Shown here one piece after another: positions 1-64,000 of a stretch of 64,000 nucleotides of DNA. Source of the stretch: Thalassospira sp. TSL5-1 (GTDB lineage Bacteria > Pseudomonadota > Alphaproteobacteria > Rhodospirillales > Thalassospiraceae). The stretch is from positions 682,001-746,000 of the forward strand of contig NZ_KV880637.1 of NCBI RefSeq assembly GCF_001907695.1, written 5' to 3'. The position numbers and the translations under genes were made by a program. Position 1 is the first letter of the stretch; the number at the start of each line of letters is the position of its first letter. The notes under the pieces were generated by a model. The model was not told where the DNA came from and ran no database searches. It was given only the letters and a program-made list of their open reading frames with translations.

Positions 1-2069
1 ATTTCCGTCATGGCCAGAGCGCGCTGCACGATATGGACGAAATCATCGGAGCGAAGCTGTCGCACGGATACATTAACGGCAATTTTGAGCGCAGGGTGCC
101 CCTGATCGCGCCAGCGCATGGCCTGGGCGCAGGCCTCCTCGACAACCCACTGGCCGATTTCGTTGATCAGGCCGCTTTGCTCGGCAACCGGGATGATTTC
201 GCCAGGCCCCAATAGCCCTTCGGTGGGATGATTCCAGCGAATAAGAGCTTCCATACCCGACATTGTGCCGGTTTTGCGCGAATATTGCGGTTGGTAATAC
301 AGGACCAGTTCACCCCGTTCCAGGCCACGTCGCAATTGCTGATTGCGGGTCATGAAATGGGTGGCATCGTCGGTCATGACGGATTGGTAAAAGGCAAAAC
401 CGTTCCGGCCGCTGTTTTTTGCCGCATACATGGCTGTGTCGGCCTGGCGCACCAGGTCCTGCGCGTTTTGGGCACCGTCGGGGAAGATGCTGATGCCGAT
501 ACTGGCAGAAATGCTGATATCGCGATCGGCGATATTCACAGGAATGCGCAATCCCTTGATCAGGCGACTGGCAAGGTCGGCGGCGGCATGCTGGTCTTTG
601 ATGTCTTCGGTGGTCAGCAGGAATTCGTCGCCGCCCAACCGCGCGATGGTATCGGTGGAGCTGACAAGAGATTTCAAACGGCGCGAGACCACAATAAGCA
701 ACTGGTCGCCCGCACCGTGGCCCATTGTATCATTGATGGTTTTGAAATTGTCGATATCGATAAACATGCAGGCGAGGCGCCCACCTTGGGCGCTGGCACG
801 TTCCAGGGCACGTTCCAGCCGGTCGGTGGCAAGCATGCGGTTGGGCAGCCCCGTTAACCCGTCATAATGGGCCAGATATTGCAGTTCTTCTTCGGCACGG
901 CGAATGGCGGTTCGGTCGGAGATGATGGCAACATAATGGGAAATGCTGCCGTCATCGCAATCAACTGCGATGATTTGCGCCATCAGGGTGATGTGATCGC
1001 CATTGGCATTTTGGGTGTTGATTTCGCGATGCCAGTGTTTGCGGCTTTCCAGGGATTTGAACATTTCGCGGTAAAAAGACAGCGGAAATGTTGTGCGCGT
1101 AAGAATATGCGGACGTTGCCCCAGTGAATCCTCGATTGAAACGCCGGTGATGTTGGCATAGCTGCGGTTAGCGCTGGTAATGCGCAATTCCGTATCGAGG
1201 ATAAGAATGCCATCCTGGGAGGTTTCGTAAACTGTCGAGGCCTGGCGCAGCCGGGTGCTTGCGATTTGTTGATCGGTCACATCCTGGATGATACCGATGA
1301 TACGGCGCGGGTTTTGCGCGGTTTCGGCGAATGTTTTGCCTTGTGCCCGATACCAGCAGATCGAGTCCTCTGGGTCTTTTGCGCGAAAAACAACATCAAA
1401 AAAATCGCCATTGGCAATGGCCTCGTCAAAGGCATTTTTGACGGCGGTGTGGTCTTCTGAAACGACACGTTCGAGAAATGTATCAAGATCAATGGCAATG
1501 CCGCTGCAATTGCCATCGGGATACAGGATGCCGGTGGGGCCGGTGGTTTCAATTTGGCGGGTATGCAGGTCGATTTCCCAGCAGGTCATATTGGCCGCCT
1601 TCATGGCCAGATAGAGGCGTTCCTCGCTGCGTTTCAGGGCAAACTCGACCTTGCGACGCTGCAGCGCCATCTGAATGGTGGCATGCAGTTCGCGTTCGGC
1701 AAACGGTTTGATCAGATAACCATAGGGGTGGGTGCGCTTGGCCCGCTCCAGGGTTTGATCTTCGGAATAGGCGGACAGATAAATGACCGGAATATGCAGG
1801 CAGCGTGGAATGCCAGCAGCGGTTTCGATCCCGTCAATATCGCCATCAATGTGAATATCCATCAGGATCAGGTCGGGGGTGTCAGCCATGATGGCGGCCA
1901 GGGCGGAGGCGCCGGAACTGAAAACCGTGACGCGCTCGTAACCCAGGCGGGTTAGTTGTTGCCGCAGATGAAGGGCGACAATGCGTTCATCCTCGACAAT
2001 CATGATATGCGTGCCGGGTTTTGCGGAAGGCGAGGGCGAGGTGCCGGTTTTGAGGGGCGTATCGCTCAT
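1..2069 (-). CDS. Response regulator with PAS-PAS-GGDEF-EAL output (partial, runs off left edge)
   Basis: Reading leftward from the ATG at 2069, the protein starts with a receiver domain: acidic residues in MIVEDE near residue 24, phospho-acceptor Asp71 in LILMDIHIDGD, and the conserved Lys in LIKPF near 126. Two PAS domains follow, then a GGDEF cyclase domain with an intact GGDEF signature (621-635), then the start of an EAL phosphodiesterase domain (GMEALIRW near 250) that is cut by the window edge. It should make or degrade cyclic di-GMP under control of phosphorylation. The usual RxxD inhibitory site before GGDEF reads SSTD, so product inhibition of the cyclase is probably lost. The start overlaps the stop of the upstream kinase gene by 4 bases (ATGA), which implies translational coupling and a cognate pair. 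Whether both catalytic domains are active cannot be judged because the EAL part is incomplete. Confidence 0.93.
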   Translation of the reverse strand, partial: MSDTPLKTGTSPSPSAKPGTHIMIVEDERIVALHLRQQLTRLGYERVTVFSSGASALAAIMADTPDLILMDIHIDGDIDGIETAAGIPRCLHIPVIYLSAYSEDQTLERAKRTHPYGYLIKPFAERELHATIQMALQRRKVEFALKRSEERLYLAMKAANMTCWEIDLHTRQIETTGPTGILYPDGNCSGIAIDLDTFLERVVSEDHTAVKNAFDEAIANGDFFDVVFRAKDPEDSICWYRAQGKTFAETAQNPRRIIGIIQDVTDQQIASTRLRQASTVYETSQDGILILDTELRITSANRSYANITGVSIEDSLGQRPHILTRTTFPLSFYREMFKSLESRKHWHREINTQNANGDHITLMAQIIAVDCDDGSISHYVAIISDRTAIRRAEEELQYLAHYDGLTGLPNRMLATDRLERALERASAQGGRLACMFIDIDNFKTINDTMGHGAGDQLLIVVSRRLKSLVSSTDTIARLGGDEFLLTTEDIKDQHAAADLASRLIKGLRIPVNIADRDISISASIGISIFPDGAQNAQDLVRQADTAMYAAKNSGRNGFAFYQSVMTDDATHFMTRNQQLRRGLERGELVLYYQPQYSRKTGTMSGMEALIRWNHPTEGLLGPGEIIPVAEQSGLINEIGQWVVEEACAQAMRWRDQGHPALKIAVNVSVRQLRSDDFVHIVQRALAMTE

Positions 2070-3133
2070 GATGCCTCCGCCAGCGGGAATTCGATCGAGA
2101 GTGAGGTTGGGTTGGTGCGGCTGATGTCCAGTTTGCCGTGAAGCTGGTCCACCAGCATATAGACCAACTGCAAACCCAGACTGGCCGAGTTTTCAATATC
2201 GAGATTTTCGGGAAGACCGACACCGTCATCGCTGACAGTAATTTTCACGGTATTGTCGCCGGTTTTACCCACATAAATGTCAATTTTGCCTTCTCGTCCG
2301 TCGGGAAAGGCATGTTTGAGGGCATTGGAGAGAAGCTCGTTGGCAATCAGCCCGCTGGGCACGGCACTGCTGATGGGCAGGAAAACCTGGGAGATGTTGG
2401 TGTTGATGGCAATGCGATTGCTATCAACCACATAAGACGCATAAAGCGATTTGAGAAGATCATCGAAGAAATGTCCGAGATCGACCTGTGAGACATCTTC
2501 GCTTTGATAAAGGGTTTGATGGATTTGCGCCATTGAACGGACCCTGTTGCAACTGTCGCGCAGCATGTCGCGAATGGCCTGATCGTCGATTTGCGCACTT
2601 TGCATGTCGAGTAGGCTATAAACGATTTGCAGGTTGTTCTTTACGCGATGATGGACTTCGGCGAGCAGAAGTTCTTTCTCGCGCAGGGAGCGTTCAAGAT
2701 GTTCCTGCCGTGTTTTGCGGTCGGAAATATCGACAATGGCAGCCAGAATGTGCATCTGATCGCCCATTGGAATGGGATTAAGGCCGATTTCAACCGCGAA
2801 TTCGCTGCCGTCTTTGCGCAGGGCATACAGATCACGCCCCGGTCCCATCGGGCGCGGACCCGGATTTTGAATGAAACTGTCGCGCAGGCCGGAATGATGA
2901 TGGCGGAACCGTTGTGGTACCAGCATTTCGATGGCCTGGCCCAGCAATTCTTCGCGCAGATAACCAAAAACCTTTTCGGTTTCAGCATTGACCATTGTGA
3001 TCGTGCCGTGCGGGTCGGTGAGGATCATGGCATTGGGGGCATGTTCGACAACGCGACCAAAGCGGTCATTTTCCTCGCTAGGAAAGAGCACCGGCGGTGT
3101 CGATGGTTGGATTGTTTGATCCGCTTCAGTCAT
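2066..3133 (-). CDS. PAS-domain sensor histidine kinase, HisKA_2/HWE type
   Basis: The 355-residue protein has no clear membrane segment. A PAS domain spans about residues 25-138. The dimerisation and phospho-acceptor region follows, with the HisKA_2 signature HHRVKNNLQ at 161-169. The ATPase domain comes last, with an N-box (NELLSNALKHAF) and G-boxes (DDGVGLPE, SLGLQLV). This kinase type is usually cytoplasmic and phosphorylates a separate receiver, here almost certainly the overlapping c-di-GMP regulator gene downstream. The ATG at 3133 is preceded by a GGGGGA ribosome site about 5 bases away. The signal it senses is unknown; PAS domains bind small ligands, haem or flavin, and nothing here decides between them. 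Confidence 0.93.
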   Translation of the reverse strand: MTEADQTIQPSTPPVLFPSEENDRFGRVVEHAPNAMILTDPHGTITMVNAETEKVFGYLREELLGQAIEMLVPQRFRHHHSGLRDSFIQNPGPRPMGPGRDLYALRKDGSEFAVEIGLNPIPMGDQMHILAAIVDISDRKTRQEHLERSLREKELLLAEVHHRVKNNLQIVYSLLDMQSAQIDDQAIRDMLRDSCNRVRSMAQIHQTLYQSEDVSQVDLGHFFDDLLKSLYASYVVDSNRIAINTNISQVFLPISSAVPSGLIANELLSNALKHAFPDGREGKIDIYVGKTGDNTVKITVSDDGVGLPENLDIENSASLGLQLVYMLVDQLHGKLDISRTNPTSLSIEFPLAEAS

Positions 3134-3420
3134 GATATCCCCCGATATTCAACCCTGTTGTGGATACAACAGCTGCATTCCGGACCTGTTGGATATATCA
3201 GCTGTCTGTACGCTCGATTTAAGCCCTCTCTTTCGTATAGTTATCATAAAAAGCGCGTTTAGTATTTGATTTTTCAGTCACTATTATAATCGCGCGATTG
3301 CATTTTATGCACTTGATTGTCATGCCGAAAATAAAGGCATGTCAACCTTTGGGTTTAATTCTTTAATAAAATTCCTGTTTTAGGTGTTTTTTGCGAAAAT
3401 GAGGGGCTGTCAGGTGACTC

Positions 3421-3444
3421 CAAATGTGACGCAAATCACATTTG
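3421..3444. promoter_or_regulatory. CRP/FNR-family operator in the kinase-chemoreceptor intergenic region
   Basis: The 493-base gap between the divergent kinase and chemoreceptor genes (3134-3626) holds no gene. Within it lies a perfect inverted repeat with 9-base arms, CAAATGTGA and TCACATTTG, separated by CGCAAA. The core is TGTGA-N6-TCACA, the textbook CRP half-site arrangement. It lies about 180 bases before the chemoreceptor start and 288 before the kinase start, so it could act on either. The surrounding DNA is AT-rich, as expected for promoters, but I could not fix a -35/-10 pair with confidence. Confidence 0.75.
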
Positions 3445-3626
3445 TGATTTATGCAATGGTGTGTGCCGATGGTTGAAATCGAGTCCTAATGAACGGAGGT
3501 GGGGCTTTAATGTTTTGATTTTAAAAGATTTATTGGGTCACTAAAACTTAACTGAAGGGTTGCTGCGTTTTTGTCTGTCCGGGACTAGTTTCGTGCCGAT
3601 CATGCACTTCATAAGGATAGGTGAAA

Positions 3627-6218
3627 ATGCGGTCCACACCGGGCAAAAGCAAAACGGGGATCAAGGCCAAGATGTTACTGGCATTCGGGGTGATCGCGCT
3701 GGTTCCCTGTATTGCCGCGTCGATCGGCTGGCTTTCCTATCGGGCGGTGCGCGGCCATGTGACCGATATTACCCAGTCCCAGGTGCCGTTGCTTGAAACC
3801 GCGCACGGGCTGGCAACGACGGCGGCGGGTATTTTGGCGCTGGGGCCGCGTATTGATGCCGCCAATGATGCTTTAGAACTGGCAACACTGAAAAAAGAAA
3901 GTGCGACCGAACAGAAATTGATGACGCAGGCGGTTGACCGGTTGTCACAGAACCATCTGGATGATGTTACGGCGCAGGATATGGCGCAAAAGGTAACAGC
4001 CCTGAATGCCAGCCTGAGCCGACTGGTGCAGGCGACAGGTACGCGACTGGCGCAAAAGGACCAGCGTGTGGCCCGGCTTGGCGAAATGGAACAGCAGCAC
4101 GATGCCCTGCTGGCACAGTTGAAACCGGCAATGGAAAAATCGCAACGGGCGCTGGCAACCAGTATTGAAGGATTAACGGCGGCAACCACAACGGCATCGA
4201 GTTCGATCAGTGATGATTTGTCGCAGCGTATTGTGCCGATGTTCCAGTTGCGCGGGGCGACGGCGGCCCTGACCAAATCACTTTTGCTGGGGGCCTATGA
4301 AACAGACCCCTCAAAGGTGATGTCACGATCCACCGATTTTGATTCGGCTCTGGCCAATATTCAGGGGGCCTTGCGCCCACTGGCAAAGGACCCGGCGGCC
4401 AAAATGGTGCTGGGCGCGATTGACAAACTGGCGGCCTTTGGTGGGGATGATAAAAATATTTACATGCTGCGCATCAACCAGCTTCGCGCCGAGCCGGGAT
4501 CGGAAAAGCAGGCGGAGCTGGCAAGCCAGTTGGCACAATATGTTGATGAGATTGTCGCGCTGGATGGCGATATTAGCAATTTTCTGTTACCGATGATGTT
4601 GAATTTTCGCACCCATATTGCCGGGGCGGGCCAGCAGATTGCGGAGCAGACCCAGGAACTGGCCGGGGTGCAGGTGCCCGATGCCCAGAAAAGTTATATC
4701 CGCCTGAGCACGTTGCTGGCGGATGTCAATTTGCTGGTGGGGCGTTTGGCCGAAGCCGGTAACGCCACGAGTGCCGAGCAGCTCGAGAAATTGCGCCAGA
4801 GCCTGCAACAGGTTGCCAGCCAGATTGGCACTGAAGCCGGGCAGCTTGGCGCGGATGACAAAACCATTTCCGGCCTGATTGACAAATTGCTGGCAACCGG
4901 ATTTGGCAATGACGGTATTTTGGACCTGCGCGGGCAGGAGCTTGAGACACTGGCGGCCAATGATGCCCTGATGCAGGAAAACCGCAAGGCGGCAACACAA
5001 CTGGCCGATGATGTGGCAACGATTGTGACGGCCGCAGAACAGTCCGCTGCGGCCGGGGCCGGGGAAACCCAGGAAGCCCTGGACCAGACCAATGTTTTGC
5101 AGATTTCGCTGGCCGCTGCCGGGGTGGTGTTTTCGATTTTGGTGGTGTGGCTGTATGTGGGGCGGCGGATTGTCAAACGGCTGGAAACCCTGGCCCAGGC
5201 CATGCGCCGGGCGGCAGATGGCGACCGGCAGGTGGCCCTGCGCAATGATGGCAGCGATGAAATCAGTGAAATGGTCACGGCGCTGGAGGTGTTTATCGGC
5301 AATGCGCGGGCAATGGATGAAGCGCGCGAACAGATGGAAATTTCGCGCCGGGAAGCATCCGAACAGCGCAAGCTGGGCCGGATTGCCGTTGCCGAACAGT
5401 TTGAACGTGATGTGTTGAGCATTGTGCAGGCGCTGGTTGGCGCGGCACAGACGATGACGGAACGTGCCCGGGCCCTAAATAACATTGCCGATCAGGTGAG
5501 TGTGCGGGCCAACGCGGCACTGGAGGTTTCAACGCAAATGGCGGCGGGTATTCAGCAGGTGGCGACAGCGGCCAGTGAAATTTCGACATCGATTTCGGAC
5601 ATTAACCAGCGTACCGGCGAAACCGCCAAGGTGATTGGCGATACCGCCGCCGGCGCCGAACAGGTGAAAACCACCATTGCCGGGCTGGCGCAGGCGACCA
5701 CGGAAATTGGCACCGTTGTGGGCCTGATTGAAGGGCTGGCCGGGCAAACCAACCTGTTGGCCCTGAACGCCCATATCGAGGCCAGCCGGGCCGGGGATGC
5801 CGGCAAGGGCTTTGCGGTGGTGGCAAATGAAGTGAAACATCTTGCCGGGGAAACGGCACGTTCAACCGGCGATATTTCACGCCAGATTGCCGCAACACAG
5901 GATGCCTCGCGCGAGACGGCATCGGTGGTGGCGCTGATGACGGACGGTGTGCAGAAAATCCAGGGTAATTCATCGGCGATTGCCGCTGCGGTGGGCGAAC
6001 AGGCGCGCCTGACGCAATCGATTGTGGATCGGTCCCAGGAAGTGGCAATTGGCACCCAGCGGGCCAATGAAGATGTTCAGGTGCTGTCGGAAGCCGCCGC
6101 GACCGTGCGCCAGGATGTGGGCGATGTGTTGCATATTGCCGAAGGATTGCTGCGCGAGGCCGCCAGCCTGGGGGATGCGGTGAATGGCTTTTTGCAGGAA
6201 ATTCGCCAGGCGTCGTAA
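3627..6218 (+). CDS. Methyl-accepting chemotaxis protein with a large periplasmic domain
   Basis: A transmembrane chemoreceptor that would control the CheA kinase and flagellar switching. A membrane segment at about residues 14-36 is followed by an unusually long periplasmic region (about 450 residues) that looks helical and rich in Ala and Gln. A second membrane segment lies near 490-512, then a HAMP domain (about 513-566), then the signalling domain. The signalling hairpin tip is near 700-725 ([17 protein letters not shown]) and matches the family consensus. There is no C-terminal CheR-tethering pentapeptide. The start is chosen as ATG 3627 because AAGGAT at 3613-3618 sits at proper distance; the in-frame GTG at 3621 is too close to it. 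No other che gene is nearby, so this is a free-standing receptor. Confidence 0.95.
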
Positions 6219-6395
6219 GTGTTGTTGCCGGTTTGCGCGGCAATTTCAGCCATGTCGGGGTAAGCATGGGGCTATGTGCGCTCTATGCTTGATCTTGGGC
6301 GCAAGCGAGGCTAGCTTCTGGCGGCGCCGAATCATGATAAACTGTTCGGCGCAAAATCCGATTTTTCTGTAAAACACTTGTTCAAGGTTTCAAAA

Positions 6396-7991
6396 ATGAC
6401 AGCCGATCTTCGTGATGCCGCGTTAAACAGCAATGTCTGGGCTTTTGCCGAAGCCCAAAAGCTGGTGCAGCGTTACAAAGACAAGAAACCGGAAAAAGGC
6501 TATGTCCTGTTTGAAACCGGTTATGGCCCGTCGGGCCTGCCGCATATCGGCACCTTTGGCGAAGTTGCGCGCACAACCTATGTCCGCCGCGCCTTTGAAA
6601 CCATGTCCGATATTCCGACCAAGCTGTTTTGCTTTTCCGACGATATGGATGGCCTGCGCAAGGTGCCTGATAATATTCCCAACCGGGATATGGTGGCAGA
6701 GCATTTGGGCAAGGCCCTGACCAGTGTGCCAGACCCGTTTGGCAAGTTTGAAAGCTTTGCCCACCACAACAATGCCCGCCTGCGCGAGTTTTTGGACAGC
6801 TTTGGCTTTGAATATGAATTCAAGTCATCGACCGATTGTTACCGCTCGGGCATGTTTGATGCGGCATTGCTGCGGGTTTTGGAAGTTTACGACAAGATCC
6901 AGAAAATCATGCTGCCGACCCTGGGCGAAGAACGTCGCGCGACCTATAGCCCGTTTATGCCTGTTGAGCAGGACACACAAAAAGTTCTGATGGCCAAGAT
7001 TGTGGAAATCAAGGCCGCCGAAGGCACGATTGTTTATGAACACCCGGAAACTGGCAAGCTGGTGGAAACCCCGGTAACGGGCGGGCATTGCAAATTGCAG
7101 TGGAAGCCGGATTGGGCGATGCGCTGGTATGCGCTGGGTGTGGATTATGAAATGGCGGGTAAGGATTTGATCCCGTCGGTCGAGCTTGGCAACAAGATTG
7201 TGAAAGCGATGGGCGGCACCCCGCCGGAAGGCTTTAACTACGAACTGTTTCTGGATGAAAACGGCCAGAAAATTTCCAAATCCAAGGGCAATGGCCTGTC
7301 GGTGGAAGAATGGCTGACCTATGCGCCGGAAGACAGCCTGTCGCTGTTCATGTTCCAGAAACCGAAGGCCGCAAAGCGTTTGTATTTTGATGTCATCCCG
7401 AAAACGGTGGATGAATATCTGACCTTTGCCGAAAAGCTGAAAACCGAAACCGACCCGGTGAAGCTGCTTCAGAACCCGGCCTGGCATATTCATGCCGGTA
7501 CGGCCCCGAACCGCGATATTCCGATTTCGTTTGGTATTTTGCTCAACCTGGTGTCGGTCTGTAATACCGAAGACAAGGATGTTCTGTGGGGCTTTATTTC
7601 GCGTTATGCCAATGGCGCGACGCCGGAAAATGCGCCTTACCTGGACAAGCTGGTGGGCTATGCGGTGAATTATTACCGCGATTTCGTTAAACCGACGAAA
7701 AAATACCGCGAAGCCAGTGAAGCAGAACGCGCTGCCCTTGTGGAACTGCGCGATATGCTGGTGGGGCTGGATAAAGCCACCAGCGGCAGCGAGATCCAGA
7801 ATGCGGTTTATGAAATTGGCAAAAACCACGAATGCTTTGCCGATCTGCGGGCCTGGTTCAAGGCGCTTTATGAAATTCTGCTGGGCCAGGAACAGGGTCC
7901 GCGCATGGGATCGTTCATTGCGCTGTATGGCATTGACGAAAGTGTTGCCCTGATTGACCGTGCATTGGCAGGCGAAGATTTGGGCGCGTAA
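6396..7991 (+). CDS. lysK: Lysyl-tRNA synthetase, class I
   Basis: Charges tRNA-Lys with lysine. The 531-residue protein carries the class I signatures: PHIGT (HIGH-type) near residue 48 and KISKS (KMSKS-type) near residue 291. Length and architecture fit archaeal-type class I LysRS, the form carried by most alphaproteobacteria in place of the class II enzyme. ATG 6396 is preferred over the upstream TTG 6378 because AAGG at 6384-6387 is spaced 8 bases from it. The gene stands alone and is closed by a strong terminator just downstream. The long reading frame on the opposite strand (6825-8090) is a shadow. Confidence 0.96.
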
Positions 7992-8028
7992 GGCAGCGGA
8001 TTTTTCCCCAAGGCATGATAAACGGGAA

Positions 8029-8058
8029 GGCCCGCCGGAACATGGCGGGTCTTTTTTT
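8029..8058 (+). terminator. Rho-independent terminator of lysK
   Basis: Stem GGCCCGCC / GGCGGGTC with a 7-base loop, followed by seven T residues, 38 bases after the lysK stop. Confidence 0.92.
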
Positions 8059-8168
8059 GTTTCAAATATGCGGGCAAATCCGAATGGCAAAAAAATGCCG
8101 TAGTTTCATGATTATGTCAGGCGGTGCTGGCAGTTTTGGTCCAGGAAAACAAAACGGAAAGTAACGAG

Positions 8169-8774
8169 ATGGCATTTAAACGCCCTAAATGGCTGGTTGT
8201 TGTTGCCGGTTTGATGATGGCAGGCTGTGCAAGCGGGCCGCTTGTGCATGTGGACCAGAACCCGGCAACCGATTTTGGCGATTATCACTCTTATGCGTTT
8301 GTTGAAACGGCGGGCAAGGACAAGGATGGGCAATATACCACCCTGACCGGCCAGCGCATGGAAGACCGGATTGCCGCCCAGATGCAGGCACATGGCTATG
8401 AGCTTGATATTCACCACCCGGACCTGCTGGTGGATTATCGCATTGATACCCGCGACCAACAGGTGGTGCGCCCAGGGCCGACCTATGGCGGATATTACGG
8501 GTCTCGCGGGCGGGGCGGCATTGGTGTTGGCGTACCGTTATTTGGCGATACCGGCGAGGTGGAAACCTATGTCCGGGGGGAAGTCGTGATTGACCTGATC
8601 GATCGCCGCACCAATAAAACCGTGTGGGAAGGCAAAACTGGCAACTGGCTGGGCAGGGACGGGGATTATTATCCTGATTCCGCCATTTCCGAGGCTATCG
8701 CTGCGATTTTTGCCAAATATCCTTACCGGGCCGGACAAAGTGCGCCGATGATGCCTGCCGATACGGGGCAATAG
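8169..8774 (+). CDS. DUF4136-type outer-membrane or periplasmic lipoprotein
   Basis: A 201-residue lipoprotein of unknown function. The N-terminus has a charged start, a hydrophobic stretch and a lipobox LMMAGC with the acylated Cys near residue 18. The rest looks like the DUF4136 family: a YHSYAF-type beta strand early, and a pattern in which a conserved domain ends with a statement of membrane-bound repeat strands (VIDLIDRRTNKTVWEG). ATG 8169 is chosen because GGAAAG sits about 8 bases upstream and the lipobox then lies at the normal position; an in-frame extension to 8124 would spoil the signal. It is flanked by terminators on both sides, so it is a single-gene unit. Confidence 0.85.
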   Translation: MAFKRPKWLVVVAGLMMAGCASGPLVHVDQNPATDFGDYHSYAFVETAGKDKDGQYTTLTGQRMEDRIAAQMQAHGYELDIHHPDLLVDYRIDTRDQQVVRPGPTYGGYYGSRGRGGIGVGVPLFGDTGEVETYVRGEVVIDLIDRRTNKTVWEGKTGNWLGRDGDYYPDSAISEAIAAIFAKYPYRAGQSAPMMPADTGQ

Positions 8775-8830
8775 AGCCTTTTTATGAATAAATGAAATAG
8801 CGCCACATTACTTGCGTATAGGATTCTTAA

Positions 8831-8857
8831 AGCCAGTTGATGAGACTGGCTTTTTTT
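8831..8857 (+). terminator. Rho-independent terminator after the lipoprotein gene
   Basis: Stem AGCCAGT / ACTGGCT, 7-base loop, then a run of seven T residues. Confidence 0.9.
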
Positions 8858-8955
8858 AATGTTCATTTTCCGGCTGTAGGTTTTCGATTTGACAATTTAA
8901 GGTTGATGCTGGGTGGGGTGGTTGATAGCTTGTTGTTTCATAAAATTAAAAATAG

Positions 8956-11145
8956 ATGATGGTTGAGATAATGAAGCATAACGTGCGGGCCGGTATTATC
9001 GGCGTGGCTCTTTTTGCGTGCCTATTTTTGGTTTTTATTGTGTTTCGGGGCATCGCACCGGGGTATTATTTCGAGAAAGATTTCGATCCGGATGGCGAAA
9101 AGCAGGGCTGGATTGAGGCTTATTCTTTTCTGCCAATCCTGGCTTCGCACTGGGAAAATGGCGGGGGGCCGGTTTATTATCTTGATGTCCCGTTCGTGCA
9201 TTATCTTTATCCATTTTCTGCACTTCTTCCCGGGGCGCGTTATACGGTGCAGGATGACGCTTTTGTTTTTTCCCCTTACCGGCAGACGAAAAAGAGAATT
9301 CGGTTTTCTTCTCTTTCGAGGGACGAAGAACCCGATATGTATGCACAAAAAACCTATGTGTTTTCAGGCGATCCCGGGTTTTATGAGCCGCTTGTTGCGA
9401 AATGGCGCGCAAAGCAGCAGGGAGCAGGGCAGGATTTTGCCGAACTGGAAGCGGTAAAGCCCATGACGGGTGGCTGGACGAGAAACGTTTTTTATAACCG
9501 TTTCTCGCTGAACGTACCGATGACCTATTTCTCCTCTGAATATCTGCTTCGGGCTGTGTCAAAGGAAGACAGACCTTCGGGGAGAATCAGGTTTTCTGAA
9601 ATCCGGCTATCGGGCGAAGAAGAGATTTATGCTGAATTTTATGACGACTATAAAAATTACCGGGATGTCGGAGGCGGCATTCTTGTCGGGAGTAAGCCCG
9701 ATGGCGGTTTTAAGATTATCAAAACCCTGAAAGATAACCGGGGGAGATATTATATTTCCGGGGATGCGGTTGACCTGGCAGAGGCGCGCGATTTTGTTGC
9801 CATTATAAAATCAACAACGCCGGACTATGAGGCGAGCGACATTTCGGTGGAGGATTATTTCACCTCACCACTTCCGGATATGTTTGCCGATGCGCAGTCC
9901 CGGTTTGACCAGATGCTCCGCGAGCGGGTGGAGCATGTTTTGCAGCCTGGTGTCTTTATGGCAAAGGGTGGCGACGCGTGGCGTTTTGATTTGGGGGGTA
10001 AGAATGCGCCAGAATTGCAGGGTTATGTCGAGATTCTTGATGAAAAGCGGTTGAAAGAAGCGCAGGTCCGGCTTGATCAGGCCTGGAGGGAATATAAAGA
10101 TGTTACCGTTTCCAGGGATAGGGGACGCTTTCAGATTATCGAGTTTTCCATCGGATCAGATGACCGTTTTGAGGGCAACTGCGTTGTCAATTATTTGTTG
10201 AAGGCTCAAAAACCCTATCAGGGCGAGGATGTATATCTGAATATATCGGGCGGATCGGAAAGCGCGAGCTTTTGCATGGCGATTGCGACACTGCTTGATC
10301 AGGCCGATATCTCGTCAGTCCAGAATGTTTTTGATACCTTCGTTGATCAGCAAGGCTGGTACCCCTTAAGGGCTTATTACGAAACGGAGGCCAACGCGCA
10401 GGGAACCTGGATCCTGAAGGCGCGCAAGCAAATCAGGGTTGTTTCCAAGACGGGGGAGGAGCTTTTGTCGCTTGATCAGTCCGGCGGAATCTTTTTTGAC
10501 GATAACGGGCGGATCATTGTGTTTGAGAGGGATGGCGACGGCGACAAAGCCGGAATGTATGATGCAAACATGAACCAGCTTATTCCGCCTGTCTATGACG
10601 AGGTGGTGCCCTGGTATAATGGCCGCGACCTGAAGCATCGGGATTTTGCCCGGATCAAGCAAGATGGCAGGGTTGGTTTGTTTGATCTTGATGCCGGAAA
10701 GGTTTTTATCGAACCCGGATATGATGAAATATTTTATTGGGAGGACTGGGCTTATTATCGCGCGCAACGCGGTAATAACAGTACTTTCTTCGACGAGGAG
10801 GGGGCCGAGGTGATCCCGGGTGGGGGAACCGACTATGTCGCGGCGCAGATGATGCGGGGCGGAAAGTATGACAATGATTTCATTGCCGTAAAGCGTGTGT
10901 CAGATGGAAACTGGGTGTTTCTGACCCGTGTGAAACAGCCGTTGCTTGAGGGGACATTTAAAAAAGTCAAACTCGTTTATAATATGGGGGATCAGATTTA
11001 TGAATTGATCCGCACGAATGGCGAGAAGCTATATGTCAAAGTTAGCGGCCGGGATGACGGGTTGCACCAATTTTCGTTGAAGGATGCTGATCCCTGTCTC
11101 AGAGATCGTATTTTGAAGGTCAGAAATGCAGGGTGTGGCTGGTAA
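8956..11145 (+). CDS. Membrane-anchored WG-repeat-like protein of unknown function
   Basis: The 729-residue protein has one N-terminal membrane segment (about residues 12-32) and a large exported or cytoplasmic-side remainder. The C-terminal third contains motifs of the WG-repeat type: GMYDANMNQLIPPVYDEV and VGLFDLDAGKVFIEPGYDEI, each a G-x-[FY]-D strand pair followed by I-x-P-x-Y-D-E. Such repeats form beta structures seen in many uncharacterised surface proteins. Its base composition is noticeably less GC-rich than its neighbours, with more A/T-ending codons, which suggests horizontal transfer. The start is uncertain: ATG 8956, 8959 or 8971; the last has GAGAT close by. No partner genes flank it. 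Function cannot be assigned. Confidence 0.75.
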   Translation: MMVEIMKHNVRAGIIGVALFACLFLVFIVFRGIAPGYYFEKDFDPDGEKQGWIEAYSFLPILASHWENGGGPVYYLDVPFVHYLYPFSALLPGARYTVQDDAFVFSPYRQTKKRIRFSSLSRDEEPDMYAQKTYVFSGDPGFYEPLVAKWRAKQQGAGQDFAELEAVKPMTGGWTRNVFYNRFSLNVPMTYFSSEYLLRAVSKEDRPSGRIRFSEIRLSGEEEIYAEFYDDYKNYRDVGGGILVGSKPDGGFKIIKTLKDNRGRYYISGDAVDLAEARDFVAIIKSTTPDYEASDISVEDYFTSPLPDMFADAQSRFDQMLRERVEHVLQPGVFMAKGGDAWRFDLGGKNAPELQGYVEILDEKRLKEAQVRLDQAWREYKDVTVSRDRGRFQIIEFSIGSDDRFEGNCVVNYLLKAQKPYQGEDVYLNISGGSESASFCMAIATLLDQADISSVQNVFDTFVDQQGWYPLRAYYETEANAQGTWILKARKQIRVVSKTGEELLSLDQSGGIFFDDNGRIIVFERDGDGDKAGMYDANMNQLIPPVYDEVVPWYNGRDLKHRDFARIKQDGRVGLFDLDAGKVFIEPGYDEIFYWEDWAYYRAQRGNNSTFFDEEGAEVIPGGGTDYVAAQMMRGGKYDNDFIAVKRVSDGNWVFLTRVKQPLLEGTFKKVKLVYNMGDQIYELIRTNGEKLYVKVSGRDDGLHQFSLKDADPCLRDRILKVRNAGCGW

Positions 11146-11156
11146 AGGCCGTCACT

Positions 11157-11741
11157 TTACAAGGAAAGGTGCTGTCGGGCATCTTTCCTTAACCGCCAGA
11201 TTGTGACCAGATTCATGATCATCACCAGGGCTTCGGCGATTATGCCGCCAATGGCCCCGGCGACAAGGTTGCTGAGCACCCAGAAAAAGGCCGCTGTAAA
11301 CAGCCACCAGCGCAGCACAATGCCGTGAAAAAGGAACATGGCAATGGTGCCCAGCAGCCCGGCGATCAGGGCGGGGGCGTCGCCGAAGCCTTGCCAGGTG
11401 AAAAAAGCGGCGATGATGGTCAGCACCAGAAGGCTGATCATGACCGGGTAATTGCCGTGATAATGGCGTGCCAGCAGGATGCGCAAAATGACAATGCCGG
11501 TCATGGTGCTGGCAACCCAGCTTCCCAGCAGGGCGAATTGTGCGACAACAGCGGTATTTGCCGCAATCAGAATAAGCAACAATTTGCGGTCATCCTTGCT
11601 GGCGAAACCGGCAATGAACAGGCCCAGGGCGATGAAACTGGCAATTTGCCCCATAAGCCAGCGCGGGGTTGCGTCGTGAAGCAGGGTTTCAAGCATGGAT
11701 GATCCGAATGGTGTGGCGTGGTGTGGTGTTGGCATATCCAT
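11157..11741 (-). CDS. YgjV-like inner-membrane protein
   Basis: A hydrophobic protein of about 194 residues with five or six membrane segments and short loops, ending in a charged tail (WRLRKDARQHLSL). The pattern resembles the Imp-YgjV family of bacterial inner-membrane proteins, whose function is unknown. The start is uncertain: ATG 11741 or ATG 11735; the in-frame TTG at 11747 is less likely because GGGG lies between it and the ATGs. It lies downstream of the aminotransferase gene on the same strand but a terminator separates them. Confidence 0.75.
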   Translation of the reverse strand: MDMPTPHHATPFGSSMLETLLHDATPRWLMGQIASFIALGLFIAGFASKDDRKLLLILIAANTAVVAQFALLGSWVASTMTGIVILRILLARHYHGNYPVMISLLVLTIIAAFFTWQGFGDAPALIAGLLGTIAMFLFHGIVLRWWLFTAAFFWVLSNLVAGAIGGIIAEALVMIMNLVTIWRLRKDARQHLSL

Positions 11742-11752
11742 CCCCAAAAAGC

Positions 11753-11780
11753 AAAAGCCGACGCGATGGTGTCGGCTTTT
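11753..11780 (-). terminator. Terminator between aminotransferase and YgjV-like genes
   Basis: Stem AAAAGCCGAC / GTCGGCTTTT around an 8-base loop. Because it is flanked by A on one side and T on the other it can work in both directions; its position just after the leftward aminotransferase stop suggests it mainly ends that transcript. Confidence 0.85.
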
Positions 11781-11813
11781 GCGGGTGGAATATGAAACGG
11801 TGTTTTGACCGGG

Positions 11814-12674
11814 TTAGCTGGCTTCGCTAAAGGCCCAGTAAAGTTCCTGGGCGCGTTTGGTGAGCGGGCCGGGCTGGAGGTTGCGGTCGTCGAGCTTTAC
11901 ACAGGGGGCGACCTTGTAGAAATTGCCGGTGCCAAAGATTTCGTCGGCATTTTCAAGTTCGCTGTATTTCACCGCTTTTTCGACAACGGGAACGCCATCA
12001 TCCTTGAGAAGCTGGATCACGCGCTGGCGGGTGAGGCCATTGAGGAAGGTGCCGTTGATTGCCGGAGTGTAAACGGTGCCATCCTTGGCGAAAAACAGGT
12101 TGGCATAGGAAAATTCGGCAACATGGCCCATCGGGTCCAGCATAACGCCGGTATCAAAACCGCTTTGTTTGGCTTCGTTCACCGCACGGCCGACATTGGG
12201 ATAGAGGCAGGAGGCCTTGGCCTCCGTCGGGGCGGTTTCCGGGGAGGGGCGGCGGAAGCTGGATTTACGCGCGGTAAAGCCGGTTTTAATCGCATCGGGC
12301 AGCGCGCTTTCATTGATGCACAGCACAAACTGGGCGCTGTCGGCATCCGGTGCCAAAAAGCCGGTTTCGCCGTATATGATCGGTTTGATGTAAAGCGCGA
12401 CATCGGGATCAAATTTCGTCAGCCCCTCGGCAACCAGGGCGAGGATTTCATCGACGGTGATGGTCGGTTCCAGCCCCATAAGACGGGCGGATTGAAGAAC
12501 GCGGGCACAATGGGGTTTGAGGTCCGGTGTTTTGCCATTGATGCGGCGCGCACCGTCAAACACGGTGGAAGACATCCACATGCCATGCGTTGCCGGGCCG
12601 ATAATGGCCGGATTGCCTTCATGCCAGGTACCTTCATGCCAGGTCCAGGTTTTGGAAGGGGTGGCGTTACCCAT
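11814..12674 (-). CDS. Class IV (branched-chain-type) PLP aminotransferase
   Basis: A 286-residue fold-type IV aminotransferase, probably acting on branched-chain amino acids and 2-oxoglutarate in the cytoplasm. The PLP-binding Lys is expected in the segment EAKASCLYPN, aligned to the AKASG-type motif of IlvE proteins, and the cofactor-phosphate region is seen in EFSYANLFF and NGLTRQRVI. ATG 12674 is chosen since AGGAGA lies 7 bases upstream; the longer frame to 12713 lacks a ribosome site. A LacI-type operator lies 160 bases upstream, between this gene and the divergent lacI gene, so it could be part of that regulon, although the site is nearer to lacI. A second class IV enzyme occurs at 45143-46000. 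Confidence 0.88.
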   Translation of the reverse strand: MGNATPSKTWTWHEGTWHEGNPAIIGPATHGMWMSSTVFDGARRINGKTPDLKPHCARVLQSARLMGLEPTITVDEILALVAEGLTKFDPDVALYIKPIIYGETGFLAPDADSAQFVLCINESALPDAIKTGFTARKSSFRRPSPETAPTEAKASCLYPNVGRAVNEAKQSGFDTGVMLDPMGHVAEFSYANLFFAKDGTVYTPAINGTFLNGLTRQRVIQLLKDDGVPVVEKAVKYSELENADEIFGTGNFYKVAPCVKLDDRNLQPGPLTKRAQELYWAFSEAS

Positions 12675-12833
12675 CTTGTTGTCTCCTGATTTCTTTATTG
12701 TCGGGCAGGTCAAACTGCGCGCCGGTGGGGCGATGAATATGAGAAAAGCAGCATAGATTTTTTAACCGGTTGTGGTCAAAGAAAACTGACCGTTTGCGGT
12801 GCAGCCTTTGGATGTGACGGGAAAACGCGATGC

Positions 12834-12849
12834 GCGCACACGTGTGCGC
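12834..12849. promoter_or_regulatory. LacI-family operator, copy 1 (upstream of lacI gene)
   Basis: A perfect 16-base palindrome, GCGCACACGTGTGCGC. Its 12-base core GCACACGTGTGC recurs exactly at two places before the adjacent ABC-transporter operon. It is 121 bases before the regulator start, which fits autoregulation. The central CG step with symmetric arms is typical of LacI/GalR operators. Confidence 0.85.
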
Positions 12850-12969
12850 TTGTGCGTGAACAGATAAAGTCATACAAATTGGGCTGGCATGGGGCCTGAA
12901 TGCGCCAGCCCCTATGACTGGCTTATATGCCGGGCGATGAGCGGATGATCAAGCGCGGGAGTTTAGGGC

Positions 12970-14019
12970 GTGGGTGAAGAGCAAGAGCCAAATAAAATAA
13001 ACCTCAACCCGGATAACCGCGGGGTTACATCGGCCGATGTAGCACGTGAGGCGGGGGTGGCACGGTCGACGGTGTCGCGCTGTCTTTCGGGGGATGGGCG
13101 GATTTCCGAGGAAACGCGCCAGCGGGTTTTGGAGACGGCCGAGCGGTTGGGCTACCAGATTAACCAGATTGCCCGGTCGATGAACCGGCGCAAAAGCGAC
13201 CTTGTCGGGCTGGTGACATCGGGCCTGGAAGACCCGTTTCGGGTGCAGTTTTTGCATCATCTGATTAGGGCTATTCAGAAAATTGGTTATCGGCCGCTGG
13301 TGATTGATGTGTCCGAGCCCGAGCATATGTCGCGATCCATGCTGCATTTGTTGCAATATCAGGTGGCCGGGGTGGTTGTGACATCGGGTAGCCCGTCGCC
13401 GGAAATTGGGCAGCATTTTATTCGCCGCAATGTGCCCGTGGTGCTGGTGAACCGGGCCGGGTTGCTGGAAGGGGCGGATGTGGTGAATTGCGACAACGAA
13501 GCCGGTGGGCGCATGGCCGCCGAAGCATTGCTGGCAGCAGGCAAACGCCATTTGGGTTTTTTGAATATGAGTGGTGGCACCTATAGTGGCAATGCGCGTG
13601 GGGAGGCCTTTGTTGCTGCCATTGCGCCGCGTCTTGCCAGTGGGGAGGTCCGGTTTACGCCGCTGGGGTGCAAGAGTGCGGATTATGACGGCGGGTTTCA
13701 GGCCGGGTTGGAGATTTTGGGCCGCCCCGGCGCGCCAGATGGCATTTTTTGCGGCAAGGATCATATCGCGCTGGGTCTGATGGATGCGGCGCGGTTTGAA
13801 TTGGGTCTGAAAATTCCGCAGGATCTGGCGGTGGTGGGATTTGACGACATTACCGCGAGCAGCCAGCGCGCCTATGACTTAACGACCATTCGGCAAAGTG
13901 CGGAAGATTTGGCCGAATTAACGGTTTCGCGGCTGGCGCGGCATATTGCAGGCCCGGAGGGTGGAGCATTGGGACGTGCGGTTTTGCCTGTAGAGCTGGT
14001 CCGCCGAACAAGTGCCTGA
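12970..14019 (+). CDS. LacI-family transcriptional repressor
   Basis: A 349-residue LacI/GalR regulator. The helix-turn-helix and hinge helix are at the N-terminus (SADVAREAGVARSTVSRCLSG, residues about 20-40, and IARSMNRRKS near 70). A periplasmic-binding-protein-like effector domain follows, with the usual elements VGLVTSG, VVLVNRAG, GRMAAEALLAAGKRH, IFCGKDHIALGLMDAAR and VVGFDDI. The likely start is GTG 12970; a 17-residue polar tail precedes the HTH. It is followed by the ABC-transporter operon that carries two copies of its probable operator. The effector is unknown; given the transporter it may be a sugar phosphate or related polyol phosphate. Confidence 0.95.
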   Translation: MGEEQEPNKINLNPDNRGVTSADVAREAGVARSTVSRCLSGDGRISEETRQRVLETAERLGYQINQIARSMNRRKSDLVGLVTSGLEDPFRVQFLHHLIRAIQKIGYRPLVIDVSEPEHMSRSMLHLLQYQVAGVVVTSGSPSPEIGQHFIRRNVPVVLVNRAGLLEGADVVNCDNEAGGRMAAEALLAAGKRHLGFLNMSGGTYSGNARGEAFVAAIAPRLASGEVRFTPLGCKSADYDGGFQAGLEILGRPGAPDGIFCGKDHIALGLMDAARFELGLKIPQDLAVVGFDDITASSQRAYDLTTIRQSAEDLAELTVSRLARHIAGPEGGALGRAVLPVELVRRTSA

Positions 14020-14167
14020 CAGGTAGCGGTTGATTGTCGGCCTAGTTGATGAGGGCCGCATGACAGGGCTGGCAGGGATTTTCTTGGCATCAATATCGCG
14101 CCATTTGCGATGAAACCGGCGCAATGGCAGTGACTCGTTGGTTTGTGGTGTTCTTTGTTGCGTTTGA

Positions 14168-14179
14168 GCACACGTGTGC
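14168..14179. promoter_or_regulatory. LacI-family operator, copy 2 (upstream, distal)
   Basis: Exact copy of the 12-base core GCACACGTGTGC, 242 bases before the binding-protein gene and 207 bases (centre to centre) from copy 3. The gene-free stretch 14020-14421 otherwise shows an AT-rich zone around 14240-14340 but no gene. Confidence 0.85.
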
Positions 14180-14374
14180 GCGAATGATGCCGCGATTGAA
14201 TGCGGTTTTGATGCCAAAGGTTGGTTGTGGCCTGCAAGTTCAAAAATGAATTGATAATGAAAAACAATGTCTTATCATTTTTGTTACATTTTTATGACAG
14301 AAAAATAGAATTTATCTGTTAATCAACGGCAGGATTGGGTTATCTATTCCAATGTGGAAGCGCAAACGAGTAGC

Positions 14375-14386
14375 GCACACGTGTGC
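14375..14386. promoter_or_regulatory. LacI-family operator, copy 3 (promoter-proximal)
   Basis: Exact copy of GCACACGTGTGC ending 35 bases before the start codon of the binding-protein gene, where a bound repressor would block initiation or early elongation. With copy 2 it could form a repression loop. Confidence 0.88.
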
Positions 14387-14421
14387 ATTCAACGAAATGC
14401 GACTGAATCGGGAGGATTCCA

Positions 14422-15453
14422 ATGAAACTGAAGACAATTTTGCTGGGTAGCGCCTTTGCGGCCGGTGCTTTGACTTTTAGCGTGTCAGCCGAGGCGGCGG
14501 GCCGTTTGAATGTTGTGTGTTCGGCCGATAATACCTGGTGCGAACTGATGGAAGCCGAGTTCGAGAAGAAATACGACATTGATGTTTCGATGGTGCGTAA
14601 AAGCTCTGGCGAGGCCTATGCCCAGGTGCGTGCCGAAGCCCGTAACCCGAAGCTTGATATTTGGTGGGCGGGTACAGGCGACCCGCATCTGCAGGCTGCT
14701 GCCGAAGGCCTGACGATGGAATATAAATCGCCCTCGCTGGATAATTTGCAGGATTGGGCAAAACGCCAGGCCGAGAATGCCAATTACCGCACTGTGGGCG
14801 TTTATGCCGGGGCGCTTGGCATTGGCTATAATACCGACCTTTTGAAAAGCAAGGGCCTGCCGGCCCCGAAATGCTGGAAGGACCTGGCAAACCCGGCCTA
14901 TAAGGGTGAAATCCAGGTGGCAAACCCCAATTCATCGGGCACGTCCTATACTGCGCTGGCAACCCTGGTGCAGTTGTTTGGCGAGGAAGACGCCTTTAAA
15001 TTCCTCAAGGACATGCACAAGAATGTGAACCAGTATACCAAGTCCGGTTCTGCCCCGATCAAGGCGGCCGCGATTGGTGAAACCACCATCGCCATTACCT
15101 TCATGCACGACATGGTGACGCAAAAAGAACAGGGCGCACCGATTGACATTGTTTCGCCCTGCGAGGGGACGGGCTATGAGGTGGGCTCGATGAGCATCAT
15201 AAAGGGGGCACGCAACCTTGAGAATGCCAAGATCTGGTATGAATATGCGTTAAGTGCCGAAGCACAATCGATGGCGGAAAAGGCCGGGTCCTATCAGGTG
15301 CCGTCCAACAAAAATGCCACGGTGCCGGAAAATGCCCCGCGCCTGACCGATATCAAGCTGATCGATTATGATTTTGCCAAATATGGGTCGGCCGATACCC
15401 GCCGTCATTTGCTGTCGCGCTGGGATGAAGAAGTGAAAACAGCACCGCAATAA
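14422..15453 (+). CDS. AfuA-like periplasmic binding protein of a sugar-phosphate or iron ABC transporter
   Basis: A 343-residue periplasmic binding protein with a signal peptide (hydrophobic core residues 5-22, cleavage near VSAEA-AG at 24-26). It belongs to the large family commonly annotated as ferric-iron binding proteins. It lacks the Tyr-Tyr pair typical of FbpA iron sites. Instead it has His229-Asp230 (FMHDM) and Glu253 (GYEVGS), with a 24-residue His-to-Glu spacing that matches, as I recall it, the His205/Asp206/Glu229 ligands with which AfuA of Actinobacillus holds glucose-6-phosphate. Subtracting the signal peptide gives nearly the same numbers. A strong GGAGGA ribosome site precedes ATG 14422. 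It heads the operon and is followed by an intercistronic hairpin, typical for keeping binding protein in excess. The sugar-phosphate role is an inference. Confidence 0.85.
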   Translation: MKLKTILLGSAFAAGALTFSVSAEAAGRLNVVCSADNTWCELMEAEFEKKYDIDVSMVRKSSGEAYAQVRAEARNPKLDIWWAGTGDPHLQAAAEGLTMEYKSPSLDNLQDWAKRQAENANYRTVGVYAGALGIGYNTDLLKSKGLPAPKCWKDLANPAYKGEIQVANPNSSGTSYTALATLVQLFGEEDAFKFLKDMHKNVNQYTKSGSAPIKAAAIGETTIAITFMHDMVTQKEQGAPIDIVSPCEGTGYEVGSMSIIKGARNLENAKIWYEYALSAEAQSMAEKAGSYQVPSNKNATVPENAPRLTDIKLIDYDFAKYGSADTRRHLLSRWDEEVKTAPQ

Positions 15454-15478
15454 GCAGGTTGCACCTTCTGTTTTGGGC

Positions 15479-15508
15479 GCGGAAAGGAGGGTTTGCCTGC
15501 CTTTCCGC
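15479..15508 (+). other. Intercistronic hairpin between binding protein and permease genes
   Basis: Stem GCGGAAAGG / CCTTTCCGC with a 12-base loop, 25 bases after the stop of the binding-protein gene and without a T tract. Such hairpins often shield the upstream message from 3' decay or attenuate downstream expression, giving more binding protein than permease. Confidence 0.65.
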
Positions 15509-15556
15509 CTGCCTGAATATTTTCTCGATATATGGTTTTGAACAGGAGACTGCCCC

Positions 15557-17794
15557 GTGCGCCGACTGTTGTGGTTCTGGCTGGCGATCGGCTGGATCGG
15601 ATTTGTCATATTGCCGTGGTACCAGCAGGAATATGGTTTTTGGACGCTGGAATGGCTGACGGATGGCTATCCGTTTTATGGCGACTATGCCCCGGCGATT
15701 TTGCAGGGTTTTATGTATGACAGGCCGTGGCTGTTGCCGCTGGTGGCCTGTTTGATTGCGCCGCTGGCGGTGATTGGGCGACCGCGCCAGGACCCGGGTT
15801 TTGGCAGGGTCTTGATTGCATCGGGCGGGCTTGGCCTTGGTTATATGCTGGCGCAGGGCTTTGCCATTGGTGTTTTTGGGTTCAATTACGCTTGGCTGAC
15901 CAGCCTGTTTGGTGACATTGACGTTCGCCAGTATGGCCTGGGATATGGCGCATTGTTTTGTGCCGCGAGCTTTGTGGTGATGTTTTGCGCCGGGCTGGCG
16001 GCGCGCAGCACCATGCGCGGGGATGTGTTTGTCACAACCGCGATTGGCACGATCATTGTGCTGGTGGCGACCTTTGTGTTTTTCCCGGTTTCCCGCATTC
16101 TCATGAGCGCCTTTGTCGATATGGACGGTGCGCTTTCGGGTGCGGCCTTTATGCGCAATTTTGTCTCGCCCACGGTGTGGGGGCTGGGATGTTTTGCCGG
16201 GGGTGTGTGCGGGGTGGCGTGGAATACGGCCATTCTGGCGATATTGACGGCAAGTTCGACAACGTTATTGGGGCTGGCCTTTGCGCTGGTGGTGACACGA
16301 ACAGGGTTTCGCTGGAAAAAATCGCTGCGCGTTTTAACCGTGCTGCCGATTATTACCCCGCCTTTCGTGATTGGTTTGGCCCTTATCCTTCTTTTTGGCA
16401 GATCGGGAACCGTAACGCAGTTTATTGCTGATCTGCTCGGGGTGGAGGCAGGCCGGTGGTTATATGGCCTCCCTGGAATATGGCTTGCCCAGACCTTGTC
16501 CTTCACCCCGATTTCTTTTCTGGTTTTGATTGGCGTTGTCGAGGGTGTCAGCCCGTCGATGGAGGAAGCATCGCAAACCCTGCGGGCGGACCGGTGGCAG
16601 ACATTTGTCAATGTATCGCTGCCCCTGATGCGGCCGGGCCTTGCCAATGCGTTTTTGCTGGCCTTTATCGAAAGCATGGCCGATTTCGGCAACCCGATGG
16701 TTTTGGGTGGCAATTACGAGGTTTTATCGACCGATATTTTCTTTGCTATTGTTGGTGCACAAAATGACCAGGGCCGGGCGGCGGTGCTGGCGATTATTTT
16801 GCTGGTCTTTACGCTTTCGGCCTTTGCCGCACAGCGTTTCTGGCTGGGCAAAAAATCCTATGCCACGGTTTCGGGCAAGGCCGATAATGGTGCGCATGTG
16901 GGCTTAAGCACCGGTTTGCGTCGGGTATGTTATGGCACGGCCATTCCCTGGGCGCTGTTTACCATTGTCATTTACGGCATGATTTTCTTTGGTGCCTTTG
17001 TCAAACGCTGGGGTTTTGATAACAGCCTGACGCTGGATAACTATGTCGAAGCCTTCGGCATTGGCTGGAGCGACCACGGCATTGTTTGGGCCGGGGCGGC
17101 GTGGGATTCATTCTGGACGACGTTGAATATTTCGATCATTGCCGCCCCGCTGACCGCAGCGGTGGGCCTGACAACAGCCTATTTGCTGGTGCGGCAAAAT
17201 TTCAGGGGCAAAAATGCCTTTGAATTTGGCACGATGCTGAGCTTTGCCATCCCCGGCACGGTGATTGGGGTGAGCTATATTCTGGCCTTTAACGTACCGC
17301 CGCTGGAATTGACCGGTACGGGTGTGATTCTGGTGATCTGCTTTGTATTTCGCAATATGCCCGTCGGTGTACGCGGCGGGATTGCAGCGATGAGCCAGCT
17401 TGACAAAAGCCTGGATGAGGCCTCGTTAACGCTGGGGGCCAACAGCTTTACAACCTTTCGCAAGGTGATTTTGCCGCTGTTGCGCCCGGCCATTGTGGCG
17501 GCACTGGTTTACAGCTTTGTGCGGGCGATTACGTCGGTCAGTGCCGTGATCTTTCTGGTCAGCGCGGACCATAATATGGCGACATCTTACATTATCGGGC
17601 TGGTGGAAAACGGGCGTTATGGCGTGGCGATTGCCTATTGCAGCGTGCTGATTTTGGTGATGCTGACGGTGATTGTTGTGGTGCAGGGTTTGATTGGCAA
17701 ACGCAAGCTGCGCCGCGAAGACCGGGTTGCGAGCGATACAACGACAACAGGCGGGAAAACTGCCCTGAATGGCTTACGGGAGAAACATTCATGA
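15557..17794 (+). CDS. Fused double ABC-transporter permease (AfuB/FbpB type)
   Basis: The 745-residue integral membrane protein contains two BPD_transp_1 domains in one chain. The two EAA coupling loops are visible: MEEASQTLRADRWQTF (about residue 335) and LDEASLTLGANSFTTF (about 620), each followed by LPL-(M/L)-RP. An extra N-terminal block of about 200 residues with several membrane segments precedes the first domain. This fused permease is characteristic of the FbpB/AfuB group. The start is GTG 15557, with CAGGAG 8 bases upstream. Its stop overlaps the ATPase start by 4 bases (ATGA), so the two are coupled. Confidence 0.92.
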   Translation: MRRLLWFWLAIGWIGFVILPWYQQEYGFWTLEWLTDGYPFYGDYAPAILQGFMYDRPWLLPLVACLIAPLAVIGRPRQDPGFGRVLIASGGLGLGYMLAQGFAIGVFGFNYAWLTSLFGDIDVRQYGLGYGALFCAASFVVMFCAGLAARSTMRGDVFVTTAIGTIIVLVATFVFFPVSRILMSAFVDMDGALSGAAFMRNFVSPTVWGLGCFAGGVCGVAWNTAILAILTASSTTLLGLAFALVVTRTGFRWKKSLRVLTVLPIITPPFVIGLALILLFGRSGTVTQFIADLLGVEAGRWLYGLPGIWLAQTLSFTPISFLVLIGVVEGVSPSMEEASQTLRADRWQTFVNVSLPLMRPGLANAFLLAFIESMADFGNPMVLGGNYEVLSTDIFFAIVGAQNDQGRAAVLAIILLVFTLSAFAAQRFWLGKKSYATVSGKADNGAHVGLSTGLRRVCYGTAIPWALFTIVIYGMIFFGAFVKRWGFDNSLTLDNYVEAFGIGWSDHGIVWAGAAWDSFWTTLNISIIAAPLTAAVGLTTAYLLVRQNFRGKNAFEFGTMLSFAIPGTVIGVSYILAFNVPPLELTGTGVILVICFVFRNMPVGVRGGIAAMSQLDKSLDEASLTLGANSFTTFRKVILPLLRPAIVAALVYSFVRAITSVSAVIFLVSADHNMATSYIIGLVENGRYGVAIAYCSVLILVMLTVIVVVQGLIGKRKLRREDRVASDTTTTGGKTALNGLREKHS

Positions 17795-18873
17795 CACTGA
17801 AAACACGGGCCGGGTCGGTTATTTTTGAAAATGTGACCAAGACCTATGGCAAAGGGGCGGTGACAGCGATTGATGATGTGTCGTTTGATATTCAGCCCGG
17901 CGAGCTTGTGACCCTGCTGGGGCCAAGCGGCTGTGGCAAGACAACGACATTGCGCATGATTGCCGGTCTGGAACACCCGACCAGCGGGCGGATCTTGATT
18001 GGGGGCAAGGATGTGACGCATCTGCCTGCTACCGACCGCGATGTCAGCATGGTGTTTCAGTCCTATGCGCTGTTTCCGCATATGAGTGTGGTGGAAAATG
18101 TGGCCTATGGCCTGACGGTGAGCGGGCAGAAAAAGAACGAAGCCCATGACCGTGCCCGTGAGGGGCTGAACCTTGTGGGACTGGCGGATTATGGCGACCG
18201 GCTGCCATCCGAGCTTTCGGGCGGGCAGCAGCAGCGTGTGGCGGTGGCCCGTGCGCTGGTGCTGGAGCCAGAGGTGTTGCTGCTTGATGAGCCTTTGTCA
18301 AACCTGGATGCAAAACTGCGCCGCCATGTGCGCACCGAAATTCGTGATTTGCAGCAAAAGCTGGGTTTAACGGCGGTTTATGTGACCCATGACCAGGAAG
18401 AGGCCCTGGCGGTTTCGGACCGGATTATCGTGATGAACCGGTCTGTCATTGCCCAGCAGGGCACCCCGCGCCAGCTTTATGAAGAACCGGCATCGGCCTT
18501 TATTGCCGATTTCATTGGCGATGCGAACCTTGTAACGGGCGAGGTTTATGCCCTGAACGGGGATATGGCGGATGTGGATATTGGCGGGGAGCGGGTGACG
18601 CTGCGCCAACGGGGACATGGCCTTGGGGCTGTGGAAGTTGCCGTTCGGCCCGATGCGGTGCGCCTGAGCGATGGCGCGGAAGGGGCGCAAATGTCGTTAA
18701 AGGGTAACGTGACGCATGCGACATATCTTGGTAGCGCCATTCATTACACCGTGCAGTGTGATGTGGGTGAATTGTTTGTGATTGATGGACGGATCGATGC
18801 GCCGATCCGGGCGGGTAGCGAGGTTGGGATCGGCTTTGCGTCACGGGGTCTTGCGCTTGTGTCGGGTCAGTGA
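17791..18873 (+). CDS. ABC-transporter ATP-binding protein (AfuC/FbpC type)
   Basis: The 360-residue ATPase energises import through the fused permease. Walker A GPSGCGKTT (near residue 47), Q-loop FQSYALFPHM, signature LSGGQQQRV and Walker B VLLLDEP are all intact, with the switch His in VTHDQEE. A C-terminal TOBE-type regulatory region occupies the last 110 residues. A longer upstream frame exists, but ATG 17791 overlaps the permease stop and gives the expected N-terminus, so it is preferred. Confidence 0.94.
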   Translation: MTLKTRAGSVIFENVTKTYGKGAVTAIDDVSFDIQPGELVTLLGPSGCGKTTTLRMIAGLEHPTSGRILIGGKDVTHLPATDRDVSMVFQSYALFPHMSVVENVAYGLTVSGQKKNEAHDRAREGLNLVGLADYGDRLPSELSGGQQQRVAVARALVLEPEVLLLDEPLSNLDAKLRRHVRTEIRDLQQKLGLTAVYVTHDQEEALAVSDRIIVMNRSVIAQQGTPRQLYEEPASAFIADFIGDANLVTGEVYALNGDMADVDIGGERVTLRQRGHGLGAVEVAVRPDAVRLSDGAEGAQMSLKGNVTHATYLGSAIHYTVQCDVGELFVIDGRIDAPIRAGSEVGIGFASRGLALVSGQ

Positions 18874-18899
18874 CCTGTAAATAGAAAAGGAAAAAGAAC

Positions 18900-19727
18900 A
18901 TGGCAGAAGTTGCGGATGCGTTAAAGGCGGCCAGTGGCGACGGTGATATTGCGGCGCGTTTTGAACATGCCATCGCGGTGGTACGCGAAGCAGGCCGGGT
19001 GGCGATGGATTATTATCGCCGGGTGGATGAACTGGTTATTGAAAGCAAGGCCAACCCGCTCGATGTGGTCAGCATTGCCGATAAAGAGGTTGAAGCTGTT
19101 ATCCGTCGCGAGATTGCGGCGAAGTTTCCCGATGATGGGTATCTCGGCGAGGAAATGGGCATTGATCGCGGCAAGAATGACTGCCTGTGGGTGATTGATC
19201 CGATTGATGGCACCGCGTGCTTTGTCAATAAAATGCCGACCTGGGTGATCTCAGTCGCCCTGATGGTGGGCAATGAGGCCGTGATTGGCCTGATTTACGA
19301 ACCCAATGGCGACGAGCTGTTTGCCGCCTGCATCGGCCAGGGGGCGACGGTCAATGGCAAGCCGATTGCGGCAAGCCAGGTCGATAATGTCAATGCCGGT
19401 GTGATGGGTGTTGGTATGTCGCACCGGGTGGAAAGTGCCGCCCTGGTGCCGTTTATTGCCGACCTTCTGGACCGCGAGGGGATGTTTATTCGCAATGGCT
19501 CCTGCGCACTGATGATGGCCTATGCGGCATCGGGCCGGTTGATTGGCTATTTTGAACCGCATATCAACCCGTGGGACTGCATGGCGGGCATTGTTTTGAT
19601 GCGCGAAGCGGGGGGCTGGTGCAATAGCTTCCTTGCGGCGCCCGACGTGCTGGAAAAGGGGGCACCGATTTTGGTGGCCGGGCCGAAGGTGGCGGACGTG
19701 CTTTCGGAGATGACCGGGGTTAAGTAA
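18900..19727 (+). CDS. Inositol-monophosphatase-family phosphatase
   Basis: A 275-residue Mg-dependent, lithium-sensitive-type phosphatase. The metal-binding motifs are GEEMG (about residue 82), DPIDGT (about 100-105) and the C-terminal WDCMAGIVLMREAGG (about 224). Members act on inositol phosphates, histidinol phosphate, PAP or sugar phosphates. It lies 26 bases after the ATPase gene with an AAGG-type ribosome site and no terminator between, so it is the last gene of the transporter operon. A cytoplasmic phosphatase at the end of a transporter operon suggests that the imported compound is a phosphate ester that is dephosphorylated after uptake. The exact substrate is unknown. Confidence 0.9.
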   Translation: MAEVADALKAASGDGDIAARFEHAIAVVREAGRVAMDYYRRVDELVIESKANPLDVVSIADKEVEAVIRREIAAKFPDDGYLGEEMGIDRGKNDCLWVIDPIDGTACFVNKMPTWVISVALMVGNEAVIGLIYEPNGDELFAACIGQGATVNGKPIAASQVDNVNAGVMGVGMSHRVESAALVPFIADLLDREGMFIRNGSCALMMAYAASGRLIGYFEPHINPWDCMAGIVLMREAGGWCNSFLAAPDVLEKGAPILVAGPKVADVLSEMTGVK

Positions 19728-19752
19728 CGGCTTTCGCCATTCTGTTTTGTTG

Positions 19753-19780
19753 AAAACCGGCATGAAAATTGCCGGTTTTT
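19753..19780 (+). terminator. Terminator of the AfuABC-like operon
   Basis: Stem AAAACCGGCA / TGCCGGTTTT with a 7-base loop and a final T run, 26 bases after the phosphatase stop. Confidence 0.9.
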
Positions 19781-19850
19781 GACGTTCAAAAATGCGTCAG
19801 TTTTGCAAAAATTCGGCTGATTTTGCGATGGAATCGCCGTTTTTTGAACC

Positions 19851-19887
19851 AAAAAAATCCCGCAGCATACTGAATATGCTGCGGGAT
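19851..19887 (-). terminator. Strong leftward terminator downstream of the CRISPR-like unit
   Basis: A perfect 13-base stem (19857-19869 with 19875-19887, loop CTGAA). On the minus strand it is followed by seven T residues (19857-19851). It is placed 11 bases beyond the last repeat base, so it would end a short leftward RNA made from the repeat-spacer unit, and also any read-through from the S24 regulator gene. Confidence 0.92.
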
Positions 19888-19898
19888 TCGGTGTTCCT

Positions 19899-19990
19899 AT
19901 TGTAGCAGGTTCGATTTTAGAGGGTAGCTACAACCGTATTGTCGATTGGAATTTGCGCAGTGCAATTGTAGCAGGTTCGATTTTAGAGGG
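19899..19990 (-). CRISPR. Solitary one-spacer CRISPR unit with type II-C-like repeat
   Basis: A 26-base sequence is repeated exactly at 19899-19924 and 19965-19990, a 66-base period. The first copy extends to a 36-base unit (19899-19934). Read on the minus strand this unit begins GTTGTAGC and ends TGCTACAAT, as type II-C repeats such as that of Neisseria meningitidis do, and has the same 36-base length. The interval 19935-19964 is then exactly 30 bases, the normal II-C spacer length. The second copy lacks the ten bases at its minus-strand 5' end. TGCTACAAT is also an extended -10 promoter element, which in Neisseria drives transcription from inside each repeat. With the leftward terminator this makes a complete small crRNA-like gene. 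No cas gene or tracrRNA candidate is in the window. Confidence 0.72.
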
Positions 19991-19998
19991 GCAGGGTT

Positions 19999-20619
19999 TT
20001 ACTGGCTGCACCATAAAATCCGGGCGATCCAGTCGAGATTTTGGGCTTCGATATAGCGGTCTTCGTAATCCGGGTTGAGGGATTTAAGCTCGATCCCCAT
20101 AGCGCCGCGCCGGACCAGTTCCTTGGCCATCACTTCGCCTTCGCGGGTTTTGACCACGACGCGGTCGCGCGGGCGGATGTTCGATGCCGGGGAGACGATG
20201 ATCAGATCACCATCGCGAAAGACGGGCGACATCGAGTCCCCGGAAATGCGCAGCCCATAGGCGGTGGGGTCGTGCAGGGCGGGGAAGGTGATGTCTTCCC
20301 AGGCGCCGCCCACGGGATAACCTGCATCGTCAAAAAAGCCGCGATTGCCCGCCTGGGCAAAGCCGATGACCGGCACGCGCCCGGCGGCATTGCCATCCAT
20401 TAATTCGGAAAATTCCCGGAAGGTGACATTTGCCGCCGAGAGCACCTTGGCGATGCTTTCAGTCGAGGGCCAGCGCGGTTTGCCCGCAACGGTGTTGCGT
20501 TTGGAGCGGTTGAATGTGGTCGGGTCAAGCTGGGCCAGCCGGGCCAGGCCGGAGGGCGAGAGGCCCTTTTCCTCGGCAATTTTGTCGAGGGCGGCCCAGA
20601 TGAGGTCATGTTTGATCAT
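19999..20619 (-). CDS. S24-family (LexA/CI-like) self-cleaving repressor
   Basis: A 206-residue regulator. The N-terminal helix-turn-helix covers about residues 5-45 (GLSPSGLARLAQLDPTTF). A linker contains the probable self-cleavage bond Ala90-Gly91 (GFAQAGN). The S24 peptidase domain follows, with catalytic Ser129 (SGDSMSP) and Lys166 (VMAKEL). It should repress target promoters and inactivate itself on RecA activation or a similar signal. It sits directly beside the phage late cluster, in opposite orientation, so it is the natural candidate for its repressor. However, close relatives occur as ordinary chromosomal genes in many alphaproteobacteria, so it may be a resident gene. Its stop lies 9 bases from the truncated CRISPR-like repeat. 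Confidence 0.9.
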   Translation of the reverse strand: MIKHDLIWAALDKIAEEKGLSPSGLARLAQLDPTTFNRSKRNTVAGKPRWPSTESIAKVLSAANVTFREFSELMDGNAAGRVPVIGFAQAGNRGFFDDAGYPVGGAWEDITFPALHDPTAYGLRISGDSMSPVFRDGDLIIVSPASNIRPRDRVVVKTREGEVMAKELVRRGAMGIELKSLNPDYEDRYIEAQNLDWIARILWCSQ

Positions 20620-20677
20620 AGTTTCAGTTTAACAGGGTTGAGAAGGCGCAGGACAGGGAATTTATTCCTTTCCCGGC

Positions 20678-20723
20678 AATGAGAACAAAATAGGAAAATA
20701 GTCCTTTACAATGAGAACAAAAA
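20678..20723. promoter_or_regulatory. Paired direct repeats, probable operators of the S24 repressor
   Basis: The 14-base sequence CAATGAGAACAAAA occurs at 20678-20691 and again at 20710-20723, 32 bases apart, close to three helical turns, so a dimer or pair of dimers could bind one face. The site lies 59-104 bases before the repressor start in an AT-rich patch. The gene-free stretch 20620-21042 also has a short inverted repeat GGAATTTATTCC near 20659. Past 20730 I see nothing further up to the ribosome site of the next gene. Confidence 0.6.
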
Positions 20724-21042
20724 GGGATTAAAAGCTGAGTGTCAGCGGGAGATTTGCATCCGGGGGTAAGTGCCCGGCGGTGTAAGATGACGGCCCGTGA
20801 TGTGTGGCTCCTTTTTCATCAATGTTCATGCCCGAGTTTACCAAGACGCGGCACCTGTGGTGCGGTGATGGCCCTGGTGCATTTAAAGGGCGTTTGCAGG
20901 GTAAATCCCTAGTTTCGGTCAATGTGCTTAAGGGTGCGGGAACTTGGCGGCAGGACAGTGGCGGCAAAGGGGCAAGGGGTTGGCAGGGATCGGCCAGGGT
21001 CGGTCCTGCCTGAAGCGGTAAAAATGTGATCAGGAGGGCGAA

Positions 21043-21495
21043 ATGACACAGCAAAGACTTTTCCCCAAACCGTTGGGCTGCGGGGAAGTGACCCTGTTTG
21101 CCAGCGCGGCGCAGGCGTGGTTCTGGTTTGTGCGCTGCCAGGCAGCACGGATAGAAGGGGCGCGGGTTGTGGCCGATGCCGGCGAGGTGACGCGGCCCTG
21201 TGACCCGGATGATGTTTATAATGCGGTGATGCGTCTGTGGCGCGGCGGTGTGATTGGTCAGGCGCATTTGCAGGTGCTGGAATATTACGGACTGGTGGAA
21301 AGATTGCCGGACCGCCGGGTGGTAGCCGAAAGCCACAAAGCCGATTTATGGCAAGAGGCGATGCAGGCCTTGCGTGATGTGCTGGTCAAGCGCGGCATTG
21401 TGGACCCGGAGGGGGCGGATGATGACCCGGAATTTGATGAGTCGGGAGAGTGGAATTACGAGATGCAGGGGGATGTGTCGCCATGCGATTTGTAG
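21043..21495 (+). CDS. Conserved protein of unknown function at the head of the phage cluster
   Basis: A 150-residue soluble protein that I do not recognise by name. It begins with a basic, aromatic stretch (AWFWFVRCQAARIEGAR) and a segment RPCDPDDVYNAVMRLWRGG that could be a helical DNA- or protein-binding region, then an acidic C-terminus (DDDPEFDES). Four Cys residues are present but are not spaced as a zinc finger. An AGGAGGG ribosome site precedes ATG 21043. It is the first rightward gene after the S24 repressor and its operator-like repeats, which is where an early regulator would be expected; this is inference from position only. Confidence 0.7.
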   Translation: MTQQRLFPKPLGCGEVTLFASAAQAWFWFVRCQAARIEGARVVADAGEVTRPCDPDDVYNAVMRLWRGGVIGQAHLQVLEYYGLVERLPDRRVVAESHKADLWQEAMQALRDVLVKRGIVDPEGADDDPEFDESGEWNYEMQGDVSPCDL

Positions 21496-22100
21496 GGAAT
21501 CACGCGCTTTGGGGCGTTCAATCCGGGCAGGACAGGGATGTGGCGGAGCGATGGAAAGCCTGGCAGTTGGCCCGCAACAGGCAGCAAGATGGCGGGCACC
21601 AAGATGAGCTGGGCCAGGACTGGATAATGCCGGAAAATGACGATTATGCCACGGCGGCCGTCGTGGCGGACAAGGTGGCGGCGACGGAGTTGCAGGCGGT
21701 AGACAAATGCGGGCGGCGGGTGCTGATTGTGTTTGCCGATGCGCCGGAAAAATGGCTGTTGCGATGGTTGCCAAAGGCGTTTCGCCATTGTTTTGCCGTG
21801 CTGGAAACGAGCGAGGCCGGATGCTGGATTTACCTGAACCCGGCCAGTCATCGACTGGAGTGCACGTTATGGCGGTTTTCATCGCTGTTTGACCCGGCGG
21901 CGCATTATCGGGCGCGCGGGCATAAGTGCCTGTGGGTGACCGTGCCGTCAGACAATCTGCCGCGCCTTCGGCTGGGGCTGGCAAGCTGTGTGGGGGTGAT
22001 GAAACATCTGCTGGGTATTTCGGCCTGGTGGGTGGTAACACCGCGCGGGCTTCATCGTTATCTTATGAGCAGATCAAAAATTTATCAAAAAAGTTCTTGA
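21483..22100 (+). CDS. Hypothetical protein, phage cluster
   Basis: A protein of about 205 residues, overlapping the previous gene by 13 bases. ATG 21483 is chosen because GGGGGA lies about 9 bases upstream; the frame is open to 21450. The N-terminal third is polar (ERWKAWQLARNRQQDGG). The rest has alternating hydrophobic strands (RRVLIVFADAPEKWLLRWL, CWIYLNPASHRLECTLWRF). There is no recognisable domain. A terminator follows, so this gene and its predecessor form a two-gene unit distinct from the structural operon. Possible roles are regulation or host takeover, but nothing in the sequence proves it. Confidence 0.65.
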   Translation: MRFVGNHALWGVQSGQDRDVAERWKAWQLARNRQQDGGHQDELGQDWIMPENDDYATAAVVADKVAATELQAVDKCGRRVLIVFADAPEKWLLRWLPKAFRHCFAVLETSEAGCWIYLNPASHRLECTLWRFSSLFDPAAHYRARGHKCLWVTVPSDNLPRLRLGLASCVGVMKHLLGISAWWVVTPRGLHRYLMSRSKIYQKSS

Positions 22101-22149
22101 TTTGTTCTTTTTTCTGGGTTATCAAACCTAAATCAACACCAGAAATGCG

Positions 22150-22179
22150 CCCGCTGCCGGAAACGGCGGCGGGTTTTTT
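22150..22179 (+). terminator. Terminator before the structural operon
   Basis: Stem CCCGCTGCCG / CGGCGGCGGG (one G-T pair), tetraloop GAAA, then six T residues. It separates the two-gene early unit from the portal gene. Confidence 0.9.
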
Positions 22180-22184
22180 GTTAT

Positions 22185-22218
22185 GGGCTTGGGTTTGGGC
22201 TTGGGCTTGGGTTCAGGG
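22185..22218 (+). other. Six-run GGG tract, potential G-quadruplex in portal-gene leader
   Basis: Six GGG triplets separated by loops CTT, TTT, CTT, CTT and TTCA, on the coding strand. This meets the standard quadruplex rule (four runs of three G with loops of 1-7) with two runs to spare and resembles telomeric repeats. It lies six bases after a terminator T-run and 58 bases before the portal start, where it could affect transcription restart or translation. Confidence 0.7.
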
Positions 22219-22275
22219 TCGGTCCTTGGCTCTGGCTCTGGGTGAACGGCAAACGGGGAAAAGGGGAGGGTTGTG

Positions 22276-23952
22276 ATGGCCGAACGGGCGGGACAGGATG
22301 AAATAGAGCCTGCGACATTGCGCAAGCGGTTTCGGGCCGCCATGCAACGGCGTGCACATTGGCAGCGCCACTGGCAGGAATGTTATGAATTTGCCCTGCC
22401 CCAGCGCCAGGATAACGGCACCGGGACAGGTGGGGGGAGTGGGGGCAATGGCGGTGCTGGCGGGCAGGGCGGCACGGCCCATATTGGCAAGAAGCAGTTT
22501 GACCGGGTGTTTGATGCCACCGCGCCCGATGCGGTTGAGCAACTGGCGGCCAGTTTGTTAGGCGAGGTAACGCCGCCATCGGGCGGATGGTTTGAAATGG
22601 TGCCGGGTGATGCGGTGGCAGATACAGCACATGCGGATTTGGCCGAGAAACTTTCGCGGGTTGTGCGCATTGTGCAGGGGCATTTTGAACGGTCCAACTT
22701 TGCGGTGGAAATTCATCAGGCTTACCTGGACCTCGTGACAGTCGGCACGGCCTGTTTGCGCCTGGAGGAAGCGGGACATGATGCGCCGTCGAGGTTTCGC
22801 TTTGCTGCTGTGCCGGTGCGTGAACTGGCCTTTGAAGAACGGGTGGATGGCCGGCTGGATGCCGTGTTCCGCCAGCTTTGGCTGGGGATTGATGACATTT
22901 TGGAAAAATGGCCCGACGCCAAAATTCCGGCCCGGCTGCGCGAGCATGACCAAAAGGTTTTGGAAAAATATGCGGTGATCGAGGCGGTGTTGCCGGGCCG
23001 AAACGGGCAGGGTGGTTATGATTACGTGGTGTTTTTTGCCAGTGACCCGGCAGGCATGGGGGGTGGCGGCACGGCTGACGAAGTGATTGCCAGTGGGCGC
23101 TTTGCGGTATCGCCCTATATTGCGTTTCGCTGGTTAAAGGCACCAGGCGAAATTTATGGCCGGTCCCCGGTGATGAAGGCCCTGCCCGATATTAAAACCG
23201 CCAACAAGGTGGTGGAACTGGTGTTGAAAAATGCCTCGATCGCGGTGACGGGCATTTGGCAGGCCGATGATGATGGCATTTTAAACCCGGCCACCGTGCG
23301 GCTGGTACCGGGTAGCATTATTCCCAAGGCGGTGGGGTCGGCGGGGTTAACGCCGTTGGATGCGCCCGGAAGGTTTGATGTGTCCGACGTGGTGCTGGCT
23401 GATTTGCGCGAACGTATTCGCCGCTGTTTGCTAACCGACCGTTTGGGCCAGGTCGATGCCCCGCGCATGACCGCAACCGAGGTTTTGGAACGCGCATCGG
23501 AAAATGCGCGCCTGCTGGCGGCGACTTATAGCCGGTTGCAGGCGGAGCTGATTTTTCCCCTGATGCGGCGCGCCCTGCATGTGCTGGCGCGCAGTGGGGA
23601 GCTTCCCGATATTGCCCTGGATGGCAATGAGGTGTGTTTGCACCACAGCGCCCCCATGGCGCGGATTGGCCAAAAGGCCGAGGCGGGGCAGGTGCTGGAC
23701 TGGCTGGAACGGCTAACCAAACTGGGGCCGGAGGCGACCCATAGCGTTGATATTGATCGCACGGTGCGCTGGCTGGCGGACCGGTTTGGCGTGCCGCCTG
23801 ATTTGTTGCAACCGCGATTGGGGCCACTGGAACTGGCCGGTATGGTGGCGGATTTGGCCGAGGCTGGTGCCGGGCAGGACGCAACTGGAAAAGGCGCAGG
23901 AGGGCCGGAGCCAATGGCCCTGTCGTCTGAAAGGCAGGTGGGTCTTGGTTAA
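22276..23952 (+). CDS. Podovirus portal (head-to-tail connecting) protein
   Basis: A 558-residue protein, the size of T7 gp8-type portals. It resembles the bacteriophage head-to-tail connecting family: an N-terminal helix pair with basic residues (RRAHWQRHWQECYEFALP), the segment FDATAPDAVEQLAASLLGEVTPP, the stretch YGRSPVMKALPDIKTAN, and a helical C-terminus with MTATEVLERASENARLL. Twelve copies should form the ring at one capsid vertex through which DNA passes. A Gly-rich insert lies at about residues 48-68 and may be a flexible loop. ATG 22276 is taken rather than GTG 22273 because of spacing from GGGGAGGG at 22263-22270. It begins the late operon. Confidence 0.92.
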   Translation: MAERAGQDEIEPATLRKRFRAAMQRRAHWQRHWQECYEFALPQRQDNGTGTGGGSGGNGGAGGQGGTAHIGKKQFDRVFDATAPDAVEQLAASLLGEVTPPSGGWFEMVPGDAVADTAHADLAEKLSRVVRIVQGHFERSNFAVEIHQAYLDLVTVGTACLRLEEAGHDAPSRFRFAAVPVRELAFEERVDGRLDAVFRQLWLGIDDILEKWPDAKIPARLREHDQKVLEKYAVIEAVLPGRNGQGGYDYVVFFASDPAGMGGGGTADEVIASGRFAVSPYIAFRWLKAPGEIYGRSPVMKALPDIKTANKVVELVLKNASIAVTGIWQADDDGILNPATVRLVPGSIIPKAVGSAGLTPLDAPGRFDVSDVVLADLRERIRRCLLTDRLGQVDAPRMTATEVLERASENARLLAATYSRLQAELIFPLMRRALHVLARSGELPDIALDGNEVCLHHSAPMARIGQKAEAGQVLDWLERLTKLGPEATHSVDIDRTVRWLADRFGVPPDLLQPRLGPLELAGMVADLAEAGAGQDATGKGAGGPEPMALSSERQVGLG

Positions 23953-23979
23953 AGGAATGAAAAGAGTGGGGGATTTGGG

Positions 23980-24399
23980 GTGAACAGCAATGAAACCGGC
24001 CTGGAAGGCCGTAAGAAAGATGTCAATCCCCAAGATGACAGCCGGATGTACAATGGGGCGGGATGGGCCTGGTTTGAGGGCGTGTCGTTTCCGGGATTGG
24101 GGACTGTCGGGGCTGAATTTGATGTGGAAACGGAAGTGGATGACGCGCCGGATTTGTCGCATTCGGGGATTGTAACACCGGCGGAAGGCAAGGTGTGCTG
24201 CGATGTGGTGTGGCAGCGGGTGCTGGGCGTGGCAGGTGGTGCGGACGGGGCGGAGATTTGTGCGCAATTGCGTGCCATGACGCTGGAACGGGCCCTGGGA
24301 CCGAATGCCGGGATGCAGGCGATTTGGATGCTGGAGGGGCAGCGAGCCCTGGTGTTGCAGATATTGCGCCGGGCGGGTGTAGCCGTGCCGGGCCGATAA
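23980..24399 (+). CDS. Hypothetical phage protein between portal and scaffold
   Basis: A 139-residue acidic protein of unknown function starting at GTG 23980, with GGGGGA about 6 bases upstream. The middle has an acidic cluster (VETEVDDAPDLS) and the C-terminus looks helical (LEGQRALVLQILRRAGVAV). In many podoviruses a small protein occupies this slot between portal and scaffold genes. It does not contain an enzyme motif that I recognise. Confidence 0.7.
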   Translation: MNSNETGLEGRKKDVNPQDDSRMYNGAGWAWFEGVSFPGLGTVGAEFDVETEVDDAPDLSHSGIVTPAEGKVCCDVVWQRVLGVAGGADGAEICAQLRAMTLERALGPNAGMQAIWMLEGQRALVLQILRRAGVAVPGR

Positions 24400-24442
24400 A
24401 GACGTGCAGGGTGTGACAGGGCGCGTGAGAGGGAGTGTGTTG

Positions 24443-25177
24443 ATGACAAAAACAGGCGATACCGGGCCACAGATAACGGATGCAGCAGATGGCCTGCCTG
24501 CCGAAGGAGACGCAGGGCCGGTTGATATGCCCGGTGGCGTGAGCCCGGATGTGCGGGTAACGGCGGGGCAGGACGCCGAAATGACCGATCGCCCGCCGAC
24601 ATGGGTCGTGCCGGGGGAGGATGGCAGTGCGGAAGACTGGCAGGCCTTTTACCGCGCGCTGGGGGTGCCGGAAAGTGCGGAAGAGTATGTGATTGAGGGG
24701 GCGGATGCGTTGGGGGGTGTTAACGCGCAGGTCAATGCCCGCCTGCATGAGGCGGGCTTTACGCCCCAGCAGGCACAACTGGTTTATGATTTGGCCGGGG
24801 AAATTTTAACGCCGATGGCAGCGGAGCTGGAAAGCGGGGCGAAAGCGGCCCTGATGCAGGCTAAACTTGCCGCCGAATTTGGCGGCGAGGCCCAATGGGC
24901 GCAATTGGCGCCGCGCCTGGCAAGCTGGGGGCAAAAGAATTTGCCCGATGCCTATGAGGCGATGGCGCAAAGCCCCGACGGGGTGCGCGCCCTGTATAAG
25001 TTAATGCACGAGGCCGGCGAACCGGGGCTGGCAGCGACGGGAAGCGGGAATGCCCGCGAAACGCCACAGGTGGAAATAGACCGCCTGATGAATGACCCGC
25101 GTTACTGGCGGGACAGGAACCCGGTGATTGTGGCGCAGGTGCAGGCAGCCTTTGACCGCCTGCACCGCAATGAGTGA
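24443..25177 (+). CDS. Capsid assembly scaffolding protein
   Basis: A 244-residue acidic protein placed between portal and capsid genes, the classic scaffold position (T7 gp9). The N-terminal third is disordered and acidic, the centre is helical (AQVNARLHEAGFTPQQAQL, EILTPMAAELESGAKAAL), and the tail ends with IDRLMNDPRYWRDRNP followed by a charged helix. The signature DPxYW near the C-terminus is often found in podoviral scaffolds. ATG 24443 with GAGGGAG upstream is preferred over GTG 24404. It would guide capsid assembly and leave before packaging. Confidence 0.82.
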   Translation: MTKTGDTGPQITDAADGLPAEGDAGPVDMPGGVSPDVRVTAGQDAEMTDRPPTWVVPGEDGSAEDWQAFYRALGVPESAEEYVIEGADALGGVNAQVNARLHEAGFTPQQAQLVYDLAGEILTPMAAELESGAKAALMQAKLAAEFGGEAQWAQLAPRLASWGQKNLPDAYEAMAQSPDGVRALYKLMHEAGEPGLAATGSGNARETPQVEIDRLMNDPRYWRDRNPVIVAQVQAAFDRLHRNE

Positions 25178-25301
25178 GCCTGCATGGGTCAGATGCAGGC
25201 CCGGCCGTGATGGAGACGGCCTGAAAACCAGTTGTTGGCACGCCCTGTTTAAGCCCCCTGTTTAAAAAACAGGGGTTACGACGGGGTTAAAGGCAAAGGT
25301 C

Positions 25302-26063
25302 TTAATTTGCCGGGTCAACCTGATAGCGCCCGTCGGATTTGTGCACTTCGGGCGGGATGCGGGTGCGTTCAAAGGCGGCATAAGCATCATACAGGCCCGG
25401 GGCGGGGGTATTGCCGGTGGCATCTTCGGTCAGGGTCTGGCTGTCATCCATTGCGGCCGGTTTTTCAAAAATATGCACCGGAACCGATTGCTGACCGGCG
25501 CGTAAGGCCGCATCGACGAGAAGATAGATCTGTTCGATGTCCTCGTTTTTAAGGGCAATACCGGGGCCGTCGGCGCAATTGCCATGCAGGCTGTAGGTGA
25601 TGGTTGCCCTGGTAGGCGAGGGGGCATCCTCATCGGGCAGCGGGGTAAGGGACAGTTCGACATTTTTCGGGCTGTTGGGGGCCAGATTATCGCGCGAGAT
25701 GGTGTAAACGCCCGGTGGCGGTGTCTGGAAGGTGGCATTGCCGGTTTCGGCATCCTGGCAGAAGGTGGCATCCTGGATTTCGCTGTAGCGATGATCACCG
25801 CGTAACCAGACTTCGATTTCATGATCGGCGGTGAAGGCGCGCAGATAAACCGGGGCGCCAACGGCAATGTTGGCATCCTTCAGGCGTTTTTCCATATCGG
25901 GCAGAACGCGGCTGCGGATGCGGTCGGCGCCAAAGCCGGTTAAGGCGGAAACACGCGCCGTAAAGGCCGAGACATAACCGGGAATAGGGGTGTAGGGCAG
26001 GGCGAAATAGCCTGCCGCGCCCAAAGCGACAACAGTGAAAATTGCGTAAGTACGTGCGCGCAC
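25302..26063 (-). CDS. YafK-like L,D-transpeptidase homologue lacking the catalytic cysteine
   Basis: A 253-residue protein encoded against the direction of all the surrounding phage genes. An N-terminal signal anchor (residues 5-24) sends it to the periplasm. The following region matches the YafK group of YkuD-fold proteins: PVYLRAFTADHEIEVWL (71-87), PPPGVYTISRDNLAPNSP (115-132) and HGNCADGPGIALKNEDIEQI (160-179), then VHIFEKP. In active YafK-type enzymes the motif after HG ends in IGC; here the position of the nucleophilic Cys is Gly168, so it should not be catalytic. It looks like a passenger gene (moron). It might bind peptidoglycan or compete with a host enzyme, but that is speculation. 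A GC-rich promoter-poor gap flanks both sides. Confidence 0.8.
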   Translation of the reverse strand: MRARTYAIFTVVALGAAGYFALPYTPIPGYVSAFTARVSALTGFGADRIRSRVLPDMEKRLKDANIAVGAPVYLRAFTADHEIEVWLRGDHRYSEIQDATFCQDAETGNATFQTPPPGVYTISRDNLAPNSPKNVELSLTPLPDEDAPSPTRATITYSLHGNCADGPGIALKNEDIEQIYLLVDAALRAGQQSVPVHIFEKPAAMDDSQTLTEDATGNTPAPGLYDAYAAFERTRIPPEVHKSDGRYQVDPAN

Positions 26064-26279
26064 CTGGAAGGCTCCGACGGGTTGACGTTGTTATAAATCG
26101 GGGTCGTCCGGCGACCATGAAACAGCCGATTTTTCTGGCCTGCTTGCCAGAATCCGGAATTTGAAATCAAGCATCAAAGCATGACCAGAAAATGACACTT
26201 AACGCAGGAATTAAGGCGGTTGTTGCCTTGTTTCCGGCGCGGGCTGGCGTTTGGGCGTTTTTAGCAAAAAGGGGATGAG

Positions 26280-27095
26280 ATGAGTATTTCGATTGATAAA
26301 AGCTTCATCGAGCATTTTCAGGCCGATGTGCACCAGGCCTATCAGCGCATGGGATCGAAACTGCGCAATACGGTGCGGGTGAAAAATGGGGTGAAAGGGG
26401 CGACAACCACGTTTCAAAGGGTGGGCAAAGGGGTTGCCACCACCAAGGCCCGGCATGGTTATGTGCCGGTGATGAATGTGAACCATGACCCGGTGCGCTG
26501 TGATTTGCAGGATTATTACGCTGGCGACTGGGTGGATGCGCTAGACGAGCTTAAGATCAACCATGATGAAAAAATGGTGCTGGCCAATGCCGGGGCCTAT
26601 GCGCTGGGCCGCAAGACCGACGAGCTGATCATCAAAGCAATGGAAACCGCAGCAACCAAAATCAGCCATGACGACAGGGGACTGGTTTTGGAAAAGATTT
26701 TACGGGCGTTTGAGCAGTTGGGGACAGATGATGTACCTGATGACGGCCAGCGTTATGCCATTGTTGGCTGGAAACAATGGTCGGAGCTTTTGACGATAAG
26801 GGAATTTGCCTCGTCGGATTATGTGGGCAATGAGGATTTGCCCTGGAAGGGCACACAGGCCAAACGCTGGCTGGGCACCCTTTGGATGCCGCATTCGGGC
26901 CTGCCGGAGGTGGACGGGGGACGGGCCTGTTTCTGGTATCACCGCACGGCGATTGGTCATGGCGTGGGGGCGGATGTGCAGACCGACATTACCTGGCATG
27001 GCGACCGGGCGGCGCATTTTATCAGCAATTCCATGAGCCAGGGCGCCACCCTGATTGACGGGGCCGGGGTGGTGTGCCTGCTGGCAAAGGAATAG
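26280..27095 (+). CDS. Major capsid protein
   Basis: A 271-residue protein in the capsid slot after the scaffold. It has the phage-capsid pattern of a family common in alphaproteobacterial podovirus-like elements: an N-terminal helix (FIEHFQADVHQAYQRMGSKL), KGATTTFQRVGKG, the segment HDPVRCDLQDYYAGDWVD, and a long central helical region leading to ADVQTDITWHGDRAAHFI near the end. At 271 residues it is short for a HK97-fold capsid (T7 gp10 is about 345), but within the range for this group. GGGGATGAG precedes ATG 26280. A terminator follows after 33 bases, as is common behind highly expressed capsid genes. Confidence 0.9.
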   Translation: MSISIDKSFIEHFQADVHQAYQRMGSKLRNTVRVKNGVKGATTTFQRVGKGVATTKARHGYVPVMNVNHDPVRCDLQDYYAGDWVDALDELKINHDEKMVLANAGAYALGRKTDELIIKAMETAATKISHDDRGLVLEKILRAFEQLGTDDVPDDGQRYAIVGWKQWSELLTIREFASSDYVGNEDLPWKGTQAKRWLGTLWMPHSGLPEVDGGRACFWYHRTAIGHGVGADVQTDITWHGDRAAHFISNSMSQGATLIDGAGVVCLLAKE

Positions 27096-27128
27096 TAGCG
27101 GTACGCAGATTTACGGCAGGCAGGGGAA

Positions 27129-27157
27129 GGTCGCGACGGAATGTTGCGGCCTTTTTT
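27129..27157 (+). terminator. Terminator after the capsid gene
   Basis: Stem GGTCGCGAC / GTTGCGGCC (two G-T pairs), 5-base loop, then six T residues. Confidence 0.85.
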
Positions 27158-27222
27158 GTGCCTGCCATGTCCCCGGCGGGTGGCCGGGATGATGATTTTG
27201 GCAAAATTCAGGAGCAGTAAAG

Positions 27223-27498
27223 ATGGCGGAAGGTTTTAAGGCCCGGAACCTGAGTGTTCTGGCATATGCCAATGGTTTTACCCTGTGGCATTACATTACC
27301 CCGGATGTGGCAACGGATGTGGACACGGCCAATTATTTTGCCGGGGCACGTGACATGCTACGCCCCGGCGACATCATGTTTGCCAATACCAACCGTGATG
27401 GTGGTGTTTCGGGCGGGATGTTTCTGGTGGTGCAGGCCGATGCCAACGGGGTTGATGTGCGCGACATGACGGCGATTGGCACGACCAATACCGATTGA
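27223..27498 (+). CDS. Small phage protein, possible head decoration or connector accessory
   Basis: A 91-residue protein with an AGGAGCAG ribosome site. It reads as a compact beta-rich domain: YANGFTLWHYITPDVATDV, DMLRPGDIMFANTNRDGG and FLVVQADANGVDVRDMT. It lies alone between two terminators, right after the capsid gene, which suggests a separate high expression level as for decoration or head-fibre proteins. No homologue name comes to mind. Confidence 0.72.
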   Translation: MAEGFKARNLSVLAYANGFTLWHYITPDVATDVDTANYFAGARDMLRPGDIMFANTNRDGGVSGGMFLVVQADANGVDVRDMTAIGTTNTD

Positions 27499-27538
27499 TT
27501 GAAGTTGGCCTGATGATGCGCAGGTCAACGGGAATATC

Positions 27539-27568
27539 GCCCGGTTCAATAGTGAGCCGGGCTTTTTT
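27539..27568 (+). terminator. Terminator before the tail-tube genes
   Basis: Stem GCCCGGTTCA / TGAGCCGGGC (one G-T pair), loop ATAG, then six T residues. Confidence 0.9.
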
Positions 27569-27589
27569 CGTGGGTGAAGGAAGGGAAAA

Positions 27590-28171
27590 ATGGCGCTGAG
27601 CGATGTGGCATTGTGTGCACGGGCACTGGTGATGATTGGTGTGAACCCGATTGCCTCCTTTGCCGAAGAAACGGTGGAGGCGGAGGTGGCGGGCATGCTG
27701 TACCCCGCCCTGCGTGACGGGATGCTGGCGGCTTATCCTTGGCGGTTTGCCGCGCGTGGCACATGGCTGTCGCGCCGGGCGGGGCAGGATGGGGCGGAGG
27801 ATAACCCGCCTGACGGATTGGCAGAATTTGCCCTGCCCGGTGATTTTATCAGGTTGCTGGCGCTGGAAACAGAAGGGGGCGCATTGCCGGAATTTGAACT
27901 GCGCAAGGGCGTTGTCGCCTGTGCCAGCAGGCGTGCCTATTTGCGCTATGTCGGCCGGATGGCGGAGGCATCGTTTCCGGTTTGGTTTGACATGGCCCTG
28001 ATTTCCCGGCTGGCGGCGGAATTTTGCCTGCCCTTAACCGAAAGTACAAGTCGGGCGGAATATTTGCACAAGCGGGCGGATGATTTGTTTCATCAGGCAC
28101 GCCTGGCCGATGCCCAGCAATCAACACCGCGCCGGATAGAGGACTTTCCCCTGTTGGAGGCGCGGGGGTAA
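27590..28171 (+). CDS. Tail tubular protein A (gp11-like)
   Basis: A 193-residue protein that fits the T7 gp11 adaptor, the ring that joins portal and tail. It starts with a short helical segment (LCARALVMIGVNPIASF) typical of tail tube A, followed by YPALRDGMLAAYPWRFAARG, a region found in this family, and ends with a helical bundle segment (AEYLHKRADDLFHQARLADAQQ). Its size equals that of T7 gp11 (196). Its stop overlaps the start of the next gene (TAATG), which suggests coupled translation of the two tail-tube proteins. Confidence 0.9.
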   Translation: MALSDVALCARALVMIGVNPIASFAEETVEAEVAGMLYPALRDGMLAAYPWRFAARGTWLSRRAGQDGAEDNPPDGLAEFALPGDFIRLLALETEGGALPEFELRKGVVACASRRAYLRYVGRMAEASFPVWFDMALISRLAAEFCLPLTESTSRAEYLHKRADDLFHQARLADAQQSTPRRIEDFPLLEARG

Positions 28172-30075
28172 TGGCACGCAGCATTTTGGAAAAAACGACC
28201 TTCAGTGCCGGGGAACTGGCACCGGAATTGTGGGGGCGCGGCGATATTGCCGCCTATCGCAACGGCGCGGCAAAGCTGCGCAATGTGTTTGTGCAGCCAT
28301 CGGGCGGGGTGTGCCGACGGCCCGGCGTGCGCCTGATTGACGAGGTTTCGGGGCCCGTGCGGCTGGTGCCGTTTGAATATAATGTTGATCAGCCGTTTTT
28401 GCTGGTGTTCTGGCATTTGCGGGCCACGGTTTATGCCGGTGATGTGGTGGTGCAGGAATTGACTACACCGTTTGAGGCCAAACATTTGCCGCAAATAAGC
28501 TGGACGCAAAGTGCGGATACATTGCTGGTGGTGCACCCTGATGTGATGCCGATCCGCATTGTGCCAAAGGCGGATGCGGACTGGCTGGTGACAAGCTGGG
28601 TATGGGGGGAAACGAACGTTAGCCGCCAGCAACCCTATTATAAGTTTGCCGAACCCTATGTGTCGATAAAACCATCGGGCACCGGCGGGACCATATCGCT
28701 GGTGGCAAGCGAGGATGTGTTTGTGGCGGGCCATGTCGGCCTGCAATGGCGCATTCGCGGGGTGGAAGGCAAAATTGATAGTGTGAGTGATGGCAAACAC
28801 GCCAAAATGACCTTGCGTGCCAACCTGCCCGACGCCGGGGAAACACAGGATTTTGCCGAACCGGCCTTTTCGGCGGTGCGGGGCTGGCCGCGCAGTGTGA
28901 CATTTCATCAGGACCGGATGGTGATTGGCGGATCGCGCGATTTGCCCAACCGGTTGTGGCTGTCGCATTCGGGGGATTTGTTCAATTTTGAACTGGGCGA
29001 AGGGCTGGATGACGAGGCGATTGAATTTGCCCTGTTGGCCGATCAGGTCAGTGCGATTTCGGCGGTGTTTTCGGGCCGTGATTTGCAGGTTTTTACCAGT
29101 GGGGCGGAATGGATGGTGAGCGGAACACCGCTTACCCCGCAAAATATTCAGGTCACACGGCAAACGCGCATTGGCAGTGCGCCAGATCGCAATGTGCCGC
29201 CGGTTAATATTGACGGGGCAACGGTCTTTGCCGCACGCAATGGCGGCGAAATGCGGGAGTTTTTATTTACCGATCTGGAGCAGGCCTATGGGTCGGCAGA
29301 TTTGGCGTTGCTGTCGGGCCATTTGATCCATTCACCTGTTGATCAGGCCTATGATGCCAACCGGCGGCTTTTGCATGTGGTGATGGGCGATGGCAGCCTT
29401 GCCACCCTGACACTTTATCGTAGCGAGGGGGTAACGGCCTGGAGCAGGCAGGAAACCGACGGATATTTTCGCAATGTCGCGGTGAGTGGCAGTGACGTTT
29501 ACCTGGCGATTGAACGCGACGGGCGGTTTTTTCTGGGCCGGTTTGATGATGGGCTGGGCTTTGACCTGGCAATTGCCGGGAGTGCGGCTGTGTCACAGGA
29601 ACGCTGGGGCCAGTTTGGGCTGCTGGATGGCATGAAGGTGGCGGTGTGGGCCGATGGGCAGCTTTACCGGGATGTGATGGTGGAGGGCGGGAATATCGGC
29701 CTTGCCAGCCCGGCGCGCACGATTGTTGCCGGGCTGCCCTTTCGCCATGAAATTGCTGCCTTGCCGCCGGTGGGCGGGGATGGATCGCGCCCCTATGGCG
29801 GGGCGTGTTTGCGGCTGGTTAGTGCCACCTTTCGGTTGCATGACAGTGCAGGGCTGGCGGTGGATGTGGGGCGCGGAATGCGCGCCATTCCCCTGCACAA
29901 ACCGGCAGCGGGGCGGGTGCTGGATCAGGCAGCGGGATTGTTTCGCGGCGATATTACGGTGCGCGCAATGGGGTGGAAACGCGGCGGGCAGAACGGCCTT
30001 TGGCGCATAGAAGGGGATGTGCCGGGGCCGTTTGTGTTGCTGGGGGTCAGCAGTGAAGTGGGGGTGAATGACTGA
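28171..30075 (+). CDS. Tail tubular protein B (gp12-like nozzle)
   Basis: A 634-residue beta-rich protein, immediately behind gp11-like gene. The N-terminus TFSAGELAPELWGRGDIAAY and the segment NVFVQPSGGVCRRPGVRLI are the hallmarks of podovirus tail-nozzle proteins. The segment WPRSVTFHQDRMVIGGSRDL in the middle is likewise typical. Several WD-like strands suggest a six-fold propeller body. It should form the nozzle through which DNA exits. It is shorter than T7 gp12 (794). The overlap with its neighbours on both ends fits one tightly coupled operon. Confidence 0.92.
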   Translation: MARSILEKTTFSAGELAPELWGRGDIAAYRNGAAKLRNVFVQPSGGVCRRPGVRLIDEVSGPVRLVPFEYNVDQPFLLVFWHLRATVYAGDVVVQELTTPFEAKHLPQISWTQSADTLLVVHPDVMPIRIVPKADADWLVTSWVWGETNVSRQQPYYKFAEPYVSIKPSGTGGTISLVASEDVFVAGHVGLQWRIRGVEGKIDSVSDGKHAKMTLRANLPDAGETQDFAEPAFSAVRGWPRSVTFHQDRMVIGGSRDLPNRLWLSHSGDLFNFELGEGLDDEAIEFALLADQVSAISAVFSGRDLQVFTSGAEWMVSGTPLTPQNIQVTRQTRIGSAPDRNVPPVNIDGATVFAARNGGEMREFLFTDLEQAYGSADLALLSGHLIHSPVDQAYDANRRLLHVVMGDGSLATLTLYRSEGVTAWSRQETDGYFRNVAVSGSDVYLAIERDGRFFLGRFDDGLGFDLAIAGSAAVSQERWGQFGLLDGMKVAVWADGQLYRDVMVEGGNIGLASPARTIVAGLPFRHEIAALPPVGGDGSRPYGGACLRLVSATFRLHDSAGLAVDVGRGMRAIPLHKPAAGRVLDQAAGLFRGDITVRAMGWKRGGQNGLWRIEGDVPGPFVLLGVSSEVGVND

Positions 30076-30524
30076 TGGGCGGATTTTCAAACTGGGCCCC
30101 GGTGATTGCCGGGGCCGTGCAAAGTGGGGCCGAAATTGCCAACAGCCGGGATCAAAGCCGCAAAGCAGAAAAGCGGATTAATGCCGAGCGGGAAAGCCAG
30201 CAACAGGCATTAACGGCGGAAAAGGCGGCAGATGATGCCAAACGCGCCCGCCAATTGCGCGCCCGGCAGGCCAGTCTCAGGGCGCGGCAGGGGGCCTCGG
30301 GGATTGCTGCCGGGGCTACCGGGTCTGCCGAGGCGGTGTTAAGCGGGGCGGCGCGCAGTTTGCTCGATGTGCAGGATGCGGCCAATGGTGCCTATGCAAG
30401 GCAACGCAGTGTGATTGACCGGAACGCGCACTATCGGCGGCAAAGCCTGCTTGATACGTCGCGCTATAATACGCTGTCGCAAATTTCATCGTGGTTTGCA
30501 CGGCGTGATAATTGGGGGAGCTAG
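30075..30524 (+). CDS. Small internal virion protein (gp14-like)
   Basis: A 149-residue protein in the slot of T7 internal virion protein B. It has a short N-terminal hydrophobic part (WAPVIAGAVQSGAEIA), then a long charged helix rich in Glu, Lys, Arg and Ala (about residues 25-70), then an Ala/Gly-rich segment (GASGIAAGATGSAEAVLSGA) and a helical end. This composition is common for gp14-like proteins that leave the head and form the outer-membrane pore. The large partners gp15 and gp16 are missing, so the ejection apparatus may be simplified. The start overlaps the preceding stop (TGATG). Confidence 0.75.
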   Translation: MGGFSNWAPVIAGAVQSGAEIANSRDQSRKAEKRINAERESQQQALTAEKAADDAKRARQLRARQASLRARQGASGIAAGATGSAEAVLSGAARSLLDVQDAANGAYARQRSVIDRNAHYRRQSLLDTSRYNTLSQISSWFARRDNWGS

Positions 30525-30526
30525 GA

Positions 30527-31978
30527 ATGGGGGCGATTTTTGCAGATGGCGCCGTTGCCAGCGTGCGCTTTGCCGGGGATGGTGAAACCCGCGAATTTCC
30601 GTTTGAATTTGGCGTTTTTGCACCGGGCGATGTGACGGTTACGGTTAATGGCCGGATGATAGCCGAAAATATTGACATTACTTTACATAAGGCCCCGGGA
30701 CACAGCAGCGGAGATGGCGGCCAGGCAACCCAGGCGGCCACGGGCGGGCGGGTGACATTTGCCATAGCCCCCGATGACGGGGCGGATATTGTGATTGCGC
30801 GCCGTTTGGGCCTGCGGCGGCTAAGCCATTATGACAGCGGCAGCAGCCTGCGGGCCGATGTGTTAAATGCCGATTTTGATTATGTGCTGGCCGCGTTGGG
30901 CGATGTTGAAGCCGGTTTTGCCAGTACATTGCGCCTGCCCGAAGGCGGGTTAAACGGGGCGGGGGCTCCGGTGGCCGCGCAATTGCCCCCACCCCAGGCC
31001 AACCGGGCGATTATGTGGGATGCAACTGCCCGGCAACTGGTGAATGGACCTGATAGTGCCGCCATTATTGAAGCGGCAAAGGCCGGTGAAACGGCATTGC
31101 GCGCGGCGAACCAGGCCGATAGCGCGGCAGAACTGGCGCGTCAGTCCCTTGCCGGGTTTGTCAGCCAGAGCGCAACGGCGTTGTTGCAGCTGGATTGCCG
31201 GGGACGGCAGGCGCTGGCCTATCAGGATGAAAGGCGCAGCCCCATGATTGATGCACCGGGCAACCGGGTGCTGGATGTGGGGCAAAGCGGGGCGGTGGTG
31301 CGGGTTTCCAATGGCGGGCGGATTACCCTGCCGGCCTGTGCACCGCCGCGAAATGGGGTGACGTTTCGCATTTTCAATGGTGATGGCACGGCAACCGATA
31401 TTGCGGCTGCGGCGGGGGATGTGTTGCATCCGGTGGATGGCGGTGTTGATACGGGTATTTTTGCCCTGCCACTGCGCGGTGATGCGGTGGATGTTTTTTG
31501 TGACGGCACACGCTGGCAGGTGCAGACCATTCGCAGTGGCGGGCCATTGGTGAAAATGCTGCGCACCCAAAAACAGGCGATCCCGGCGGGTGGCGAATTT
31601 GTGGTGGAATGGGACAGCATCATTGAAGACAGCCACGGGCTTTATGATGCGGGAACCGATGGCATCCATGATGTGCCGCCGGGATTTTACCATTTTGACA
31701 TCGGCATTTGCATGGAGCTGGCGGATCAGTCCGTGCAGGGCATGGTGTTTGTCGAACGGTTGGGGGCGGGCGGCTGGAACATGCACCTGCAAGGGGTGGA
31801 TACCCTGCCCAACGGTGCCGATGGCCGCAAGATTTTGCGCTGTAGCGGCATCGCACGCGCCGGAATAGGCACGGATAATGCCTTTCGGGTGCGGGTGGCA
31901 CATGGGGCGAGTGATACCCGCCATATTGTGGCAACCAGCCTGGCAAGCTGGTTTCATGCGGTGCGGCTTAGTGCCTAG
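30527..31978 (+). CDS. Tail fibre protein with T7 gp17-like N-terminus
   Basis: A 483-residue protein. The first 130 residues follow the N-terminal, tail-binding domain of T7 gp17: FAGDGETREFPFEFGVFAPG, DVTVTVNGR and YDSGSSLRADVLNADFDYVL. A coiled-coil-like middle (ETALRAANQADSAAELARQ, about residues 190-210) resembles a shaft. The end has beta-rich motifs without a known receptor-binding name. ATG 30527 is chosen because GGGGGAG lies 6 bases upstream. A terminator follows, and a second fibre-like gene comes next, so this protein could be the adaptor to which the next one attaches. Confidence 0.85.
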   Translation: MGAIFADGAVASVRFAGDGETREFPFEFGVFAPGDVTVTVNGRMIAENIDITLHKAPGHSSGDGGQATQAATGGRVTFAIAPDDGADIVIARRLGLRRLSHYDSGSSLRADVLNADFDYVLAALGDVEAGFASTLRLPEGGLNGAGAPVAAQLPPPQANRAIMWDATARQLVNGPDSAAIIEAAKAGETALRAANQADSAAELARQSLAGFVSQSATALLQLDCRGRQALAYQDERRSPMIDAPGNRVLDVGQSGAVVRVSNGGRITLPACAPPRNGVTFRIFNGDGTATDIAAAAGDVLHPVDGGVDTGIFALPLRGDAVDVFCDGTRWQVQTIRSGGPLVKMLRTQKQAIPAGGEFVVEWDSIIEDSHGLYDAGTDGIHDVPPGFYHFDIGICMELADQSVQGMVFVERLGAGGWNMHLQGVDTLPNGADGRKILRCSGIARAGIGTDNAFRVRVAHGASDTRHIVATSLASWFHAVRLSA

Positions 31979-32005
31979 CGATACGTGATGATTTTGTCAA
32001 ATCGG

Positions 32006-32036
32006 CCCCGTCTATTTTCGTGCAGGCGGGGTTTTT
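32006..32036 (+). terminator. Terminator between the two fibre genes
   Basis: Stem CCCCGTCT / AGGCGGGG (one G-T pair), 10-base loop, then five T residues. Confidence 0.8.
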
Positions 32037-32069
32037 GTTTGCAGCCCATTTGAAAACGGGACCAGTGAT

Positions 32070-33179
32070 ATGGCGATGCGGTTTTTGCCGTTAACGGATT
32101 ATTTGCAGGTGACACGCGCCAGCGACACTATGGCACGCAACGAAAATGGCGTGATTGCAAGTGTTGCGGCCCACCAGCCGGTTTTTGAATTTGATGGCGA
32201 AGGCCGGGCCCTTGGCCTGCGGATTGAGGGGGCATCGGCCAATTTGCTGCGCCATTCCACCGATTTTACCAACGCGATGTGGGAAAAAAGCAGCGGTGTG
32301 ACGGTGCAGCCAAATGCGGGCACAGCGCCGGACGGCAGCAACACTGCCACGCAAATTGATTTTGCCGATGGTACGGCCAACCTTTATCAGCGGGTCGATA
32401 ACCTTGCCGTCGGCACGGTTCATGCCTTTGCCATCTGGATGCGGGCGGTTTCGGGCACGGCGGATATGACGCTGGGCGGGGTGAATGGACCATCGCAACA
32501 TGCGGTAACGCTGGGCGAGAAATGGCAGCGGGTGGGCTTTGCCGAGGCTGCATCGGCCAGCAGTCGTTACCCGAAAATCAGCACGGCGTTAAGCGGGGCA
32601 GGCGCATCGGTTTTGGTGTGGAATGCGCAACTGGAGGCCGCCCCTGTTGCCAGCAGCGACATGATCAGCAATGGTATCCCGGCCGCGCGCAATGGCGATG
32701 ATGTGATGCTGGATTTAACAACCGGCTGGTTTAAGCCCGGCGGTGGAACCCTGTTTTTTGATGTGTCCCTGCCTGCCGCCTGGCAGGGGATTTGGCGGGT
32801 GATGCAGCTTTATTCCGCCAGCCTGAATGATGATCATCTTGATTTGGGATATGACAGTGCGGCCAATCAGTTGCGCATCAGCCTGCGCAAGGGCGGGCAG
32901 CAGATCGTGACGCAATCGCTGTATGGGGCGCTGAATCCCGGTACCGGCAACAGGTTGGCCATTGCCTTTGAGGATGATGAAATTGCCGTTGCCACCATCA
33001 ATGGCGTGTTGACATCGCCGGGCGGCTTTGCCCTGCCGCGCAATTTTCGCCATTTGCGCATTGGGTCCTATGGCGGGGCGTCCGGGTTTTTAAACGGTTA
33101 TGTGCGCGGGCTGTCCTATTGGCCGGGGCGGTTGAATGATGCGCGGCTGCTGGATTTATGTGCGGGTGGTGCGGCGTAA
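32070..33179 (+). CDS. Tail spike/fibre tip with carbohydrate-binding-like domains
   Basis: A 369-residue protein. It contains two beta-sandwich-like domains. The first (about residues 55-200) has the pattern NLLRHSTDFTNAMWEKSSG with APDGSNTATQIDF, which is typical of phage tail modules related to carbohydrate-binding folds. The second (about 215-360) has a ConA/laminin-G-like pattern (GGGTLFFDVSLPA, NRLAIAFEDDEIAVATINGV) and ends with LSYWPGRLNDARLLDLCAG, the common tail of LamG-type domains. It probably recognises a surface polysaccharide. No polysaccharide lyase or esterase motif is visible. It is probably expressed separately because a terminator lies just before it. Confidence 0.78.
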   Translation: MAMRFLPLTDYLQVTRASDTMARNENGVIASVAAHQPVFEFDGEGRALGLRIEGASANLLRHSTDFTNAMWEKSSGVTVQPNAGTAPDGSNTATQIDFADGTANLYQRVDNLAVGTVHAFAIWMRAVSGTADMTLGGVNGPSQHAVTLGEKWQRVGFAEAASASSRYPKISTALSGAGASVLVWNAQLEAAPVASSDMISNGIPAARNGDDVMLDLTTGWFKPGGGTLFFDVSLPAAWQGIWRVMQLYSASLNDDHLDLGYDSAANQLRISLRKGGQQIVTQSLYGALNPGTGNRLAIAFEDDEIAVATINGVLTSPGGFALPRNFRHLRIGSYGGASGFLNGYVRGLSYWPGRLNDARLLDLCAGGAA

Positions 33180-33191
33180 GGGGGGCTGGGT

Positions 33192-33599
33192 ATGATCAAA
33201 ACGGAAGGGGCGGGGAATGGCGCGGGGCAGGACCTGGACGAACGCAACAATGTGCATGATTTCCGGCTGGCGCGGTTGCGCGATGAATTGTTGCGCAGCC
33301 TGCCAACCGACATTCGCCGGGCGCGCAAGGCGTATCACCGGGTGGCCGACGAAGCCGCCGGGGTGATGGATGCCAAGGGGTTTGTCAATTATCAGGCTGC
33401 GTGCAAGGCCGCCCTGGCCCATTTGGAAAGCCTGATCAAGCTGTTGCGCGGGGTGCGCGACGGGGACCTGGCCGGGACCGCGCCAAATGGTGCAACCGGC
33501 ATAGGGAGCGGGCAAAAACAGAACGATGATAACAGCGATGACATTTCCTGCCTGATTGCGGATGCCCGCAAGGCACTGCAACGGGAAGCAGAAGGTTAA
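33192..33599 (+). CDS. Probable small terminase subunit
   Basis: A 135-residue helical protein directly before the large terminase gene, as in T7 (gp18 then gp19). The central region (LRDELLRSLPTDIRRARKAYHRV, then GFVNYQAACKAALAHLESLIKLL) would form the oligomerisation helices, and the tail is acidic and low-complexity (NDDNSDDI). I cannot see a clear helix-turn-helix. The call rests mainly on position and size. Confidence 0.65.
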   Translation: MIKTEGAGNGAGQDLDERNNVHDFRLARLRDELLRSLPTDIRRARKAYHRVADEAAGVMDAKGFVNYQAACKAALAHLESLIKLLRGVRDGDLAGTAPNGATGIGSGQKQNDDNSDDISCLIADARKALQREAEG

Positions 33600-33623
33600 A
33601 GGCAAAGACAAGGGGGCAAAAGC

Positions 33624-35111
33624 GTGAGTGTTGAGCGGGCCAGCCTTGCCGAATTTGTCTGGATATGGAACCGGGCGCTGGGCCTGGAAACACCTGCCCA
33701 TCATCAGAAAATGGCGCAATGGTTGCAGCACCATCATGATCATGGCCCCAAAGACCTGTTGCTGATGGCATTTCGCAATAGTGGCAAATCGACAATGGTG
33801 GGGCTGTTTTGCGCCTGGCTGCTTTATGGCAACCCGGATTTGCGCATTTTGGTGCTGGCGGCGGATTTGGATTTGGCAAAAAAGATGGTGCGCAATGTGA
33901 AACGCATTGTGGAGCGCCATCCGCTGCTAAAACCCGCCATTCCGGCGCGGTTGAGTGACTGGGGGGCGGAACGTTTTACCATTAACCGGCCCGGTGAATT
34001 GCGCGACCCGTCAATGCAGGCGGCGGGCATTGGCGGCAATATTACCGGGTCGCGCGCCGATGTGGTGATTTGTGATGATGTGGAGGTGCCCAAGACCTGT
34101 GACACCGCGCATAAACGGGCCGAACTGCGCGAAAAACTGGGCGAGATTTCCTATGTCCTTAGCCCCGGTGGGATGCAGGTTTTTATTGGCACGCCGCATA
34201 GTTATTATTCGATCTATGCCGATGAAACCCGGCCGGAAACCGGCGAGGATGCGCCATTTTTGGCGGGGTTTGCGCGGTTTTGTCTGCCGATTATCGATGC
34301 CAGCGGGCAATCGGCGTGGCCGGAACGGTTTTCGCTGGCAAAAATTGCGCAAATTCGCGCCCGGACGGCGGCGGGCAAATTTGCCAGCCAGATGATGCTG
34401 GAAATGGTGCCGCCTGACCAGGGTGCGTTGGACCCGGCACGTTTGCACCCTTATGACGAGGATGCCGAATTTGAAAGTGCCAATGGCGAATTTCGCTTGC
34501 GCATTGGGGCGCGGCGCATGGTGGCGGCAAGCTGCCATTTTGATCCGTCTTTTGGTGGCAAGGGGCAGGATGGCGCGGTAATTGCGGCGGTTTATATCTG
34601 CGATCAGGGGGAATACTGGCTGCATGATGTGGCCTATCTTAAAACCAGCCCCGCCCTTTTGGACCAGGAAGATGAAGCCAGCCAGTTATGCAGGCAGGTG
34701 GCGGCATTTGTGAAACGGCATCATTTGCCGGTGGTACGAGTGGAAACCAACGGCATTGGCCGGTTTTTGCCCAATATTTTGCGCCGTTGCCTGAAACAGG
34801 GGGGCTGCGTGGCATCGGTGGTGGAATTTCATGAAACGCGCAACAAGGAAGCCCGGATTGGCGATGCTTTTGGCGCGGTGCTGGCTGCCGGGCTGTTGCA
34901 TGGGTATCGCGCCATCTGGCACGGGCCTTTTATTCGGGAAATGCGCGAATGGCGACCGGGCGGCGGCAACCGCGACGATGGGCTGGATGCGGTGGCGGGA
35001 TGTATTTTGGCTGAACCGGTGCGTCTGCCGCGGGTGACCCGTGCGGCTTTTGGCCGGGATTGGCGACCGGCGGGCGATGTCATTTGTGTCGAACAGGAAT
35101 TTTCGCCGTAA
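33624..35111 (+). CDS. Terminase large subunit (ATPase-nuclease)
   Basis: The 495-residue DNA-packaging motor. Walker A RNSGKST is at residues 51-57, Walker B VVICDDVE at 147-154, and the coupling motif FIGTPHS at 186-192. The RNase-H-like nuclease domain has its acidic residues Asp306 (FDPSFGGKGQDG), Glu373 (RVETNGIGR) and Asp454 near DDGLDAVAG. All key residues appear intact, so the motor could be active. The start is GTG 33624 with AGGGGG 7 bases upstream. Gene order (after fibre and small terminase genes) equals T7. A headful or unit-length mode cannot be told from this sequence. Confidence 0.95.
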   Translation: MSVERASLAEFVWIWNRALGLETPAHHQKMAQWLQHHHDHGPKDLLLMAFRNSGKSTMVGLFCAWLLYGNPDLRILVLAADLDLAKKMVRNVKRIVERHPLLKPAIPARLSDWGAERFTINRPGELRDPSMQAAGIGGNITGSRADVVICDDVEVPKTCDTAHKRAELREKLGEISYVLSPGGMQVFIGTPHSYYSIYADETRPETGEDAPFLAGFARFCLPIIDASGQSAWPERFSLAKIAQIRARTAAGKFASQMMLEMVPPDQGALDPARLHPYDEDAEFESANGEFRLRIGARRMVAASCHFDPSFGGKGQDGAVIAAVYICDQGEYWLHDVAYLKTSPALLDQEDEASQLCRQVAAFVKRHHLPVVRVETNGIGRFLPNILRRCLKQGGCVASVVEFHETRNKEARIGDAFGAVLAAGLLHGYRAIWHGPFIREMREWRPGGGNRDDGLDAVAGCILAEPVRLPRVTRAAFGRDWRPAGDVICVEQEFSP

Positions 35112-35535
35112 AATGAATGGTGAATCAAAGCGTTGTAAGAATATGGCGAAAAATATCGCCTAAAAGTTGCGTCGGCTATTGTTTTCGCTTAACGCCATTC
35201 TAATCTATATTAAAGAATAGGTTTTGAGAGAGTTGCTATCCTAAAGGGTTGTTTTTTGCGACATGGTGTTCGGGATGGAATATGCCGCGATGCCGCCCCG
35301 CCGTTCTGCGATGATCGCAGCGCGGTGCAAAAAAGCCTGAGCAATAAATATTCAGACCTGCCGGTTGCGATGGGTGTCGCATGGCAGGAAATTTCCTTTG
35401 CCGTGCTGGGGCCCGAGGCCTGAGCAGCACGGATGAGCGCGCGGTGTGGCGCAGAAAAATTGATGCGATCCGTGTAGCGATGACGCGAGCTTACGAATAG
35501 GGGGACGTTTCTTAATGGTGAGAAACTCCTGAACT
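35112..35535. other. Gene-free stretch after the large terminase gene
   Basis: About 420 bases without a convincing gene on either strand. Only short frames of 20-odd codons occur (for example from 35276). The first 100 bases are AT-rich and contain a small inverted repeat GGCGA / TCGCC near 35145, so a promoter for the lysis genes may lie there. Parts of 35270-35500 read like a decayed GC-rich gene, but no frame is open. Confidence 0.5.
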
Positions 35536-35567
35536 GGCCCGCCGGGGTTTTCCGGCGGGTCTTTTTT
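35536..35567 (+). terminator. Terminator before the lysis genes
   Basis: Stem GGCCCGCCGG / CCGGCGGGTC (ends with a G-T pair), 6-base loop, then six T residues. Confidence 0.9.
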
Positions 35568-35579
35568 ATGGGGAAAATC

Positions 35580-35873
35580 ATGATCACGGAACCGGTGGAT
35601 CTGGGCTGGTGGCTGACGATGGTGGAACTGCCGGTGCTGGCGGGGCTGTTTTGGCTGATTTGGCGCAGCCGGGCCGAATTTCAACGCGATCTGGATCGTT
35701 TGTCGGCCAGGGGACAGCGCGACATTCAGGACACCCGGGAGGCATTGGCGGGGTTTAAGCTGGATGTGGCACGGAACTATGTTTCAATCCCTTATTTGAA
35801 GGATGTGGAACGGCGACTGACCGCGCATTTGCTGCGCATTGAAGCCAAGCTGGAAAGCCGGGACCCGGGCTGA
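35580..35873 (+). CDS. Small membrane protein with coiled coil, possible i-spanin
   Basis: A 97-residue protein with one N-terminal membrane segment (WWLTMVELPVLAGLFWLIW, about residues 10-28), followed by a charged coiled-coil region to the end. This is the layout of inner-membrane spanins (Rz-like) and of DUF2730-type phage proteins. It lies just before the endolysin and holin genes. ATG 35580 with GGGGA upstream is preferred over 35568. No nested Rz1-like lipoprotein frame was found. Confidence 0.65.
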   Translation: MITEPVDLGWWLTMVELPVLAGLFWLIWRSRAEFQRDLDRLSARGQRDIQDTREALAGFKLDVARNYVSIPYLKDVERRLTAHLLRIEAKLESRDPG

Positions 35874-35900
35874 ATATTGTTTGGAAAACAGGAAATTGCG

Positions 35901-36362
35901 ATGAGCCCTTATGTGAAGCAGAAAGACGAGACGGTTGCCGCGCTGGCCGATTTACAGCCGGTCGATATTTTAGCCCGTACCCTTTATGGCGAAGCCCGTG
36001 GCGAGGAACTGGCCGGGATCGAGGCAGTGGCGGCGGTGATTGTGAACCGGGTGGCCTTTGCCAAGGCACGCGGGGGGTATTGGTGGGGTAACGATATTGT
36101 CAGTGTGTGTTTGAAAAAGGGGCAATTTTCCTGCTGGAACGCGGGCGACCCGAACCGGGAAAAGTTGCTGCGGGTCAATGACCGCGACCCGGCCTTTCGC
36201 CTGTGTCGCCGGGTGGCGCGGCGGGCGTTAGAGGGCCGTTTGCCCGACCTGGTGCAAGGTGCAACCCACTATCACACTGCGCAATCTGACCCATGGTGGG
36301 CGCGCGGGCATGTGCCGCTTTGTGACATTGGCAATCATGTTTTTTATGCGGGGATTGGTTAG
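35901..36362 (+). CDS. SleB-type cell-wall hydrolase (endolysin)
   Basis: A 153-residue Hydrolase_2 (SleB/CwlJ) domain protein. The catalytic Glu is in LYGEARGEE near residue 36. The typical pattern follows: VAAVIVNRV, then CLKKGQFSCWN, and the C-terminal part GATHYHTAQSDPWW. These enzymes cleave peptidoglycan glycan strands. There is no signal peptide, so release depends on the neighbouring holin. ATG 35901 has CAGGAA at normal distance. It is the probable endolysin of the phage cluster. Confidence 0.9.
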   Translation: MSPYVKQKDETVAALADLQPVDILARTLYGEARGEELAGIEAVAAVIVNRVAFAKARGGYWWGNDIVSVCLKKGQFSCWNAGDPNREKLLRVNDRDPAFRLCRRVARRALEGRLPDLVQGATHYHTAQSDPWWARGHVPLCDIGNHVFYAGIG

Positions 36363-36440
36363 GCGACGCCGGGATATTGGCAAAGATGCAGGCGGTATCG
36401 GTTTGGTGATGCCGCTGTTTTTATGTGTAAGGAGGACGTG

Positions 36441-36932
36441 ATGATACCGGCAATTCTGGCACAAATTGGTTTGCCCTTGTTGATTAAGGCGGTGGGGGCG
36501 GGGCTGGAGGCGATTGACAATCCGGTTGCCAAAAGTACTGCCAAGGGCCTGCGGGATATGCAGGATCTGGTCGGGCAGGGGGATGTGAAGGCTGCCCAAA
36601 TTGCGGAAGCCAACCGCCATGCCGAAGCCCTGATGCGCGCTGAATTAAAGCACGATAGCGCGGTGATCAAGGCGGTGAACAAGACCATTCAGGCGGAAAT
36701 ATCCTCTGCCGATGCCTATGTGCGGCGCTGGCGGCCCAGTTTTGGCTATGCCGTGGCCCTGACCTGGATTTTGATGATGGGGGCCATTGCGGCGGCCATC
36801 GTGCTGACGCCAACCGAGGCCCCGGCGATTATTGCCGCCCTGGTTAATACCAGCCCGATCTGGGGTGTGGCGCTGGCCGTGCTGGGCATTTCGGTGGTCA
36901 AACGCAGTAGCGACAAGCGGATGGAGAGTTAG
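36441..36932 (+). CDS. Holin of the three-transmembrane, gene-transfer-release type
   Basis: A 163-residue protein with hydrophobic segments at about residues 3-20 and two near the C-terminus (about 100-122 and 125-145), with a soluble helical part between (EANRHAEALMRAELKHDSAV) and the signature SADAYVRRWRPSFGYAVALTW. This is the pattern of the holin family first named for gene-transfer-agent release. AAGGAGG lies 6 bases before ATG 36441, so the upstream ATG 36423 is not used. It closes the phage cluster. Confidence 0.85.
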   Translation: MIPAILAQIGLPLLIKAVGAGLEAIDNPVAKSTAKGLRDMQDLVGQGDVKAAQIAEANRHAEALMRAELKHDSAVIKAVNKTIQAEISSADAYVRRWRPSFGYAVALTWILMMGAIAAAIVLTPTEAPAIIAALVNTSPIWGVALAVLGISVVKRSSDKRMES

Positions 36933-37015
36933 TTCGGATTGTGAGAGCCGACAGGGAAGGTCGGGTTGCAAAACCATATTTTGGAACCCGCACGCCTGTT
37001 TGACGTTGGCAGATT

Positions 37016-37651
37016 ATGAATTATTCCATGTCTGATCGCGGAAATGAGAATTCGCGCCCAAAAGACACCGGCAAAAATCGTAATCCCGTCACCGGTATTA
37101 TTGATCGGCTGATTGATATTGGCCGGAGCCGGGGAAAGGTATCGGTCGGTGAAATGACCCATGCGCTGAACTATCGCAGTTATGGGCCGTTTTTTCTGAT
37201 ACCGGGTTTGGTTGGTATGTCGCCCCTGGGTGCGTTCCCCGGAATGCCGACGGTGTTGGCCATTATTGTTGCCCTGTTTGCCGGGCAAATTGTGCTGGGG
37301 CGTCGGCATATCTGGCTGCCTGATATATTGGAACGGCAAAAAGTGGAGGGCGACCGGCTGGAACGGGCGATGAAAAAAATGGATCCGGTTGCCCACTGGC
37401 TGGATCGCCATTTTCACGAACGTTTGCAAATGCTGTTTACGCAGCGCACGGTGCGCATTGCCGCCGGGATTTGTTTGTTATTGGTGTTGCCCACACCGTT
37501 ACTGGAAGTTTTCCCATTTGCCGCCGCCCTGCCGATGCTTGTTGTGACAGGCTTTGGCCTGGCAATGATTTTGCGTGACGGGGCAGTGATGATTGCCTCG
37601 GGTATTCTGGTGATTGTCGGCCTGATTGCCAGCCTGTTTGTTGTTGGTTGA
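37016..37651 (+). CDS. exoD: ExoD-family membrane protein
   Basis: A protein of about 211 residues that matches the ExoD family: a helical N-terminal part (IIDRLIDIGRSRGKVSVGEM), the conserved segment GPFFLIPGLVGMSPLGAFPG and PTVLAIIVALFAGQIVLGRRHIWLP, then three more membrane segments toward the C-terminus. ExoD affects exopolysaccharide production and alkaline tolerance in rhizobia; the mechanism is not known. Start ATG 37016 or 37028; neither has a good ribosome site. It probably is the first host gene after the phage cluster. Confidence 0.9.
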   Translation: MNYSMSDRGNENSRPKDTGKNRNPVTGIIDRLIDIGRSRGKVSVGEMTHALNYRSYGPFFLIPGLVGMSPLGAFPGMPTVLAIIVALFAGQIVLGRRHIWLPDILERQKVEGDRLERAMKKMDPVAHWLDRHFHERLQMLFTQRTVRIAAGICLLLVLPTPLLEVFPFAAALPMLVVTGFGLAMILRDGAVMIASGILVIVGLIASLFVVG

Positions 37652-37663
37652 GCAAGAAGTAAA

Positions 37664-37699
37664 ACCCGCCCTGCCGTTTTTGGCAGGGCGGGTCTTTTT
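37664..37699. terminator. Terminator shared by exoD and the leftward GST gene
   Basis: Perfect 12-base stem ACCCGCCCTGCC / GGCAGGGCGGGT with a 6-base loop and six T residues on the plus side; A residues on the other side allow it to act for the converging leftward gene as well. Confidence 0.93.
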
Positions 37700-37713
37700 T
37701 GCGTTTGGGCAAA

Positions 37714-38415
37714 TCAGTTTTGGCCGGTTTTGGAATTCTGGCCAAACAGGATTTTTTTGCTTTCTTCGGTCACTGTCGGCGTGAAATGGTCCGCCTTGCC
37801 TTTGGCATAGGCATCAATCGTGCCTTTGCGTTCGCCAATGGCATTAAACCAGCGTTTCAGGTTGGGAAAATCATCCAGGTTCTGCTGCTGGCGTTCATGG
37901 GGTACGATCCAGGGGTAGCAGGCCATATCGGCAATGGAATAGCCGGTATCGGCAATGAAATCGCGGCCTTCAAGGCGCTTGTTGAGCACCCCGTAAAGGC
38001 GGTTGGTTTCATTGACATAACGATTGATGGCATAAGGGATTTTTTCCGGCGCATAGGTGCCAAAATGGTGGTTTTGGCCCAGCATCGGCCCAAGGCCGCC
38101 CATCTGCCAAAACAGCCATTCCATCACGGTTTTGCGGCCACGCACATCGGTTGGCAGGAATTTGCCGGTTTTTTCGGCCAGATATTGCAAAATTGCACCG
38201 GATTCAAAAACCGAAATCGGATCACCGCCATCGGCCGGGACACGGTCGATAATCGCGGGCATGCGGTTATTGGGCGAAAAGGCGAGGAATTCGGGCTTGA
38301 ACTGGTCTCCGGCACTGATATTCACCGGGTGAATTTCATAATCCAGTCCTGCCTCTTCGAGAAACATCGTGATCTTGTGGCCGTTGGGTGTGGGCCAGTA
38401 ATAAAGTTCAATCAT
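37714..38415 (-). CDS. Glutathione S-transferase, YfcG/Ure2-like
   Basis: A 233-residue GST. The thioredoxin-like N-terminal domain contains YYWPTPNGHKITMFLEEAG, the cis-Pro region NNRMPAIID, and the glutathione-binding SGAILQYLAEKTGKF. The all-helical C-terminal domain follows with SIADMACYPWIVPH. The pattern resembles the YfcG/YghU nu-class enzymes with disulfide-bond oxidoreductase activity. ATG 38415 with AAGGATG upstream is used; the longer frame to 38499 lacks a ribosome site. It is divergent from a second, related GST gene. Confidence 0.92.
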   Translation of the reverse strand: MIELYYWPTPNGHKITMFLEEAGLDYEIHPVNISAGDQFKPEFLAFSPNNRMPAIIDRVPADGGDPISVFESGAILQYLAEKTGKFLPTDVRGRKTVMEWLFWQMGGLGPMLGQNHHFGTYAPEKIPYAINRYVNETNRLYGVLNKRLEGRDFIADTGYSIADMACYPWIVPHERQQQNLDDFPNLKRWFNAIGERKGTIDAYAKGKADHFTPTVTEESKKILFGQNSKTGQN

Positions 38416-38595
38416 CGGACATCCTTGTGAATTGCCACGCCGACGCCTGCATGAAACAGGCACTGTCATTTCCCTGACAGATTTCTGATTTATCGGCAAG
38501 GCTTGCGTTTGACTCTGTATGATGTCATTATGGAATGATCGTTTTAAAAATCAAGTCATTCGCCAGCCCTTTGTTGGCAAAAGGAGACATTTTCA

Positions 38596-39294
38596 ATGAT
38601 CCGTTTCTATTTCCACCCCACACCAAACCCGGCCAAAGTCGCGCTTTTCCTTGAAGAAGCAGGCCTTGAATATGAGGCTGTGCCGGTTGACACCAAGAAG
38701 GGGGAGCAGCACAGCGAGGCCTTTTTAAAGATCAATCCCAATGGCAAGGTTCCCGCCATTGTGGATACGGATGGGCCGGGCGGCACGGAGGTGCGCGTGT
38801 TCGACAGTTCGGCGATATTGCTGTATCTGGCGGAAAAAACCGGCAAATTCCTGGGTAAAGATGAAGACCGGGGCGAATTGCTGTCCTGGCTGTTTTTCAT
38901 TGCCAGTGGTGTTGGGCCGTTTTCCGGCCAGGCGGTGCATTTTCAACACGCCGCCCCGCAACCCAATGACTATGCCATCAACCGCTACCGCCGCGAGATT
39001 GAACGGCATTATGGTGTGCTAAATACGCATCTTGCCGGGCGGGATCATCTGGTGGGCAATGATTACACCATTGCCGACATGTCGCTGTGGGGCTGGGTGG
39101 ACCGTGCGCCCTATATCATGAAGGGCGAAAGCATCCCGCTTGAAAGTTTCCCGCATCTGGCACGCTGGTTTGATTTCATCAATTCGCGCCAGGCGGTGGA
39201 ACGTGTTCGCAATTTGATGGCTTCACACAATTTCAAAACCGAAATGGATGAGGCTGCCAAACGGGCGCTGTTTCCGTCGAACTTCGCAAGCTAA
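38596..39294 (+). CDS. Glutathione S-transferase, YfcG/Ure2-like (second copy)
   Basis: A 232-residue GST with the same architecture as the divergent one at 37714: FHPTPNPAKVALFLEEAGLE, NGKVPAIVD, and SSAILLYLAEKTGKF for glutathione binding, then YTIADMSLWGWVDRAPYI in the helical domain. The two share the motif xxAILxYLAEKTGKF but differ elsewhere, so they are old duplicates or separately acquired relatives. AAAGGAGA precedes ATG 38596. The 180-base gap between the two genes would hold both promoters. Confidence 0.92.
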   Translation: MIRFYFHPTPNPAKVALFLEEAGLEYEAVPVDTKKGEQHSEAFLKINPNGKVPAIVDTDGPGGTEVRVFDSSAILLYLAEKTGKFLGKDEDRGELLSWLFFIASGVGPFSGQAVHFQHAAPQPNDYAINRYRREIERHYGVLNTHLAGRDHLVGNDYTIADMSLWGWVDRAPYIMKGESIPLESFPHLARWFDFINSRQAVERVRNLMASHNFKTEMDEAAKRALFPSNFAS

Positions 39295-39331
39295 TCGCGT
39301 AGTGAAATAGTCAAATCTATTTATGATCTGA

Positions 39332-39366
39332 CAAGGGAATGTTCCATTTTTTGGAACATTCCCTTG
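39332..39366. other. Long perfect hairpin upstream of higBA
   Basis: A 15-base perfect inverted repeat (39332-39346 with 39352-39366) around a loop of five T. No T tract follows it on the plus strand, so it is not a classical terminator, though it may end the GST message. It lies 82 bases before the toxin gene and might be a regulator site for higBA. Confidence 0.6.
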
Positions 39367-39447
39367 CTGTTTGTGTTCAGCCATGCTATTGACAATATGT
39401 GACAGGCGTTTGTTTCCATTCTGTCTGTCCTTTGCCGGAGACACTTA

Positions 39448-39750
39448 TTGCGTATTATCAAGCGAAGCAGTCTGATTGGCTTTTGGGAGAAGCATCCTGA
39501 AACGGAACAACCGCTTCGAGCATGGTTTGACCGGGCAAGAAAGGCGGACTGGAAGACAACGCAAGATGTGCTGAATGATTTTTCAACCGCGAAGGTTCTT
39601 AATGGCGAGCGGGTCCGGTTTAAAATTCACGGTAATGATTATCGACTGATTGTCAGTTTCAAGTTTAGTGCGGGAATTGCCTGGATAAAATTTATTGGCA
39701 CGCATGCTGAATATGACAAGATTGACGCCACCTCGATTGACCAGTTTTAG
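39448..39750 (+). CDS. higB: HigB-type mRNA interferase toxin
   Basis: A 100-residue RelE-superfamily toxin of the HigB group, which cuts mRNA on the ribosome. The core matches that family: VRFKIHGNDYRLIVSFKF followed by IAWIKFIGTHAEYDKI. The start is TTG 39448, with GGAG 7 bases upstream; there is no ATG that preserves the domain. The antitoxin gene follows 28 bases later. Toxin-first order is the HigBA hallmark. Confidence 0.93.
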   Translation: MRIIKRSSLIGFWEKHPETEQPLRAWFDRARKADWKTTQDVLNDFSTAKVLNGERVRFKIHGNDYRLIVSFKFSAGIAWIKFIGTHAEYDKIDATSIDQF

Positions 39751-39778
39751 ATTGGGTACATGGTTGCAGGAGCAACAG

Positions 39779-40150
39779 ATGCCAAATATCAAGCCGATCC
39801 ATACCGACGCTGATTATGAGAACGCCCTGGAATTGATGGGCGAGCTGTGGGACGCCCAGGAAGGGACGGAAGCTCACGATCAACTTGAATTGCTGGGGAT
39901 TCTTGTTGATAAATACGAAGAGCAGCGTTTCCCGATAGCCGCACCCGACCCGGTTGAAGCCGTGCTGTTTTATATGGAACAGAACGGCATTGAGAGGGCG
40001 GAACTGGGCCGGGTTTTGGGCAGTCGGTCGCGGGCATCGGAATTTATCAATCGCAAGGCCGGGCTCTCGCTGAGGCAAATCCGTATTTTGCATGCAAACT
40101 GGAATATTCCGGCGGATATTTTAATTCAGCCGGTTGAGCAGACAGGGTGA
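39779..40150 (+). CDS. higA: HigA-type antitoxin
   Basis: A 123-residue Xre-type antitoxin. The N-terminal half (DADYENALELMGELWDAQEG and LELLGILVDKYEEQRFP) is the HigA domain that wraps the toxin. The C-terminal half is a helix-turn-helix (IERAELGRVLGSRSRASEFINRKAGLSLRQIRIL) that would bind its own promoter. ATG 39779 with AGGAG at good distance is chosen; a longer upstream frame overlaps the toxin gene and has no ribosome site. Confidence 0.93.
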   Translation: MPNIKPIHTDADYENALELMGELWDAQEGTEAHDQLELLGILVDKYEEQRFPIAAPDPVEAVLFYMEQNGIERAELGRVLGSRSRASEFINRKAGLSLRQIRILHANWNIPADILIQPVEQTG

Positions 40151-40213
40151 TGGTTCATGGGGCTGTTTCGCCCTTGCACCCCGGTTCGTTTGATTTTCGT
40201 TTTCCGGTTGGGT

Positions 40214-40617
40214 TTATGGGAGAGGAGATTTGTTGTTTCCCCGTTCCTGAATGAGGCGATACATGATCCTTAAAATCGAACCATAAATAACAACCGTCAG
40301 AACGAGTATGGCGAGAACTTCGTTTTGGGTCGTAAGGTCCCAGTTTTCATAGAGTTCAGACGAGACGCCCACCGTCACGGATATGGCGGTATTCAACATG
40401 ATGAGAATGACGACAAGCCGGGGCAGAATGTGTTTATCAAACGCATAATCAAAAACCGCCAACACAATTAAGAAGTTGGTGATTACGGCATAACCGTTTT
40501 CCCAGATGCTGCCCTGGAAAAAGTCCTGACGCAGGGCGGGAGACAATTGGGTGGCAAATGTCCCGAGAAAAATAGTCAGCAGGATAAAGAAAAAATACGG
40601 GCGTAACGTTTGTTCAT
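40214..40617 (-). pseudogene. Small membrane-protein gene with a probable one-base frameshift
   Basis: The intact frame (TTG 40546 to 40214) gives 110 residues with two or three membrane segments (TNFLIVLAVFDYAF, RLVVILIMLNTAISVTVGV, VLAILVLTVVIYGSILRIMY). That frame is open further upstream and encodes another hydrophobic stretch (FFFILLTIFLGTFATQL), but has no start. An ATG at 40617 opens the neighbouring frame (MNKRYARIF) and runs into stop after 13 codons. One extra base in the run of six T (40595-40590 on the minus strand) would join the two into a single protein of about 134 residues. So this is either a sequencing error, a real frameshift or a slippage site. Function is unknown. Confidence 0.6.
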
Positions 40618-40791
40618 TTTAATACCAACTATCAGGTGGCAAATTGCCTTTGCTTTTTGTCACTATTTGTAAGTTGGAATATTTAGAATATCTTTTTGTG
40701 CAGATGTTATGGCAGCATGAAAATATTGTGAAAACGGGTTTTGATATGAGATTTCATTGCCCGGATGTTGCAGTTGCCCTAATGTGCAGCC

Positions 40792-41142
40792 ATGAACGAT
40801 CAAATCATTTACCGTGTACTTGGCAGCGACGAATGGGCGAAAGCCGTTGCGCTTGGCGAGTATAAAGGGGCGCCGCATGATATTGCGGATGGCTTTATCC
40901 ATTTTTCCACCCGAGAGACACTGGCGGCAACACTGGCGCTGCATTATGCCGGGCGCGATCATTTGAAATTGTTGCATGTGCCTGTGGCCCCGCTGGAAGC
41001 GCATATCAAATGGGAACCGGCACGGGGCGGCACCCTGTTTCCGCATTTATATGCCACGCTGAAAGTTCAGGACGTGTTTCGTGTCGATGATGTGCGCCTG
41101 GATCAGGATGGCGTTCATATTTTGCCAGATGACGTTGGTTAG
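40792..41142 (+). CDS. DUF952-family protein
   Basis: A 116-residue cytoplasmic protein with the DUF952 pattern: IIYRVLGSDEWAKAVALGEYKGAPHDIADGF with IHFST following, and HLKLLHVPVAPLEAHIKWEPA, ending in FPHLYATL. Many small bacterial proteins of this family have a glyoxalase- or ADP-ribosyltransferase-like shape, but no activity has been firmly shown. There is no strong ribosome site. It stands apart from neighbours. Confidence 0.87.
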   Translation: MNDQIIYRVLGSDEWAKAVALGEYKGAPHDIADGFIHFSTRETLAATLALHYAGRDHLKLLHVPVAPLEAHIKWEPARGGTLFPHLYATLKVQDVFRVDDVRLDQDGVHILPDDVG

Positions 41143-41162
41143 GCGGGGTATGACCCTGCCTT

Positions 41163-41396
41163 TCATAGGCTGTCGGTTTTTTGATAGACCCGGCCACCGT
41201 CTTTTTTGGTGCCGGTATCGGCCACACCGGGGAATTTTCCGGCCCTGACGGCATCGAGAAACTGATGCCCCAGTTTAACCTTGTCGCCGATATACAGGTC
41301 ATCCCACCCGTTGCCGTAAATTTCAGGGAAATGAAATGTCTGTGCCGGGTGACGGGCGATGTTTTGGCGCAGGCGGCGAATGTCGTCTTCCGTCAT
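41163..41396 (-). CDS. Small DUF1413-like protein
   Basis: A 77-residue basic protein, convergent with the DUF952 gene. The motif YGNGWDDLYIGDKVKLGHQFLD with VRAGKFPGV resembles DUF1413-type small proteins. AGGAG precedes ATG 41396. Function is unknown; one possibility is nucleic-acid binding, but no clear motif supports that. Confidence 0.75.
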   Translation of the reverse strand: MTEDDIRRLRQNIARHPAQTFHFPEIYGNGWDDLYIGDKVKLGHQFLDAVRAGKFPGVADTGTKKDGGRVYQKTDSL

Positions 41397-41505
41397 GACA
41401 GGCTCCTGTGCGTTTTAGGGCAGACAACCTGAAACTACCCTGACAATGTGACAGGAAAATAGCCGGTAACAGAGTTTATGTCCGTTACCGGCCCGTTTTG
41501 CCGGA

Positions 41506-42618
41506 TCAGACCAGTTCGGCCAGTGCGGCAGGGGTGAAGGTTTTTACCTTGTCGCCATTGCCCTGCTGCACTTTTTGTACCCAGTTAGGGTCACTGAGCA
41601 GGGCACGCCCCACGGCAACCAGGTCAAATTCGTTGCGTTCCATGCGGGTCAGCAGTTTTTCGATGCCGGCATTGCTGACTTCCTGGCCCGAGAACGAGCC
41701 GATGAAATCGCCCGAAAGCCCGACTGAGCCGACACTGATGGTGGCCGCCCCGGTAATTTTCTTGGCCCAACCGGCAAAGTTAAGGCCATCCTCGCCATCA
41801 ATTTCGGGAAATTCCGATTCCCAAAAACGGCGTTGCGAACAATGGAAAATATCGACACCGGCATTGGCCAGCGGTGCCAGCCAGCTTTCCATTTCTGCCG
41901 GGCTGGTGGCAAGGCGGGCGGCGTAATCCTGCTGTTTCCACTGCGACAGACGAAGTATGATCGGGAAGTCGGGGCCAACGGCCTTGCGCACGGCGGCAAC
42001 AACTTCAACAGCAAAGCGCGAACGCTCGGCAATGGTTTTGCCGCCATATTGATCATCACGGTGATTGGTGCCGTCCCAGAAGAACTGGTCAATCAGATAG
42101 CCATGTGCGCCGTGAATTTCCGCCACGTCAAAGCCCAGGCGTTTGGCATCGGCCGCGGCACGGGCAAAGGCGGCGATGGTATCGGCGATGTCTTCCGCGC
42201 TCATGGCCTGGCCGCGCGGTTTGTCCGGGGCGACAAGGCCGGACGGGCTTTCAACCGGGCTTTCAGGTTCCCAGCCGGACATCCCGGCCACTGACCCGGT
42301 ATGCCAGATCTGCGGGCCCATTTTACCGCCTGCTTCATGCACGCCATCAATCACCTTTTTCCAGCCAGCCAGGGCCGCATCGCCATGAAAGAACGGAATG
42401 CCGGCTTCATTGCGCGATGCCGGACGGCTCACCACCGTACCTTCCGACAGGATAAGCCCGACCTTGCCTTCGGCACGGCGTTTGTAATAGGCGGCATTGG
42501 CATCGCCGGGAATGCCCGCCGGCGCCTTGGAGCGGGTCATGGGTGCCATGACGATGCGGTTGGCAAGCTCCAGTGATTTGATTTTAAAGGGTTTGAAGAG
42601 AATATCGGTCGAGGTCAT
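41506..42618 (-). CDS. Old-yellow-enzyme-family FMN oxidoreductase (alkene reductase)
   Basis: The 370-residue barrel enzyme reduces activated C=C bonds or nitro compounds with NAD(P)H. Typical elements are present: NRIVMAPMTRSKA near residue 20, the flavin and substrate region PQIWHTGSVA, EIHGAHGYLIDQFFWDGTNHR (split over 180-200, with the catalytic Tyr in DDQYGG), and the FMN-phosphate end GRALLSDPNWV. The active-site pair His-Asn has a replacement: HGAHGYL is intact, but the motif W-H-T-G replaces the classical Q-L-x-H, as in the subgroup lacking it. Start ATG 42618. A good promoter lies just upstream and an imperfect hairpin at 41462-41492 is a possible terminator. Confidence 0.92.
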   Translation of the reverse strand: MTSTDILFKPFKIKSLELANRIVMAPMTRSKAPAGIPGDANAAYYKRRAEGKVGLILSEGTVVSRPASRNEAGIPFFHGDAALAGWKKVIDGVHEAGGKMGPQIWHTGSVAGMSGWEPESPVESPSGLVAPDKPRGQAMSAEDIADTIAAFARAAADAKRLGFDVAEIHGAHGYLIDQFFWDGTNHRDDQYGGKTIAERSRFAVEVVAAVRKAVGPDFPIILRLSQWKQQDYAARLATSPAEMESWLAPLANAGVDIFHCSQRRFWESEFPEIDGEDGLNFAGWAKKITGAATISVGSVGLSGDFIGSFSGQEVSNAGIEKLLTRMERNEFDLVAVGRALLSDPNWVQKVQQGNGDKVKTFTPAALAELV

Positions 42619-42648
42619 CTGGTATCCTTTGGTAAAGATGTTTCTGCT

Positions 42649-42676
42649 TAGATATAAATTTTATACTTAAAGTCAA
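42649..42676 (-). promoter_or_regulatory. Sigma-70-like promoter for the old-yellow-enzyme gene
   Basis: On the minus strand TTGACT (42676-42671) and TATCTA (42654-42649) are spaced by 16 bases, 31 bases before the start codon. A small palindrome TATAAATTTTATA overlaps the -10 area (42653-42665) and may be a repressor site. The rest of the gap to pyrD (to 42930) has no gene. Confidence 0.6.
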
Positions 42677-42930
42677 TCTGGCGAATGTTGCTTTTGTGGG
42701 GCGTGCCGATCAGTTGATGTAGCTACCAGATTGTTGAGGATGGCAAAGCATCGTCTTTTTCGCTTGAGCTGCCTACTAAAATACCTGTGAAAACAACGGT
42801 AAAAATAGCGGTGAAAATGCCGGTATAAGGCGTTTTGGGATCACACATTACTTGCCCCCGCCGGTTCGTGCGCGTAAGAACAGGGGCAGGAACAAACACC
42901 AGAAATAAACACAGAGACGGAGCCAGACGG

Positions 42931-44109
42931 GTGGGGTGGTATCAATCTTTTGTTTTGCCGGTAATACGCTGGACGGACCCGGAATGGGCGCATGGTCTGG
43001 CGCTTTGGGCGTTAAAGCATAATCTGGTGCCCAAACCCGACGGGGCAAATGATGCCAGCCCGCTTTTACAATGCGAGGTGTTTGGGCGCAAATTCCCTAA
43101 CCCGGTGGGACTTGCTGCCGGGTTTGATAAAAATGCCGAGGTTCCCAACCGGATGCTCGATCAGGGCTTTGGCTTTGTTGAAATCGGGTCCGTGACCCCC
43201 GAACCCCAGCCCGGCAACCGCAAACCCCGCCTGTTTCGCCTGTATTCCGACCGGGCGGTGATTAACCGCATGGGCTTTAACAATGAGGGGGCGGCGATTG
43301 TTGCCACCCGCCTGCGCAAACGCGCCCGGCGCGGCATTTTGGGGGCCAATCTGGGCAAAAACAAATATGCCGCCGATGCCACCGAAGATTACGTCAAAGG
43401 TGTTCGGGCCCTTGGCCCGTATTGCGATTATCTGGTGGTCAATGTGTCCTCGCCCAATACGCCGGGTCTGCGGGCCTTGCAGGGGCGTGATCCGCTGGTG
43501 GCTCTGTTGCGTGCGGTGATGGCTGAACGCGACGCGGCAGCACCGGGTATCCCGGTTTTATTAAAGGTCGCCCCGGACCTGACGGACGAGGACAAGGCCG
43601 ATATTGCCAGTGTTGTCCTGGATTTGAAAATTGATGGCATGATTGTCTCTAATACCACCATTGATCGCCCGGTGGGCTTGAACAGCTATGACCAGTCCGA
43701 AACCGGTGGGCTTTCCGGCCCGCCCCTGATGGCCCCATCGACCAAGGTTCTGGCGGATTTTTACCAGCTAACCAAGGGGCAGGTGCCGTTAATTGGTGTG
43801 GGCGGAATTGCATCGGGCAAGGATGCCTATGAAAAGATTTTGAACGGTGCATCTTTGGTGCAGCTTTATACGGCACTGATTTACAAAGGACCGGGCCTGG
43901 CAGCGGAAATATGCGACGATCTGGAAAAACGCCTGCGCCAGGATGGTTTTGCCTCGGTCGCCGATGCGGTGGGGGCGGCTTTCCCGGAAATCAGTGGCAA
44001 GCATGCCGCGATTGATGAAGTGCAGGCTGCCAAACAATCTGTGGCGCAACCTGAGCAAAAAACGGAAGCTGCAATGCCTGAGGCTGTAACGCCCGACACT
44101 GCAAAATAA
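42931..44109 (+). CDS. pyrD: Dihydroorotate dehydrogenase (quinone), class 2
   Basis: The membrane-associated flavoenzyme of pyrimidine synthesis. The N-terminal helical extension for quinone binding (WYQSFVLPVIRWTDPEWAHG) is followed by the barrel. Residues seen: AAGFDKNAE (62-70), GSVTPEPQPGNRKPRLFRL (86-104), NRMGFNN (112-118), the catalytic Ser174 in NVSSPNTPGLR, the FMN-binding IGVGGI and the QLYTALIY end. The start GTG 42931 (ACGGAG upstream) fits the normal N-terminus better than the 32-residue-longer frame. About 40 C-terminal residues rich in Ala, Pro, Glu and Gln are extra compared with the E. coli enzyme. The next gene follows after a 73-base gap. Confidence 0.95.
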   Translation: MGWYQSFVLPVIRWTDPEWAHGLALWALKHNLVPKPDGANDASPLLQCEVFGRKFPNPVGLAAGFDKNAEVPNRMLDQGFGFVEIGSVTPEPQPGNRKPRLFRLYSDRAVINRMGFNNEGAAIVATRLRKRARRGILGANLGKNKYAADATEDYVKGVRALGPYCDYLVVNVSSPNTPGLRALQGRDPLVALLRAVMAERDAAAPGIPVLLKVAPDLTDEDKADIASVVLDLKIDGMIVSNTTIDRPVGLNSYDQSETGGLSGPPLMAPSTKVLADFYQLTKGQVPLIGVGGIASGKDAYEKILNGASLVQLYTALIYKGPGLAAEICDDLEKRLRQDGFASVADAVGAAFPEISGKHAAIDEVQAAKQSVAQPEQKTEAAMPEAVTPDTAK

Positions 44110-44182
44110 ACCGCAACATCGGAAACAGCCCGGCAGGACTGAGCCGTTGGTATTACCATCTCAAATTTCCAGGAGAAAACCG

Positions 44183-45064
44183 ATGCCGCAAACGCCCTAT
44201 CAGATGATTAATGGCCTGTCCGAGGTGATTGGAAATTATGATGCGGTGATTCTGGATTTGTGGGGCGTTGTCCATGATGGCGTAACACCCTATCCCAATT
44301 CGATCTCGGCGATGAAGGCCCTGAAAGATGCCGGTATTCCGGTGGCGTTGCTGTCCAATGCGCCGCGCCGGTCCAGCGTGGTGATTGCCCGGATGGAAGA
44401 AATGGGTATTGACCGGGATTTGTATGGTCCGGCGGTGGCATCGGGCGAAATTGCCTATCACCAATTACGTGACCGGGTGGATGCCTGGTATGCCAAACTG
44501 GGGCGCAAGGTGTTTCGGGTGGGGCCGGTGCGCGATCATTCGATGTTTGAAGACCAGGATGTCGAGGTGGTGGACACGCTTGAAGAGGCCGACTGGATGC
44601 TTGTTACCGGCCCGGATGACGACCATGATCCGGTGTCAAAATATGAAGACATGCTGCATTTGGCCCTGTCGCGGGATTTGCCCATGCTGTGCCCGAACCC
44701 GGACCGTGAAGTGATCCGCGGGGGCGAGCGCATTATTTGCGCCGGGGCCATAGCCGGGCGGTATGAGGAACTGGGCGGTAATGTGTGCTGGGAAGGCAAG
44801 CCGCTGGCGAGTGCCTATGATTTCTGCCTTCAGGCCTTTGATATGGGGCCCGATGCCCGATTGCTGGTGGTGGGAGATTCCCTGTCGACCGATGTGGCTG
44901 GGTCCAATGCAGCGGGGTTGGATATCGCCTTTGTCACCGGTGGTATCCATGCCGAGGAACTGGACGCCCCGCGCGGTACCCTGCCGGAAAAGGCACGGCT
45001 GGACCAGTTACTGGAAGTGACCGGCCGCCATGTGACCTATGCAATGGGCGATTTTTGCTGGTAG
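44183..45064 (+). CDS. HAD-superfamily IIA hydrolase (TIGR01459-like)
   Basis: A 293-residue HAD phosphatase with a type IIA cap. Motif I is DLWGVVHDG (Asp near residue 26), motif II is LLSNAPR, motif III is near WEGKP, and motif IV is VVGDSLSTDVAGSNAAG. The pattern DLWGVVHDG identifies a group often found in alphaproteobacteria with sugar-phosphate or nucleotide phosphatase-like function that has not been defined. AGGAGA precedes ATG 44183. It may be transcribed with pyrD. Confidence 0.9.
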   Translation: MPQTPYQMINGLSEVIGNYDAVILDLWGVVHDGVTPYPNSISAMKALKDAGIPVALLSNAPRRSSVVIARMEEMGIDRDLYGPAVASGEIAYHQLRDRVDAWYAKLGRKVFRVGPVRDHSMFEDQDVEVVDTLEEADWMLVTGPDDDHDPVSKYEDMLHLALSRDLPMLCPNPDREVIRGGERIICAGAIAGRYEELGGNVCWEGKPLASAYDFCLQAFDMGPDARLLVVGDSLSTDVAGSNAAGLDIAFVTGGIHAEELDAPRGTLPEKARLDQLLEVTGRHVTYAMGDFCW

Positions 45065-45086
45065 TGTTTGCAAGAATATTGATCAA

Positions 45087-45125
45087 AAAAAACGCCGTCT
45101 GATTGATCGTCAGACGGCGTTTTTT
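45087..45125. terminator. Bidirectional terminator between the HAD and aminotransferase genes
   Basis: A 16-base perfect stem (AAAAAACGCCGTCTGA with its complement) and 7-base loop. A and T runs on either side let it serve both converging genes. Confidence 0.93.
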
Positions 45126-45142
45126 GTTATGTGTATCGGGCC

Positions 45143-46000
45143 TTAGATGGCGGCCGCGCGATTGGCTTCGATATAGATTTCGCGCAGGCGTTTGGCAATC
45201 GGTCCGGGGACACCATCGCCGATTTTTGCGCCGTCAATTTCAATGACCGGATAGACGAAGGATGACGCCGAAGTAATGAAGGCTTCTTTTGCCTTTTGTG
45301 CTTCGGCAATGGTGAAGGCGCGTTCTTCAACCTTCAGGTCAAGTTCGGCAGCACACTGCAAAATTGCCTTGCGGGTAATGCCATGCAAAATGTCGTTGGA
45401 CAGTTCGCGGGTGATGATGGTGTTGTTTTCATCAACAATATAGGCATTGTTCGATGAGCCTTCGGTCACTTTGCCATCGAGCACCAGCCAGGCATCGTCG
45501 GCCCCTTTTTTCGCGGCTTCGTTTTTGACCAGCGAAGAATAGAGCAACTGAACAGTTTTGATATCGCAGCGGCGCCAGCGCTGATCGGGGAAGCTGGCAA
45601 CTTTCAGGCCGCGTTCGGCAGCGGCACTTTTGATCAGCGATTTGCTTTGCGTAAACAGAACAACAGTCGGTTTCACATCGGCGGACGGGAACATGAAATC
45701 GCGGTCGGCGGCGGCACCGCGCGAAACCTGAAGGTAGATCATGCCTTCATTGACATCGTTCTTGCGGATCAGTTCGCGATGAATTTCCAGCATGGCATCT
45801 TTATCGACCGGATAATTGATGCCCAGTTCCTTAAGCGACCGTTCCAGGCGGGCAATGTGCCCGTGATAGTCGATCAGTTTGCCATCCAGCACGGAGGTGA
45901 CTTCATAAACACCGTCCGCAAACAGAAAGGCGCGGTCAAAGATTGAAACGGATGCTTCGTTTTCCGGCACGTAATTGCCGTTTACATAAACAGTACGCAT
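45143..46000 (-). CDS. dat: D-amino-acid aminotransferase
   Basis: A 285-residue fold-type IV PLP enzyme. It converts D-amino acids and 2-oxoglutarate, often giving D-alanine or D-glutamate for the cell wall. The PLP Lys is in RRCDIKTVQLL (near 146); EGSSNNAYIV (near 180) and NDILHGITRKAIL (near 203) match the cofactor-phosphate binding motifs of Dat proteins, and SVSIFDRAFLFADGVYEV is the classical N-terminal motif. AGGGAA precedes ATG 46000. The gap 46001-46277 upstream holds no gene. Confidence 0.93.
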   Translation of the reverse strand: MRTVYVNGNYVPENEASVSIFDRAFLFADGVYEVTSVLDGKLIDYHGHIARLERSLKELGINYPVDKDAMLEIHRELIRKNDVNEGMIYLQVSRGAAADRDFMFPSADVKPTVVLFTQSKSLIKSAAAERGLKVASFPDQRWRRCDIKTVQLLYSSLVKNEAAKKGADDAWLVLDGKVTEGSSNNAYIVDENNTIITRELSNDILHGITRKAILQCAAELDLKVEERAFTIAEAQKAKEAFITSASSFVYPVIEIDGAKIGDGVPGPIAKRLREIYIEANRAAAI

Positions 46001-46277
46001 TTTTAATTCCCTGTCGGTTCAGATCGGCGGTGGATCCCGAAAAGAAGTGGGCGTTTCCCGCGATGTGTGCCTGTCAATTCTGTTGTCATTCAGGCAGTGC
46101 AATTCTGCATATCAGATAGCACACCGCCGCCTCGATTGTCGCGAAGCGCATGAATTGTTGCGTGAAAAAGGTGGAATGTTGCTCTGTTGGTCCGCCGCTT
46201 GGCGTCAGGGTGGAGGATGAACGCGTTTTTTTAAGGAAATATCGCAGAATATTCCAATTTTCTGCCGCAGGGCGATT

Positions 46278-47045
46278 TTAATAGGTCATGATCAGGCCGT
46301 GCTTGTGAACCAACCGGGTGTATGTACCATCGGTTTTGATTTCGTGCAGGCCACGATTGAATTTTTCAAGCAGTATGCGGGTTTGCGGATAATTCTTTGA
46401 CGTCATCAAAAACAACCCTTCGCCTGCGACCAGCGGTTTGTCCAGAGTGTAGAATTTGGCGACTTCTTCGGGGGGAAAAAGGTTTTCGATCACATACCAG
46501 CCCATCGTGGTTGCCGTTGTAAACAGATCAATACGGCCCCGTTGCAAAAGCTGGAAATTCTGCTCTTCTGAATGGGAATATTGAACATCCAGCCCGGCAT
46601 TTTCAAACCACGGTTCGTAATAATAGCCCTGAATGCCGCCAATACGATAGGGACGCAAGTCTGTCAGGTCATTGAATGTGATGGGGGGCTTGGTGCCATC
46701 GGCGCTATAGGCAAAAAAATGCGAGTCTGCGAGATAAAGGGCATCGGAAAACAGGAATTTTTTTTCGCGGGATTCTGACTTGCGATAAGGGATCGTGCCC
46801 CAGGCTTTGCCCTCGGCAACCGCTTGTTCTCCGCGTTTCCAGGGATAAAACTGAAATTCAAAATCAATGCCGATACGCGCGCCAATTTCATGGAAAAGGT
46901 CGCCCAGAAAAGAGCTGTTTCTGTCGGCGGTGATGTAAGGCGGGTAGTTGTTGGTCACAATAGTAAGAGACTGACGCGCCTGTGATGCGGCGGTCATTAG
47001 AAAAAGGCTGATGGCAAAAAGCAGGATTTTGCCAGACATTCCCAT
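46278..47045 (-). CDS. Periplasmic binding protein, family 3 (orphan)
   Basis: A 255-residue exported protein of the amino-acid-binding (SBP_bac_3) type. A signal peptide covers about residues 1-23 (LLFAISLFLMTAASQA). The mature start SLTIVTNNYPPYITADRNSSFLG and LGDLFHEIGARIGIDFEFQFYPW is typical, as is the PYRKSESREKKFLFSDALY stretch. No permease or ATPase for it is nearby, so it may serve a transporter elsewhere or act as a sensor input. GGAAG lies 8 bases before ATG 47045. Confidence 0.9.
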   Translation of the reverse strand: MGMSGKILLFAISLFLMTAASQARQSLTIVTNNYPPYITADRNSSFLGDLFHEIGARIGIDFEFQFYPWKRGEQAVAEGKAWGTIPYRKSESREKKFLFSDALYLADSHFFAYSADGTKPPITFNDLTDLRPYRIGGIQGYYYEPWFENAGLDVQYSHSEEQNFQLLQRGRIDLFTTATTMGWYVIENLFPPEEVAKFYTLDKPLVAGEGLFLMTSKNYPQTRILLEKFNRGLHEIKTDGTYTRLVHKHGLIMTY

Positions 47046-47268
47046 GATATTGCTTCCGGTACTGTGTATTGCCGTGACGAAGAAACCGTCTTTTGGGGCG
47101 CTCCTGATTTTTATGTGGTGACGTGCATGAGAAGTGTGAAGAGGCTGACCTGCCCAAAGGCAAGAAAGGATAGCCTATCACATTTCCTTTTATTCTTTAT
47201 GTTGGAAATTTGAAGAGATTGCCCCTTACAGCAGGGTAGCTGTTAACAAAGGCAATCTCATTCCATGT

Positions 47269-48381
47269 TTAAGCCTGTTGCGCGTCAACCGGTTCGGTTA
47301 GCGGGCGCAGACGCAGTTCGCTTTGGCGATCAAAGATATGGGTTTTGTTCATGTTAAAGGCGATTTGCACCTGACTGCCAATGGCAAGATCGGGCCGGGC
47401 CAGGGTGAAAATTTTAACCGGCTTGCCCGCCAGGGTGACATGCACCAGCGTTGACAGACCCATTGGTTCGATCAGTTCGACCGTTGAATTGACCGACGGG
47501 CTGGAGCCATCTTCGACAATGTCGATATGTTCGGGCCGTGCGCCAAGCGTGATATGCTTGCCGTTTTCGGCCTGGCCGGATGGCAAAACGGGAATGATGG
47601 TGCCATCATCAAGGGTAATGGCAGCACTGTCCCCCTCGGCCTGATAGAGGCCTTCCAGGAAATTCATCGCGGGCGAGCCAATGAAGGACGCAACAAAGAT
47701 GTTGGCGGGCCGGTCATAAATCTCAAGCGGGGTGCCAACCTGTTGCACAATGCCGCTATACATGGCGACAATGCGGTCCGCCATTGTCATGGCTTCGATC
47801 TGGTCGTGGGTGACATAAACCGATGTGGCCCCCAGGCGACGGTGCAGTTTGCGGATTTCGGTGCGCATCTGTTCGCGCAGGCGGGCATCCAGGTTTGACA
47901 GCGGTTCGTCAAACAAAAAGGCCTGGGGCTGGCGAACAATGGCACGGCCCATTGCCACACGCTGGCGCTGCCCGCCCGACAGGGCCTTGGGGCGACGCTC
48001 CAACAGGGCATTCAGGCCCAGAATGCCAGCCACATTTTCAATGGCGCTGGCGACTTTTTCCTTTGCCGTTTTACGCAGGGTCAGGGCGTAGCTCATATTT
48101 TCGGCAACGGTCATGTGCGGGTACAGCGCATAGGACTGAAACACCATCGCAATGTCGCGGTCCTTGGGTTGCAGATCGTTAATAACAGTGCCGTCGATGC
48201 TGATGTCGCCCGAGGTGATTTCCTCCAGCCCGGCAATCATGCGCAAAAGGGTGGATTTGCCACAGCCCGACGGGCCAACCAGAACGATGAATTCGCCGTC
48301 CTGAATATCGAGATTGATGCCATGCAGCACATCGACGGCGCCATAGCTTTTGCGGGCATTGGTAATTTCAATTGAAGCCAT
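47269..48381 (-). CDS. CUT1-type sugar ABC transporter ATPase (UgpC/MalK-like)
   Basis: The 370-residue ATPase of a carbohydrate importer. Walker A is GPSGCGKST (near residue 38), the Q-loop FQSYALYPHMTV, the signature LSGGQRQRV and Walker B AFLFDEP; the switch His is in VTHDQIEAM. A C-terminal OB-fold regulatory part (FLEGLYQAEG to the end) is of the MalK/UgpC type. It is the last gene of the leftward operon, 11 bases after the second permease gene. In some bacteria one such ATPase serves several CUT1 importers. Confidence 0.93.
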   Translation of the reverse strand: MASIEITNARKSYGAVDVLHGINLDIQDGEFIVLVGPSGCGKSTLLRMIAGLEEITSGDISIDGTVINDLQPKDRDIAMVFQSYALYPHMTVAENMSYALTLRKTAKEKVASAIENVAGILGLNALLERRPKALSGGQRQRVAMGRAIVRQPQAFLFDEPLSNLDARLREQMRTEIRKLHRRLGATSVYVTHDQIEAMTMADRIVAMYSGIVQQVGTPLEIYDRPANIFVASFIGSPAMNFLEGLYQAEGDSAAITLDDGTIIPVLPSGQAENGKHITLGARPEHIDIVEDGSSPSVNSTVELIEPMGLSTLVHVTLAGKPVKIFTLARPDLAIGSQVQIAFNMNKTHIFDRQSELRLRPLTEPVDAQQA

Positions 48382-48392
48382 TTTGTCCTCTT

Positions 48393-49244
48393 TTATCCTT
48401 TGACAGCACCAGCCGTCAGCCCCTGGACCAGATAACGCTGGATCAGCAGGAAGAAGGCACAGGCAGGGATCAGGGCCAGCACGCCGGCGGCCATCATTTG
48501 TCCGAAATCGACACCGAATTTTGAAACAAAACTGAGCAAGCCAACCGGGAAGGTAGAGGCCGATTCACTGCTGACCAGCATCAGGGCGAATAACAGTTCC
48601 GACCATGCCGCGGTAAAGACAAAGCCAAGGGTGGCGGCAATGCCAGGCAGGGTGAGGGGCAGGATGATGCGGCGGAAGGCCTCAAACCGGGTGTTGCCGT
48701 CTATCATGGCGGCTTCTTCCAGATCCTTGGGGATGCCATCAAAGAAGGATTGCATCAGAAAGGTGGCGAAGGGCACGTTAAAGGCGGTGTAAACAATGAT
48801 CAGCCCGGTCAGGCTGTCGGTCAGACCCAGCGGGGCCAGAATGCGGAAAATTGGCGCGATCAGCATCACCAGCGGAAACATCTGCGTGATCAGCATCAGG
48901 GCAACGATGATGATTTTGCCGTTAAAGCGAAAACGCGAAAACGCATAGCCCGTGATGGCGGCAATGATGCAGGTAAACAGGGCGGTGCAGCCCGAAACAA
49001 TCACTGAATTCATGAAGTAATGGGGGAAATGGCTTTGCGTCAGGACAAAGGTGTAATTGTCCCACGTCGTGCGTGACGGCCACATCCGCACCCCTTCGGT
49101 ATACAGGATGTCGTTGGGTGTTACCGATACCTTCAAAAGCCAGTAAAGTGGAAAGAGCGCAAAAACGACAAAGGCGGCAATCATCAGGTAATGGGTGCCC
49201 CAGTAAACCGTTTTGCGAAGCACGGAGTTTCCCGGCGTTGACAT
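48393..49244 (-). CDS. CUT1 sugar ABC permease (MalG-like)
   Basis: A 283-residue permease with six membrane segments. The EAA coupling loop is visible as DLEEAAMIDGNTRFEAFRRI with LPL following near residue 190. The N-terminus carries one membrane segment with the usual HYLMIAAFVVFALFPLYWLL. It should pair with the upstream-coded MalF-like subunit. Spacing to the neighbouring genes (11 and 18 bases) shows one operon. Confidence 0.93.
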   Translation of the reverse strand: MSTPGNSVLRKTVYWGTHYLMIAAFVVFALFPLYWLLKVSVTPNDILYTEGVRMWPSRTTWDNYTFVLTQSHFPHYFMNSVIVSGCTALFTCIIAAITGYAFSRFRFNGKIIIVALMLITQMFPLVMLIAPIFRILAPLGLTDSLTGLIIVYTAFNVPFATFLMQSFFDGIPKDLEEAAMIDGNTRFEAFRRIILPLTLPGIAATLGFVFTAAWSELLFALMLVSSESASTFPVGLLSFVSKFGVDFGQMMAAGVLALIPACAFFLLIQRYLVQGLTAGAVKG

Positions 49245-49262
49245 GTCCGAATTCCTTTGGGG

Positions 49263-50195
49263 TTAACTATCAGCGTGGGTCATGGCACGGCGCAGCGCAA
49301 TCACACCCAGCGCATAGGCCAGCAACAGCACAAGCAATACGGCCGCAATGGCCGAGGCATAACCAAAGTCCAGGCGGCGAAACGCCTGGGTGAAAATGTA
49401 GCTGGCAACGATCTGGGTTGAATCGGCCGGGCCACCTTTGGTCATCACCACAATCAAATCGGCGAAATTGGCAATCCATATGGTACGCAGCATCAACGTG
49501 ATCGCGATGGTGGGCGCGAGGAAGGGAATGGTGATGCTGAAAAACTGCTGGCGGGTATTGGCCCCGTCGATGGATGCGGCCTCGTACAGCTCGCCGGGGA
49601 TGGATTGCAGGGCGGCGAGCAGGGTAATGGCAAAAAACGGAATGCCAAACCAGATATTGGCAACAATCGGCCCCCACATCGCAAGGTCCGGGTCGGACAG
49701 GATGTTAAACGGTGTTTCCATAATGCCCAGGCTGACCATCCAGTGGGGCAGCGGGCCCACCACCGGGTTAAACATCCAGGCCCAGTTCAAACCTGAAAGG
49801 AATGTGGGTACCGCCCAAGGCAAAAATACCAGCGCCTGGACCAGACGACGGCCAACAAAATGGCGGTTCAGCAGCAAGGCCAATACCAGTCCCAGTGTAA
49901 ATTGGAAAAACAGCGAGCCAAAAGTCCACCAGGCGGTATTGATCAGCGCGCCCAAAAAGGCGCTGTCGTGCATCAGGGTCTGGAAATGGGCCAAGCCCAC
50001 AAACCCGCCACTAAACGGGTTGAGAATGCGGATATCGCGAAACGCATAGCTAAGGCCGAGGATAAGCGGCATCAGCATCACGGCAATAATCAGAACCAGG
50101 GCCGGCGAAACGTAATAATAGGGTTCGAGAATGCCGGAAACCCTGCGGGAAAAGACGCCCCGCCTTGCGGCGGGACGATTTCCGACATCAGTCAT
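49263..50195 (-). CDS. CUT1 sugar ABC permease (MalF-like)
   Basis: A 310-residue permease with six membrane segments and an EAA loop (ELYEAASIDGANTRQQFFSI) followed by IPFLAP. ATG 50195 lies 5 bases after the binding-protein stop; an in-frame GTG at 50204 that overlaps that stop is an alternative start. Both starts lack a strong ribosome site, so translation is probably coupled to the preceding gene. Confidence 0.93.
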   Translation of the reverse strand: MTDVGNRPAARRGVFSRRVSGILEPYYYVSPALVLIIAVMLMPLILGLSYAFRDIRILNPFSGGFVGLAHFQTLMHDSAFLGALINTAWWTFGSLFFQFTLGLVLALLLNRHFVGRRLVQALVFLPWAVPTFLSGLNWAWMFNPVVGPLPHWMVSLGIMETPFNILSDPDLAMWGPIVANIWFGIPFFAITLLAALQSIPGELYEAASIDGANTRQQFFSITIPFLAPTIAITLMLRTIWIANFADLIVVMTKGGPADSTQIVASYIFTQAFRRLDFGYASAIAAVLLVLLLAYALGVIALRRAMTHADS

Positions 50196-50200
50196 GGTAT

Positions 50201-51469
50201 TCACGGCTTGCTCGCCATCCATTTCTGCTGGGCCGGGGTCAGGTAATCGGCCCACTGTTTACCCAGTTCTTCTGGCGTGATGCGGCCCAGAAGGGCTTCC
50301 TGACTGGTACGAATGACCAGGGAATCCTTAAAGAAGGCGAATTCTTCAAGATGGGTTGGCATCACGGTCGGATGAACATCGGGGTCGGACAGTTCGTCAA
50401 ACCAGCCCTTGAACTGGTCAGAGGCAAAGAACGGATCTGATTCAGCGCCTTTGTAAATCGGCAGTGCGCCGATGCGCTTGTTCCAGGTCAGGTTGGAGCC
50501 CTTGCTTTCCAGATGCGCAATCAGTTTCCAGGCTTCATCTTTATGTTCACTGGAACTGAACATGGACCACCCGGCATAGCCAATGGTGGGAAATGCCTTG
50601 CCAGAGGGGCCTTTGGGCATGGTGGTGACACCAAAATCATCGGCTTTCATGCGGCTGGCAATCGCGATCAGAGCATCGGGGTCCTGATCAAGCATCGCAC
50701 AGGTACCCGAATAGAAACCGGCGACAATTTCGTTAAAGCCCCAGTTCAGGCTGTCTTTGGGGGCCAGGCCGTCCTTGTAAAGATCGACGACAAATTTAAG
50801 GCCCTTGACCCAGCCATCGGAATCAAAGGTGCTTTCGCCGTCTTTGGTGAAAAATTCGTTGGAACCGGCCGCCGTTGCGCCGAACATCACCCAGCCATTC
50901 AACCCGCCGGGGCCACCGCGCAGGCAATAGCCATATTTGCCTGGCAGTGCCGAAACCTTTTTGGCCGCATCGCGAAAATCATCCAGCGTTTTGGGAACTT
51001 CAGTAACACCGGCTTCCTTGAACAGTTTTTTGTTATAAAACAGGGCGCGCAGATAAAAACCGTAGGGCAGCATATAGGCGGTATCGCCCGCAGCACGGCC
51101 AAATTCCAGGGTGCGTGAATTCAGGTTTTCGGTCGCGTCCCAGTCCTTGAGGTAGGGCTCCAGGCTTTCAAGCGCACCGTTATTGGCATAAAGGGTCAGC
51201 CAGGTATCGGGCATTTCAACCACATCGGGCGTTTGGCCGGCTGAAACCATTGTGGCGAATTTTTCAAATGCCTGCCCCCAAGGCAGTGACGTGATTTCCA
51301 CAGTCACACCCGGATTGGCATCCTCATATTCCTTGACCAGGTTTTTAAGGGTCGCGGTGCGTTCCGGGCTGGTGATGACCTCTACCAGTTTTAGGGTGGT
51401 ATCGGCGTAGGCATGGCTGGCGAGTGCAAGCGATGCTGCCCCTGCCAGGATTGTTGCTTTCCAGTTCAT
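50201..51469 (-). CDS. CUT1 sugar-binding protein
   Basis: A 422-residue periplasmic binding protein (SBP_bac_1). The signal peptide is residues 1-22 (ILAGAASLALASHAYA). Typical features follow: TLKLVEVITSPERTATLKNL, EYEDANPGVTVEITSLPWGQ and PDVVEMPDTWLTLYANNG; toward the middle FGATAAGSNEFFTKDGES. It is of UgpB/MalE general type; the sugar cannot be told. AGGGAA precedes ATG 51469. It directly follows the PLP-lyase gene by 32 bases, with no terminator, so both share a transcript. Confidence 0.92.
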   Translation of the reverse strand: MNWKATILAGAASLALASHAYADTTLKLVEVITSPERTATLKNLVKEYEDANPGVTVEITSLPWGQAFEKFATMVSAGQTPDVVEMPDTWLTLYANNGALESLEPYLKDWDATENLNSRTLEFGRAAGDTAYMLPYGFYLRALFYNKKLFKEAGVTEVPKTLDDFRDAAKKVSALPGKYGYCLRGGPGGLNGWVMFGATAAGSNEFFTKDGESTFDSDGWVKGLKFVVDLYKDGLAPKDSLNWGFNEIVAGFYSGTCAMLDQDPDALIAIASRMKADDFGVTTMPKGPSGKAFPTIGYAGWSMFSSSEHKDEAWKLIAHLESKGSNLTWNKRIGALPIYKGAESDPFFASDQFKGWFDELSDPDVHPTVMPTHLEEFAFFKDSLVIRTSQEALLGRITPEELGKQWADYLTPAQQKWMASKP

Positions 51470-51501
51470 GTGAAGTTCCCTGATATGTGACGTTTTGTTA
51501 T

Positions 51502-52674
51502 TTAAAGGGCGGCATCAATGGCGGCAGACAGGTCCGACCACAGATCGTCTGCATCCTCGAGGCCGACATGAAGGCGGACCAGGTTTTCCGGCACATTAAA
51601 ACGCAGTGCCGAATTTGGACCGCCGATTTGGGCCCGCGTGATCAGGGCGGGCACCATCAGGCTTTCATGGCCGCCCCAACTGACCCCGATTTTAAAAAGG
51701 CCCGGGGCATCGCAAAAAAGCGGGATGTTGACGCGGGATGAAAATTCAAAAGAAAACAGGCCCGAAGCACCGGTTAACCCGTCGGGCATGTTGCGGCCTA
51801 GTGTTGGATGATGCACGGCGGTGACTTCGGGATGTTCGGCAAGCTTTTGCGCAATCGCCAGCCCGGAACGCTGATGTTCGCGCATGCGGGCGGGCAGGGT
51901 GCGCAACCCCCGCAATAACAGCCAGGCATCAAAGGCTGACAGCTTGCCGCCAAGGTAAGGCAAAATCTGACCGCGCAGGCGGCCAATGAAGTCAGCACTG
52001 CCAGCAACCACACCGGCCACCACATCGCTGTGACCGCCCAGATATTTTGAGGCCGAATGAATCACAACATCGCAGCCCAGTGTTGCGGGTTGCTGAAAAA
52101 TTGGCGAGGCCCAGCTATTGTCGATCATGGAAACCGCGCCATTCTCGCGTGCGATGGCACACAGTTTGGCAATATCGTGAACATGGAAGGTCCAGGAGGT
52201 CGGGCTTTCAAGATAAAGCAGCTTTGCGCCCGGCATGGCCTTTGCCACGGCATCGGTATCGCGGCCATCGACGTAATCGACGCTGACATTCATGTCTTTG
52301 AGCATCATTTCAAAGAAACGATAGGCGTCGGGGTAAATATGGTCGACGGCGACAATCCGGTCGCCTGGTTTGACAACCGATAAAACCGACGAGGAAATGG
52401 CCGCCATGCCGCTGGCAAAGCCAAGGGCATCGTCGGTTTTTTCCAGCTTGGCGATTTTTTCCTCAAAGGCACGCACCGTGGGGTTCAGGCCACGGCTATA
52501 GACGGGGCGCACCTTTTTACCCGAATAGGTTGCTTCCATGTCGGCAAAGGATTCAAAGGTGAAAAGCGAGTTCTGGAAAATCGGTGGCACCACGGCATTG
52601 GCGAAATGGTGCTCGTCATGGGCTACGGTCGTCGATGGCGATGATGCGGTCATGGGGGACTTAGTGGTGTTCAT
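51502..52674 (-). CDS. Cys/Met-metabolism PLP enzyme (cystathionine beta-lyase-like)
   Basis: A 390-residue fold-type I PLP enzyme of the Cys/Met family. The PLP-binding Lys is in HSASKYLGGHSDV (near 214). The N-terminal motif VPPIFQNSLFTF and the substrate region YSRGLNPTVRAFEEKIA are typical, as is the end LVRLHVGLEDADDLWSDL. It could be a cystathionine beta- or gamma-lyase or a related beta-lyase. Its start overlaps the GntR gene end by 14 bases and it is followed by the sugar-transporter genes, which is unusual for methionine metabolism and suggests a catabolic role. The exact substrate is unknown. Confidence 0.88.
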   Translation of the reverse strand: MNTTKSPMTASSPSTTVAHDEHHFANAVVPPIFQNSLFTFESFADMEATYSGKKVRPVYSRGLNPTVRAFEEKIAKLEKTDDALGFASGMAAISSSVLSVVKPGDRIVAVDHIYPDAYRFFEMMLKDMNVSVDYVDGRDTDAVAKAMPGAKLLYLESPTSWTFHVHDIAKLCAIARENGAVSMIDNSWASPIFQQPATLGCDVVIHSASKYLGGHSDVVAGVVAGSADFIGRLRGQILPYLGGKLSAFDAWLLLRGLRTLPARMREHQRSGLAIAQKLAEHPEVTAVHHPTLGRNMPDGLTGASGLFSFEFSSRVNIPLFCDAPGLFKIGVSWGGHESLMVPALITRAQIGGPNSALRFNVPENLVRLHVGLEDADDLWSDLSAAIDAAL

Positions 52675-53380
52675 TGGACATTCTCACGATGTCGTTCTCG
52701 ACGACTTCAAGGATGGCGAGGGTATGCTTGCGCGCGCTTTCAGGGTCGCGCCGTTCGATGGCTTCAAACAGCATGCGGTGAAATTCAAAGGAATCCCGGG
52801 CAAAATCGGGTCGGTTAAACGGGGTACTGAAAAAGGAGACAAAGGCTTCGCGCATCTGGCTGAGCAACTGTTCAAATAACGGATTGCCCGATGCCTTGTA
52901 GATCGACAGGTGGAACACAAGGTCGGCCTCACCGGCTGTTCCCTCGCGCAGATGAACCGCTTCCATATGATCAAGGGCGGTGCGCATTGCCTCGATGTCT
53001 TCCGGGGTGGCGCGTTTGGCAGCCAAAACACTGGCTTCGCATTCCAGCCCGCGGCGGACTTCCAGGGTTTGTAATAACCCGTCGCGCTGGCTGGCAATGG
53101 CAAGGGGCATGTAAACGGTTTTTTCCGTAACCGCCCGTTTAAGGTAAGTGCCCGATCCGCGACGGATTTCCACAATCCCCAGGGCCTGCATATGGCCAAT
53201 CGCCTCGCGGATGCTGGAGCGGCCAACCTGTAAACCGGCCATCAATTCGCGTTCCGGCGGCAGGCGGTCGCCCGGTTTAAGGCCCGCTTCGACAATAAAG
53301 CTGGTCAATGCTTCCAGAATGGCGTCCCGGCGCCCTGACGACGCAATCGGTGTAAAGCCGGTTTCTGATGTGATTGTCAC
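52661..53380 (-). CDS. GntR-family regulator, FadR subgroup
   Basis: A regulator of about 240 residues with an N-terminal winged helix (LPPERELMAGLQVGRSSIREAI, then RRGSGTYL) and an all-helical FCD ligand-binding domain (LEVRRGLECEASVLAAKRAT; metal-binding His and Asp in DLVFHLSIYKASGN; FEFHRML later). GTG 53380 is chosen since AGGGA lies about 6 bases upstream; the longer frame from ATG 53422 has no ribosome site and nearly abuts the operator. It is the first gene of the operon that includes the PLP enzyme and the sugar importer, and probably controls it. FadR-type effectors are organic acids or sugar acids. Confidence 0.9.
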   Translation of the reverse strand: MTITSETGFTPIASSGRRDAILEALTSFIVEAGLKPGDRLPPERELMAGLQVGRSSIREAIGHMQALGIVEIRRGSGTYLKRAVTEKTVYMPLAIASQRDGLLQTLEVRRGLECEASVLAAKRATPEDIEAMRTALDHMEAVHLREGTAGEADLVFHLSIYKASGNPLFEQLLSQMREAFVSFFSTPFNRPDFARDSFEFHRMLFEAIERRDPESARKHTLAILEVVENDIVRMSNEHH

Positions 53381-53433
53381 ACTGAAATCCCTGATCTGTG
53401 TTTGTGTGCCTTTTTCGCACATTCTGGTATGTC

Positions 53434-53456
53434 GTCTGACATCAGACGTCAGACCA
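53434..53456. promoter_or_regulatory. Probable GntR operator: overlapping GTCTGAC repeats
   Basis: GTCTGACATCAGAC at 53434-53447 is an inverted repeat of GTCTGA, followed at once by GTCAGACC. On the minus strand this reads GGTCTGAC then GTCTGATGTCAGAC. Three half-sites of the TGGTC/GTCTGAC type are typical of FadR-subgroup operators. It lies 54 bases before the chosen regulator start, so autoregulation is likely. The remaining gene-free stretch to 53761 has no convincing gene. Confidence 0.72.
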
Positions 53457-53761
53457 ATTTTGAGATATGGTGACCCTCTGTCAAGTTTTTATGAAATCTC
53501 AAAGGTGTTTTGGCTGTCTTTACGACAGAAAATTACCCAAGCAGGCGGTGGCGGATGGTGGCGTTAACCATCGGCGGTCTTTTGTCTTTAGCGGGGTGCG
53601 GCAGAATTTTGCTTAAAAATTCGCACGATGGGGGCGTCGCGGTGAAGTTCGTGCAGGTGTTTGGTGGTGCTGCTGGATCACTGATAAAAGGTCCGACTCC
53701 GGCTGGCCTTTTTGTGGCAATCCCAAAGGCGCAGGCGGTTCATCTGAAGGAACTTGAACGT

Positions 53762-53797
53762 AAAAACCGCAAGCCGGTAACTGCCAGCTTGCGGTTT
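53762..53797 (-). terminator. Terminator of the exported-protein gene
   Basis: Stem AAACCGCAAGC / GCTTGCGGTTT with a 12-base loop; read leftward it ends in five T residues, 66 bases after the stop of the leftward gene. Confidence 0.85.
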
Positions 53798-53863
53798 GTT
53801 ATGGGGGATTGTGCCAGTTTATGGGGCTGTTGCGTGTTGTGCGGGTATGATGCCGCGAAAGGT

Positions 53864-55054
53864 TTAACTGCCCGGACCGGTCATCACCGTTCGGCCATTT
53901 ACGATAATGCGGCCATCTGCCCGCAATTGCAGTTTGTACTTGTCGGTTCCCTGTTTGCCAGGTGTGCCGGCGGCAAGGCCATCGACGGCGGGCGGGAACA
54001 ACGCGCCCAAAATGGTCGGCTTTTTGGGGGTGCCCAGCAGTGTTTCCAACTGGTCGCGGCCAACAAGGTTTAAATCCAGCATGCCGCGAAAGCCGTAGGT
54101 GGCATTTTGCTGCGGGATAAATTCGCCGGTTCCAGCGGCTTCCAGATTGCGGCTTTCGACATAAAGGTCTTCAACCTCAATCGGTTTGCCAGTTTTAAGG
54201 GCCTCGTGCCAGAAGGCATTGGCAATCGTGTTGCGCACCTGTTCCGGGTTTTCACCCGCCAGCAGGCGGGTCAGGCCATCTTGCAGGAGGGGCCGGGTGT
54301 GCGACCATTTCACCCCGGTTGCATGGCCTTTCAGCCGGACAGTGCGGGGCTGAAACAGGCCGGGCATCCATAGGCCGTCATGGGAATAATCCAGCCGGGT
54401 GGTACCGTCGCGGTCGGGATAAAGCGACAGGCTGGCAGCCTTCATCGCGCCCTGTTTTTCCCGGTTGGGGCCGGTCCATTCGGCATTGTGCCAGTTAATA
54501 TCGATTTTTTGTTTTAGCCATGTCACGGCAAGGCCGTTTAAGAACCAGTGCTGGCGCGAAACCGGTTCGTCTGCGCCGACAAAGGCGGCAAGGCCGGTAA
54601 AACCGTCCGGGCTGGATGTTTTGGTGTTCCAGCGCAGGGTGCCGTGCGCATCGTGCAGGGTCAGGTTGCGTTGATCGATGGTTTCCCTGGCATCAATCCG
54701 CCCCTGTTCTGGCAGGGCAATGTCAATGATCGCCAATTGCGGCGTGTCTGGGTCCTCTTTGACATCGATTTTCACATTGCTCATCACCAGGTCGCGATAA
54801 CCATCATATGTGCCAAGTGGCACATGCACATCGTCAAACCGGAACTGCGCCACGCCATTCTGGCCGGTTGCGGTTTTTTCGGTGGCGGTAATGTCATGGC
54901 GGGCCATGACCTTTTGCACAATTGCACGGGCCTGTGCCACGTCCATTGCCTGGGCGGCATGGGGCAGGGCAAACAGCCCCGCACCCAGCCCGGCAAGGAC
55001 GGTCAGGCGCGATATAAAGGTTCCGGGACGGGAGATGCGGGCGGCCAAGCTCAT
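53864..55054 (-). CDS. Exported protein of unknown function
   Basis: A 396-residue protein with a signal peptide (about residues 1-36, ending LPHAAQAMD). The mature part is beta-strand rich with amphipathic patterns (VAQFRFDDVHVPLGTYDGYRD and VMSNVKIDVKED) and a helical stretch after residue 250 (GLTRLLAGENPEQVRNTIAN). The layout resembles periplasmic DUF2125- or YdgA-like proteins but I cannot name a family. No enzyme motif was found. There is no strong ribosome site before ATG 55054. It stands alone with a terminator after it. Confidence 0.75.
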   Translation of the reverse strand: MSLAARISRPGTFISRLTVLAGLGAGLFALPHAAQAMDVAQARAIVQKVMARHDITATEKTATGQNGVAQFRFDDVHVPLGTYDGYRDLVMSNVKIDVKEDPDTPQLAIIDIALPEQGRIDARETIDQRNLTLHDAHGTLRWNTKTSSPDGFTGLAAFVGADEPVSRQHWFLNGLAVTWLKQKIDINWHNAEWTGPNREKQGAMKAASLSLYPDRDGTTRLDYSHDGLWMPGLFQPRTVRLKGHATGVKWSHTRPLLQDGLTRLLAGENPEQVRNTIANAFWHEALKTGKPIEVEDLYVESRNLEAAGTGEFIPQQNATYGFRGMLDLNLVGRDQLETLLGTPKKPTILGALFPPAVDGLAAGTPGKQGTDKYKLQLRADGRIIVNGRTVMTGPGS

Positions 55055-55554
55055 TTAATATGGTCTCGCTGGTCGTGAAGTGAGCATGCCAATTTAACGG
55101 ATGATTTTGGTGAAGATGGGGCAGAAACGCGATTTCCATTAAAGGCTGTTTCAATGCCTTGATATGGGAGCGCGATATATGGGGGGGGGTGATCACAGGG
55201 GAACATTTTGTGTTTTTTTTGCAATGCAGCGTGACTTTGCCCGCCATGACGGGCGACCTGGCAGGTACGGATGCGCAATCGTACCTGCTGGCGCGACCGG
55301 ATTTGCCCGAACGGACGCCATGCGGGACCGCGCCATATATGTCATGGTTTTGCTGCTGCCCACAAAACTGCCAGTGAACTGTGTGTTGACGGCGATAATA
55401 AGGACTCATGCGCAGGTGATGGATGGATGGCCCGAAACGATGAGAGCGGGAATGGTTGATGAGACGGTCATAAAGATAATCAAGTTTTGCATTGCAAAAC
55501 AATCGCGGGTGATAGACCCTTAAAGTTGCAAGGCGTGATGATTGTATCTGGGGG
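55055..55554. other. Gene-free stretch with a nine-G run
   Basis: About 500 bases between two leftward genes. Only short overlapping frames occur, none with a ribosome site or a recognisable product. It contains a run of nine G (55180-55188) followed closely by a run of eight T (near 55212), and the inverted pair GGTACGGATGCGC / GCG...GTACC around 55264-55285. It should hold the promoter of the exported-protein gene. Confidence 0.5.
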
Positions 55555-56199
55555 TTATGCGGTGCGGGGTAAGACACCGTTCAACACAAGATCGACCAGC
55601 TGCTTTGCCCGTTGTGCGATTTCCTCTTGCGTGGGTTTATAGGGCGGCATGGTTTCGACCAGGATGTCGCGCCATTGTCCGTGAATCATGGTAAGAAGCA
55701 TGCGGGCGGTAAAATCCGGGTCAACGACATTCAGCGTACCATTTTCAGTATGATTTGCGAAAAAATCGGTGACGCGTTGGGTGATGATATCAGGGCCGTT
55801 TTTCAAGAAGGTTTCTCGAATTTCGGGAAACTGTTGCATTTCGATTTGAAGGAAATTCATGATCCGTAAGGATTCGTCATCCATGCCTTTTTCGGTCATG
55901 ATAATTGTGAAATTCAGCAGGGCCTCATGCGCGGGTCGATCTGACCGCAGCGAGGTTTGCAGTGTTTCACAAAACTCCTGACACTTTTCTGTCAGGACGG
56001 ATGCGATAAGACCGTCTTTGCCACCAAACGCCTCGTAAAGAGTCGTGCGGGATCCACCGGAACGGGAGATAACATCATTGAGCGTTACTGCCGCAAAACC
56101 CTTCTCCGAAAGGATTTGCCAGGTGGCGTCAAGCATCGCTCGCCTGCGGGCTTCACCACGGGAGTTGTGTTTCGACACAGGCTGTTGGGGCTCGTTCAT
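55555..56199 (-). CDS. TetR/AcrR-family repressor of the efflux pump
   Basis: A 214-residue TetR regulator. The helix-turn-helix is at about residues 18-62 (RRRAMLDATWQILSEKGFAA, VTLNDVISRSGGSRTTLYEAFGGKDGL). The ligand-binding part has the pattern of the AefR/AcrR-like C-terminal family (NFLQIEMQQFPEIRETF). The open frame extends leftward on the opposite strand of the efflux gene to 57990, but ATG 56199 is the only sensible start. It is divergent from the efflux genes and the operator lies between them. Confidence 0.92.
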   Translation of the reverse strand: MNEPQQPVSKHNSRGEARRRAMLDATWQILSEKGFAAVTLNDVISRSGGSRTTLYEAFGGKDGLIASVLTEKCQEFCETLQTSLRSDRPAHEALLNFTIIMTEKGMDDESLRIMNFLQIEMQQFPEIRETFLKNGPDIITQRVTDFFANHTENGTLNVVDPDFTARMLLTMIHGQWRDILVETMPPYKPTQEEIAQRAKQLVDLVLNGVLPRTA

Positions 56200-56252
56200 G
56201 TTTTTTCCAAGGCTTCGGGTTTTTGGGGCTTGCTTCGGCGCTGCACAATATG

Positions 56253-56269
56253 TACTGTACAGTACAGTA
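56253..56269. promoter_or_regulatory. TetR-type operator between repressor and efflux genes
   Basis: A perfect 17-base palindrome: arms TACTGTAC and GTACAGTA around a central A. It is 54 bases from the TetR start and 66 bases from the efflux gene start, in the only gap between them, and matches the form of AcrR-type operators. Confidence 0.88.
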
Positions 56270-56334
56270 TCATTAAAAGCAATGGCAAGACCGCAGTAAT
56301 GGTTTTGTTTTTCGGGACTGGAAGGAAGAAAATT

Positions 56335-57522
56335 TTGTCCGTTCGTTCGTGTCTGAAGGCTGCCAGTCTGGCGGCACTGGTGGTTTTTGTTGCCGGTTGC
56401 GATTCGCAGAAAGACGGCGACAATGCCGCTGCACAGCAACAGCAGGCACCCGCCACCCAAGTTGATTTTGTCGAGGTTCAGCCGCAAACCATTGGTTTGG
56501 TGGCCGAATTGCCAGGACGTACCGTTGCGTTCCGCCGGGCGGATGTGCGCCCGCAGGTCGATGGTATTATCAAGGAGCGCAACTTCACCGAAGGGGCGAC
56601 CGTCAAGGCAGGCCAGCAGCTTTATCAAATTGACCAGAGCGTTTACCTGGCCAATCTTGATGCCGCCCAGGCCGAGCTGGCCCGTGCGCGTGCCACCCTG
56701 GACCAGGCGACCAAAACCCGTGCCCGCTATGACAAGCTGATTAAAACCCAGGCGGTCAGCGAGCAGACCCGCGATGATGCCATTGCTGCCGAGGCCCAGG
56801 CCAAAGCCAGTGTTGCCGCCGCCCGTGCCCAGGTAGATAGCGCGCGCATCAATTTGCAATATACCACCGTGACGGCCCCGATTCCCGGTAAAATCGGGGC
56901 CTCGACGGTAACGGAAGGTGCATTGGTAACCGCCAATCAGGAAAACGCACTGGCGACCATTACCCAGCTTGACCCGATCTATGTTGACGTGACCCAGGCG
57001 GGTGGCCGTCTGATGCGCATCAAACAGGGGATTGATTCTGGCAAGATCAAAGGGGCTGCCGATGGTGACGGGGTTGATGTTCGCCTGATGATCGATTCTA
57101 CCAGCGACCAGTATTCCCATGTTGGCAAATTGCAGTTTTCCGATGTCACGGTGAACGAAACCACCGGCACCGTGCGCCTGCGTGCGGTGTTTGATAACCC
57201 CGACCAGGTTTTGCTGCCGGGCATGTTCGTGCGCGCATTTGTCAATCAGGGTGAGGTTGAAAACGCCTATCTCGTTCCGCAGCGCGCCGTGATGCGCCGT
57301 CAGGATGGATCGGCCTATGTTTATACCGTCTCGTCTGACAATAAAGTTGAATCCAAGGAGCTGACCATCGAACAGTCGAAGGGTGAAGACTGGATTGTGA
57401 CCAAGGGTCTGAACCCCGGAGATCGCATTATTGTCGATGGCCTGCAGCTTGTTGGCCCGGGTAAACCGGTATCGCCGGTTGCCGCAAAGGGTAACGACGA
57501 CGCAAAGCCGGCATCCCGATAA
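56335..57522 (+). CDS. RND efflux periplasmic adaptor (AcrA/MexA-like lipoprotein)
   Basis: A 395-residue membrane-fusion protein. Signal sequence and lipobox VVFVAGC put the acylated Cys at residue 22. The rest follows AcrA: barrel-sandwich start (VRPQVDGIIKERNFTEGATVKAG), coiled-coil hairpin (YLANLDAAQAELARARATLDQ), second lipoyl half (TTVTAPIPGKIG) and beta barrel (VRLRAVFDNPDQVLLPGMFV). Start TTG 56335 with GGAAGGAAG 7 bases upstream is chosen. The frame is open far upstream, antisense to the repressor. The permease gene follows after 12 bases. Confidence 0.93.
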   Translation: MSVRSCLKAASLAALVVFVAGCDSQKDGDNAAAQQQQAPATQVDFVEVQPQTIGLVAELPGRTVAFRRADVRPQVDGIIKERNFTEGATVKAGQQLYQIDQSVYLANLDAAQAELARARATLDQATKTRARYDKLIKTQAVSEQTRDDAIAAEAQAKASVAAARAQVDSARINLQYTTVTAPIPGKIGASTVTEGALVTANQENALATITQLDPIYVDVTQAGGRLMRIKQGIDSGKIKGAADGDGVDVRLMIDSTSDQYSHVGKLQFSDVTVNETTGTVRLRAVFDNPDQVLLPGMFVRAFVNQGEVENAYLVPQRAVMRRQDGSAYVYTVSSDNKVESKELTIEQSKGEDWIVTKGLNPGDRIIVDGLQLVGPGKPVSPVAAKGNDDAKPASR

Positions 57523-57534
57523 GGATAGTATCTG

Positions 57535-60500
57535 ATGGCAAAGTTTTTCATTGATCGCCCGGTATTTGCCTGGGTGATTGCCCTCGTAATCATGTTGGCG
57601 GGGGGGCTGTCGATTCTGCAATTGCCGATCGAACAGTATCCGTCGATTGCGCCGCCGTCGGTGCAGATATCGGCAAACTATCCGGGTGCGTCGGCCCAAA
57701 CCGTTGAAAATACCGTTACCCAGGTGATCGAGCAGCAGATGAACGGCCTCGATAATCTGCGTTACATGTCTTCGACCAGTGACTCGACCGGTAGTGCCGA
57801 AGTAACTCTTACCTTCAATTCCGGGACCAACCCGGACATTGCCCAGGTTCAGGTGCAGAACAAATTGCAGGCGGCAATGTCCATTCTGCCCAGCCAGGTG
57901 CAGCAGCAGGGCATTAACGTCACCAAATCCAGCGGGTCTTTCCTGATGGTGGTGGGTTTCGTGTCCTCGGACGGGAATATCGGTGCCCACGACCTGGCCG
58001 ACTTTATTGCCAATACCATCAAAGACCCGATTTCACGGGTCAACGGTGTGGGCAGTGTGCAGGTTTTTGGTGCACAGCACGCCATGCGCGTGTGGCTGGA
58101 CCCGTTCAAGCTGATCAGCTATGGCCTGACGGTTTCCGATGTTCGCAGCGCCATCGAGGCCCAGAATACCGAAGTTTCCGCTGGTCAGATTGGCGGGGCA
58201 CCGTCGGTTGACGGCCAGCAGATCAATGCGACCATCACCGCGCAAAGCCGCCTTCAGACCCCTGAAGAGTTCTCCAACATTCTTTTGCGGGTGAATACCG
58301 ATGGCTCCCAGGTGCGCCTGGGCGATGTGGCGCGTGTTGAAATCGGTGCAGAAAGCTACAACATCGTTGCCCGCTATAATGGCAAGGATTCCGTTGGTAT
58401 CGGGATTAACCTGGCAACAGGTGCGAACGCACTTGATACCGCCGAAGCCGTTAAAAACCGGGTAAACGAACTTAAGGCCTATATGCCGGCCGGTGTCGAA
58501 ATCGTTTATCCTTACGATACGACCCCGTTTGTGAAAATCTCGATCGAGGAAGTGGTTCATACGCTGGTTGAAGCGGTTGTTCTGGTGTTCCTCGTGATGT
58601 TCCTGTTCTTGCAAAACTGGCGCGCCACCCTGATCCCGACCATCGCCGTGCCGGTGGTGTTGCTGGGGACATTTGGCGTGCTGGCCGCATTTGGCTTTTC
58701 CATTAACACCCTGACCATGTTTGGCATGGTGCTGGCGATCGGCCTTCTGGTGGACGACGCCATCGTGGTGGTGGAAAACGTCGAACGTGTGATGTTTGAA
58801 GACGGTCTGTCCCCGCGTGATGCGACACGCAAGTCAATGGAACAGATCACCGGGGCGCTGATCGGTATTGCCCTTGTGCTCTCCGCGGTGTTTATCCCGA
58901 TGGCCTTTTTCTCCGGCTCGACCGGGGCAATTTACCGCCAGTTCTCGATCACCATCGTATCTGCGATGATTTTGTCGGTGGTTGTCGCCATCGTGCTGAC
59001 ACCTGCCCTTTGTGCGACATTGCTGAAAAACTCCCATCACGACCCTTACACCCGCAAAGGTTTCTTTGGGCTGTTTAACCGGGGTTTTGATAAAACCAAC
59101 TCGTTTTATCAGGGCAGTGTCGGCCATGTGGTACAGCGTAAATGGCGGTATCTGGCCGTGTATGTTGTGCTGGTGGGCGGTCTTGCCTTTTTGTTCACCC
59201 GGCTTCCGTCATCCTTTTTGCCTGACGAAGACCAGGGCATCCTGTTTTCGATGGTCCAGCTGCCAGCCGGGTCATCGCAGGAACGCACGGTTAACGTTCT
59301 TAAAAAGGTCGAAGGCCACTTCCTTAATGACGAAAAAGACAATGTGAATGGCATCTTTACCGTTGCGGGCTTCAGTTTCGCCGGTAGCGGCCAGAATGCC
59401 GGTATTGCCTTTGTCAGCCTGAAAGACTGGTCAAAACGTTCCGAACCCCAGCAGTCGGTTCAGGCGATTGTCGGCCGTGCCTATGGCTTCTTTGCGACAA
59501 TCAAGGAAGCAATGGCCTTTGCCTTTACCCCGCCTGCCATTGTGGAACTGGGGACGGCAAACGGTTTTGACATGCAGTTGGTTGACCGTGGTGCATTGGG
59601 CCACGAGGCCCTGATTGCAGCCCGGAACCAGTTGCTGGGCATGGCATCCCAAAGCCCTGCCGTCCAGGGTGTCCGCCCGAACGGCCTGAATGATATGCCG
59701 CAGTTTGAGGTGAATATCGATCAGGAAAAAGCCAAGGCGCTGGGTGTTTCGATTGCGGATGTCAATGACACGCTGTCAACCGCCTGGGGGTCGAGCTATG
59801 TAAACGACTTCATGGAAAATGGCCGGGTTAAAAAGGTCTATGTCCAGGCGGATGCCAAATTCCGCATGATGCCCAAGGATATGGAAAACTGGTATGTCCG
59901 TAACAACCAGGGCCAAATGGTGCCGATTTCGGCCTTTGCCACGATGTCCTGGGGGTATGGTTCGCCGCGTCTGGAACGCTTTAGCGGTTTGCCTTCTGTC
60001 AATATTCAGGGGCAGGCAGCACCGGGTGTCAGTTCGGGTGATGCCATGAATGCAATGGCGGAAATGGTTTCCAAGCTGCCCAAGGGCATTGGTCTGGAAT
60101 GGACGGGCCTGTCCTACGAAGAACGCGCTGCGGGCGATCAGGCTCCGGCCCTGTATGGTCTGTCGGTGATCGTGGTGTTCCTGTGCCTCGCCGCCCTTTA
60201 CGAAAGCTGGTCGATCCCGGTTTCCGTGATGCTGGTGGTGCCACTGGGCGTTTTGGGGGCGGTTGCGGCGGCATTGCTGCGCGGCCTGCCTGACGACGTT
60301 TACTTCCAGGTCGCCCTGCTCACCACGATTGGTCTGTCGGCAAAGAACGCCATCCTGATTGTCGAGTTCGCCCGCGATCTTTACGAAGACGGGATGGGGC
60401 TGCTTGAGGCAACACTCGAGGCAGCACGGCAGCGTCTGCGACCGATCATCATGACCTCGATGGCCTTTACCCTTGGTGTTCTGCCCCTTGCGATCAGTAC

Positions 60501-60681
60501 CGGTGCAGGTGCGGCAGCGCGTATTGCTGTGGGTACCGGTGTGATGGGCGGTATGATTGCGGCAACGGTTCTGGCGATTTTCTTCGTCCCGCTGTTCTTT
60601 ATGGTGATCGTCGGTACCTTTGGCCGCAAGACCGCCAAGAACAAGGAAAAGCCGGTCGTCGATGACAGCCCGTCGCTGTAA
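57535..60681 (+). CDS. RND efflux permease (AcrB/MexB-like)
   Basis: A 1048-residue inner-membrane proton antiporter, almost the same length as AcrB. The N-terminus [20 protein letters not shown] is typical. The proton-relay pair Asp-Asp is present near residues 406-407 ([18 protein letters not shown]). The HAE1-type signatures [16 protein letters not shown] and [16 protein letters not shown] are seen too. Drug export through a TolC-like outer-membrane channel is expected; no such gene is next to it. It ends with two terminators. Confidence 0.96.
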
Positions 60682-60724
60682 CAACGATCTCGGGGCAGGC
60701 GGATAACCGCCTGCTCCCATAACA

Positions 60725-60752
60725 AAAGCCGGTCCGTGACCGGACCGGCTTT
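60725..60752 (+). terminator. First terminator after the efflux operon
   Basis: Stem AAAGCCGGTCC / GGACCGGCTTT with a 6-base loop, 43 bases after the stop. The T tract is short. Confidence 0.75.
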
Positions 60753-60825
60753 GTTCCCGCGCTCTCGACGGTCTGCAGAGCAATCTGCAAGTCCCCCGAC
60801 CCCGCCGTCGGATGCGCGTGACAGG

Positions 60826-60853
60826 GAGCCGGTGCAAAAGCACCGGCTCTTTT
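60826..60853 (+). terminator. Second terminator after the efflux operon
   Basis: Stem GAGCCGGTGC / GCACCGGCTC with tetraloop AAAA, then a broken T run (TTTTGTTTT). Two terminators in series would protect poxB from read-through. Confidence 0.92.
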
Positions 60854-61200
60854 GTTTTGAGCCAAATGTGGGGGAGGCGTCAAGTTCCGATATACCTCAT
60901 GCGACCGTATAGGATGATTTTCCCGTTCGATAAGGTGGACGCAGTGCGGAAAAACATCCTTTTGCTGGTTGACCGCCCAAGGGGTGGAACCGGCGGACTT
61001 GTGCGGCGTTATAATGGCAAATGGCCGGTTTCGCACCGCACACGGTTTTGTGTGCAATGGCAGGGCGTTTTCTTATCCTATTGTCGCTGACCGAACTGGC
61101 AGGACGACACTTTCCGACACATATCCTTTGGGGACGCGCTGACCTGCACTGCCGAAACCGCGCCCGGAACGTTATTTTTTTGCCTGTCAAAGGAGACGTC

Positions 61201-62931
61201 ATGTCGCGCACCATTGCAGAAACCATTGTCGATATGCTGGCCGATGCCGGGGTCAAGCGCCTTTATGCCGTAACGGGTGACAGCCTTAATCTTCTCAATG
61301 ATGCCATTCGCCGTGACGGGCGAATTGACTGGATCCATGTGCGCCACGAAGAAGCCGGGGCCTATGCGGCAATGGCCGAAGGGGTACTGGGCGGGCTTGG
61401 CTGTTGCGCTGGAAGCTCCGGCCCGGGTCATGTTCATTTGATCAACGGCCTTTATGATGCGCACCGCTGGGGCGCGCCGGTGATTGCCCTGCCATCCACC
61501 ATTGATCGTGCTGATTATGGCATGGAATCGTTTCAGGAAACCGATCTTGGCATGTTCGATGGCTGTAGCTGGTATAATGAACTGGCGCAAATCCCTGAAC
61601 AGGCCCCCAGAATGCTGCAACAGGCGCTGCAAAACGCCATTACCCGCAAGGGGGTGGGCGTGTTTGGCTATAGTGGCGATATTCTGCCGCTGGATCTGCC
61701 TGAAACCGCCATTGCCTCCCCGGTTTATCGTCCGGGCACTGTGCTGCGCCCCGATGATGGGGCGCTGGATGATCTGGCAAAAATGCTGACCGGGGCCAAG
61801 CGCCCGTTCATTTATGGCGGTATGGGGTGTGATGCGGCGCGCGATCAGGTCCGTGAACTTGCCCGTCGTTTGAATGCGCCGGTCGGCTGGACGCTCAAGG
61901 GGAAAATGGCGCTGGAACATGACAATCCCAATGGGGTGGGCATGACCGGCTTTATTGGTGGCAAGGCCTGTGCCGATGCGATTGCCAGGGCCGATGTGGT
62001 GTTGCTGCTGGGAACGGATTTTCCGTGGAAGGATTTCCTGCAAACCGATGCCCGCATTGCCCAGGTGTTAACGCATGGTGAACGGTTGGGCCGTCGCACC
62101 CATGTGAAAATGGGGCTGGTGGGCGATGTTCGCGCAACGCTGGATGCCCTGTTGCCCCGCCTTGAAACCCGCGCGGATGACAGCTTCCTGCAGGACCGGT
62201 TGAAGGCGGTAAAATCCGACCGGGACAATATGGTCCATCATGCGCAAAAACCGGGCAAAAAAGGCGAGATCAGCCCGGAATATCTGACCACCGCGATTAG
62301 CCGCCTGGCCGATGACGATGCCATTTTCACCGCCGATACCGGTATGACGACCGTATGGGCGGCACGCTATATTGAAAGCACCGGCAAGCGCAGTTTTATG
62401 GGCTCTTTCTCGCATGGCTCGATGGCCAATGCCATGCCCCAGGCCATCGGCGCTGCGTTGGCCGGAAATGGCCGCCAGACCATTGCGCTATGTGGCGATG
62501 GTGGCATTTCCATGTTGCTGGGCGACTTGGCAACCATCGGGCAATATCAGTTGCCGGTGAAAATGGTGGTCTATAACAATTCCAGCCTCGGCATGGTGGA
62601 AATTGAAATGCAGCTGGCCGGGATTCCCAATTTCCAGACGGAAATGGTCAACCCGGATTTCGCCGCCATTGCCGAGGCCTGTGGTATTCGCGGTGTGCAG
62701 GTTGAAGACCCGGAAAAACTGGATGATGCCCTGGAAATGGCGATGAACCATGAAGGCCCGGTGTTACTGGATGTGAAAACCGACCGTTATGCCGTTGCCA
62801 TGCCGCCCCATACCAGCCCCGAACAGCTTGGCAAATATGCGTTAAGCGAGGCCAAAATGGTGCTGAACGGACGTGGCACCGAAGTGATCGAGCAGTTGAA
62901 AACCAACTTTAAATATCTGCGCGATCTTTAA
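61201..62931 (+). CDS. poxB: Pyruvate dehydrogenase (quinone) / pyruvate oxidase
   Basis: A 576-residue thiamine-diphosphate flavoenzyme that converts pyruvate to acetate and CO2 and passes electrons to ubiquinone. The Glu that activates the cofactor is in VRHEEAGAY (near residue 50). The Mg/TPP motif begins GDGGISMLL (near 431) and ends with YNN. The C-terminus (YALSEAKMVLNGRGTEVIEQ) is the amphipathic membrane-binding segment found in PoxB. AAAGGAGA precedes ATG 61201; the frame upstream to 61021 is not used. The 340-base stretch 60861-61200 before it holds no gene. Confidence 0.95.
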   Translation: MSRTIAETIVDMLADAGVKRLYAVTGDSLNLLNDAIRRDGRIDWIHVRHEEAGAYAAMAEGVLGGLGCCAGSSGPGHVHLINGLYDAHRWGAPVIALPSTIDRADYGMESFQETDLGMFDGCSWYNELAQIPEQAPRMLQQALQNAITRKGVGVFGYSGDILPLDLPETAIASPVYRPGTVLRPDDGALDDLAKMLTGAKRPFIYGGMGCDAARDQVRELARRLNAPVGWTLKGKMALEHDNPNGVGMTGFIGGKACADAIARADVVLLLGTDFPWKDFLQTDARIAQVLTHGERLGRRTHVKMGLVGDVRATLDALLPRLETRADDSFLQDRLKAVKSDRDNMVHHAQKPGKKGEISPEYLTTAISRLADDDAIFTADTGMTTVWAARYIESTGKRSFMGSFSHGSMANAMPQAIGAALAGNGRQTIALCGDGGISMLLGDLATIGQYQLPVKMVVYNNSSLGMVEIEMQLAGIPNFQTEMVNPDFAAIAEACGIRGVQVEDPEKLDDALEMAMNHEGPVLLDVKTDRYAVAMPPHTSPEQLGKYALSEAKMVLNGRGTEVIEQLKTNFKYLRDL

Positions 62932-63086
62932 TGTCTTTCGCGCACCGGGGCAGGGCCGTTTGCTGTGTTCCGGTGCGGTTTGTTCTCTCCCTGCTTTGCC
63001 TTTTGCGCCCCCTTCGGTATTGGTGTTTTTTTCTTTATCCCGTGCTTTTCCCGCGACATGTTTTGCTGACCAGAACTGGAACCCCG

Positions 63087-64000
63087 ATGACTAAAAAAGA
63101 AACGGTATTTTCCGCCTTTACTGGTGCGAATGGTCTGGTGCGGGCGATTTTGCCTTTGCTGGCGATTGCGGGGACGGTTTTTTGTCTGATTGCGGCGTTT
63201 TTTGCCGCGTCATGGCTGTGGGGGCTGGTGATTTGTCTGCCCATTCTCGCACTGGCGATCCATGATGTCTCCCAGCGCGATTATGCCATTTTGCGCAATT
63301 ACCCGGTTCTGGGCTGGGCACGGTATCTGTTTCAGGATCTACGGCCTTACCTGCGGTCTTACATTGTCGAGGGTGATCTCGAAGGCCGCCCCTTTAACCA
63401 GGATCAGCGCCGCCTGGTCTATGAACGCGCACGGGATGAAGAGGATAATCACCCCTTCGGGACCGAGCTTGATGTTTACGCCCACGAATATCGCTGGATC
63501 AGCCATTCCATCGCTGCGACCGATGTGCCCGATACGGACCCGCGTATTACCATTGGCGGCCCGCAATGCAGCAAGCCCTATAATGCCTCGATCCTTAATA
63601 TCTCCGCCATGAGCTTTGGCTCCCTTTCTGCCCGCGCGATCGAGGCACTGAATACCGGGGCGAAAATGGGTAATTTCGCCCATGATACCGGCGAAGGCTC
63701 GATCAGCCCTTATCACCGCAAGGGCGGTGGAGATTTGATCTGGGAGCTTGGCTCGGGCTATTTTGGCTGCCGGACGGAGGATGGCAATTTTGACGAAGAC
63801 CTGTTTGTCAAAGCCGCCTGCACCGATCAGGTCAAGATGATTGAAATAAAACTCAGCCAGGGGGCAAAGCCCGGTCATGGCGGGGTGTTGCCTGCGGCCA
63901 AGGTCTCGCCGGAAATTGCCGAAACCCGCAAGGTGCCGCAGGGGCAGGATTGCGTTTCCCCCGCCGCGCACAAGGCCTTTTCCACCCCGCGCCAAATGCT
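63087..64000 (+). CDS. FMN-binding glutamate-synthase-family protein (partial, runs off right edge)
   Basis: An N-terminal membrane region with two segments (ILPLLAIAGTVFCLIAAFF and SWLWGLVICLPILALAI) is followed by the start of a Glu_synthase FMN-barrel: SKPYNASILNISAMSFGSLS, GAKMGNFAHDTGEGSISPYH and IEIKLSQGAKPGHGG, a set matching the GltS/GltB central domain with its flavin-binding site. Such membrane-anchored, stand-alone proteins (not part of real glutamate synthase) are common but their substrates are unclear. The last part of the gene is missing. Start ATG 63087. Confidence 0.9.
   Translation, partial: MTKKETVFSAFTGANGLVRAILPLLAIAGTVFCLIAAFFAASWLWGLVICLPILALAIHDVSQRDYAILRNYPVLGWARYLFQDLRPYLRSYIVEGDLEGRPFNQDQRRLVYERARDEEDNHPFGTELDVYAHEYRWISHSIAATDVPDTDPRITIGGPQCSKPYNASILNISAMSFGSLSARAIEALNTGAKMGNFAHDTGEGSISPYHRKGGGDLIWELGSGYFGCRTEDGNFDEDLFVKAACTDQVKMIEIKLSQGAKPGHGGVLPAAKVSPEIAETRKVPQGQDCVSPAAHKAFSTPRQM

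Follow-up and report, generated by a model that had tools for sequence, protein, structure and literature searches.

Why should a CRISPR unit with a single spacer and its own terminator stand beside a phage-type repressor gene, and whose unit is it? The unit lies in the window analysed here, a stretch of 64,000 nucleotides from the genome of Thalassospira sp. TSL5-1 (G000), a draft assembly of 4.97 Mb in 25 contigs. A preliminary description of this DNA had read it as a self-contained gene for one guide RNA, and had offered two origins for it: an orphan or remnant array, or an accessory guide belonging to the element next to it.

Anatomy of a single-spacer array

An exact-repeat scan gives two identical copies of 26 nt, at 19899–19924 and 19965–19990, offset by 66 nt. 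The first of these is part of a full unit of 36 nt (19899–19934), and the stretch enclosed between unit and copy (19935–19964) is exactly 30 nt long, as the preliminary description had it. Read on the minus strand, a 26-nt partial repeat (19990–19965) is followed by the 30-nt spacer (19964–19935), the 36-nt repeat (19934–19899), 10 bases and a terminator (19888–19850). This is also the order described earlier, namely promoter-like repeat end, spacer, repeat and terminator, the promoter-like part being read from the letters of the DNA. The features are as follows.

19965–19990, minus strand: first repeat, truncated at its 5' end, with 26 of 36 nt kept (exact-repeat scan and comparison of arrays)
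19935–19964, minus strand: the single 30-nt spacer, from the sequence; a putative transcript start would lie near 19958
19899–19934, minus strand: complete CRISPR repeat of 36 nt, the same in sequence as repeats next to cas9 in the relative G014 (36-mer search)
19850–19888, minus strand: intrinsic terminator, a 14-bp hairpin and T-run (sequence and folding)
19755–19898, minus strand: 3' flank, similar to the flanks that arrays have at other sites and probably the leader, or spacer-insertion end (a role suggested by repeat decay at the opposite end and by the literature)
19999–20619, minus strand: S24/HTH repressor gene, conserved in the genus and outside the array, convergent with a phosphatase-family gene at 18900–19727 (from context)

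The full repeat of the array, on the minus strand, is GTTGTAGCTACCCTCTAAAATCGAACCTGCTACAAT. The terminator hairpin has perfect arms of 14 bp (19856–19869 and 19875–19888), and folding gives the hairpin and then a T-run; the perfect terminator claimed earlier is therefore present, but it follows the repeat at a distance of 10 bases, not 11. Within 200 nt, exact direct repeats reach 26 nt in the real window, compared with at most 15 nt in 30 first-order shuffles of the window. Rfam models run over the window gave no match at gathering score.

That this is a real CRISPR unit is borne out by the rest of the genome. At up to three mismatches the 36-mer occurs in G000 at nine places (eight exact, one with one change), and the reversed 36-mer, used as a control, occurs at none. 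The further copies that the preliminary description had proposed to look for therefore exist, and they make up three arrays: site A, in the window (1 spacer); site B, C1:492135–492301 (3 spacers); and site C, C2:1386269–1386569 (5 spacers). Together these have the make-up of CRISPR arrays, with nine full repeats and nine spacers of 29–31 nt, all distinct, and the repeats have hardly changed, with 1 difference in 324 nt. An integration duplication as the source of the 26-nt copies is rejected, since the copies belong to a family of repeats that the genome has at three places.

Site B has a peculiarity of its own (L037 10069–10620, minus strand). Ahead of its 3-spacer array lies a zero-spacer unit consisting of a partial repeat and a decayed leader, and between the two are a Phd-family antitoxin gene and, by eye and with no Pfam match, a broken doc-like piece. 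The zero-spacer unit with its Phd antitoxin and doc-like piece is not seen at site B of G014.

The repeat and its cas genes in related genomes

Where, then, does the repeat come from? Among 29 Thalassospira genomes the 36-mer is present, at up to three mismatches, in four, and the 22-nt end of the repeat, at up to two mismatches, is found in the same four. G014 has the 36-mer at 63 places within three mismatches (60 exact, and one of the 63 being the tracr anti-repeat), G019 has it at 26 places, each with 2 changes, and G010 at one place. Across the named genomes, the 20-nt end of the repeat matched 10 stretches, eight of them in Thalassospira profundimaris S25-3-2 and Thalassospira sp. MCCC 1A01428. 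The remaining two matches of this 20-mer (L095 and L097) are single ones, in Anaerolineales and Oscillatoriales metagenome-assembled genomes.

A Cas9 family search was positive in five of the 29 genus genomes (G001, G014, G019, G023 and G028). Within this set the repeat is confined to G014 and G019; the other three (L009, L010 and L011) contain no copy of the 36-mer at up to three mismatches. In both G014 and G019 longer arrays with the window repeat adjoin the cas9 locus, so that a lack of cas9 in this lineage, named earlier as a finding that would count against the CRISPR reading, is not borne out.

The locus in G014 is organised in the order array, tracr region, cas9 (1187 aa), cas1, cas2, array. 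HMM searches place its Cas9 (TIGR01865), Cas1 of the NMENI type (TIGR03639) and Cas2 (TIGR01573) above the NCBIfam cut-offs, and no listed frame of 90 aa or more in the locus (L040 7000–16500) was recognised by eye as csn2 or cas4. By our own classification, cas9-cas1-cas2 in G014 is a type II-C gene set, and the repeat, earlier called II-C-style from its form, indeed goes with a cas9-cas1-cas2 system found in the genus. A candidate tracrRNA in G014 begins with a 36-nt anti-repeat, 3 changes away from the repeat, and continues into a G+C-rich hairpin and T-run; the duplex of anti-repeat and repeat, along its length, has a computed energy of −51.1 kcal/mol. The cas region of G019 is 79% identical in DNA to that of G014, and its Cas9 match (L013) contains one in-frame TAG, because of which the G019 system may be damaged or misassembled.

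Two further observations concern the arrays of G014. ParD/ParE toxin-antitoxin genes lie directly behind the outer end of the CRISPR array at the cas locus (L040 15554–16295); a ParDE pair inside the type II-C locus of F. columnare is mentioned in PMC8092290. Duplicate spacers, counted by script, make up 9 of 14, 9 of 29 and 5 of 11 in three arrays (L040 7158–8051, L040 13716–15633 and L043 9716–10411, respectively), the totals of 14 and 11 each including one stretch upstream of the first repeat. This duplication points to internal duplication or recombination within the arrays.

How does the window array compare with known systems? It resembles the type II-C arrays of Neisseria and Flavobacterium, as these are described in PMC8092290, PMC10309648, PMC12638026 and PMC12814883, in its 36-nt repeat, 30-nt spacers and promoter-like repeat ends. 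It differs from them in that no cas locus was found in G000 and in the terminator that follows the last repeat in all 11 readable arrays. One survey describes a group of small II-C arrays far from cas genes, with its own caution that they may be misclassified (PMC12814883). Orphan type II arrays that share their repeats with a cas-bearing array are already known, and the window array adds another case; among the publications listed for Thalassospira and CRISPR, judged by title and the start of the abstract, no study of these arrays was found. It is an ordinary kind of relic, of tidy architecture.

Probable loss of the cas genes and the place of the array

A profile search of the 25-contig draft found no Cas9 (TIGR01865) in G000, and no Cas1 (PF01867) was found there either, the Cas1 model being positive, as a control, in 9 of 14 named genomes. 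When the 12.5-kb DNA of the G014 cas locus was used as a query, with 40 of 102 first-look candidates scored, the matches in G000 were confined, apart from the last 7 bases of cas2, to the two genes that flank the locus and to the arrays and their leaders; the tracr tail and the rest of the cas genes gave none. At the cas site of G000 ∼0.6 kb separates the flanking genes, and this interval holds a different open frame of 215 aa, which by eye looks like an acetyltransferase. G010, with its single spacer at site A, gave no Cas9 match.

The proposal that this is an orphan or remnant array thus holds as far as the searches reach, with no Cas9, Cas1 or tracr match in G000, although family models were applied only for Cas9 and Cas1, and a plasmid-borne cas9 could be missed because the assembly is a draft of 25 contigs. 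The description as a self-contained gene, in contrast, was too strong. With Cas9 and tracrRNA absent as far as searched, the unit can only be a precursor.

Was the cas locus lost from this lineage, or never there? Judged by the capsid protein, G014 is the closest relative of G000 (92% identity; the next is 82%), and the flanks of the cas locus in the more distant G019 are those seen in G014. The simplest reading of this pattern would be that the G000 line lost the locus. As to its age, the distal leaders at sites B and C differ between G000 and G014 at 31 of 163 aligned bases. If half of this divergence is put on the G000 branch, rough arithmetic gives ∼27 changes expected in unconstrained sequence for the 288 bases of full repeat at sites B and C, where 1 is seen, the distal leader being only a proxy for neutral sequence. 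It follows that either the loss is recent, falling by a rough Poisson upper bound in about the final sixth of the branch, or the repeats are still constrained. The near absence of mutation fits recent loss, and continuing use as well.

Continuing use would imply a cas9 that comes and goes, on a plasmid or as a polymorphism of the population, with the orphan arrays serving as maintained memory. The low count of changes speaks for it, as does a precedent: CRISPR2 of Enterococcus, the orphan array described in PMC5491264, is in such a state and is reactivated by cas9. In E. faecalis this type II-A array has repeats identical to those of a cas-bearing array of the group, is kept without cas genes and has a degenerate terminal repeat, all as here, and it worked again once the matching cas9 was supplied in the authors' experiment (PMC5491264). 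The likeness stops short of the details, since CRISPR2 has a leader promoter (PMC5491264), whereas the window array is II-C-like, with promoter-like repeat ends and a leader that is probably 3'. No cas9 is present in the G000 assembly, however, recent loss accounts for the low count equally well, and the leader is merely a stand-in for neutral sequence; we therefore regard an array still in use as unlikely, though by no means negligible.

What of the neighbouring phage-like genes? All three arrays of G000 lie between convergent genes: site A between the phosphatase-family gene and the S24/HTH repressor, site B between a penicillin-binding protein and a transporter-like gene (the latter label not coming from a library match), and site C between a CHAD protein and a photolyase. 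A census of 29 loci per site, each reaching ∼1.5 kb beyond its match, was made for the repeat end with up to 4 of 20 bases allowed to differ; it was found at site A in 4/29 (G000, G010, G014 and G019), and at sites B and C in 2/29 each, G000 and G014 both times. The number of spacers at site A is 1 in G000, 1 in G010, at least 7 in G014 (6 different; the contig ends there) and 10 in G019, the spacers differing from genome to genome. G025 has the phosphatase-repressor pair of site A and no array; tested as a candidate empty site, its intergenic sequence bears no resemblance by eye. The neighbours of site B in G003, G010, G011 and G019 likewise have different sequence by eye and are not clean empty sites, and site C of G019 is without an array.

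The repressor region, in contrast to the repeat, is matched in 29/29 genus genomes, and the capsid/head protein is also found in 29/29, with one match each at 77% identity or more. Because repressor and capsid are present throughout and the repeat in 4/29, and because the other two arrays lie elsewhere, the array is chromosomal, and its presence tracks the CRISPR system instead of the phage-like genes. The earlier suggestion of an accessory guide carried by a neighbouring phage element finds no support, on the same grounds, the other two arrays standing beside ordinary chromosomal genes. The phage-like cluster extends over 19999–27095 and includes the repressor (19999–20619), a head-tail connector (22273–23952) and the capsid gene (26280–27095). 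The cluster is fixed and possibly domesticated, phage-like or resembling a gene-transfer agent, and these genes, fixed across the genus genomes searched, may merit more attention than the array.

We conclude, with a probability of about 0.88, that the array is an orphan of type II-C-like character on the bacterium's own chromosome, one of three short arrays left after cas9, cas1, cas2 and the tracrRNA were lost or replaced. This reading follows from the identity of the repeat with that of cas-bearing relatives, the shared sites and the lack of any Cas9, Cas1 or tracr match in the assembly.

A single spacer with its own terminator, adjoining an S24 repressor and phage head genes, could also be a mini-array of a phage or prophage that borrows the host's Cas9 against competing phages, and viral mini-arrays of one or two spacers, with a host-type repeat and no cas genes, are indeed known (PMC11656645). 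The window array shares these traits with them, but it is not on a virus and occupies a chromosomal site common to the longer arrays of relatives. The distribution of repressor and capsid (29/29) against that of the repeat (4/29), the same gene pair without an array in G025, the placing of the other two arrays in penicillin-binding protein/transporter-like and CHAD/photolyase gaps and the lack of any exact match of the 22-nt repeat end in viral contigs make this very improbable. Carriage as phage cargo or by a mobile prophage is thus largely refuted, the phage-like neighbours being fixed in 29/29 and the array not. A short repeat-bearing unit near phage-like genes likewise recalls the RNA anti-CRISPRs (Racrs), repeat mimics that tie up host Cas proteins; Racr candidates have been described for nearly every CRISPR type (PMC10651486). 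As defined there, however, Racrs are solitary repeat units, and the finder used counts a full repeat as a mini-array when a similar, partial copy lies no more than 100 bp away (PMC10651486); the unit described here, with its 26-nt partial repeat 30 nt from the full one, is then a mini-array. With longer arrays at the same site in G014 and G019, and no Cas9 found in the host as a target of inhibition, a Racr is more improbable still, and it has been set aside as failing the solitary-repeat definition.

The single unit at a shared position might, alternatively, encode a regulatory crRNA-like RNA directed at a chromosomal target, comparable to the II-C-associated scaRNA for which a gene-regulatory role in Neisseria meningitidis is described (PMC13431127). 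The spacers of G000, G010, G014 and G019 differ at this same site, however, no second match of the spacer occurs in its own genome at up to three mismatches, and no Cas9 was found, all of which leaves this the least probable of the readings considered. The spacer was also searched for elsewhere in the 29 genus genomes, at up to three mismatches, again with no match. A phage or plasmid target, for which the preliminary description had proposed a search, did not appear: the best E values were 0.6 against phages and 0.1 against plasmids, neither convincing, and no viral contig contained an exact 20-mer of the spacer. Two other spacers of G000 and one of G014, searched as exact 20- or 21-mers, gave no viral contigs each, so that the searches in outside collections cover 3 of the 9 spacers of G000. 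When 75 spacer candidates were compared with 16 sequences at up to five mismatches, four hits fell outside an array context, and all four were array ends or flanks.

First repeats, a probable leader and a possible working of the array

If the window array is an orphan of a chromosomal type II-C-like system, how would it have worked? The first repeats of the arrays offer a clue. In 13 such repeats, mismatches occupy 100 of 143 cells at positions 1–11, compared with 14 of 325 at positions 12–36. In seven of the 13, position 10 or 11 is the last to be mismatched; four others also have mismatches at positions 13–17 or beyond, and two, those of site C and of cas array 1 in G014, are whole or nearly whole. 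The 13 are not independent, since rows at one site share descent; site B of G000 by itself supplies two of them, and two were positioned by eye. The part that survives includes the last 9 nt of the truncated repeat (TGCTACAAT), which resemble an extended −10 promoter element. Transcription of II-C arrays from promoters carried in the repeats is described in PMC12638026, PMC12814883, PMC8092290 and PMC10309648. This, together with the restriction of decay mostly to positions 1–11, suggests that the first repeat may be kept mainly for its promoter end. An alternative for a degenerate end is the anchor role proposed for terminal repeats in PMC5491264.

The other end of the arrays is equally regular. 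In 11/11 readable arrays from four genomes, a similar hairpin with a T-run stands behind the last repeat; 12 arrays were aligned, site A of G014 being excluded because it runs off its contig. The zero-spacer unit at site B of G000, which stands outside this count, has a decayed hairpin and no T-run. The terminator side is probably the leader. Spacer gain at the 3' end is reported for II-C arrays (PMC12638026, PMC12814883), and in the II-C array of F. columnare transcription runs towards the leader (PMC8092290). PMC12638026 cautions that spacers may be acquired at more than one end in II-C arrays, which makes the assignment less certain.

These features can be combined into a possible working. 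Each repeat would end in its own promoter, so that the truncated first repeat would start a transcript inside the spacer; this transcript would run through the rest of the spacer and the full repeat and end at the terminator. The product would be one crRNA precursor of ∼109 nt, which a matching Cas9 and tracrRNA could use if they were present. New spacers would formerly have been inserted at the terminator, or leader, end.

A more far-reaching and distinctly speculative extension, which we think rather unlikely, is that the type II-C memory of this clade is split over compact cassettes, perhaps spreading as units, which are kept free of Cas9 until a cas9 locus returns. Each cassette would comprise a promoter-only truncated repeat, spacers, a full repeat and a leader with built-in terminator, set in a convergent intergenic gap. 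This idea draws on the seven of 13 first repeats that share the same left boundary to within a base. For the biology of type II-C arrays, these genomes provide a natural set, in which one site has 0, 1, at least 7 or 10 spacers in related species, with and without cas9.
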